Source: a virus
Direction: 5' to 3' (one strand)
IMG/VR virus record: IMGVR_UViG_3300030099_002138
Span: 1 to 32,593 of that record
Length of the DNA stretch: 32,593 bases
The position numbers were made by a program, and so were the translations under genes. Each line of letters starts with the position of its first letter. The first letter of the stretch is position 1. The notes under the pieces are model-generated. The model was given only the letters and a program-made list of their open reading frames with translations. It was not told the DNA's origin and ran no database searches. Positions 1 through 32,593 of the stretch are shown in pieces.

Positions 1-190
1 TTTCATTAGGTTTGTATGGTACTGAACCCTCTGGCATAACCCATTCTATCTTTGGGTCAAAAGAGGATTTGATTACCATACGCAAACCTTCTGAATCGTT
101 TTGTTTTAGTATAGATACTTTCTGGTCTTTGGTCTTTGCTTTATGCACCTTGTCAAGTATCTCTGAATATAATAGTGTTGAACCAGCCAT
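1..190 (-). CDS. DUF6433-like conserved phage protein (3' end outside window)
   Basis: The reading frame opens at an ATG at 190 and runs off the left edge, so only about 63 residues are visible. The start overlaps the RNase H stop as TAATG, implying translational coupling. Residues such as KVHKAKTKDQKV, then KSSFDPKIEWVMPEG and VPYKPNE, match my recollection of a short protein widespread in T4-like marine phages and labelled DUF6433. Its function is not known to me. The identification rests on remembered sequence pattern rather than a search, and the missing C-terminus prevents a length check. Confidence 0.7.
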   Translation of the reverse strand, partial: MAGSTLLYSEILDKVHKAKTKDQKVSILKQNDSEGLRMVIKSSFDPKIEWVMPEGSVPYKPNE

Positions 191-1029
191 TAGAAATCTC
201 CTATTGAATCTGTCAGTTCTTTTAGTTTTTTTTCTATGAAGTAAGTTAACATCTTACTTCTATCTCCGTATGGAGCTTCATTGAATGTGTCTAGGATTGA
301 CTTCTGCAAGTCTTCTGGTGTGTTATCTAAATCAATCAGTTTTTGATTTCTTTGATAGTTTCTTTTCACTTCGTCACTCATTCCAGTTTCACTTTTTATC
401 CAAGCTTCAATTTTCTTTTTACTTAATGGTCTTTGTCTTAGACCTTCTACAAATGTATGGTCTGGGGACAAGACATTAGGTACTCCATCAGATGAATCAC
501 CTTTTAATATATGTTCTTTTATATAGGTAGATGGATTATGTCCATTTATCATCTTCTTTGTGATAGGACTATACTGACTTACATTCTCATACTTTTGTAG
601 TTGTATAAAATCTTTATCACCAGAAATAATCATTGTCTTCTGGTCTTGATATTCTCTACACAATGTACCTATAATATCATCAGCCTCTGCACCATATACC
701 TCTACATATTTGTATGGTAGCATTTCTTTGAACTCTGACTTGATTGCATTGAGTAATCCAAATATACTATCCCAATCTTTAGAATCAGTTTCTCTACCTT
801 TTCTACGATTTTGTTTGTACTGTGGAAATATATCTCTTCTCCACTGATACCTAGAATCATAAGTTAATACAACTTCTCCATACTCTTCTTTAAACATAGT
901 GCGATACATTCTTATAGAGTTAAGTATCATGTGTCTTACCATATCTTCTTCAAGCTCATCTGATTTGTTTATGTGAAAATTCATCATTACATTTGCAAGA
1001 GATATTTGATTCATATCAATTATTATCAT
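190..1029 (-). CDS. rnh: RNase H, T4 type (FEN-1-like 5'-3' nuclease)
   Basis: About 279 residues. The protein would remove RNA primers and flap DNA from Okazaki fragments, as T4 RNase H does. The N-terminal IIDMNQISLANVMMNF aligns by eye with the T4 RNase H start (LIDFSQIALSTALVNF). Metal-binding acidic motifs of the FEN-1 superfamily follow: YGAEADDIIGTLC and IISGDKDFIQLQ. I chose the ATG at 1029 because it overlaps the upstream stop (TAATG); the longer frame to 1041 begins with TTG. It sits between an oxygenase gene and a DUF6433-like gene, away from the other replication genes in this window, but the family match is clear. Confidence 0.92.
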   Translation of the reverse strand: MIIIDMNQISLANVMMNFHINKSDELEEDMVRHMILNSIRMYRTMFKEEYGEVVLTYDSRYQWRRDIFPQYKQNRRKGRETDSKDWDSIFGLLNAIKSEFKEMLPYKYVEVYGAEADDIIGTLCREYQDQKTMIISGDKDFIQLQKYENVSQYSPITKKMINGHNPSTYIKEHILKGDSSDGVPNVLSPDHTFVEGLRQRPLSKKKIEAWIKSETGMSDEVKRNYQRNQKLIDLDNTPEDLQKSILDTFNEAPYGDRSKMLTYFIEKKLKELTDSIGDF

Positions 1030-1685
1030 TATATTTTCCAATACGCATTAAAACTCATTGACCTTCTTTCACCCTCACAATAAAATGGGTAAACTGAATG
1101 TTTTAACCAACTAGGAAATAATAACATTTGTCCTACTCTTGGTTTAAACATCAATGTATCACTTTTAAAATCTTGTTTCTCACCATGTGAAAACTCTATC
1201 AATCCACTGGCTGGGTAGTGGTCTTTCGTTTCTTCGTTAAAATGGTTCTCCATATCATCTGGTATTTTAAGATAAATTACACCAGAGAAGTTACCACTAT
1301 GTGTATGAACAGGATTGTATTCGTGTTTGTATTGAGATACTATCCACGATTGAGATAGATAAATATTTTCTTCAGACGGTTCTTTACCACCAGAATTTTT
1401 ACTCCACTCATACGCACGACCTAGTTCAATCATCTTTCTTAGGTATCGCACACAGGCCTGTCTTAATATAGATAAACAATAACCCTTATCTTCGTCTGGA
1501 ACAGGTATCGAAACTTCTTTATGAACTTTACCTACAAGATTATCAGAGAAGTCATATTTCTTTGATAGTCCATCATCTTTTAAAACTTCATCACCTGTGT
1601 TGTTTATAATGTCTATAAACTTCTGTGGGACTTCAGCTTCCATAATTGTAGGACTAAATTTTTCCCACCATGTAATTTTACTCAT
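1029..1685 (-). CDS. 2OG-Fe(II) oxygenase family protein (TIGR02466-like)
   Basis: 218 residues. The second half carries the double-stranded beta-helix pattern of 2-oxoglutarate/Fe(II) oxygenases: YNPVHTHSGNFSGVIYLKIP supplies candidate metal ligands H127 and H129, LLFPSWLKHSVYPF gives the distal H196, and GERRSMSFN gives R208, the usual 2OG-binding arginine. An HxH in place of HxD, followed by SGVIYL, resembles the TIGR02466 phage/bacterial family. Substrate is unknown; related phage proteins are suspected of hydroxylating protein or nucleic acid. It is coupled to RNase H through TAATG. It is the first of three oxygenases in the window and is not obviously a copy of the other two. Confidence 0.8.
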   Translation of the reverse strand: MSKITWWEKFSPTIMEAEVPQKFIDIINNTGDEVLKDDGLSKKYDFSDNLVGKVHKEVSIPVPDEDKGYCLSILRQACVRYLRKMIELGRAYEWSKNSGGKEPSEENIYLSQSWIVSQYKHEYNPVHTHSGNFSGVIYLKIPDDMENHFNEETKDHYPASGLIEFSHGEKQDFKSDTLMFKPRVGQMLLFPSWLKHSVYPFYCEGERRSMSFNAYWKI

Positions 1686-1687
1686 AA

Positions 1688-1852
1688 CTATCCAAATATA
1701 GGTTCTATAACAAACTTATATACCCCAAATAAAAAAATACATAACATACAAAACTTCAAAAATTTATTCATAAAATCATCAGAAGCCTTTTCCCAGTCTG
1801 GTCTATTATCTTCTCTTATCCAATCGTATAAGTTTTTAATTTTTTTTATCAT
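1688..1852 (-). CDS. Small single-pass membrane protein (54 aa)
   Basis: A 54-residue frame from ATG 1852 to TAG 1688. It overlaps the upstream gene by 17 bases and ends two bases before the next start codon, so it exactly fills the gap. The N-terminal half is charged and rich in W and D (LYDWIREDNRPDWEKASDDF). The C-terminal half is a hydrophobic helix (FLKFCMLCIFLFGVYKFVI) ending PIFG. The exact fit between neighbours and the soluble-then-membrane layout support a real gene. Function is unknown; a small holin-like or envelope role cannot be argued from sequence alone. Confidence 0.62.
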   Translation of the reverse strand: MIKKIKNLYDWIREDNRPDWEKASDDFMNKFLKFCMLCIFLFGVYKFVIEPIFG

Positions 1853-2252
1853 TTTTCTTTTCAATCAATTTCATTAAATCACTAGAATCAAAGTTAGCAT
1901 ATTTTACACCATCTTTGTTATCTATGTCAACTACTTTATTCATAAACTTTGACATAGGATTACTATAACCCAAGTCACGCATCATTAACCCACGAATACA
2001 TTCACCAATAAATCCAGACTCTTTTATAAATTCTTCGCACTTTATATCAAATCCACTTTCATTGAGAGTAAATATAAGTTGATGTAAAAGAACCTCATGC
2101 ACTTTACTAATAAATTCAAAGTCTTCCCTAACATTAAGGTCTTTCTCTACAAACTCTGTATCATCAACTTTTTTTGGTTTTTTATTTTTGTCCTTAAAAT
2201 CCTTCCAAGGCCCTTTTATAACCACTCCTCGTTTGGAGCTATCGTCTTCCAT
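1836..2252 (-). CDS. Conserved hypothetical phage protein (138 aa)
   Basis: I do not recognise a family. The N-terminal 35 residues are lysine-rich and probably disordered (GPWKDFKDKNKKPKK). The remainder looks helical, with FEFISKVHEVLLHQLIFTLNE and a stretch around GECIRGLMMRDLG, and ends in another lysine-rich tail. A Shine-Dalgarno-like GAGG lies about five bases before the ATG at 2252, supporting that start. It overlaps the gene upstream by 37 bases and the small membrane gene downstream by 17. Confidence 0.75.
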   Translation of the reverse strand: MEDDSSKRGVVIKGPWKDFKDKNKKPKKVDDTEFVEKDLNVREDFEFISKVHEVLLHQLIFTLNESGFDIKCEEFIKESGFIGECIRGLMMRDLGYSNPMSKFMNKVVDIDNKDGVKYANFDSSDLMKLIEKKNDKKN

Positions 2253-2599
2253 ACTATCCTCTTTTCTTCATGTTCTCCATAAAAATCATTACACCAATCT
2301 CCATGTTGGATATAATGATTCATCTGATTTATATAACCTAAAGCACCATAATATTTTGCAGCTGCACCTTTAACATTTTTTAACATGTTTCTTTTTTCTG
2401 CTCTTGCGATATCTTGTTGTGTCTTAATCCATCTCTTAACACTTTTATATGATAAGTAATGGTCATCAGGTAATGCAAGAACTGACTTTGCAACATTCTT
2501 ATATTGTGGTTTACCTTTTTTTTCTCTTGCAAGACGCAACCGTTCTGCAGCTGCCTCTCGTTGTTCTGGTGTCATCTTCCTTTTTCTTTTCACGACCAT
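2216..2599 (-). CDS. Conserved hypothetical basic protein (127 aa)
   Basis: The N-terminus is strongly basic and helical (KRKRKMTPEQREAAAERLRL), reminiscent of nucleic-acid-binding tails. It is followed by KSVKRWIKTQQDIARAEKRN and an aromatic C-terminus rich in Y, N and H (YYGALGYINQMNHYIQHGDW). I believe similar proteins occur in marine T4-like phages, without known function. A GAGGT motif lies upstream of the ATG at 2599, which falls two bases after the bS21 stop. RNA or DNA binding is a guess from charge only. Confidence 0.75.
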   Translation of the reverse strand: MVVKRKRKMTPEQREAAAERLRLAREKKGKPQYKNVAKSVLALPDDHYLSYKSVKRWIKTQQDIARAEKRNMLKNVKGAAAKYYGALGYINQMNHYIQHGDWCNDFYGEHEEKRIVWKTIAPNEEWL

Positions 2600-2601
2600 A
2601 T

Positions 2602-2850
2602 TTAGTAACCTCTAGACTCTTTTAACTTCTGTTGTTTCTTCAGATATCTTCTTCTACCAGCAGCCTTAGATAGTCTTTTTCTTTCTCCTCTAGACTTAAA
2701 TCCAGTTCTTTCTCTTAACTCATTAAAAATACCCTCGTTCTGCATTTTCTTTTTGAGTGTTCGTAATGCTTTATTGATATCATTATTATGAACAACAACT
2801 TTCATTGCATCTATTGGTTCTTGTCTAAAGTTTCTTTTAAATTTTCTCAT
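2602..2850 (-). CDS. rpsU: Ribosomal protein bS21 homologue
   Basis: 82 residues from the ATG at 2850, which overlaps the upstream stop as ATGA; an ATG four codons earlier (2862) is possible. From residue 16 the sequence follows bS21: MKVVVHNNDINKALRTLKKK corresponds to the bacterial start and first helix, then NELRERTGFKSRGERKR and a basic helix with RRRYLKKQQK. bS21 binds the 30S platform near the anti-Shine-Dalgarno helix and helps initiation. Phage bS21 copies are known from pelagiphages and large phages, where they are thought to replace the host protein and bias ribosomes to phage mRNA. The 15-residue extension (RKFKRNFRQEP) before the canonical start is unusual, unless translation begins at the internal ATG. 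Confidence 0.85.
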   Translation of the reverse strand: MRKFKRNFRQEPIDAMKVVVHNNDINKALRTLKKKMQNEGIFNELRERTGFKSRGERKRLSKAAGRRRYLKKQQKLKESRGY

Positions 2851-3104
2851 GTTAAATACCATAGGTTAGGTTTAGTGCTTTTATCAATACCGATTGTTTT
2901 ATCTATCTGACGCATATTTTGTTGCACCCAACCAATATTACAAAAACCCTCTAGTAATTCAATTCTGAAACTACCACTGTGTCTTTCTTCTATATACTTT
3001 CTAACTATAGACGCAAGTGTCTTTTTACTTCCTTTTGTCTGAGGCAGTGTTTTGTGTGCCTCAATTAAATACTCTTTTAATTTATTTTCTACTACTTTTA
3101 ACAT
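2847..3104 (-). CDS. Hypothetical protein (85 aa)
   Basis: I chose the ATG at 3104 because it overlaps the upstream stop (TAATG) and is preceded by a strong Shine-Dalgarno, TAAAGGAGAT, about nine bases away; an upstream ATG at 3128 would hide that site inside the coding region. The protein is helical at the N-terminus (VVENKLKEYLIEAHKTL), then basic, then contains RIELLEGFCNIGWVQQNMRQ. No family recognised. It immediately precedes bS21 with an ATGA overlap, so the two are probably translated together. Confidence 0.72.
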   Translation of the reverse strand: MLKVVENKLKEYLIEAHKTLPQTKGSKKTLASIVRKYIEERHSGSFRIELLEGFCNIGWVQQNMRQIDKTIGIDKSTKPNLWYLT

Positions 3105-3643
3105 TAATAAATCTCCTTTATTTCCCATTCGTTATTAATTAAACATGCAGTTCCTCTTACTTGTTTTAAACCAGCACCAGACTTAACTGATGTGACAAAC
3201 TCTCTACAGTTACCATTTGTATTGATAGGTAGTGAGTTTATCACATAGTTTTTCTGTGGGTGTTTCCAAGTAGTAGATTGCATATTACCATTGTTAGTTA
3301 ATGATTGTTGAAAAATTATATTCAAATAAATCTGGTCAATCTTATCAAATGTTGCACCTACCTCATGTCCAAAAAACATACCAGCAACTGCAGCTGCACT
3401 TATAAGTAATGGGTCACCACTACTATGGGTTGCAATCACACCAAGTACAGTTCCAAAACCAGCACCTATTGTTGATTTATCAATAGGTTTATCATCTGCC
3501 CAAACACCTTTGTTGGGTAGATAAAAATGTTTTGCAGAACAATTATTTCCACAACCATTATGGACTAAACCACTAGGGCCCATTCCACTAAAACAACCTG
3601 TCATAGATATAAGTAGAAAACTATATAGAAGGACTTGTTTCAT
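3104..3643 (-). CDS. Outer-membrane lipoprotein, 17 kDa surface-antigen-like
   Basis: 179 residues. A type II signal peptide ends at a lipobox before C17 (LISMTGC). A glycine-zipper-like hydrophobic section follows (STIGAGFGTVLGVIATHSS and AAAVAGMFFGHEVG). The C-terminus, with CREFVTSVKSGAGLKQVRGT followed by AC and NNEWEI, resembles the conserved end of the rickettsial 17 kDa antigen family (CREY...GTAC...W.I). The mature protein would be lipid-anchored in the envelope of an infected cell. A role in superinfection exclusion or envelope change is conceivable but not shown. It overlaps the LPP20-like gene by 23 bases. Confidence 0.78.
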   Translation of the reverse strand: MKQVLLYSFLLISMTGCFSGMGPSGLVHNGCGNNCSAKHFYLPNKGVWADDKPIDKSTIGAGFGTVLGVIATHSSGDPLLISAAAVAGMFFGHEVGATFDKIDQIYLNIIFQQSLTNNGNMQSTTWKHPQKNYVINSLPINTNGNCREFVTSVKSGAGLKQVRGTACLINNEWEIKEIY

Positions 3644-4271
3644 CTATCAATCTCTCCACATTATTTAATGACTGTGCTTCATCTTCTTCTTTAGACTTGT
3701 TGACCTCTTTCTCAAGTTCTTTCCAAGCCTGTGTCGACCTTAATCTTGAATAGACCATTCTATCTTTTTTCATTCTATTCATCATAATCTTAGTCGCTTC
3801 TTCGTTGTCGTATGCAAGTAAAACATAAGCTCTGTACTGTGTACCGTCTTTTAATATTTTACTCTTATCGACTTTGTATCCAGAAACATCTACAGACGCA
3901 ATAATATTTTTAGTGGTCTTTTCAATCTCTGTAAGAACACTTGCATCTAAGTCAGTAGAACCAATCTTTGCAATAAATGATTTAGTCATACCGTCTAACT
4001 TACCATTTATTCTATCTGCAAGAACCGTCTTTGCACTTAAGATTGCAATATCAACTGCAAGTTGTATATCTGGTGCATTTGCAGTTCCACTTGAATATAT
4101 GATTTCGTCATCTGACGGAATGTTCATATACCAATTTGGTATCATCTCAACTTGCGTTTTGACCACCTCACTTTTATATACTAAATCAGGTGTCATCATG
4201 TTCTGTTTCTGACACGCACTAAGTCCTATTGCAATCGCAACAGCACTTGATATTAATTTGATATTATTCAT
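3621..4271 (-). CDS. LPP20-family lipoprotein
   Basis: 216 residues from ATG 4271, chosen because the product then begins with a clean lipoprotein signal (MNNIKLISSAVAIAIGLSAC, lipobox LSAC, C20) and a GGGGGTGAAAG purine run lies upstream; a longer frame to 4313 would bury the signal. The mature part has PNWYMNIPSDDEIIYSSGTA followed by ILSAKTVLADRI, the pattern of LPP20 proteins (PdWy, yssGtg, AkalAk). The C-terminal third is a charged helix. This is predicted to be periplasmic or outer-membrane anchored. It is preceded by a small membrane protein gene that it overlaps by eight bases. Confidence 0.78.
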   Translation of the reverse strand: MNNIKLISSAVAIAIGLSACQKQNMMTPDLVYKSEVVKTQVEMIPNWYMNIPSDDEIIYSSGTANAPDIQLAVDIAILSAKTVLADRINGKLDGMTKSFIAKIGSTDLDASVLTEIEKTTKNIIASVDVSGYKVDKSKILKDGTQYRAYVLLAYDNEEATKIMMNRMKKDRMVYSRLRSTQAWKELEKEVNKSKEEDEAQSLNNVERLIDETSPSI

Positions 4272-4440
4272 ATTCACTTTCACCCCCATTTTCAAGTTTG
4301 TTAATATCAACATCTTCTTGTAGTTTTTCTATGATGGCTTCTTTGACACCATAGTCGTTAATCAAGTTTGACATATCGTCAATCCAATCAAACTTAAATA
4401 TCATAAAACCTACAATAATTCCAAATATAAATTTAAACAT
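4264..4440 (-). CDS. Small membrane protein (58 aa)
   Basis: A 58-residue frame from ATG 4440 to TAA 4264. The ATG abuts the stop of the upstream gene at 4441, and its end overlaps the LPP20-like start by eight bases. It starts with a hydrophobic helix (MFKFIFGIIVGFMIFKF) and continues into an acidic soluble part (DWIDDMSNLINDYGVKEAII) ending NGGESEYE. This fits a single-pass protein with N-in topology. Small proteins of this build are common in T4-like marine phages; I know no function. Confidence 0.62.
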   Translation of the reverse strand: MFKFIFGIIVGFMIFKFDWIDDMSNLINDYGVKEAIIEKLQEDVDINKLENGGESEYE

Positions 4441-4872
4441 TTATTCCTCACAAGTTTTAAGTTTAACACGCTGAGTACCTACCACAGGCATCTCAACATT
4501 CATGTAAATTATTTTACACGAATTTCTAACGGTTGTCAAGTCACAAGATAAATCTCTTTTACTTACAAGAGTTTCTGGTATTTCTTCTCTCATAACTTTC
4601 ACCTTTGCACGATTCTCTGCAAGAGAACATGCTTCGTCCTCAGACATTTCAGAACCGAATATATATTTTGATTTTGATGGATACCATTTACCATCTATTC
4701 TAGATTCAATATGCATGGTGCATATTCTGGTATCATCTACATAGGGATATACTTTTTTATCTATGAGTCGGACTGACTCGATAGAGCCTTTAAATATTAC
4801 TTTGTCATTTGATTTATAATCACACGCAATCGCATTACTTGTTATAAGTAACGCACATAATAATAATCTCAT
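4441..4872 (-). CDS. Secreted Cys-containing protein (143 aa)
   Basis: The first 17 residues (MRLLLCALLITSNAIAC) form a signal peptide; cleavage could be type I, or type II at C17, although AIAC is an imperfect lipobox. Several further cysteines (C51, C82, C109, C118 and C141, approximately) suggest disulfides in the periplasm. The rest alternates charged beta-rich stretches (KVIFKGSIESVRLI, KIIYMNVEMPVVGTQRVKL). No family recognised. It is coupled to the upstream gene by an ATGA overlap and belongs to the envelope-protein run at 3104-5063. Confidence 0.7.
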   Translation of the reverse strand: MRLLLCALLITSNAIACDYKSNDKVIFKGSIESVRLIDKKVYPYVDDTRICTMHIESRIDGKWYPSKSKYIFGSEMSEDEACSLAENRAKVKVMREEIPETLVSKRDLSCDLTTVRNSCKIIYMNVEMPVVGTQRVKLKTCEE

Positions 4873-5063
4873 TCAAACCTCACAAAATCCTTTTCTCCAG
4901 TTTCCTTATTATCAATAAGTTTTACAAACCCTTCTCGTTCTAACTTATTTATCGTCTTTTCTGCAACCTCAGCTGCAATCTCACCATAGGTCAACTTGCG
5001 ACCCCATAGGTACGCAAGATACATTGACACCATGACAATAAAAGTAAAAGTATAAACCGTCAT
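4869..5063 (-). CDS. Small membrane-anchored protein (64 aa)
   Basis: An N-terminal hydrophobic helix (VYTFTFIVMVSMYLAYLWG) is followed by a charged soluble tail of about 42 residues (EVAEKTINKLEREGFVKLID). The ATG at 5063 overlaps the upstream stop as ATGA and has a GGGAGAG purine box. The layout is a single-pass protein with a cytoplasmic or periplasmic helix. No known family. Confidence 0.66.
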   Translation of the reverse strand: MTVYTFTFIVMVSMYLAYLWGRKLTYGEIAAEVAEKTINKLEREGFVKLIDNKETGEKDFVRFE

Positions 5064-5299
5064 ACAATCTCTCCCTTTCCAATAGAAACTAACTCTGCCT
5101 CAAAGACATCTTCCCAAGTTTCTCCGTTGTCCTTAAAAATAGTAAAACCATAATCTGCAAGAGTTTCCTTTGCATACTTACAGGCGTCCTTTGCATTATT
5201 AAAAGTCTTACCACCACCAATCTTATTTAACTTTTCATAAACAATATACTTCTTACTGTTTAAACCTTCCTCTGCGAACTCACTATAAACTCCGTTCAT
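5060..5299 (-). CDS. Hypothetical protein downstream of structured RNA (79 aa)
   Basis: A small soluble protein with no recognised family. KYIVYEKLNKIGGGKTFNNA then ACKYAKETLADYGFTIF suggests a compact alpha/beta fold of the kind seen in many small phage proteins. The ATG at 5299 has a good AAAGAGGT Shine-Dalgarno. The cloverleaf-like RNA candidate at 5331-5425 lies 31 bases upstream in its leader, so its expression may depend on that structure. Confidence 0.68.
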   Translation of the reverse strand: MNGVYSEFAEEGLNSKKYIVYEKLNKIGGGKTFNNAKDACKYAKETLADYGFTIFKDNGETWEDVFEAELVSIGKGEIV

Positions 5300-5330
5300 A
5301 ATATACCTCTTTCTGTTAAATTACTAAAAT

Positions 5331-5425
5331 GGTTACCAAGTCTGGTGGCCAACCAGATAAATTCTGCATTGTCTTACCAATGATGTTCTTTCGACTACGA
5401 AGGCCTCGTACTGAACTTGGTAACC
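5331..5425 (-). ncRNA. Candidate structured RNA: 11-bp closing stem with three hairpins
   Basis: The 131-base gap between two genes is almost entirely occupied by a nested set of perfect inverted repeats. An 11-bp stem (ggttaccaagt 5331-5341 with acttggtaacc 5415-5425) encloses three hairpins: tctggt/accaga (5341-5346, 5352-5357), cattg/caatg (5367-5371, 5378-5382) and tacga/tcgta (5396-5400, 5406-5410). Two of the loops contain GGCC and could kiss. The fold begins six bases after one stop codon and ends 31 bases before the next start. It is not a tRNA: the closing stem is too long and there is no anticodon loop of seven. The minus strand is assumed from gene direction. It could be a leader element, a processed small RNA or a novel riboregulator. 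Confidence 0.55.
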
Positions 5426-5430
5426 GTTTC

Positions 5431-5640
5431 TTAAGACGCTTTCTTTTCGTCTATACCGTTTATAATCTTGAACATACCAATCAGATAGTCTTGTTCAATT
5501 TGTAGTTTATTGACCTTACTCTCTAATCTGATATTATCTTTTGCAAGATTAACAATTATATCTTTGATAGCAGTCACATCATCTGCAACACTATCAATGT
5601 TCTGCATTATATCGTCATTATTATAAAATGTATCACTCAT
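5431..5640 (-). CDS. Small coiled-coil protein (69 aa)
   Basis: Acidic N-terminus (SDTFYNNDDIMQNIDSVADD) leading into a heptad-like helix (AIKDIIVNLAKDNIRLESKV, then NKLQIEQDYLIGMF). It is probably an oligomeric coiled coil. No family recognised. The gene lies 15 bases after the 149-codon frame and directly before the structured RNA candidate. Confidence 0.65.
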   Translation of the reverse strand: MSDTFYNNDDIMQNIDSVADDVTAIKDIIVNLAKDNIRLESKVNKLQIEQDYLIGMFKIINGIDEKKAS

Positions 5641-5655
5641 AAAACCTCACTTTAA

Positions 5656-6054
5656 TTAATTATTAAACGCAACTTTACCGTCTGTGTACCAATCTTCGGC
5701 TTCTTCTTTCTTCAAACCACCGAACTCTATTTGTCTTATATCGACATTCTCAGTCAACTTATTCTTCGTGTATTCTGCGATTGTCTTACCACTCTCTGCA
5801 ATATTACTTGCAAGAGTTAAAACATGAGAAGCAGCACCGTTGTGGTAGAAACCCTCTTCGGTTGCAAAGTCCATTGAAGAACTTGCCATGTATGTGTTTG
5901 GTAATGTATATTTAGTTCTCAAGGCAAAAACTAAATCTTTCAACAACCAAGTGTTAGTGTAAACTATATCTTTATTTTCTTCGGTGGTAAAGTAGAAACC
6001 GAAACTGTCGTTTCCATCAGAAACACCTACGAAATCTATTGTTTGTTTTGTCAT
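5656..6054 (-). CDS. Hypothetical protein, first gene of the 6121-promoter unit (132 aa)
   Basis: I place the start at ATG 6054 because a GAGGT box lies five bases upstream. The open frame extends to a GTG at 6105, but that lies upstream of the predicted -10 box; an ATG at 6087 sits almost at the predicted transcription start. The protein begins MTKQTIDFVGVSDGNDSFGF and continues FYFTTEENKDIVYTNTWLLK, a mixed beta pattern, then a small helical part (ASHVLTLASNIAESGKTIAE). No known family. As the first gene behind a strong host-type promoter it is probably expressed early. Confidence 0.7.
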   Translation of the reverse strand: MTKQTIDFVGVSDGNDSFGFYFTTEENKDIVYTNTWLLKDLVFALRTKYTLPNTYMASSSMDFATEEGFYHNGAASHVLTLASNIAESGKTIAEYTKNKLTENVDIRQIEFGGLKKEEAEDWYTDGKVAFNN

Positions 6055-6093
6055 ATCAACCTCATTTATTTGTTTATTATCAATCATGTCTAT

Positions 6094-6121
6094 ATAATAC
6101 CACACTAGGAGGGTTTGTCAA
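6094..6121 (-). promoter_or_regulatory. Sigma70-type promoter with inverted repeat over the -35
   Basis: Reading the minus strand: TTGACA (6121-6116), a 16-base spacer, then TATTAT (6099-6094). The predicted start is near 6087, 33 bases before the ATG at 6054. The -35 box lies in the centre of an inverted repeat (6107-6115 with 6120-6128, 8 of 9 pairs, AGGAGGGTT arms) that could be an operator. The match to consensus is strong for an AT-rich genome, and it lies in one of the few real intergenic gaps. Confidence 0.6.
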
Positions 6122-6182
6122 CCCCCCTTAAAAAATGTAGTAAAATCAATGACTTACGATATTTGACAGATTTTAGATATTG

Positions 6183-6206
6183 AATAAAATAAACGAATCG
6201 ATTCGT
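6183..6206 (-). terminator. Weak intrinsic terminator or palindromic operator
   Basis: A perfect 14-base palindrome (acgaatcgattcgt, 6193-6206) lies five bases after the stop of the 55-residue gene. On the minus strand it is followed by TTATTTTATT. This gives a short hairpin plus T-rich tract, consistent with termination before the next promoter. The stem is short, so a protein-binding palindrome is an equally fair reading. I see nothing else clear in 6122-6182 apart from a plus-strand promoter-like pair (see findings). Confidence 0.45.
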
Positions 6207-6210
6207 GTGG

Positions 6211-6378
6211 TTAATTGTTGCGTTCTTCATCATCTGGGACTAACATATAACTGTCGTCCATTTTTTTTGTAATTTTGTTCTCTTTCTTAATGGGTATCCA
6301 CTTAGTTGGCCCACGCATAATCAAAGGTGATTTTCTACTTTCACCTCTTTTTTCTCTCCACTTTCTACTTTTTCTCAT
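6211..6378 (-). CDS. Small basic protein (55 aa)
   Basis: Frame from ATG 6378 to TAA 6211 in what otherwise looks like an empty 375-base gap. A strong GAGGGG box lies about six bases before the ATG. The N-terminus is very basic (MRKSRKWREKRGESRKSPLI), followed by MRGPTKWIPIKKENKI and an acidic end (VPDDEERNN). The ribosome-binding site and the terminator-like palindrome right after the stop support a real gene. The charge pattern allows nucleic-acid or ribosome binding, but no family is recognised. Confidence 0.6.
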   Translation of the reverse strand: MRKSRKWREKRGESRKSPLIMRGPTKWIPIKKENKITKKMDDSYMLVPDDEERNN

Positions 6379-6429
6379 GTCTTACCCCTCACATATATTT
6401 AGTGGGAGTCAATAAAATGACAAAAATAT

Positions 6430-6813
6430 TTATTTGACCTTTTCTTCTGTCAAAAGTTCGTCAATCGAAAGTTCCTTTGACACTCTATTGTGTAACTCAA
6501 CAAAGTATTTTGCATCTACCAAAACTAATGGTTTGTGTTTGTTTCTTTTCATAACAACCACAGGTTCATAGTTCTTTGAGTTTTCACTTGCTTGTTTGTA
6601 AGATTCCCATATATTAATCTTTTCTTGGTTCTTACACTCAATCGAATATGGGAACTTATCTCTTGCAGACCTTGACATTATCAGGTCTTCACCACCAGCT
6701 CCCATAGAACGACTTTCTATATCTTCTTTATGTATTCCTAACTTATCTATCAATAGTTCACGAAACCATTGTTGAAGTCTTCTACCTTTTGCTTTCGCAG
6801 ACTGAGTTTTCAT
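6430..6813 (-). CDS. PD-(D/E)XK nuclease-like protein (127 aa)
   Basis: A short nuclease-fold protein. The visible motifs are a basic N-terminal helix (AKGRRLQQWFRELLIDKLG), then SRSMGAGGEDLIMSRSAR with the first catalytic acid, then PYSIECKNQEKINIWESYKQ containing the ExK signature (ECK). VVVMKRNKHKPLVLVDAKYF supplies the later beta strands. This arrangement matches Holliday-junction-resolvase-like or VRR-NUC-like PD-(D/E)XK proteins. Substrate is not known; in phages such enzymes trim branched DNA or degrade host DNA. It is coupled to the zinc-ribbon gene by an ATGA overlap. Confidence 0.75.
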   Translation of the reverse strand: MKTQSAKAKGRRLQQWFRELLIDKLGIHKEDIESRSMGAGGEDLIMSRSARDKFPYSIECKNQEKINIWESYKQASENSKNYEPVVVMKRNKHKPLVLVDAKYFVELHNRVSKELSIDELLTEEKVK

Positions 6814-6959
6814 TCATCATAATCCTCTATCTCTTGTTCCATTTCCTCTGTAAGTTCTTCTCCACAGAATGGACAATGTTTCTCTTTATAGTATCTATCG
6901 TCCAGAGAATGCATGATTCTAAACTCAGCCTCACAACTCTCGCAAACTATGAGTTTCAT
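6810..6959 (-). CDS. Small zinc-ribbon protein (49 aa)
   Basis: A 49-residue frame whose ATG (6959) overlaps the ribonucleotide reductase stop as ATGA, and whose TGA (6810) overlaps the nuclease start the same way. Two CxxC pairs bind one zinc ion: CESC at residues 6-9 and CPFC at 29-32. The tail is acidic (EELTEEMEQEIEDYDE). I recognise near-identical small proteins next to nucleotide-metabolism genes in T4-like marine phages. Function is unknown; a protein- or nucleic-acid-binding accessory role is likely. Confidence 0.8.
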   Translation of the reverse strand: MKLIVCESCEAEFRIMHSLDDRYYKEKHCPFCGEELTEEMEQEIEDYDE

Positions 6960-8872
6960 TGCACTTCACAACCACCAGCTGCACATGCAAGTTCTTGTGA
7001 ACCTATCGTCATATCCATTTGTTCATACTCTGATAGTTTTTTCCAATCTACATTCTTAGGCATCTTATCTAAGACCATTTGATATTCTTTTTCATCACAG
7101 TCTTGATAAGGTGCTTGTTTGTATGTATGTTCACTGAATGGTAAAAATGACACACCACTCATATAATCAAAGTTCTCATATACCCACGCACCAACTTCTA
7201 ACCACTCGTGTTCTTTTACCGAAATGGTAACAGATGGTTTATGTTCACACCAATGTTTCTGATAGGTCAACCATAACTCTAGTTGTTCGATTGCAGACAT
7301 ATCTGTTCTAAACACAGCTGACTTATGCACTTTCATAGGAAATGAAAAGACAGATGTATGACTAGGGTTCATCACATCATCTTCGACAGGGAAACCAGCA
7401 TCTACCATCATCTTTGTCAATGGGTCTTTCTTATCTCCTCTGACTGTTCGAATGTAGAATGGATTGTGTCTTGCATGAATACCAGAGGCTGCATCTACTA
7501 ACTGCGATACTGTTCCAGAAGGTTTAACACAGGTGATTGCAGCTGCAACAGGGACACCTATCTTATTTGCATACTCTTTGTTTACCTTAACTGCTTCTTC
7601 TCTTAGTTCATCAAGTAACTTTGCAGTATCACCACTCTTACCATTTGTAAGTTCATTATCCATAATACCTGTTAGTGATACACCAAGTAGTCTTTCTTCT
7701 TCACAGTTGTTTTTCCACATTGCAGATACATACTTAAAGTTTGTAAGAGTAGATTGTATTGTTCCAAGTATCGTTGCAAGTCTTACTTTTTTGAGTAATG
7801 TTTCTCTTGTATCACTCTCACGCACTACAACCTCTGATAGATTACAGAACTCTCTATCTCTCAGAATAATCTCTGAACAAGGGTTTGTTCCAAATGAATG
7901 GTCTGCATTTCTTCTTCCGTTCTTTGCAGCCTGTTTCTGTGCAGAGTCTCTACTGAATATTCCTCTTTCACCAGACTTAGAATCATAGAGTGCTTTCCAC
8001 TCATTCATAAAGATACCCATATCAGGTTTTTCTGTATAACACGCAGAGTTATTTGCAAGAGCTCTCTGACCATTTTGTTCCCACCATTGACCAGACTTTG
8101 CATCTCTCATTCTATCATCTGATAGATTTGATAATGATATCAATGCACTTCTTCGTACACCACCAACTACAACAATCTCTGCAATCTTACAGACAATGTC
8201 GTGACACTCAATAGATGATAACTGTCTACCATGTGCATTTTTAAATGTATTGACTGTAAAGTTAAATAGATTTTCTAATGGTTCTGGGCCTGATGCACGA
8301 CCACCGAATGTTTTAAGTGGAGCACCAGCAGGTCTTACTTTTGTTAAGTCCCATCTTGGAACTTGACCAATGTATAATAAACCAACTAATTCTTTGAATG
8401 CTTTTGCCCAACCAAGTTTACTATCTGCAACTGATATGACTGTATCTGATTCGTAGAACTCCTCTGACACTCTAGGTAACTTTGATACTTCTTGTCTTTC
8501 CACACTAAATCCTACACCTGTTCCATTCATTAATACATAAAGTATTTCATCAAATGCTTGTACACGATTGACTGCAACATAAGAACAGTTATACCCAGCA
8601 ATGTTTTCTCTTTTAAGTGCTTCACCAGCTGTCATTAAACATCTCATAGAGGGCATCACATCTAAACCTAACACACCGTTCTCTAATTCATCTCTTACAG
8701 TTTTTGGAATTTTATACTTATGCATATCATTTAAATGTTCATCAAAAAAATTAAAATATCTTGAGATTGTTTCATTCCATGTTTCTCTTCTTTTTTCTTC
8801 AGGTAACCATCTAGAATATCTAGATAGGTGTATAAATTCTTGGTAAGATGTGGGTAGGTAATTATTAGACAT
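6956..8872 (-). CDS. nrdJ: Adenosylcobalamin-dependent ribonucleoside-triphosphate reductase (class II)
   Basis: 638 residues. Converts ribonucleoside triphosphates to dNTPs using a cobalamin radical and needs no second subunit or oxygen. Conserved residues match the monomeric Lactobacillus enzyme: C96 in NCSYVAV, the PCSE motif (C332, E334) with C343 eleven residues later in FCNLSEV (same spacing as C408/E410/C419), and the C-terminal redox pair in CAAGGC (C630, C635). I chose ATG 8872, with GGAG upstream; the longer frame to 8899 starts with TTG. It overlaps primase by eight bases. Use of a B12-dependent enzyme ties phage dNTP supply to host cobalamin. Confidence 0.93.
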   Translation of the reverse strand: MSNNYLPTSYQEFIHLSRYSRWLPEEKRRETWNETISRYFNFFDEHLNDMHKYKIPKTVRDELENGVLGLDVMPSMRCLMTAGEALKRENIAGYNCSYVAVNRVQAFDEILYVLMNGTGVGFSVERQEVSKLPRVSEEFYESDTVISVADSKLGWAKAFKELVGLLYIGQVPRWDLTKVRPAGAPLKTFGGRASGPEPLENLFNFTVNTFKNAHGRQLSSIECHDIVCKIAEIVVVGGVRRSALISLSNLSDDRMRDAKSGQWWEQNGQRALANNSACYTEKPDMGIFMNEWKALYDSKSGERGIFSRDSAQKQAAKNGRRNADHSFGTNPCSEIILRDREFCNLSEVVVRESDTRETLLKKVRLATILGTIQSTLTNFKYVSAMWKNNCEEERLLGVSLTGIMDNELTNGKSGDTAKLLDELREEAVKVNKEYANKIGVPVAAAITCVKPSGTVSQLVDAASGIHARHNPFYIRTVRGDKKDPLTKMMVDAGFPVEDDVMNPSHTSVFSFPMKVHKSAVFRTDMSAIEQLELWLTYQKHWCEHKPSVTISVKEHEWLEVGAWVYENFDYMSGVSFLPFSEHTYKQAPYQDCDEKEYQMVLDKMPKNVDWKKLSEYEQMDMTIGSQELACAAGGCEVQ

Positions 8873-9851
8873 TTGTTTTACTCCATTTTGCAAACTCAAC
8901 TCTGGCCCTAATACCAGAGTAAGTATTTTCCTCTATTATTGTTTTTATCTGTCGTCTTGTCTTTCCAGACATTATCATTTCATTTATATCTTTTTCTTCT
9001 ACATCATGTGGCCATAATACTACTGAGTAATCTTCTTCAATATACTTTCTTATTTGTTTCACAATCTCTGCATTTCTTGGTTCATTATCTGGTATCAACA
9101 CTACATCATTGTGTGGTATTCTCAAATCTGCCTGTGCAGTCGCAACACAATTTTCCACAAACAAACTATCGATAGGCCCTTCACAAACATAAACTGTTTT
9201 CTTCCAGTTTACTCTATCGAGTCCGTATATCTTATCTCTGTCGTTAAGTTTGATTGTGATGTATTTTGGATTTTCATCTCCAAATGCTCTCCCTTGTAAA
9301 GCAAACATTTTGTTATATTCATCAAAGAACGGTATCACAAGTCTAGGGTGGTCTTTCTCAAGACTTGGAAACTTATTCTCTATTATAGTATTAACCCACT
9401 GGTAAAACTTCGGAGCATAGTACAACTTATAGTGAATACTAGAAGGTATCTTTCTTTCAACCACAATCTGTTTGACTGGGTGGTTTACAGGTAATGATGA
9501 TACTTTCTGGATTTTCTTAAGTGACTTGGCTCCCTCTCCAAAATACTTGGGTTGTTCATACTTTTGTTGTACATACTTGTCTTCTTTTCTGTACTTCTCG
9601 AATATATAGTCATTATGAATCTTTGGGTCTAGGTGTTTCAAAAAGTTAGATAATGACGCACCTTTTCCACAGTTATGACACTTATATATAAGATTATTTT
9701 CCTTACGGAATATGAACCCACGAGCCTTAGATTTAGACTTCTGGGAGTCACCACAATAGGGACATCTGAAGTTGTACAGATAATCTGACTTCTTCTTAAA
9801 TCCTTGTAATTGTGATGATGCTAGTAGTAAATACTTTTGTTCAATATACAT
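8865..9851 (-). CDS. 61: DNA primase, T4 gp61-like
   Basis: 328 residues. Synthesises RNA primers with the gp41 helicase. An N-terminal zinc ribbon is visible (C30PYC33 and C58HNC61). A TOPRIM domain follows, with VYVCEGPIDSLFVEN (E225, D228) and VVLIPDNEPRN (D255). The C-terminus resembles bacterial-type primases in miniature. There is no obvious Shine-Dalgarno. A near-consensus promoter lies just upstream, with its -10 only six bases before the ATG, so the message may be leaderless. Confidence 0.9.
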   Translation of the reverse strand: MYIEQKYLLLASSQLQGFKKKSDYLYNFRCPYCGDSQKSKSKARGFIFRKENNLIYKCHNCGKGASLSNFLKHLDPKIHNDYIFEKYRKEDKYVQQKYEQPKYFGEGAKSLKKIQKVSSLPVNHPVKQIVVERKIPSSIHYKLYYAPKFYQWVNTIIENKFPSLEKDHPRLVIPFFDEYNKMFALQGRAFGDENPKYITIKLNDRDKIYGLDRVNWKKTVYVCEGPIDSLFVENCVATAQADLRIPHNDVVLIPDNEPRNAEIVKQIRKYIEEDYSVVLWPHDVEEKDINEMIMSGKTRRQIKTIIEENTYSGIRARVEFAKWSKTNV

Positions 9852-9857
9852 TCAGTC

Positions 9858-9886
9858 ATCATATAGTAAGAGAGTTTGTATGTCAA
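9858..9886 (-). promoter_or_regulatory. Near-consensus sigma70 promoter for primase
   Basis: On the minus strand: TTGACA (9886-9881), an exact 17-base spacer, and TATGAT (9863-9858). Six bases separate the -10 from the primase ATG at 9851, so the predicted transcription start falls at or next to the A of the ATG. It lies in the only gap between the lysis block and the replication block, which fits an early promoter that starts a new unit. Confidence 0.72.
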
Positions 9887-10314
9887 GTAAAATCTATCAT
9901 TCTATGTAATATAAATCCTACTACGATTGACGCACCAACGAGGACATGACGCCATTTCTCTAGGACACCTACTCTTTTGTTTATGTCATTGTGAAGTTTT
10001 TGTATTGCTTCAGAATGTTCCTTGTGTTGTTTTGTTGCAACACTCATAATCTCTTTTGTGTTTGTTGTTATTCTGGAATGAAGTTCTTTAATATCGTTTG
10101 AGAACTCTGTTCTTCTTTGTTCTATGAGTTCCTCATTTGCAAAGACTGCTTCTTCTTGTTGTGAGAGTTTTTCTTCATGTACGGCCAACATACGATTGAT
10201 ACAGTTTGATACCTCTGATATCTTACCAATCGCATCATCTAACCGTACATGAAGTTTCTCCATGTCGGAAACTTTACTTTTCAGTAATTCTATTTCTGTT
10301 TCCAAATCTGCCAT
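9883..10314 (-). CDS. Tail-anchored coiled-coil membrane protein (143 aa)
   Basis: Most of the protein is a long coiled coil (ETEIELLKSKVSDMEKLHVR onwards to KLHNDINKRVGVLEKW). A single transmembrane helix lies at the C-terminus (HVLVGASIVVGFILH). Such tail-anchored coiled coils occur in phage lysis and adsorption regions. It is the last gene of the block after the spanins, the lipase and two small membrane proteins. Function is unknown; the TGA stop overlaps the -35 of the primase promoter. Confidence 0.7.
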   Translation of the reverse strand: MADLETEIELLKSKVSDMEKLHVRLDDAIGKISEVSNCINRMLAVHEEKLSQQEEAVFANEELIEQRRTEFSNDIKELHSRITTNTKEIMSVATKQHKEHSEAIQKLHNDINKRVGVLEKWRHVLVGASIVVGFILHRMIDFT

Positions 10315-10315
10315 A

Positions 10316-10513
10316 TTACCACTCTGATTTAATCAGTGTGTATGCACCATAGATGATTGCACCGTAAGCTGCAAACTTTACTAATGGTGTGAAAAATAAT
10401 GCGATAACACCCATTGCGATTAGAGCAATTCCATCAAGACTTGTTCTTTCGTCTTTTCTGTCCATTACCCAATCCTTAGATGTTTCCCATTTATCTGAAA
10501 TCCACTCTTTCAT
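10316..10513 (-). CDS. Small membrane protein, possible holin (65 aa)
   Basis: A charged amphipathic N-terminus (KEWISDKWETSKDWVMDRKD) leads into hydrophobic segments (LDGIALIAMGVIALFFTPLV and FAAYGAIIYGAYTLI). One or two membrane passes are possible. GGAG lies upstream of the ATG. Size, topology and position beside the spanins make it a holin candidate, but that is inference from context only. Confidence 0.65.
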   Translation of the reverse strand: MKEWISDKWETSKDWVMDRKDERTSLDGIALIAMGVIALFFTPLVKFAAYGAIIYGAYTLIKSEW

Positions 10514-10514
10514 T

Positions 10515-10796
10515 TTAGTCTCCTTTTTCTATTTTGTTTATTCTGTTTTCAAGTTCGTCAATCTTCTTAGTAACATAAGGATACTTTTTTCTCCAAGCGT
10601 CCTCTGGTTGTTCTAACCAAGTCCAACCCCAACGCATTACCAAGTAATCTATTATCATATCAAATTTAGAATATAACCATAGACCAATTCTTGTACTTTT
10701 AAAATATGTTGAAAATGCAAGTCCAAATATCGAACCAATAATTGCAGTGTATATCCATAATCTATCAGAAGCCATTCTTTCAATCATCTCCCACAT
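10515..10796 (-). CDS. Small membrane protein (93 aa)
   Basis: I take the ATG at 10796, preceded by GGAGG; the frame that extends to 10808 begins at a TTG overlapping that ribosome-binding site. A hydrophobic helix (LWIYTAIIGSIFGLAFSTYF) near the N-terminus is followed by an aromatic region (YLVMRWGWTWLEQ) and a C-terminal coiled coil (TKKIDELENRINKIEK). It is a lysis-block neighbour and another holin or holin-partner candidate. No family recognised. Confidence 0.68.
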   Translation of the reverse strand: MWEMIERMASDRLWIYTAIIGSIFGLAFSTYFKSTRIGLWLYSKFDMIIDYLVMRWGWTWLEQPEDAWRKKYPYVTKKIDELENRINKIEKGD

Positions 10797-10797
10797 A

Positions 10798-11625
10798 TTA
10801 ACCTCCAAAAAATGGGTCTACCTTAATCAATTTTTTTAACTTACTACAATACCTTTTTATATCGTGGTCACGAATACCATCAAATAATTGAAACTTTCGT
10901 AATGCAGCCCAACGACCTCTCATCTTATCTTTAAATCTTTGCCAAGAAGTCATAGGTCTTATATTACCATAATGATTTATATATGTCAAGTATCCATAAT
11001 GACGATAACCCATAATCCATAGAGGCACTCTTGCAACCATGTCATTGTTATTAACAAAGCGATGGTGTTCCAAATCTTGAACATGAAGATTCCACACATA
11101 TTTTCTACCACCTACTTTTGGTGAACCATAAGTATATAAACTTTCAACATTTATCTTTTTAACATCACTAATTAATCTTGATGCACATATAGTTGCCATT
11201 GCACCACCAAGTGAATGACCACAAACATAAATATCTCTGTTTGATTTTCTTCCTAAACTTACTTTTATATCTGCCCAAAGTTTATCTACTTCTCCTTTAA
11301 ATCCAGCATGCACCTGTCCTACACTTCTTGACCTTTTCTTCCACGCCATCAAATCTGCTTTTATATCAGAGAACTGTTTAGGTTCTGTTCCTCTAAATGC
11401 AATAATTATTTTATCTGAGTTTTTTGCAATATGAACTTGAGCACCTTCTACACTGTAGAAGTTATATGTAGTAAATCCTATTCTTCTAAACTCTTTTCCT
11501 GCTCTAAGTCTTGTTGCATACGCAAGTCTTGAACACTCTGCAAAGAACCATGAACACCAATATTCGTTATGAAAATCATCATGTGATACTTTAGTTATAC
11601 CATCAAAGTATCTATTTTTTGCCAT
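10798..11625 (-). CDS. Class 3 lipase (alpha/beta hydrolase)
   Basis: 275 residues. The lipase_3 signature is clear: IIIAFRGTEPKQFSDIKAD for the oxyanion region, VHAGFKGEVDKLW, the nucleophile elbow GHSLGG with S138, YTYGSPKVGG, NNNDMVARVP with D195, and DHDIKRY with H254. Spacing S to D (57) and D to H (59) fits the family, so it looks catalytically complete. No signal peptide is visible. A phage acyl hydrolase would act on membrane lipid. Placement directly after the o-spanin (14-base overlap) suggests a role in membrane disruption at lysis, which is inference. A strong AAAGGAG box precedes the ATG. Confidence 0.85.
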   Translation of the reverse strand: MAKNRYFDGITKVSHDDFHNEYWCSWFFAECSRLAYATRLRAGKEFRRIGFTTYNFYSVEGAQVHIAKNSDKIIIAFRGTEPKQFSDIKADLMAWKKRSRSVGQVHAGFKGEVDKLWADIKVSLGRKSNRDIYVCGHSLGGAMATICASRLISDVKKINVESLYTYGSPKVGGRKYVWNLHVQDLEHHRFVNNNDMVARVPLWIMGYRHYGYLTYINHYGNIRPMTSWQRFKDKMRGRWAALRKFQLFDGIRDHDIKRYCSKLKKLIKVDPFFGG

Positions 11626-12010
11626 CTGTTTTCTCCTTTGGTTTTACTTTTACAGCTTCTTCATAGTAAACCATAATCTCTTTTTGTTGTCTTATATACC
11701 GATATAACTCAGCCATGTTAAATGCAAGGTTCTCATAATCATGTACACTTATTACATAAAACACATAATCATTGTTAGTCTTCATAAACTTTTCTTTGAA
11801 CTCTGCATAGTTTTCTTCTGTTACAACATAAAACTTAACATCAATCATATCGATTGGTTTTGGTTGAGGTTGTATTGGTATAACTTTCTCCACCTCAATC
11901 GTTTTAACAACTATCTCTTTTTCTGGTTTTCTTATATAACCACAACTACTCAACAACAGGGTGAGCAGTAACAGACTCGATACTGTCAAATAATTTCTTA
12001 GTCCCATCAT
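11612..12010 (-). CDS. o-spanin-like outer-membrane lipoprotein
   Basis: 132 residues (a start one codon later is equally good). The signal peptide LTVSSLLLLTLLLSSC ends in a lipobox at C23. A proline-rich linker follows (VIPIQPQPKPIDMID), as in Rz1-type o-spanins. The gene starts inside the end of the i-spanin gene in another frame (65-base overlap), the classical Rz/Rz1 arrangement. It is longer than most o-spanins, with an extra C-terminal domain (EENYAEFKEKFMKTNNDYVF) ending in a lysine-rich tail, so it may do more than bridge the envelope. Confidence 0.65.
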   Translation of the reverse strand: MMGLRNYLTVSSLLLLTLLLSSCGYIRKPEKEIVVKTIEVEKVIPIQPQPKPIDMIDVKFYVVTEENYAEFKEKFMKTNNDYVFYVISVHDYENLAFNMAELYRYIRQQKEIMVYYEEAVKVKPKEKTDGKK

Positions 12011-12335
12011 TTATCCTTTTCTCTATTAATCCAGGCTTCTTAATACTTAATCTTGTAAGGTCATGTTTATGTAGTTTCTTTCTTAAATCATCACCATAAG
12101 TTAGAGCCAGATTTAGTTTTGTTTGTAACTCATTGTTTAATGTGTTAAATCTTTCTTGACTTTCTTGTAAACTATTAATTGTCAATTCATTTGCTTTTGC
12201 AACAGTTTCTAATTTCGCATTGTTTTCTTGTAGTGTTTTAATTCTTTGTTGTGTATCATTGTAATAAAAATACGCACCATATACAACACCACCAACTAAT
12301 CCCATTACGATTATTAACATATACACTTTTAACAT
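11946..12335 (-). CDS. i-spanin-like inner-membrane protein
   Basis: 129 residues. An N-terminal signal anchor (VYMLIIVMGLVGGVVYGAYF) is followed by a long periplasmic coiled coil (TQQRIKTLQENNAKLETVAK onward). The C-terminal HDLTRLSIKKPGLIEKRIND is typical of phage i-spanins, where the segment KPGLIE.RIN recurs. Together with the overlapping lipoprotein it should span the periplasm and fuse inner and outer membranes in the last step of lysis. Its ATG overlaps the stop of the 892-residue virion protein gene. Confidence 0.72.
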   Translation of the reverse strand: MLKVYMLIIVMGLVGGVVYGAYFYYNDTQQRIKTLQENNAKLETVAKANELTINSLQESQERFNTLNNELQTKLNLALTYGDDLRKKLHKHDLTRLSIKKPGLIEKRINDGTKKLFDSIESVTAHPVVE

Positions 12336-15013
12336 TATCCTCCACCTTTCGCTATCATAATTGCAGCCATATAATCATTTGCATCTTTTTTGTTTTTATA
12401 AACCTTCTTTAATTCTTTCCTGTGCTTACCTCCAGGCGTCATAACTCTTCTACCTTTTTTAAATACATCTGCATAAACACCATATCCACCCCCTGGCATC
12501 TTTCTTACATCTGCAACTAAATAACTTTCACCACCTGATTGTCCGTTTCCTGTTTGACCATTACCTGTTTGTCCGTTACCACCATTACCATTACCACCGT
12601 TTCCATTTGTTCCATTACCATTTTGTCCGTTACCTGTATTATTTGCATCTTGTCCGTTTGAAGGAGTAGGGTCTTTCATTCTACCAAAGAATGGTGCATA
12701 GTAAACAACTTTACCTTTTGGAACACACGCATTTAGTTTCTTATCAAACTTATAGCCAGGTGGACATTTTGTATCCTCGTACTTTGCAGATTTTCTTTTT
12801 GTGCCATCTGACCTTTTGATTAGTCCTTTTGCTTTAAGATGTGCAATATCAGTAAAACCAGCCTTACCTGCCCTGTATCGTTTCATTGCGTCTTTTGTAT
12901 TAGGTGCGTTCTCATATCGTATGACTTTACTTGTTGTCTTAAAGTCTGGTTTTCTCATAATTGTTTTGTTTATTAACTCAAACTCGTTACCTTTCTTTTT
13001 GATTACAACAGGTAGATTTAGATTTGTTTCCATATCTTTTAATACTGCTTCTATATCTGGATTACTTGAAATACCTATACCTTTATTTTTCTTTATCTTC
13101 TTAAATAATCTTTGTAACTCTGCAATCTTTATCTCTGGACTATTTCTTGGGTCATTTAGTCTATCTACAAAGTGTCTTGTAAATTCTACATCTATCTTGA
13201 ACTTTTTGAGTAATCTATCTGCAAACTTTTCTAATCCATCTACATCTGATTGTTTAAATCTTTCTGCAACTCTTCTTGCTGTATCTTTTGCAGCTGCATC
13301 TTGTCTAGCTGCCCTACCATCTTCTCTATCGTGTTTTATTTTTAATCTTTCTCTTTCTCTTTTTTGTCTTGCATCAATCCTTGCACTTGCTGTGTGTCCG
13401 TCCTCTGTGATGTAATTTTCTTTCAGTGACTTATCTCTGACCTTTGCAACATACTGTACTACCTCATCTGCTTTTTTGATTTCAACAGGCACTCCAGCAA
13501 ACTCAAGATTTTTCTTATAGTCTTCGTGGTCAAGTTGGTCTTTCTTAAATATTTTAGTTTCAAAATGGTCAGAAACTATGAAAACTCTTGTAATGTTTAC
13601 ATCATCTATTACAACTTCGTCCCAGTTTCTATTTGTTGATTTGCGTTTTAGATAACCAGTCAATACCTCTTGAACACCTTTTGCGTGTTTCTTTAATATT
13701 CTCTCTATACCATTTAGATAATCTTTGATTAACATCTGCATTCTTTTACCAGCTGTCTTTGCATCTTTGTTTCTTTCATCATATTTTTTATTTTCATAAT
13801 CATTTCTGATACTCTTAAATACTTCAAAGTCTGAAAAATATGGAGAGTATCTAGGTTTTTTAACTCTTGACGGTAATGCATACTTCCTAATCATAGCTTG
13901 CAAAAGAACTGACATACTTTTATCCATACCTTTTACTTGTTCTTTATTAAATTCATCATGGAAAAATTTGTAAAAAATTAATCTTCTACCATCTCTTGTT
14001 GGTAATGACATTAAATCTTGAGCAGAAGCTGCAAGTGCATTTCCCTCCACCTCAGCAATAATACCACTACCACTTGCAACACCACCTTTAATATCTTTTG
14101 CAGTCATATTTGCAAATGCAGCTATTGACTTTTTACTATTTTGTATATCATATAAATTTTCAAAACCATCAGTGTCAGTTACATGAAAAAATGTTCCTCT
14201 AACTTGTTTTGGAAATATTCTTTTAAACAGTGTACTAGATACAGGTATAAGCATATTATATAAATCATTTTTATCCCCATGTCTACTTCCTCTAAAAATA
14301 AGTTCTGATAATTTACCTTGATTAACAGGTTCAAAGTCTTCTTTCTGCATCTGTTTGGTTTTCTTCTTCATCTTCTCAATGTATGCACGATAGACTGCAG
14401 CCTCAGCAGTCTTACCCATCACTCTTGCTCTTTGTTCCATTGCGATTGCAGCTTGTATTTTGTGTGCGTGTTTTTTACCAGAGTTTTCTATTTTTTTAAC
14501 ACTTGCTCTTGCAGTTGCAACATCTTTAAAACCTAGTCCATGTATTGTGCCTTTTGGATTTTCGTCTGTGTATAAATCGGAATGTTTTTTAGAACCAGCA
14601 GGTTGACCTTTCTTGCGTGGTATTCTTGGATTCTTTTCTTCAAAGTAGTTTGGTATCTTGGTCGCAACAAATGGGCCTCTTCTTAAATATCGAAAAGACA
14701 TATTAACTTTTCTGTTTTCTAATTCTTTGGGGGATATAAATGCGACCTCAACAGTTTGGGATTTATTATCTACTTTTAATACTTCTAGTTCAACTTTTTT
14801 ATATTTCTTACCTTGAAAGGTTACATTATTACCTGTAATGAATTTTGCAACCTTACCTCCTGATACTGCTTGTTTTGATGCACGAAGATTTAAATCTGCA
14901 CTTGGAACATACTGACCCATACCAGGCCCAGTAGATGCACCACCTACTGCAAACGCTGGTGCGTCAACACCATACCCACCATATTCTTTGAGATAAGATT
15001 TGAAACTCTTCAT
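12335..15013 (-). CDS. Large multidomain virion-associated protein (892 aa)
   Basis: The N-terminal MKSFKSYLKE resembles T4 capsid-targeting leaders (MKTYQEFIAE) that the prohead protease removes. Segments in order: residues 161-225, a helical repeat-like region (GFKDVATARASVKKIENSGK, AMEQRARVMGKTAEAAVYRA); 270-350, a region (RGTFFHVTD, KKSIAAFANM, GIIAEVEGN) that recalls ADP-ribosyltransferase folds weakly; 538-545, EDGHTASA; 605-700, FTRHFVDRLNDPRN, seen in other marine phage proteins; 750-765, CPPGYKFDKKLNACVP; 785-828, a Gly/Asn repeat; and a C-terminal basic part. It is probably packaged in the head or is a baseplate part. No single function is assigned. Confidence 0.72.
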   Translation of the reverse strand: MKSFKSYLKEYGGYGVDAPAFAVGGASTGPGMGQYVPSADLNLRASKQAVSGGKVAKFITGNNVTFQGKKYKKVELEVLKVDNKSQTVEVAFISPKELENRKVNMSFRYLRRGPFVATKIPNYFEEKNPRIPRKKGQPAGSKKHSDLYTDENPKGTIHGLGFKDVATARASVKKIENSGKKHAHKIQAAIAMEQRARVMGKTAEAAVYRAYIEKMKKKTKQMQKEDFEPVNQGKLSELIFRGSRHGDKNDLYNMLIPVSSTLFKRIFPKQVRGTFFHVTDTDGFENLYDIQNSKKSIAAFANMTAKDIKGGVASGSGIIAEVEGNALAASAQDLMSLPTRDGRRLIFYKFFHDEFNKEQVKGMDKSMSVLLQAMIRKYALPSRVKKPRYSPYFSDFEVFKSIRNDYENKKYDERNKDAKTAGKRMQMLIKDYLNGIERILKKHAKGVQEVLTGYLKRKSTNRNWDEVVIDDVNITRVFIVSDHFETKIFKKDQLDHEDYKKNLEFAGVPVEIKKADEVVQYVAKVRDKSLKENYITEDGHTASARIDARQKRERERLKIKHDREDGRAARQDAAAKDTARRVAERFKQSDVDGLEKFADRLLKKFKIDVEFTRHFVDRLNDPRNSPEIKIAELQRLFKKIKKNKGIGISSNPDIEAVLKDMETNLNLPVVIKKKGNEFELINKTIMRKPDFKTTSKVIRYENAPNTKDAMKRYRAGKAGFTDIAHLKAKGLIKRSDGTKRKSAKYEDTKCPPGYKFDKKLNACVPKGKVVYYAPFFGRMKDPTPSNGQDANNTGNGQNGNGTNGNGGNGNGGNGQTGNGQTGNGQSGGESYLVADVRKMPGGGYGVYADVFKKGRRVMTPGGKHRKELKKVYKNKKDANDYMAAIMIAKGGG
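12530..12661 (-). repeat. Gly/Asn/Gln-rich degenerate tandem repeat within the 892-aa gene
   Basis: Codes for residues 785-828, roughly 44 residues of NGQTG, NGNGG and NGQNG units. On the DNA it appears as degenerate copies of tgtccgttacc and ccattacca. It is likely a flexible linker between the CPPGYKF module and the C-terminal domain. Copy number could vary between related phages. Confidence 0.8.
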
Positions 15014-15020
15014 GCATTGT

Positions 15021-16028
15021 CTACTTTACAAATTTCATTGCAAGTGCTTGTAGTTTCATCAAGTCTGCTTTTCTACCATTTGCAAGGTTTTCCATTCTCT
15101 TCTTGTTTGCTGGATTAACTTTGTCATATACTTTTGAAATCGCAGACGCAGTGTAATAGTCCATCTTTAAACTTCCATCTTTCATTTTTATATTCTTTGC
15201 ACCCTGGCTCTTGACAATACTTTTGATTACATTCATGTTGTTTTCTGCAAGGAAAGGTTCTCTTGCAAATCCACTTATTTGTTCTTGTACTTTTTGAGTA
15301 AATGTTTTTGGTTGTATATCTTCTATGACCTTTGCACTTTTGAAACCTATAAAGTTTCTTATATCTTTAACTTGTCTACCAACATCAGCACCTCTACCAT
15401 CAAGTGTTACTGAGTCATCACTCATATTCTGTATCACTTGTATTTTTGTTCCTCTACCTCTGTTTTCAATTCCTATATGTTTTACAATTTTTTGTATTGT
15501 TTTATCAATATTTCGTGGGTGAAGTTTAATCTCTACTTTTTTCATTTCAGAAATCTGTTCTTCACCAAATATATTACTCATTCTATTTTTACTAATTAAT
15601 TTTTCTATGTCCTTACCAGCGATAAAATCTGGTACTGCCTTTTCAAGTGCATCTCTTGGACTACCACCCTTCATTGCAAGTTTCATAAACTTGTCTGCGT
15701 ATGGTTTAAACTGTTTGTCTTTCTTCATATCAGCTGCAAACTTTTTAATAAAGGTTACATTAACCTCATTAATCTGTTCCTCATTTATTTTCTCTGCAGC
15801 CTTCTTTTTTCTTTCTTCTCTTCTCTCTCTTGCAAGTTGTAATCTTCTTTGGTGTTCTTTGTATGTTTTAGTTCTTGCATCTATCAGAGTTTTCTTTTTC
15901 TTTTTCTTCATCACCACAACTGATGAGTCATCACCTGTACCAGCAATCGCAGGCCCTGTGTGAACTGTTGGTGCGTCTTCATCTACTGGCATACCACTGT
16001 ATGCACTTACCTCTGTCCATTTAACCAT
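15021..16028 (-). CDS. Virion-associated conserved protein (335 aa)
   Basis: The N-terminus (MVKWTEVSAYSGMPVDEDAP) is followed by a polylysine and arginine-rich helix (residues 40-80, including HQRRLQLARERREERKKKAA). Central region 85-250 is of unknown fold. The C-terminus (NVIKSIVKSQGAKNIKMKDG, YYTASAISKVYDKVNPANKK, LQALAMKFVK) is a module I recognise at the ends of several T4-like marine phage structural proteins. No enzymatic motif is seen. It overlaps the upstream gene by eight bases. Confidence 0.68.
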   Translation of the reverse strand: MVKWTEVSAYSGMPVDEDAPTVHTGPAIAGTGDDSSVVVMKKKKKKTLIDARTKTYKEHQRRLQLARERREERKKKAAEKINEEQINEVNVTFIKKFAADMKKDKQFKPYADKFMKLAMKGGSPRDALEKAVPDFIAGKDIEKLISKNRMSNIFGEEQISEMKKVEIKLHPRNIDKTIQKIVKHIGIENRGRGTKIQVIQNMSDDSVTLDGRGADVGRQVKDIRNFIGFKSAKVIEDIQPKTFTQKVQEQISGFAREPFLAENNMNVIKSIVKSQGAKNIKMKDGSLKMDYYTASAISKVYDKVNPANKKRMENLANGRKADLMKLQALAMKFVK

Positions 16029-16635
16029 CTTTAATATCCTCCAAACTTACATATATTTTTTCTTGGGTTTTCATATGAATAACAGGAAATATCTCAACAC
16101 CCAACACAGTATCTATAGGTGCTTGGTCTTCAAATGCTGAGACCTTATCACCCTTCTTTGCAGTTAATTCTTCTTCTTCTTTATTTAGTATATCATTCTT
16201 TAGAACATACTCACCTTTGGGTAACACTTCTCCAAACCCTATAACTTCCTCTGATATCTCAGTATCAAGAACAACCTTGTTTTCTTTGAGAAACTTCATA
16301 AATTCTTTCTCAAATATATCTGGGTCTTGCATATGTTCTTTGAAAGTATCTTTAAGTAGAAACAATGCAGCTGCATATGTACCTACCTTTGTTCTAAGTA
16401 GGGGTAGTTTTGAAAATATCTTTTTAATATTGAATACAAGTTTGTGTAAAATTGTATATGAATTTTTAAGTTGAGATGTGGTGAGTTCAACCTCTACTTG
16501 AGTTGAATTAGGTTTTCTAATACGATTTCCATCTTTATCAATAATACCTAATTTGTATGCATCTGTCTTTTCAAATGGTGTTGTAAGTAACTTTATAAAA
16601 CGATAAGTTACGAATAAGTCTACAGCTCTACCCAT
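16021..16635 (-). CDS. Conserved hypothetical phage protein (204 aa)
   Basis: Begins MGRAVDLFVTYRFIKLLTTP and carries a helical middle (NSYTILHKLVFNIKKIFSKL, MQDPDIFEKEFMKFLKENKV), then an acidic beta-rich C-terminus with EVLPKGEYVLKND and EIFPVIHMKTQEKIYVSLED. I believe similar proteins lie in the virion clusters of T4-like marine phages. Function is unknown. Its start overlaps the previous stop by one base. Confidence 0.7.
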   Translation of the reverse strand: MGRAVDLFVTYRFIKLLTTPFEKTDAYKLGIIDKDGNRIRKPNSTQVEVELTTSQLKNSYTILHKLVFNIKKIFSKLPLLRTKVGTYAAALFLLKDTFKEHMQDPDIFEKEFMKFLKENKVVLDTEISEEVIGFGEVLPKGEYVLKNDILNKEEEELTAKKGDKVSAFEDQAPIDTVLGVEIFPVIHMKTQEKIYVSLEDIKDG

Positions 16636-16997
16636 TATAGTTCCTCTAAAACTTTTATTACCTCTTTGTCACTATCGACATCAGAGAGTTCATCTTCTTT
16701 AAGTATATTTAGGTAAATCAGAAATGACTTCATTACGCCCCAATATTCTCTCTGTATTTTAAATAGTAATAGAGTTGCACACGCATCTACACCAAACACA
16801 TTTTTAAGAACTATGAAATGATTGAGAAGTAATCTTTCTTTGAGGATACCAGTTTCATCATATTTTCGGAGGAGTCTTTTGATGTATTTAAACCGTTTTA
16901 AATCATCTTGAAATTCTTTTTCACCTTCACACTGAGGATTATTATAATGTCTGATTGCAAACATCATAACATTCTCACTCGTTATTTTTTCATACAT
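16635..16997 (-). CDS. Conserved all-helical phage protein (120 aa)
   Basis: Predominantly helical: MMFAIRHYNNPQCEGEKEFQ, then DDLKRFKYIKRLLRKYDETG, then LKERLLLNHFIVLKNVFGVD. The text pattern is familiar from T4-like marine phages (possibly DUF7207) and it probably belongs to the virion or its assembly. No catalytic motif. It lies four bases after the 149-residue gene and ends by overlapping the next start. Confidence 0.72.
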   Translation of the reverse strand: MYEKITSENVMMFAIRHYNNPQCEGEKEFQDDLKRFKYIKRLLRKYDETGILKERLLLNHFIVLKNVFGVDACATLLLFKIQREYWGVMKSFLIYLNILKEDELSDVDSDKEVIKVLEEL

Positions 16998-17001
16998 TGT
17001 G

Positions 17002-17451
17002 TTATGCTATCTTTGCAAACACCCTACATGAATTATTCTTTGGTGACATCTCATAATTAACTTTGAGAGATAAACCACCCTCTAAGATGTGTGAAATACC
17101 ATCATCATTGACAAACTCATCATAAGGTGTATCTGTATCTTTTCCAAATCTACCACCAAATCTAGTTAAAGGTAAATCGAATGAACCACTCGCACCTTCC
17201 ATTGGAGGTATATCACCGAAAGATAAACCTACTTTCATTAAACTGGTTCTTAAACGATTAAGTGCGTGTTCTGGGAGTAGATATTCCATGTTACCGATAG
17301 TTCCAATATACGCATTTAATTTTCTTAGTGTATCTGCATTTGTAACATCACCAGCAGACATACCTGTGTCAGAGTCAATACCATATTCATCGCCTGGACT
17401 AGAACCACTGTATGACCTTTCTTTTAAATATCTTTTAAATGATTTTACCAT
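17002..17451 (-). CDS. Virion-associated protein with capsid-targeting-like leader (149 aa)
   Basis: The N-terminus MVKSFKRYLKERSYSGSSPG is almost the same as that of the 892-residue protein (MKSFKSYLKE) and resembles T4 internal-protein leaders. A Ser/Gly/Asp-rich segment follows, then MEYLLPEHALNRLRTSLMKV and a beta-rich C-terminus (LEGGLSLKVNYEMSP, CRVFAKIA). AAGGAAG lies before the ATG. Function is unknown; packaging in the head or assembly on the virion is inferred from the leader and location. Confidence 0.7.
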   Translation of the reverse strand: MVKSFKRYLKERSYSGSSPGDEYGIDSDTGMSAGDVTNADTLRKLNAYIGTIGNMEYLLPEHALNRLRTSLMKVGLSFGDIPPMEGASGSFDLPLTRFGGRFGKDTDTPYDEFVNDDGISHILEGGLSLKVNYEMSPKNNSCRVFAKIA

Positions 17452-17462
17452 ATCTACTTCCT

Positions 17463-17495
17463 TAATAAAAAAGATAGTGGGGGTTTCCCCCCACT
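17463..17495 (-). terminator. Strong intrinsic terminator
   Basis: On the minus strand: an 8-bp GC-rich stem AGTGGGGG/CCCCCACT (17495-17488, 17483-17476) capped by a GAAA tetraloop, then ATCTTTTTTATT. It lies 18 bases after the stop of the 160-residue fibre-like gene and before the 149-residue gene. It should end or attenuate transcription from the late promoters at 18293 and 19173. Confidence 0.85.
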
Positions 17496-17513
17496 AAAAA
17501 TTGAACAACCAAA

Positions 17514-17996
17514 TTAGTCAGTTGTTGAGATTTCAACGATACCATCATCAGCAGCTAAGTTGATGTTTGATAACGCAGCCCATGATGTTCCACTCCAAAT
17601 ACATGTGAATGAATCACCTAATGATACGAAGTCAACATCTGTATAACCCATTGGGTCAGCAGGTGTCATCTCAGATGCACCACCGTCAGTATCGTGAACA
17701 ATTATTTTGATTTGTCCAACAACTGTACCGTCTGCAAGTGTTGTAGCAGCATTAGTACCTGTTGTTTCTAACAATGTCAAAGCAGTTGTGATTGATATTG
17801 CAGTAGTAGTCGCAGATGAAATATCTTGCACAGAGTTTGAGAAACCTATGAAAGATGGTAAGTTATTAATGAAGTTTGTTACAGAAACCTTCTTGTTAAT
17901 TGGTGTACCAGTTGGGTCATCAACAACATGAAGTAAGTCTGCACCAGCTACTCCAGTGCTTAAGTCAGTAAGCGCTGTAATTTTCTTATCGGCCAT
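17514..17996 (-). CDS. Fibre-like virion structural protein (160 aa)
   Basis: Low lysine/arginine and rich in T, A, S, G and D, unlike its basic neighbours. It starts MADKKITALTDLSTGVAGAD and continues LLHVVDDPTGTPINKKVSVT, a form common at the N-termini of phage fibre or decoration proteins. The C-terminus has VDFVSLGDSFTCIWSGTSWA, typical of beta-structured capsid-surface or fibre domains. Its own strong ribosome-binding site (AAGGAG) and a terminator right after it suggest high-level late expression. Confidence 0.72.
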   Translation of the reverse strand: MADKKITALTDLSTGVAGADLLHVVDDPTGTPINKKVSVTNFINNLPSFIGFSNSVQDISSATTTAISITTALTLLETTGTNAATTLADGTVVGQIKIIVHDTDGGASEMTPADPMGYTDVDFVSLGDSFTCIWSGTSWAALSNINLAADDGIVEISTTD

Positions 17997-18006
17997 GTGC
18001 CTTCTC

Positions 18007-18059
18007 CTTATTAATAAGAACCCCAGTTAAGGGGAATGTTACTGTAGGTAAATTCCTAC
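18007..18059 (-). promoter_or_regulatory. Three small hairpins in the leader of the fibre-like gene
   Basis: Between two genes lie three inverted repeats: gtagg/cctac (18044-18048, 18055-18059), cccc/gggg (18021-18024, 18031-18034) and the perfect palindrome cttattaataag (18007-18018). The last one overlaps the first bases of the AAGGAG ribosome-binding site for the gene at 17996. This could modulate translation or process the message. The middle hairpin is followed by TTCTTATT and may terminate weakly. Confidence 0.4.
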
Positions 18060-18060
18060 A

Positions 18061-18270
18061 TCACGAACCAGACACAGCCGAAGCAGTCTGGTCATCATTA
18101 TGTAATTCTTTTAAGAAACTTTCGCATTGTTGTTTTGCACCATGTAGTGCATTTAAGTTTGCGATTGCTTCCTGTTTCTTAGCATCTAACTCTTGTATAG
18201 TGTTTGTCATTACTTTGATATCACTCTCAAGAGCTGCAATTCTTTTATTAATAGTCTTTTCATTTACCAT
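18061..18270 (-). CDS. Small coiled-coil protein (69 aa)
   Basis: An almost continuous helix with heptads (KTINKRIAALESDIKVMTNT, IQELDAKKQEAIANLNALHG) and a short polar tail (DDQTASAVSGS). It is probably an oligomeric or bundle-forming accessory protein of the virion or its assembly. An exact late promoter box lies 23 bases before its ATG. No family name known to me. Confidence 0.7.
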   Translation of the reverse strand: MVNEKTINKRIAALESDIKVMTNTIQELDAKKQEAIANLNALHGAKQQCESFLKELHNDDQTASAVSGS

Positions 18271-18292
18271 AATATAATCTCACTTTTATTTT

Positions 18293-18300
18293 TATTTATA
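18293..18300 (-). promoter_or_regulatory. T4-type late promoter box (TATAAATA)
   Basis: An exact TATAAATA on the minus strand in the 37-base gap upstream of the coiled-coil gene, followed by an A-rich leader. T4 late genes use this -10 box with the phage sigma factor gp55. Its presence only in gaps before virion genes supports function. Confidence 0.75.
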
Positions 18301-18307
18301 CGACTTA

Positions 18308-19150
18308 TTAGGATACAGTAAATGATGCATCTGAATCAAGAGTCAATGTCAAGTCTGCAGCCATAGTTCCTTCTAATCTTAATAATCCGTTTGTGTCTGT
18401 TGCAGAAGCAGTTGAGTTTAGTTGCATTGGATTACCTTCTTCATCTAATACTCTATCACCAGCAACTTTACTGATTGTTCCACTATTCAAACTTATTGCG
18501 TCATCTGAATTAACACCAAGTGTATTATTTGTTACATTACTTGTTCTTGTATCTGTGCCTGCTGGTAATGCAAATGCAATGATACCATTTGAAAAATCAC
18601 AATATGATGAGTTCATACTCATAATTGTTCCAAAAGTAGAACCTAACGCAGTTGCTTGTTTCAACTGTAACTGTGGTGTTCCTGTAACATCAATCTGTTC
18701 GTTATATCTAACATATACAACGACATCACCCATAGATGATGATGCGACACCTGTAAAGGTATCTCCATCTGGAAAGAACTTTGTCTTGTCTGATGCATTA
18801 CCTATTGTCACTTGTGGTGCAGTAGGAACATCTATTGACTTTCTTAATCCTCTTATCGCAGCTATAATCTCTGGGTCTGCGTTTGTATTGTCGTTACCAC
18901 TTGACTTTGAGCCAGGTTGAAAACCCCAACCACCATCAAATGCGATAACATTTTCTTTTGCGTAATCTCCAGACCCATCAGCTGCTTCAGTTAACCAACT
19001 GGGTTTTGCCTCACTTTGACTTGCGTCTAGTCCAATAACTCTGTCCCCAGAGTCAGCAACACCAGTGCTGTCTGTTCCGTTTAGAACGACATATTCATTC
19101 TCAGCCGAGGAGTCTTCCAGTACAATATTAAAACTCTTTGCTAAAGGCAT
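18308..19150 (-). CDS. Virion surface protein with adhesion-like domain (280 aa)
   Basis: Acidic, S/T/D/G-rich composition. The N-terminal part (KSFNIVLEDSSAENEYVVLN) leads to a linker. Residues of about 140-190 (GDVVVYVRYNEQIDVTGTPQ, LQLKQATALGS) match the repeat pattern of bacterial Ig-like/SwmB adhesion domains (v.V.Fse.v.VtGtPqL.L). It may decorate the capsid or tail and bind cell-surface material, like Hoc or fibre proteins. It has its own late promoter box 22 bases upstream and an AAGGAG site, implying high expression. Confidence 0.7.
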   Translation of the reverse strand: MPLAKSFNIVLEDSSAENEYVVLNGTDSTGVADSGDRVIGLDASQSEAKPSWLTEAADGSGDYAKENVIAFDGGWGFQPGSKSSGNDNTNADPEIIAAIRGLRKSIDVPTAPQVTIGNASDKTKFFPDGDTFTGVASSSMGDVVVYVRYNEQIDVTGTPQLQLKQATALGSTFGTIMSMNSSYCDFSNGIIAFALPAGTDTRTSNVTNNTLGVNSDDAISLNSGTISKVAGDRVLDEEGNPMQLNSTASATDTNGLLRLEGTMAADLTLTLDSDASFTVS

Positions 19151-19172
19151 CTGTTTCTCCTTATTTTCTAAC

Positions 19173-19180
19173 TATTTATA
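19173..19180 (-). promoter_or_regulatory. T4-type late promoter box (TATAAATA)
   Basis: An exact TATAAATA on the minus strand, in the 31-base gap between the HAD gene and the surface-protein gene. A short leader carrying AAGGAG follows. Same spacing to the start codon as the box at 18293. Confidence 0.75.
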
Positions 19181-19181
19181 A

Positions 19182-19703
19182 TTATTTGAACCCTAATTTC
19201 TTAAGTTCTCTTAGAGTTTTACCTGTGTCGGTATGGTGTACACCTATACCACCTTTAGACTCAAACTCTTTTATGTTTTTTATATAATCATCAATAAGGA
19301 GATTTGGACTTCCATCTCTATTCACTGCAAAATCTTTCTTCTGTGACCTTAATACTAAATGTGTTTTACCTCTTGGTATCTTAGTATTTTTTGCCAACCA
19401 CTTTAACTTACCCCTTCTGGAGTTTGCATCTTGTGTACTATACGCAGAAAGAATACGAGGGTCATACTTTGAGATAAATGAATACAATCTTTTACCTCCA
19501 GCCATCCAAGGCAGTCCTTCCCAAAATCCCTTAGTATTATTTATTTTCTTCCACCTTGTTTCTTTATCTGCTTGAACAAAAGGTTCTCCTATTGCTTTAT
19601 CTGCACCTCTGATAAAATCACAAAGAACCATGTCCATATCACAATAGATTTCTGGTAAGTCACCTTCACTTACCTGTTCTCTTAGTTCGTATAGTTGTTT
19701 CAT
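19182..19703 (-). CDS. HAD-like 5'-nucleotidase (173 aa)
   Basis: HAD motif I is present as YCDMDMVLCDF (nucleophile D22, acid D24), and the distal acidic motif as NLLIDDYIKNI. Length and the order KGFWEGLPWMAGGKRLYSFI resemble the cytosolic 5'(3')-deoxyribonucleotidase (NT5C) type. It could dephosphorylate nucleotides. It sits oddly among virion genes, joined to the next gene by an ATGA overlap. The methionine between the two acids is within the family's normal variation. Confidence 0.75.
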   Translation of the reverse strand: MKQLYELREQVSEGDLPEIYCDMDMVLCDFIRGADKAIGEPFVQADKETRWKKINNTKGFWEGLPWMAGGKRLYSFISKYDPRILSAYSTQDANSRRGKLKWLAKNTKIPRGKTHLVLRSQKKDFAVNRDGSPNLLIDDYIKNIKEFESKGGIGVHHTDTGKTLRELKKLGFK

Positions 19704-20311
19704 TTCTTCTTTTCATCAATCTTTGGTTCAACTTCTACTTTAGTTTGTGGTTGTCCAGTCATTGTCTTCTTTTCTTTCTTCATATCTTTATTATCACCTT
19801 TTTTTCCATTTTTGTCAAATGGATTATGACCTTCATCAACACCCCACATCTTTGCGATTGCTTCACGCATAGAGTTCTTTTTCTTATGCATTACACTTAC
19901 TTGTTGTTCAAATTCCTCTGGTGATTGGCCTGGAGTTGTTTTTAAAGTATGGTCTCTTCTTTCTTTTGTACCCACTTCAAAGTTCTCCTTTGCAATCGCT
20001 TTAGATACTGCTTGTCTTCTTTTATGTAGATACTTGTCAGATGAATCTACATCACCATCATTGTCAATATCTTTGTCTTTTCTGTCTTTAAACTTCTTAC
20101 CAAGTGCAACCTTGTTAACCTTGTCCATTTTCTCTTGTTCTTGTTTGACATCATAAGTTTTACCACCAACCACAAATTTTTTGTCACCATTTTCTTTTGC
20201 TTGTTGTAACGCCATTCCAAACGCATTACCCTCTGTTTTTTTTGCAGCCTCATTCCAGATTCCAATTATGGAACTTTCAAGACTACCCTTTTTACTTTTT
20301 AGATAACTCAT
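19700..20311 (-). CDS. Virion-associated protein with EF-hand/dockerin-like loop (203 aa)
   Basis: Opens MSYLKSKKGSLESSIIGIWN and then has GNAFGMALQQAKENGDKKFV. In the middle is DIDNDGDVDSSDKYLHKRRQ, a D-x-D-x-D-G calcium-binding loop recurring in T4-like marine phage virion proteins. The C-terminus is Lys/Glu-rich and disordered. Calcium binding is expected from the loop. Function is unknown. It overlaps the upstream gene by 20 bases. Confidence 0.7.
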   Translation of the reverse strand: MSYLKSKKGSLESSIIGIWNEAAKKTEGNAFGMALQQAKENGDKKFVVGGKTYDVKQEQEKMDKVNKVALGKKFKDRKDKDIDNDGDVDSSDKYLHKRRQAVSKAIAKENFEVGTKERRDHTLKTTPGQSPEEFEQQVSVMHKKKNSMREAIAKMWGVDEGHNPFDKNGKKGDNKDMKKEKKTMTGQPQTKVEVEPKIDEKKK

Positions 20312-22187
20312 TGTTTTCTCCTTTTTTGTAATCTAAAATTTCTCTCTCACTTATCTTCAATAGTTGTGGATTATCTAATCCCTCCATAGTGTACACCAAG
20401 TGCGTAGCCTTATCTGGTTCAGTAGTGAGTTTTGTTCTTCCAAAGTCATCATATACAAAGTTCCAAACATATTCTGTTCCATCAACTTTGGAAAAATGTT
20501 GAGCACCTCTCTTCGCATCTTTAAATTTATTTTCTAATAAATCTTTACTTGTTACATCTCTGTAAAATTTTGTACCTTCTTCTGTTTCTTTCTTTGCCAT
20601 CTTTGTTGCAACAGCCATCTTTACATTCATACCTTTGTCTTTACCATATCTTTTCTCAAAGTCTTTAAGGTCAAGTTTCTTTGCAATCTCTTCTCTTCTT
20701 TTCAGTTCTCTTGGAGTGAGTTCTCTCTCTGCAAGTTCCCAACCTTGTCGCATATATTTGTCTTGGTCTTTTTTATCAACTACGATAACTTTATTCTTTT
20801 TTACAATCATAACCTCTTTATTTTTGTCTATCAACTGACGAGGTAGTTTCATTCTTTCATCTATTTGTTCCATTTTTTCCATGAACTTTACATGAGCATC
20901 AATACTTTTAGATTGTCTTTTGTGTGCTTCAGATGCCTTCTGTAATTCACCAACAATTTTCTTTAAGTCTGCTAAACCACCAGCACCCTCTGGGCCCTTT
21001 GCATTTGCTTTGGTCATCATATCCACATGAGCCTGAACTCTTTTAGATTGTGCAAGGTGCATACCAGATGCTTTAACTAATTCACTAATTAAGTTTTTAA
21101 GGTCTGGTATATCACCAGCTTCTTCTTGGATACTTGGAACTAATAGATAATCTCTTATCTTATTCATACTGTTTGATGCAACTGCAAGTTTGTTTGTCCA
21201 CCAAGTAGGTAATGAGTCTTCACCACTCATAGATTTTAACTTACCCATAATCTGCATTGCGTCTTCTGTGATTGTCTTACACTGACGGATTGCACTTGAT
21301 ACATCTGTGTGTCCATCTTCTTTGACTGTTCCCTCTTTTAATTTTTTGTAATACTTGTTCACCATTGCATCTCTATCTTTTTGGTCTTTACTACTAATAG
21401 AACCTCTCATATTATGTCTAGCTGCAATACCTGCCATTTTCATCTTTTCAGCAGATGTACCAAACATATTTACAACTGCGACACCATTTTCTGTATGTTT
21501 ATTCTTATCTTCATTATCGTCAAAATCTTTTTTAGTAAACTTTTCATCAAGTGCATCACCCATCTTAAGTTTTAGTTTTGCACCCTTCATTCTTTTCTTT
21601 TCGTCATCTTTATTCTCATCAATATTTTCGTCTAGGTTTCTATGTTGGTATGCAATCCTTGCTAAGAACTCTCCACCTCTTGTGTTTGGATACATCTTAT
21701 CAAAGAATGGTCTGTCTTGTATTGATATAAGATTCATCACAGTTTCTAAAGGTGATGTGTCTAAACTGTAAATATGTTTTCTTAATCCCTTTACATCTTT
21801 TCTTTTATACAACTCTTTTGCTTTGATGAAATCTTTTCTGTCCATTGAGGCTGCATCTCTGATACGATTATCAAATCCAGCAAGTGCGTTCTTTCTATCT
21901 TCATCAATATCTTCTCTGTCCTTATCGGTGAGGGGTTGTTCACCGATTGCGAGAACAGTATCACCTATTTTCTTTTTATCCGTTGGTCTTATTGGGTAAA
22001 CTTTGATAGGTTTCATAACACCAACTTTTTTTTCTGCACCTTTTTTATTGAGTTCTGCTTGTTTCTTCGCATCTCTACCTTTATACCTTGCGAGAATTTT
22101 ATTGTCTTTATCTAGTAGGACATAATCAAACTGTTCATACATTGCAACTTGTTTGACTGCTTCTATCATTGATTTACTGTATCTCAT
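20292..22187 (-). CDS. Large virion-associated protein with internal repeats (631 aa)
   Basis: Segments visible: an N-terminal leader (MRYSKSMIEAVKQVAMYE); residues 22-85 with YVLLDKDNKILARYKGRDAK, a small beta module; a lysine-rich centre; 289-351 with EDGHTDVSSAIRQCKTITED followed by LPTWWTNKLAVASNSMNKIR, strongly conserved in marine T4-like phages as I recall; and two copies of a 31-residue helical unit at 361-391 and 406-436 (DLKNLISELVKAS / DLKKIVGELQKAS, QAHVDMM / DAHVKFM). The C-terminal third is charged. No enzyme motif. Probably a head or baseplate component. Confidence 0.7.
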   Translation of the reverse strand: MRYSKSMIEAVKQVAMYEQFDYVLLDKDNKILARYKGRDAKKQAELNKKGAEKKVGVMKPIKVYPIRPTDKKKIGDTVLAIGEQPLTDKDREDIDEDRKNALAGFDNRIRDAASMDRKDFIKAKELYKRKDVKGLRKHIYSLDTSPLETVMNLISIQDRPFFDKMYPNTRGGEFLARIAYQHRNLDENIDENKDDEKKRMKGAKLKLKMGDALDEKFTKKDFDDNEDKNKHTENGVAVVNMFGTSAEKMKMAGIAARHNMRGSISSKDQKDRDAMVNKYYKKLKEGTVKEDGHTDVSSAIRQCKTITEDAMQIMGKLKSMSGEDSLPTWWTNKLAVASNSMNKIRDYLLVPSIQEEAGDIPDLKNLISELVKASGMHLAQSKRVQAHVDMMTKANAKGPEGAGGLADLKKIVGELQKASEAHKRQSKSIDAHVKFMEKMEQIDERMKLPRQLIDKNKEVMIVKKNKVIVVDKKDQDKYMRQGWELAERELTPRELKRREEIAKKLDLKDFEKRYGKDKGMNVKMAVATKMAKKETEEGTKFYRDVTSKDLLENKFKDAKRGAQHFSKVDGTEYVWNFVYDDFGRTKLTTEPDKATHLVYTMEGLDNPQLLKISEREILDYKKGENNELSKK

Positions 22188-22191
22188 CTGT

Positions 22192-24921
22192 TTACCCCTT
22201 CATTAAATCCGTTACAGATTTCTTTGCACTCCAGAACTTACAAGACCAGTATCTTGCCTTATACTTAGGGCCTGGATTATCGCAGTTGTGTCTCGCACGA
22301 AAACTCTTTCTTCTTGCTGGGTCATCTCGTTTGATTTCCATGTTTGGGTCACCGTATTCTACTTTGACGACATTTCCCTTATCATTTCTTACATAGACCT
22401 TAAACTTCTTTGTATCACCCCTCGTAGGATTATTTAGTTCTACAGGTCTTCCTTGATACTCAGCTTTCTCAGTTACTTCACCCCAGTGGTTTCTTAATAC
22501 AAACTGATTGAACTTCTGATATCCCTCACCTTTTGCTCTTTTTAATTGTGCTGGTGTAGGTGCTCCCTTCTCTCCAGGCTTTCTCATTTTCTCACCTGAA
22601 CCTTGTTTTATTCTTTGTCTTTTTTTATGAATGTTTGCCCATAGACTTTCCTCTAAACAATGTCCACACATATGTTCTACACTCTCATTCATTCTATTAT
22701 CGTAAAATTTTGGTAGTGGGTCTTTTGTTATCCTATCTGCATACTCTTTCTTTGCAGGCCCATCTTCTACTGGAACTTTACCGTCTACCATATCTCTTAC
22801 AAATCCCATAGTAGCTGCATTTGCATAAAGACTACCACACCTTGCAGTAACAGTTTCTTTTAATCCATCATAGATAATACTACCTGTTACATGACCTAGT
22901 GTATCTAACATATCACTATCAACTTTTATATTCATAACGGTGTACACATAATCTCTATGTGGTTTTGGAAAACTATGTGGGATACTCTCATCAACAATAT
23001 AAGTTTCCATTTCTCCCTCACCAAATGAACCAAGTTTATTCCATTTTAACATTGTTTCTGTTACTTCGTCTGGTTGACCATATTCTTTAATAAGTTTTTC
23101 TGCGTATCCTTTTGCATCATCATGTTCCCAGTTTTTTAGTGAGTCCTCTGGTTTCATTTCTTCATTAATACAATCATCACAACAATCTGCATCAATCTTC
23201 TCCAACATCTTATCGTGGACTTCGTTCATCTTCCACCACCAATCTTCTCCATGATTTAGTTGATATTTTGCTCTTGTGATATTAGACTCAAACCACTCTT
23301 GCACAGTATTAATATTCATAAAACTTTCTTTTTTAGATGCTTTCTTTCTCTTCTTTGCTGCCCTCGCAATCTTTTGTAAGTCTGGGTCTGCTTTACCACC
23401 TGATAACATTGAGTTCACTCTTGCAAATGCCCACTGTTGTGGAGTAGTGCCAGGTCTGTGTCCTGTTCTCCACGCAGCCATACCTCTGTCATAACTCTTT
23501 TTTAGAGTACCGTAAGGAACACCTGTCTGTTTAGACTTCTTCACTAAACCTGCTATTTTTTCATCTAACTCCATTTCTTCCTCCCCATACATTTTTTTGA
23601 ACTTCTTTGTATATTTTGATGGTTTTGTTTTTTTACCCTTATCGCCAGGAGCAGGTTCATATGCTCTTGGGTCATCATCACTCATTGCAGCTCCTTTATC
23701 AAAGTGTCTTGCACGAGCTTGTTTTGTTGACTTAGACATTCCCTTACCACCAGCACCCTTTGCAAAATACTTTGCTGGTTCTGAGCCAGGACTTCCTTTT
23801 ACATCTTTATCTTGTCTAACTCTTCTAATCTTCTCTGCTTCTACCACATACTTTTTATCAAGTTTACCTTTACTTACTAACTTATTAATAAATTTTGCAA
23901 TACCTCTTGTGTTCATTCCATATTTTGTCTCTAAACCAAATTGTCGAACTATATCAAATATTAATCTATTCTTTGAGTTTTTTCCTCCAGATATTGCACT
24001 ACCACCTTTATCTTTTCCTTTATCAACTCCGTCCTTGTATTTTTTAATAACTTTTGATATTATTCTACTATCTAACTTACCCTTAAGTTTTCTCACTAAA
24101 GGTGATGGGTCTAACATTCCACCAGCAAATGGATTTTCATGCACATTTATTTCGTGTAACCATGCTTTGTGTACTTTGTTACTTTCATCTACAAATGATA
24201 CATAGTTTGTTCCTCTATTTATTATTTTACCTTGAATACCTCTTGCAACGATAGTATCGTTTATATTCCAAACATCTCCTGTAAGATATGCATCTCTAAG
24301 TTCTTCATAGTCTGTCATTAAACCCATATCTCTTTCCTCACGAATACCCATAAACTTTCGCACATCATTAAATAACTTTTGTCCGTCTTTGAAACCTTTA
24401 GGTAATCCTAACTTGAATGATTCAAAATCACCTTGTGATGCAGATGCTCTCATCTTAGATGCAGACATTCCAGTTACACCCTCTGCATCTGGGTCTCTTT
24501 CACCAGCACTAATCACAGAAATAGTTCTGAACTTATAGTAACCATGTCTACTCTTGACATCATTGTATTTGTCAAGTAAGGTTTTGAACTCTTTTACTCT
24601 ATCTGAACCAACAACCATTGCAATATCTGTATATTTTTCATTATACAATTTAACTGCGATATCGAATACATTGATTATCTTTTTATCTGCAAGTATATTT
24701 CTTGCGTGTGTAGGAAACATCTTTTTCATATATGCAACCTTCAACGCAAATGGTAATGGGTCTTTCTTTTGGTTCTGTGATTGTGATGGATAGATTACAT
24801 ACCTACCTGTACCAGCAATCAGTTTTACTCTGTCTAATAGTTTCTCATGTCCTGTGGTGGGTGGATTAAATCTTCCAAAGGTAAAAACAACTTGACCAGC
24901 CTGTTCCTGAAACTTTAACAT
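22192..24921 (-). CDS. Multidomain virion protein with N-terminal nucleotidyltransferase (909 aa)
   Basis: Residues 10-195 form a cytidylyltransferase-like nucleotidyltransferase: FTFGRFNPPTTGHEKLL carries the TxGH variant of HxGH, MVVGSDRVKEF the central strand, and GMSASKMRASA the ISSxxxR-like motif. Then come lysine-rich linkers; a 456-512 module (AGLVKKSKQTGVPYGTLKKS, AAWRTGHRPGTTPQQWAFAR; DUF5872-like); an 620-750 region with paired cysteines (CCDDC); a 760-800 module (LWANIHKKRQRIKQGSGEKM, DUF6321-like); and an 852-909 end (RRKSFRARHNCDNPG, KARYWSCKFW) typical of phage head proteins. The start codon overlaps the upstream stop (TGATG). Confidence 0.75.
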   Translation of the reverse strand: MLKFQEQAGQVVFTFGRFNPPTTGHEKLLDRVKLIAGTGRYVIYPSQSQNQKKDPLPFALKVAYMKKMFPTHARNILADKKIINVFDIAVKLYNEKYTDIAMVVGSDRVKEFKTLLDKYNDVKSRHGYYKFRTISVISAGERDPDAEGVTGMSASKMRASASQGDFESFKLGLPKGFKDGQKLFNDVRKFMGIREERDMGLMTDYEELRDAYLTGDVWNINDTIVARGIQGKIINRGTNYVSFVDESNKVHKAWLHEINVHENPFAGGMLDPSPLVRKLKGKLDSRIISKVIKKYKDGVDKGKDKGGSAISGGKNSKNRLIFDIVRQFGLETKYGMNTRGIAKFINKLVSKGKLDKKYVVEAEKIRRVRQDKDVKGSPGSEPAKYFAKGAGGKGMSKSTKQARARHFDKGAAMSDDDPRAYEPAPGDKGKKTKPSKYTKKFKKMYGEEEMELDEKIAGLVKKSKQTGVPYGTLKKSYDRGMAAWRTGHRPGTTPQQWAFARVNSMLSGGKADPDLQKIARAAKKRKKASKKESFMNINTVQEWFESNITRAKYQLNHGEDWWWKMNEVHDKMLEKIDADCCDDCINEEMKPEDSLKNWEHDDAKGYAEKLIKEYGQPDEVTETMLKWNKLGSFGEGEMETYIVDESIPHSFPKPHRDYVYTVMNIKVDSDMLDTLGHVTGSIIYDGLKETVTARCGSLYANAATMGFVRDMVDGKVPVEDGPAKKEYADRITKDPLPKFYDNRMNESVEHMCGHCLEESLWANIHKKRQRIKQGSGEKMRKPGEKGAPTPAQLKRAKGEGYQKFNQFVLRNHWGEVTEKAEYQGRPVELNNPTRGDTKKFKVYVRNDKGNVVKVEYGDPNMEIKRDDPARRKSFRARHNCDNPGPKYKARYWSCKFWSAKKSVTDLMKG

Positions 24922-25358
24922 CAGTTTTGTACCCTTGCTCTTGCTTGTTTAACCTTTTCTATTTCCTTTTTCTTTACTACCTTCATAAGTCTAGTGGTGA
25001 GTTTGTTTATCATACCACCATATTTTTGACCTATCTTTTGGTCTATCTTCACTCTTGCTGGTAAAGCCATTTTTTTATAACTTGGAAAATATTTATCAAT
25101 AACTTTTTGTTTTGCAAGTTTAGCAGCTTTAACTTTCTGTTTTGCAACAGATGCTATCCTTCTCTTAGACCTTTCAACCTTCTTCTTAAAACCAGCGGTC
25201 TTAACAAGTTTGGCCATTCTTCTCGCAATCTTTCTGCGTTGTGCTCTACCAATAACTCTAAATTCTGTTAGTTCATCAAGTGCATCATCAAGTTCTTTGT
25301 AACCTGTATAAAGGTCTTCTGTCCTGTATAAGTCTTTTAATTTTTTCATTTGTCCCAT
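24921..25358 (-). CDS. Highly basic virion-associated protein (145 aa)
   Basis: Extremely rich in lysine and arginine, mostly helical: AQRRKIARRMAKLVKTAGFK, KVERSKRRIASVAKQKVKAA, LPARVKIDQKIGQKYGGMIN. Conserved in marine T4-like phages to my recollection. Charge and place in the virion cluster suggest an internal DNA-binding head protein. It is coupled to neighbours by a 13-base overlap and a shared stop/start base. Confidence 0.7.
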   Translation of the reverse strand: MGQMKKLKDLYRTEDLYTGYKELDDALDELTEFRVIGRAQRRKIARRMAKLVKTAGFKKKVERSKRRIASVAKQKVKAAKLAKQKVIDKYFPSYKKMALPARVKIDQKIGQKYGGMINKLTTRLMKVVKKKEIEKVKQARARVQN

Positions 25359-26590
25359 GCCTTTAGTGCAGTGAAGTTGTTAAAGGAAAACTCCATTCTG
25401 TCCACTAATTTTACTGCGTTACCTTTTACTCTATCAATCGCAACATATCCCTCTGGATTTGTTACTTTATATCCATTACTTGTACGAATAAAGGTATCCG
25501 TCAAACCTTTAACACTATTTAGTTTTCTGACGATTTGCATCTTCGCATCTATCATTAGATTTTGAAAAAGAACAATGTTTGCAAGATTGTTTGTATGTTT
25601 TCTAAACTCTCTTACATATTCTTGTTGTTGTTTCTTGTATTTCTCTTTTGCAGCTGGTGTCTTTACTTTGTCTATTTGTTTCTTAAAATGATTCTCAACA
25701 TACTTTACATAATCTATTGCGTGTTTCTTTGGATTTTTTACTTGTTCACCTTGTCTAACTTTTGTATTTGTAAAGGTTTTTAGTGACGCACCAATAAGAT
25801 TACCAGTCAAACTCTCTTGAAGTTTAAGGAAGTTTCTTAACATGGGTGCATTTATTCTTTGAAATGTCTTTCCTACATTAGATAGGATAGCTGTAATCGC
25901 CTCTGTTTCTTTTGCATTAAAAGTTGCAGTACCAGAAACATCTTTGTATGTCGCATCATCTAACCATACTGAACTTGTCTTGTTTAACTTAGATACATCT
26001 GCACCAAACTTTGCTTTCATGTCTTGTAACTCTTTACCTTCATAGGTTGTATGAAATACAATACCTATCTTTGACTTGTTCATTCTTTTACCTAAATCAG
26101 AATCTACTGGAACTGCATAAACGATTGTATTAGGTTGAAATGTATAATACTTTACCCCATCTATTGTTTCTGTTTCAATATCATCTGTGTACATCAAGTC
26201 ACCTTGTAATACATTTTTGATACCTAACTTTGATAACTCTGCAAGTGCAACCTTGAACTTTGCATTTAGTGTACCACTCAAATCTGCATCTATCTCTGCA
26301 TTTGTTTTGTATAGTTTTGGATTGACATTAAATACTGATTTCTTTGCAACAAAGAACTTACCATCTGATGGGTCAATACCTGTAAAGATTGCAGGAGCTC
26401 CGTCCCACTTGACTGTCATTCTTACTGAAGACCTTGCACTACCAGACAACATATCTCTTAGTGAACGCAGAAAGTTGATTGCAGCTCTACCACCATCAAC
26501 ACCATGATTGATTATCTCATCTTCAATGTGTTCAAGGTGTAAGTTCTTACCAGCCTTACTTTCGTTTAGTATGTCTGTAAATCTGAGCAT
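25346..26590 (-). CDS. DUF6267-like protein with ligase/nucleotidyltransferase-like motifs (414 aa)
   Basis: The leader MLRFTDILNE resembles capsid-targeting sequences. The body recalls DUF6267 of marine T4-like phages (HLEHIEDEIINHGVDG). Motifs match covalent nucleotidyltransferases (DNA/RNA ligases) in order: VKWDGAPAIF (KxDG motif I, K61-G64), then FFVAKKSVF, LQGDLMYT at 128-135 (motif III-like), KIGIVFHTTYEG at 174-185 (motif IV-like), and NPEGYVAIDR with KLVDR at 378-398 (motif V-like, EGxVxx..K). About 190 residues of helical insert lie between motifs IV and V. Ligase, capping or adenylylation activity is inference. TAATG overlap with the upstream gene. Confidence 0.72.
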   Translation of the reverse strand: MLRFTDILNESKAGKNLHLEHIEDEIINHGVDGGRAAINFLRSLRDMLSGSARSSVRMTVKWDGAPAIFTGIDPSDGKFFVAKKSVFNVNPKLYKTNAEIDADLSGTLNAKFKVALAELSKLGIKNVLQGDLMYTDDIETETIDGVKYYTFQPNTIVYAVPVDSDLGKRMNKSKIGIVFHTTYEGKELQDMKAKFGADVSKLNKTSSVWLDDATYKDVSGTATFNAKETEAITAILSNVGKTFQRINAPMLRNFLKLQESLTGNLIGASLKTFTNTKVRQGEQVKNPKKHAIDYVKYVENHFKKQIDKVKTPAAKEKYKKQQQEYVREFRKHTNNLANIVLFQNLMIDAKMQIVRKLNSVKGLTDTFIRTSNGYKVTNPEGYVAIDRVKGNAVKLVDRMEFSFNNFTALKAWDK

Positions 26591-28254
26591 TATTTTGGTT
26601 CACCTAATACTTTAGTGCTCGCATCAATTTTATAACTCCACGAACTACCACTCCGATTAATAAATTGTATTTGTAAATATTCTGGTTTAAGTTCAGTATC
26701 AACTTTTACAGCACCAACAAGTAAATATAAATTTATAGAGTTATAATCTTTTTTTCCTAAAGAACGACCTATTTTTAAAACCATAAACGGAACATTCATA
26801 GACTCACCTAACTCATTAATTTTTTCAGCAGTCATATCTTCAAACTCATTTTTAGTGTGTTTGTAATACGCACCACCACCTGTTCCATAAACAATCCAAA
26901 GTGGAAGTAAGGTATCTCCAAACATCGCTTCTGATTTTAACTTTGCAGATAGAGCAACTAAGGGTTGTGTTACCCTCTCTGCAACATTAACTTTTGTTAA
27001 CATATCAGATAACATTGCATTAAAAGTTTTATAAGACGCATAGTTAGCAACTAATTTTAAAGCTGGTAATAATTCATCTCTTGTGATGAATGCATTTAAA
27101 CCTCTACTTAAAACTATATTTGCTGGATTTATAAACTGTTTCATTTCTAATTTTGGATTAGTACCACTATTATTCAATTTTATTATATTTGGTTTTTTAT
27201 TATTTAATTTTTGCACATTCTCTAGAAGTAAATCATACTCTTTATTAACCAAGTCTTTTGCTATTAGTTCATTTTTTAGAACTTTCATTTCTCTCAACAT
27301 TGGTGCATTTATTTTTACAGGGTCATTTTTACCCTCTGACAATGTGCTTCCTAATAAACTTGTTAATTTTGCTGATGATTTGTGCATTTTATCTTTGACA
27401 ACTAATTTTGTTATTTTAATCGCACTTTTTAAGATAGAGTTTCTTATTTTTGAAAAAACACTTTTTGCAAATTTTAATACAAAATTAAATCCTTTTGATA
27501 AAATATCTGTAAAACGACCAAACACATTTGATAAAATACCCTCAGACAAATCCTCTCCAACTAATTGTGAAGGCATTGATGATTGTTTTCCGTATATCGT
27601 GTTTATTAAGGTGTTAAGTTTTCCTATCCTTGCATTGTCCATACCTTTTTTTAAAGATACTTGAATGAATTTTATATTTGTCCCTTCAACTGATATCACG
27701 CCATCTTTTGTCCAATTCATAGTTGAAGTAGATAATTTATTTAATAATTCTTTTGCAGAACCACTGACTACGAGTATCATATCAGCGGTGTTAGCTTTAC
27801 TACCCTTAGTAAAATATTTTTCAGGTACATTTTTATAAAATGTATTAATACTGCTGTGTATTATGTCAACACTACCCCAATTTACATTAGGTATCTTTTT
27901 TATATCACCACCGATTATCTCTATAGCTTCACATAAAAAATTATCTGATTTTTCAGTACCAAATTTTTTTCTGTAGTTGTTTATCCATTTTGCACCATCT
28001 TTAACAAACTCACTTTCAGATGATATACTTTTAATATTTGACATTGTGGGTAGGGTATTTTTACCAGACAGTTTCGCAACTATATAAACCCAAGATTCAT
28101 AAACAGCTTCTCCAACAGACCCACCACCAACTGATGCGATAACTTTTTCTGCTTCAGTTGACTGTTCTTGTAAAAATGTGTCAATTTTTACGACAGGTGT
28201 TACTTTATTTTCTTTGATTGGATTTAGTTGGCGAACATACCTATTCAGTGACAT
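26590..28254 (-). CDS. Virion-associated protein, possible nuclease-like N-terminal domain (554 aa)
   Basis: First gene of the virion block. Residues 48-62 (GEAVYESWVYIVAKL), 154-163 (ANTADMILVV) and 194-212 (IKFIQVSLKKGMDNARIGK) follow the E...D...SLK order seen in some PD-(D/E)XK-type nucleases; this is a weak match. A hydrophobic, basic helical segment follows (GFNFVLKFAKSVFSKIRNSI), then SEGKNDPVKINAPMLREMKV. The C-terminus (LLPLWIVYGTGGGAYYKHTK, LQIQFINRSGSSW) is beta-rich. 'INAPMLR' recurs in the 414-residue neighbour. Function is unknown. Confidence 0.68.
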   Translation of the reverse strand: MSLNRYVRQLNPIKENKVTPVVKIDTFLQEQSTEAEKVIASVGGGSVGEAVYESWVYIVAKLSGKNTLPTMSNIKSISSESEFVKDGAKWINNYRKKFGTEKSDNFLCEAIEIIGGDIKKIPNVNWGSVDIIHSSINTFYKNVPEKYFTKGSKANTADMILVVSGSAKELLNKLSTSTMNWTKDGVISVEGTNIKFIQVSLKKGMDNARIGKLNTLINTIYGKQSSMPSQLVGEDLSEGILSNVFGRFTDILSKGFNFVLKFAKSVFSKIRNSILKSAIKITKLVVKDKMHKSSAKLTSLLGSTLSEGKNDPVKINAPMLREMKVLKNELIAKDLVNKEYDLLLENVQKLNNKKPNIIKLNNSGTNPKLEMKQFINPANIVLSRGLNAFITRDELLPALKLVANYASYKTFNAMLSDMLTKVNVAERVTQPLVALSAKLKSEAMFGDTLLPLWIVYGTGGGAYYKHTKNEFEDMTAEKINELGESMNVPFMVLKIGRSLGKKDYNSINLYLLVGAVKVDTELKPEYLQIQFINRSGSSWSYKIDASTKVLGEPK

Positions 28255-28288
28255 TCCAAGCTCCCATTAGTACAAAATTGTTTTATAC

Positions 28289-28296
28289 TATTTATT
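28289..28296 (-). promoter_or_regulatory. Late-promoter-like box (AATAAATA) before the virion block
   Basis: One mismatch to TATAAATA, on the minus strand about 35 bases before the first virion gene. It partly overlaps the end of the upstream small gene. Position supports a late start, but such words are common in AT-rich DNA. Confidence 0.45.
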
Positions 28297-28567
28297 CTTT
28301 TAGAAAGTCAGGAAATCCTTGTGAACCAAAAGTAGGTGTCTTGTTTTGGAACTTTGCAATACTCTCTGCAAGTTGTCTTGTTTCACACCTAGTGATTATT
28401 TTTCTAGTCTTACTCTCCATTACGGTGTAAGGTCTTTCTACATCTTGATTGTCTTGACTTACATAGTAGTTAGACTTTGAGTTTCGAAAATCTTTCAATT
28501 TGTTTGTCCTTTGTATCTTTCCCAAAAGACGGTTCTTCAAAGACTTGATTAAGTTTCTCTTGACCAT
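28292..28567 (-). CDS. Small conserved protein overlapping the helicase gene (91 aa)
   Basis: The last 60 residues (YYVSQDNQDVERPYTVMESK, ETRQLAESIAKFQNK, GSQGFPDFL) match a short protein I recall from T4-like phages (tViea...AqeIArFqNk...G..GFP.FL). The ATG at 28567 has a GAGGAG upstream but lies 98 bases inside the helicase gene. A TTG at about 28498 with AAAGGA before it would reduce the overlap and better fit the family's usual start. Function is unknown. Confidence 0.65.
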   Translation of the reverse strand: MVKRNLIKSLKNRLLGKIQRTNKLKDFRNSKSNYYVSQDNQDVERPYTVMESKTRKIITRCETRQLAESIAKFQNKTPTFGSQGFPDFLKE

Positions 28568-29885
28568 TATCGACTATCTCCTCTTGTGCTTGTGATTCTA
28601 CATCATACAGACGCATTTTACTTCTATCAACACCAATCACAAATCGTTTATACATGGTTGGGTCATTATATCGGTTCTTCAACTGTTTGACTTGCATCTG
28701 TCCTATTTCCTGTAGTTGTTCAGTTTGTATCAATGCAAACATAAAATCAGCTGTTGCAGGCAGTCCAAAACTTTCAGAAGTATCTTCCAGTCCTATATCA
28801 CTAGATACAAAACCTGTTCTGGTTGTTTGAGTTGCAGACATAAATGGTACACCAGTTTCTACTGCGAGTCCACGAAGTTCCTCTGCAATCGATTTTATGA
28901 TTGTATATGAATTGATATTTGCACCACCCTTAAATCTACTTGATGCACATATATTGAGATAGTCTATAAACACTATGTCTGGTTTAAAAGACTTTTTAAT
29001 TGCTAGTTCTTTGATTAACCCTCTGAAGTGTCCACTATGTGCAGACGCAGTTGGGTATTCTTTAATTATTAGTTTACCACTTGTCTTCTTTTGAATACTT
29101 GCAAGTTTATCTTCAAACATTCTCTTGGGTAACTCTGGTAAATTTGTAATACTGATATTCATCAGATTTGCATCTATTCTTTCTGCAATCCTTTCTTCAG
29201 CCATCTCCATAGTAATGTATAAAACATTCTTACCTTGTGAAAGACAGTTAGACGCAACATGACACATGAACAAAGATTTACCTACACCTGTACCAGCAAG
29301 TGCAATGTTCAGTGTCTTTGGTGGTAATCCACCCTTTGTTATTTTGTTAAAAAATTCTAAGTCGAAAGGTATCTTCTCTTCCTTCTTGTGATAGAAATCA
29401 TATCTTTCTTGTCCGTCCATAAGATAATCATGTCCAACACTATTATCGAAACCAACAGATAGTGCATCAGATAAAATATCTGGTATTGCATCTGGTGTTC
29501 TCTTTTTATCTTTACCATCAATAATATTGACACCCTCTACAATCGCATTGTAGATAGCTCTGTCTTTACAAAACTTTTCTGTTGTGTCAACTAACCAATC
29601 TAAGTCTACCTCTGTAGGTTTTAGACTACTAATAAGATTGACTATTTTATCGTGGTCATCTTCTGTTAAATCTTTTCTACTTTCTATCTCTATATTCAGA
29701 GAGGTTTTAGTAGGTATCTTTTTATATTTTTCTACAAACTTAAGTATCTCTTCAAAGAGTAATCTTTCTTCTCTTACTGCGAAGTAATCTTTCTTTATGA
29801 AAGGTATAACTTTTCTTGCGTAATCTTCATTACATATTAAATTAGTTAGAGCTGTTTTCTCTATTGACTGGGATTGGTTTCTCAT
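28470..29885 (-). CDS. 41: Replicative DNA helicase, T4 gp41-like (DnaB family)
   Basis: 471 residues. Hexameric 5'-3' helicase that unwinds the fork and partners gp61 primase. An N-terminal helical domain is followed by a RecA-type core: Walker A AGTGVGKS at 197-204, the TMEMAEERIAERIDANL motif near 225, Walker B KPDIVFIDYL at 301-310, and a SATQTTR motif. KNRYNDPTMYKRFVIGVDRS near the end is typical for gp41. AAAGGTAG lies seven bases before the ATG. It overlaps the upstream gene by 44 bases. Confidence 0.93.
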   Translation of the reverse strand: MRNQSQSIEKTALTNLICNEDYARKVIPFIKKDYFAVREERLLFEEILKFVEKYKKIPTKTSLNIEIESRKDLTEDDHDKIVNLISSLKPTEVDLDWLVDTTEKFCKDRAIYNAIVEGVNIIDGKDKKRTPDAIPDILSDALSVGFDNSVGHDYLMDGQERYDFYHKKEEKIPFDLEFFNKITKGGLPPKTLNIALAGTGVGKSLFMCHVASNCLSQGKNVLYITMEMAEERIAERIDANLMNISITNLPELPKRMFEDKLASIQKKTSGKLIIKEYPTASAHSGHFRGLIKELAIKKSFKPDIVFIDYLNICASSRFKGGANINSYTIIKSIAEELRGLAVETGVPFMSATQTTRTGFVSSDIGLEDTSESFGLPATADFMFALIQTEQLQEIGQMQVKQLKNRYNDPTMYKRFVIGVDRSKMRLYDVESQAQEEIVDNGQEKLNQVFEEPSFGKDTKDKQIERFSKLKV

Positions 29886-30162
29886 CTACTGCTACCTTTG
29901 TTTGTTCGTCCATAACCTCAACTAATATATCACCTATGAGATTAAAGAACTCATCATTAAATTGTTCTCTGGGTATTCCATTATTATCTACTATATCATA
30001 TTGAAACTGCATAGGCAAGTTTCCATTTTCATCTTCTTCTTTCGCAAAAGAAACTTTACCATATTTGTAAACCACACCAGCAAACTTACCACCCTTGATA
30101 CCTATACAAGTCTGGTCTTGCGATTTACTTTCTACATACACAAATTTTTCACGAATACTCAT
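29842..30162 (-). CDS. Conserved hypothetical protein upstream of gp41 (106 aa)
   Basis: Beta-rich N-terminal half (KFVYVESKSQDQTCIGIKGG, KFAGVVYKYGKVSFAKEED) and an acidic helical C-terminal half (FNDEFFNLIGDILVEVMDEQ). I recall similar small proteins next to gp41 in marine T4-like phages. No known function. The location suggests a role in replication or its control. It overlaps the oxygenase gene by four bases (ATGA). Confidence 0.7.
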   Translation of the reverse strand: MSIREKFVYVESKSQDQTCIGIKGGKFAGVVYKYGKVSFAKEEDENGNLPMQFQYDIVDNNGIPREQFNDEFFNLIGDILVEVMDEQTKVAVDEKPIPVNRENSSN

Positions 30163-30662
30163 TTTCTTTTCACTGCGTAATCTATCGCAAATCTTTTCTT
30201 ATCTGTCAATACATCTTGAGCACAATGCACTTTATTAGAATCAAATATAACGAAACTTGTAGGCTTCAGAGTGTGTAATTTATTATCGTGTATAAACCCA
30301 CCACCCATTGTTTCACTATTCCAATCACTATTTAACAATCCTAAAATCTTGACTGTGTCTTTATCCCAAGTATCTGTGTGTGGGTCATCTACACCTCTAC
30401 CCTTAACTGATATACCACAGAACTTTACCTCTGGTTCAAAGTATTTGTATCCACCAGCATCAAAGATTTGTAATAACAAACCCATAGCCATACCAGCAAG
30501 AGATGTATTCTGATTATCTGGAACTAAGTTTATCTTTGCAAACCTTTGTTCAAAAGGTTTACCTTCTGGATATCTAAAATTCCATTGGTCACTTCTCTGC
30601 GACAGTAACATCATAGAATCTAGATATGATTTAGAACAACAATTATTTAATGTAATGAGCAT
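30159..30662 (-). CDS. 2OG-Fe(II) oxygenase family protein (167 aa)
   Basis: The catalytic set is complete: HTDTWD gives H95 and D97, NKVHCAQDV gives H146, and KKRFAID gives R157 for the 2-oxoglutarate carboxylate. GFIHDNKLHTLKPTSFVIF is the strand between them. Substrate is unknown. It overlaps its neighbour by 20 bases and is probably co-expressed with the second oxygenase and UvsX. Confidence 0.82.
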   Translation of the reverse strand: MLITLNNCCSKSYLDSMMLLSQRSDQWNFRYPEGKPFEQRFAKINLVPDNQNTSLAGMAMGLLLQIFDAGGYKYFEPEVKFCGISVKGRGVDDPHTDTWDKDTVKILGLLNSDWNSETMGGGFIHDNKLHTLKPTSFVIFDSNKVHCAQDVLTDKKRFAIDYAVKRK

Positions 30663-31185
30663 AACTACCTACAATATATTTATTTTTTTCCACACATTTT
30701 TCACCAGAATGTAAATACAACCAGTTTGGTGGAAATATTAAAAGTGAACCCTTCGAACAAGAAGACTTCACATTGTGATTAGTGAATATGGTACTACCTT
30801 CTTTGTTGTCTGTCAAGTATAAAAAGAACGCAAGAAATCTTGTGCAGTTCTGTTTTGTATTTACATCAACATGTGGTGGGAAGTTTTGACCATCAGGTAA
30901 GTATCTTTTCATTCTAAATGGTTCTAATCCAAAACTACTAGGCCATTGATTATTATCAATCTTACAATCTTTTCTATACTTCTTTACATACTTTGTAAAA
31001 ACATCAGTAAGATATGTATTCTCATCTCCCCACATACCACTCTTACCTAGATTGATTTGTGTAAAGAATGGTTTATCTTCAGGCCATTGTTCGTGTGCGA
31101 TATAATCGTTCTCAAACTTCAATACACACATATCACTAAATTCATCTGTTACTGCGTTATCGTAACATCTTATATAATTATCCAT
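30643..31185 (-). CDS. 2OG-Fe(II) oxygenase, prolyl-4-hydroxylase-like (180 aa)
   Basis: [20 protein letters not shown] provides H105 and D107. [16 protein letters not shown] and [20 protein letters not shown] give the core strands and H159. K169 replaces arginine as the 2OG ligand, as in prolyl 4-hydroxylases. This places it nearer the P4H group than the 167-residue neighbour. Target could be protein or a small molecule. It overlaps the UvsX end by eight bases. Confidence 0.82.
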
Positions 31186-32191
31186 ATTTAAATTCTTTAC
31201 CTACTGATTCTTCTATCTTATCCATGATATCTTTTGTAAAGTATTTTTCTGGGTCATTCATAATAGACTTACCATATTGTTTAGAACCGTCTGGTAATTC
31301 ATATCTTGTTGATACCTTTTTGAATATGTTATACTTCTCTGCAATATCTAACAATCCATAGTATTTGTCAAGTCCTTTATCATAAGTTAATCTTACATCT
31401 ACCATTTTATTTTCTATAGTCAATCTTGATTTATGATTTTTACAATGCACGATATTACCGATTACCTCTGCACCGTCTTTTTCTTTTTTCTTAGATAGAT
31501 AAACAATAGATGAAGCTGCATATTTCAATCCAGAACCACCACCCATTTCTTTCTGTGGAAACATAGAACCAACAACATCATAGGTGTGATTTGTTACGAC
31601 CATAGGAACTTTTGCCTTACCTAGTTTTAAAGTCAACACTCTAAATGCAGCCTTCAATACTTGAGCTCTTGTCATATCTCTTGTTTCTTTACCGTCTGCT
31701 GTGTCTTCTACTTCTTTTGTTGTGGATAACATACCAAGAGAATCTAAACATAGAAACAATGGTTTTCTAATGTTTACATCATCTTGTAAATATCTATCTA
31801 ATACTTTCAGTGATTGTGTTCTAAACTCTTGCACTGTTGTGACAGGAACGATAACCATTCTATCTGGGTCAATACCTCTATCAATCACCATTTGTTTTGT
31901 GATTGCACTTTCACTTTCAAAATAGATTACACCACTCTTTGGATTTGCATCTAGAAAGTTTTTTACTATACCCATTAAAAAGAATGTCTTACCTGTTGCA
32001 CTCTCACCAGCAAGTGCAGTGATTTTGTTTGCTGGTAATCCACCATGTATTGAACCTGACAGTAACGCATTGAATACATACGAACCTGTGTCAATAAAAT
32101 TATCTACATCACCAGCCTCTACTCCGTCTGCAACTAGACTTGCATACTCATTTCCAGTTGTCTTAATTATATCTTTCAAAAAATCGTTCAT
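31178..32191 (-). CDS. uvsX: UvsX, RecA-like recombinase
   Basis: 337 residues. Drives strand exchange in recombination-dependent replication and repair. Walker A is GESATGKT at 62-69, preceded by [18 protein letters not shown]. Walker B is [31 protein letters not shown] is the DNA-binding loop region, and [20 protein letters not shown] the C-terminal strand pair. All are diagnostic of T4-type UvsX. It lies one base after the nuclease gene. Confidence 0.94.
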
Positions 32192-32192
32192 T

Positions 32193-32593
32193 CTAACTCC
32201 TCTTGTTCCATTGTTCTATTGCGTCATTTAACAATGGTATATAATCATCTCTCTGTTTGATAAACTCTTGTACTGTTCCATCTTGTGTGACTACAAGTAT
32301 AACACATTGTTCTGCCTTCTGTCCAGTTCTTTCTTCAAACATATATGAGTATGCACAAGTTTGTATGTAATAGTTTTCATTCCACGCATCATCTCTTTCT
32401 TTACTTGATGTTTTAAAATCTATTACAGATAGTTTACCTTTATATTCTCCGATACAATCCACCTGACCAGCAATACCCATTTTATCACTATACAGATTTG
32501 TTTCTAAACACTTTATATTATTAATATGGCCTAGTGTATTTCTCATCTGTGAAAATAAACACCACGCAAGAAAGTTTTTAGACTTATGTTTAT
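32193..32593 (-). CDS. PD-(D/E)XK nuclease, RecB/Cas4-like (5' end outside window)
   Basis: The frame stays open to the right edge, so the N-terminus is missing; an internal ATG at 32546 is probably not the true start. Visible residues include [40 protein letters not shown] and [20 protein letters not shown]. The aspartate of GQVD and the D-x-K of DFKTS are the catalytic core, and [18 protein letters not shown] is the following QxxxY helix. This is the exonuclease type found beside uvsX in marine T4-like phages, probably acting in recombination. Confidence 0.82.

Follow-up and report, generated by a model that had tools for sequence, protein, structure and literature searches.

What occupies the narrow gap between two genes at positions 5331 to 5425 of a viral DNA fragment, and does it act as RNA? 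The fragment (IMG/VR record IMGVR_UViG_3300030099_002138) is 32,593 nucleotides long, and this whole stretch is referred to here as the window. It encodes a helicase of the gp41/DnaB type (67% identity to its counterpart in Methylophilales phage Melnitz), as well as a UvsX-like recombinase, a primase, exonucleases and a ribonucleotide reductase, and we take it to come from a T4-like marine phage close to Melnitz and the pelagimyophages. Phage-borne small structured RNAs and orphan structured RNAs are already known kinds of finding. To our knowledge, descriptions of structured RNAs from marine phages are few, though these phages are very abundant. A preliminary description of the gap proposed a compact, cloverleaf-like RNA that could be a leader for the gene at 5299, a processed small RNA or a decoy.

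The stems, loops and spacing of that description were confirmed from the sequence. A perfect 11-bp closing stem pairs 5331-5341 with 5415-5425 and encloses three perfect hairpins of 5 bp each, at 5342-5356, 5367-5382 and 5396-5410; the 6 bp first assigned to the hairpin at 5342-5356 is reached only if U5341/A5357 is counted in place of the first pair of the closing stem. On one side of the element the minus-strand ORF 5431-5640 ends with its stop codon 5 bases away; on the other the minus-strand ORF 5060-5299 starts at a distance of 31 bases. Both strands of the segment 5325-5430 fold far better than shuffled sequence, with energies of -36.7 kcal/mol (z -5.5) for the plus strand and -34.2 kcal/mol (z -4.4) for the minus strand, and 0/200 dinucleotide shuffles as good in either case. 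The parts of the element and its neighbouring genes are as follows.

5331-5425, minus strand: whole RNA module, P1 to P1 (match to CM R1 and fold z-score)
5415-5425, minus strand: 5' strand of closing stem P1, GGTTACCAAGT (two-sided changes in 5/7 modelled pairs, 15 members)
5396-5410, minus strand: hairpin P2, UACGA-GGCCU-UCGUA (loop bases 5402-5405 form the 5' side of the kissing contact)
5387-5394, minus strand: P3, small variable hairpin, UC-GAAA-GA in the window (segment lengths and folds of homologues)
5367-5382, minus strand: hairpin P4, CAUUG-GUAAGA-CAAUG (100% of cells paired; 4/5 pairs with two-sided changes)
5357-5366, minus strand: J4/5, unpaired conserved segment CAGAAUUUAU (near-invariant in alignment A5)
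5342-5356, minus strand: hairpin P5, CUGGU-UGGCC-ACCAG (two-sided changes in 4/5 stem pairs)
5331-5341, minus strand: 3' strand of P1, ACTTGGTAACC (sequence and alignment of members)
5431-5640, minus strand: upstream cistron, 69 aa, no family; missing in relatives L001 and L002
5060-5299, minus strand: downstream cistron, 79 aa, no family
5656-6105, minus strand: 149-aa cistron, directly followed by the RNA in L001 and L002

The RNA was found in at least 24 viral contigs including the window, 23 of them beyond it. It lies upstream of hsp20 in 18 contigs, is of the window type in four (the window, L014, L015 and L016) and has a distinct setting in each of L041 and L042. Further contigs were located by DNA patterns drawn from conserved segments, and two of these scans also returned unrelated sequence (L033-L035, L037-L040). 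Since the patterns included conserved segments, the apparent conservation of those segments is inflated. The same segments, J4/5 with its near-invariance among them, are also kept with small changes in members retrieved by a search with the hsp20 protein, which is independent of the RNA sequence. That search gave 80 loci, 14 with the RNA, and four of the 14 lie in new contigs (L078, L080, L081 and L095). CM R1, built from 13 homologues, matches 5335-5421 of the minus strand of the window at 101 bits, the window being a founding member of the model. Members score E below 1e-18 and the best non-member 0.98; weak matches in L162-L166 were judged to be chance, their fold being unlike the element.

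We aligned 15 distinct member sequences (alignment A5) and scored a structure consisting of P1, P2, P4, P5 and the loop-loop contact of P2 with P5. In total, 95.6% of cells are paired and 15/26 pairs change on both sides, a covariation score that none of 500 shuffles reached. Sliding the partners by 1-3 columns lowers pairing to 32-47%. Counted by parsimony on a FastTree tree, compensatory changes arose in 17 inferred independent events; over 500 re-assignments of partners the mean was 1.3 and the maximum 7. RNAalifold, run unguided, recovers P1, P4 and P5, and across the 15 aligned members these three stems are kept by many two-sided changes. Where the preliminary description would have been undone by stems disrupted without compensation, the homologues instead carry compensating changes. 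This covariation supports a common fold, as expected of a conserved structural RNA. One reading is that the fold is a chance structure, or an inverted repeat acting at the DNA level and without a role as RNA. P1 taken alone is indeed a simple inverted repeat. This reading is contradicted by the fold z-scores, the covariation and the 17 compensatory events, and also by the G.U pairs, which in P1, P4 and P5 are confined to one strand, and we consider it very improbable.

The family is recognised by a length of ~90 nt, the closing stem P1, a kissing contact between the P2 and P5 loops, a P4 hexaloop (GUWAGA), a variable P3 and the conserved junctions UYCAG, ACA and NAGRAUUUAUC. P1 varies in length from about 8 to 12 bp; in L015 and L016 it has one or two internal mismatches beside the core, yet extends outward. 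P3 is ACC-UUUAUU-GGU in some members and a far longer hairpin in others, as in L024. The proposed loop-loop contact joins the GGCC of P5 (5347-5350) to the GGCC of P2 (5402-5405), and 100% of its cells are paired in the 15 sequences. GGCC/GGCC becomes AGCC/GGCU in one clade, so that one pair changes on both sides (G-C to A-U). As the other three of the four pairs are invariant and parsimony counts a single event, support for the contact is good rather than overwhelming. The hairpin at 5396-5410 (P2), described as perfect, is so in the window and only partly conserved in homologues: its second-innermost pair is broken in 10/15 members and another pair in 3/15, and the two outer pairs are invariant.

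The orientation of the RNA follows from pairing and gene direction. On the minus strand, P1, P4 and P5 together contain 11 G.U cells and 0 A.C cells, and P2 has 9 A.C cells. The RNA is co-directional with the genes in all contexts, and the main genes of the window all lie on the minus strand, which places the RNA there too. This makes minus the sense strand. With fold, sense strand, members and sites lacking the RNA all in hand, the family is well enough defined for RNA catalogues and in vitro work.

No Rfam 15 family matched the window at gathering cut-offs, and permissive scans, run on the window, L041 and L018, gave only matches far below cut-off. On L036, L041, L042 and other contigs, Rfam matches were to tRNA and tmRNA only, none of them on the element. 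ARAGORN detected neither tRNA nor tmRNA in the window, and RF00005 did not match the element; the models rule out tRNA, tmRNA and known riboswitches as its identity, in line with the earlier judgement on tRNA and tmRNA. The RNA resembles tRNA in its cloverleaf-like outline, its directly adjoining P1 and P5 and the contact between its first and last hairpin loops, but its loops kiss by Watson-Crick pairing where tRNA has D/T-loop motifs, it lacks a CCA and its P1 is variable. (L025:2874-2976 holds a tRNA whose body is of leucine type and whose variable arm is long, but whose anticodon loop is CTGTTAA, anticodon GUU; Rfam detects it and ARAGORN misses it.) The glutamine riboswitch RF01739 is likewise a structured RNA in closely related phages, Melnitz and Mosig (PMC9004378), and adjoins the tmRNA in Melnitz, but its sequence and fold differ; its model gave no match in the records of L015, L016, L041 and L042, while it detected Melnitz and Mosig. 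A literature search, whose reach did not extend to supplementary motif lists, turned up no description of this RNA. The family is new to Rfam 15, and its homologues bear out the initial view of a structural RNA of no catalogued class.

Origins in hosts or named phages were also sought. A strict pattern had no match in 84,980 genomes searched for a host origin; relaxing the pattern yielded 15 places, and the top one, at 24 bits, had neither the GGCC of the kissing contact nor the UCAGUA segment. The RNA has no meaningful BLAST match in named phages, and the CM found no credible match in the whole genomes of Melnitz, Mosig, HTVC008M and P-SSM4.

Comparison of contigs shows the fold and orientation of the RNA, its presence or absence at a given site and its exchange between locations, of which four unrelated ones were seen. 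The first is the leader of hsp20 in T4-like contigs, where the RNA lies between a late-type promoter, TATAAATA, and a short hairpin preceding hsp20. The distance from TATAAATA to P1 is exactly four bases in 18/18 hsp20 contigs. The usual spacing of T4 late promoters was used to place the transcript start relative to TATAAATA, and, with the four-base distance, puts the start of P1 at about +1 of the predicted late hsp20 transcript. L084, which is empty at this site, and L081, which is occupied, match nearly base for base up to TATAAATA, after which L081 has ~110 extra bases. Relatives without the RNA carry a terminal hairpin at the same place.

The second location, that of the window, is directly behind a stop codon, within an operon and between cistrons. 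In L001 and L002, relatives for the 149-aa gene, the RNA stands directly behind that gene without the 69-aa gene; in L003 and L005-L008 the gene is followed by no RNA. The nearest strong sigma70-like site in the window is ~680 bases upstream, and the vicinity of the RNA yielded no promoter. Two TATAAATA boxes occur in the window, at 18293-18300 and 19173-19180 on the minus strand, each just upstream of a minus-strand ORF; this number is not above chance expectation. In the third location, in L041, the RNA is right behind the stop of a 136-aa ORF and ahead of a gene with an Asp/Asn hydroxylase domain. In the fourth, in L042, a permuted tmRNA with the tag ANDNFAPQDYALAA holds the RNA in its intervening sequence, between the CCA and the 5' acceptor strand and so outside the mature tmRNA. 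L041 and L042 share P1 (GAATACTTGT...ACAAGTAT) despite their different surroundings.

Permuted, two-piece tmRNA (RF01849 / RF04321) is thus alike in that the L042 RNA sits between its acceptor and coding pieces; the RNA itself has no similarity to tmRNA or tRNA, only L042 shows the tmRNA location, and no tmRNA occurs in the window. The intervening sequence holds a short reading frame in Melnitz and L041, and is short in HTVC008M, Mosig and L016; given these varying contents it is probably a passenger-tolerant place. The apparent short coding frames lie inside the closing stem, at ~5880-6120 on the minus strand of L041 and ~1605-1745 of L057 (Melnitz). A tRNA gene has been reported within a tmRNA intervening sequence (PMC11915505), which sets a precedent.

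The element is followed by ORF 5060-5299 in the window, an ORF for a membrane microprotein in L001 and L002, hsp20, the Asp/Asn-hydroxylase-like gene in L041 and the tmRNA coding piece in L042. Because the neighbours vary, a dedicated leader of the gene at 5299, the weakest of the three roles first proposed, was rejected; with the excised position in tmRNA, they likewise disfavour a leader tied to any one gene. A broader cis role is possible, and we hold it to be somewhat doubtful: a compact pseudoknotted domain at the 5' end of the mRNA, as for hsp20, or at a 5' end made by processing, as in the window and L041, could slow decay or control translation of the next gene, possibly as a riboswitch aptamer. 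The position at +1 of the hsp20 transcript keeps such a role alive, and the terminal hairpins of RNA-less relatives also speak for it, as do the aptamer-like conserved junctions and the lack of any terminator between the RNA and the following gene. Against it, the downstream genes share no function, no common expression platform is seen, the L042 copy lies in a segment excised from the tmRNA, and neither Rfam riboswitches in general nor the glutamine riboswitch model in the element-bearing contigs tested gave a match. An antisense comparison of the RNA with ribosome binding sites gave nothing convincing. Longer matches of J4/5 to such sites are absent in the hsp20 clade, where GATAAA occurs 7 times against 1.8 expected, as expected from GGAGATAAA-type sites. 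In some members P3 (CCUUUAUU) pairs with the Shine-Dalgarno region of hsp20, but members with other P3 sequences lack this pairing.

We tentatively favour, at somewhat less than even odds, an autonomous structured RNA that acts through its conserved core; among the roles first proposed, a processed small RNA would fit best. In T4-like phages of the hsp20 type, the late TATAAATA promoter would place the transcript start at the first bases of P1. Elsewhere the RNA would be carried inside operons, or within the permuted tmRNA intervening sequence and absent from the mature tmRNA. The module may then be liberated as a small RNA, or persist as an independent folded domain, whose core could hold a protein or ligand, and its spread would reflect cassette-like exchange among phages, not regulation of one neighbour. 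That 18/24 contigs hold the RNA at one position, upstream of hsp20, counts against autonomy and fits a cis role too. Autonomy is also weakened by the missing promoter near the RNA in the window, the missing terminator behind it and the unconvincing antisense comparison.

The compact conserved core also keeps a ribozyme or an aptamer among the candidates. Phages are known to carry small ribozymes next to their tRNAs (PMC10879173). Theta (HDV-like) ribozymes of gut phages, often found next to tRNA genes, resemble the present RNA as small structured modules borne by phages, but are of HDV type with proven cleavage, whereas our RNA has a P2/P5 kissing contact. A self-cleaving ribozyme of an undescribed class could trim phage transcripts and tmRNA precursors, a use comparable to that of theta ribozymes. 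Such activity would suit the compact pseudoknotted fold, the conserved junctions, the free closing stem and the sites, since cutting in a 5' leader, an intercistronic gap or a tmRNA loop would be useful or do no harm. With no Rfam ribozyme family matched and no recognisable catalytic motif seen, we regard it as improbable. Rather more credible, if still unlikely, is the wider proposal of a catalytic or ligand-binding RNA of a new class, passed among marine T4-like phages as an interchangeable cassette, one of several modules of the hsp20 leader slot and also inserted in a tmRNA loop.

Finally, the RNA may be a selfish passenger hairpin, spread by recombination into tolerated sites without benefit to the phage. 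Its presence or absence at one site, the unrelated structured inserts in the hsp20 leader and the small ORFs in phage tmRNA loops are all consistent with this. Yet the core is conserved beyond its neighbouring genes (73/73 and 71/73 aligned positions identical between the window and L001/L002, against 81-91% for flanking genes), the many compensatory changes and the upkeep of unpaired nucleotides imply that the RNA is under selection, and neither an integrase nor an endonuclease was recognised next to it in the window. We rate a passenger slightly below even the ribozyme. Since the hsp20 leader slot holds different inserts or none, and a tmRNA intervening sequence can hold one as well, the role of these RNAs during infection is directly testable.

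Three other structured inserts were observed around the hsp20 leader. The second insert, GAGGAAGGATTGTCC...GGGACTCGCCACTTCCTC, takes the same slot in L091 and L094 (~1890-1945); in L027 and L082 it is in tandem with the main RNA and upstream of it, each behind its own TATAAATA. The third, GAGAGTAAATGGGGAAAGTACCAGCGGCGTGTTGGCGTTTACTCTC, stands just upstream of the leader hairpin in L108, L117, L118, L136-L139 and L143; its closing stem varies, and it has no match in Rfam (L108, L118 and L137) or in named phages. The fourth, TGACCACTTCAGAAAC...GGGCTCTGGTGGTCA, lies between the leader hairpin and hsp20 in L107, L109-L113, L115, L116, L119, L126 and L140, with no Rfam match for L107 and L140. A short GCC-loop-GGG hairpin near the predicted hsp20 transcript start (leaders L065-L144, also L043-L046) recurs in many T4-like marine phages, and its stem changes look compensatory.
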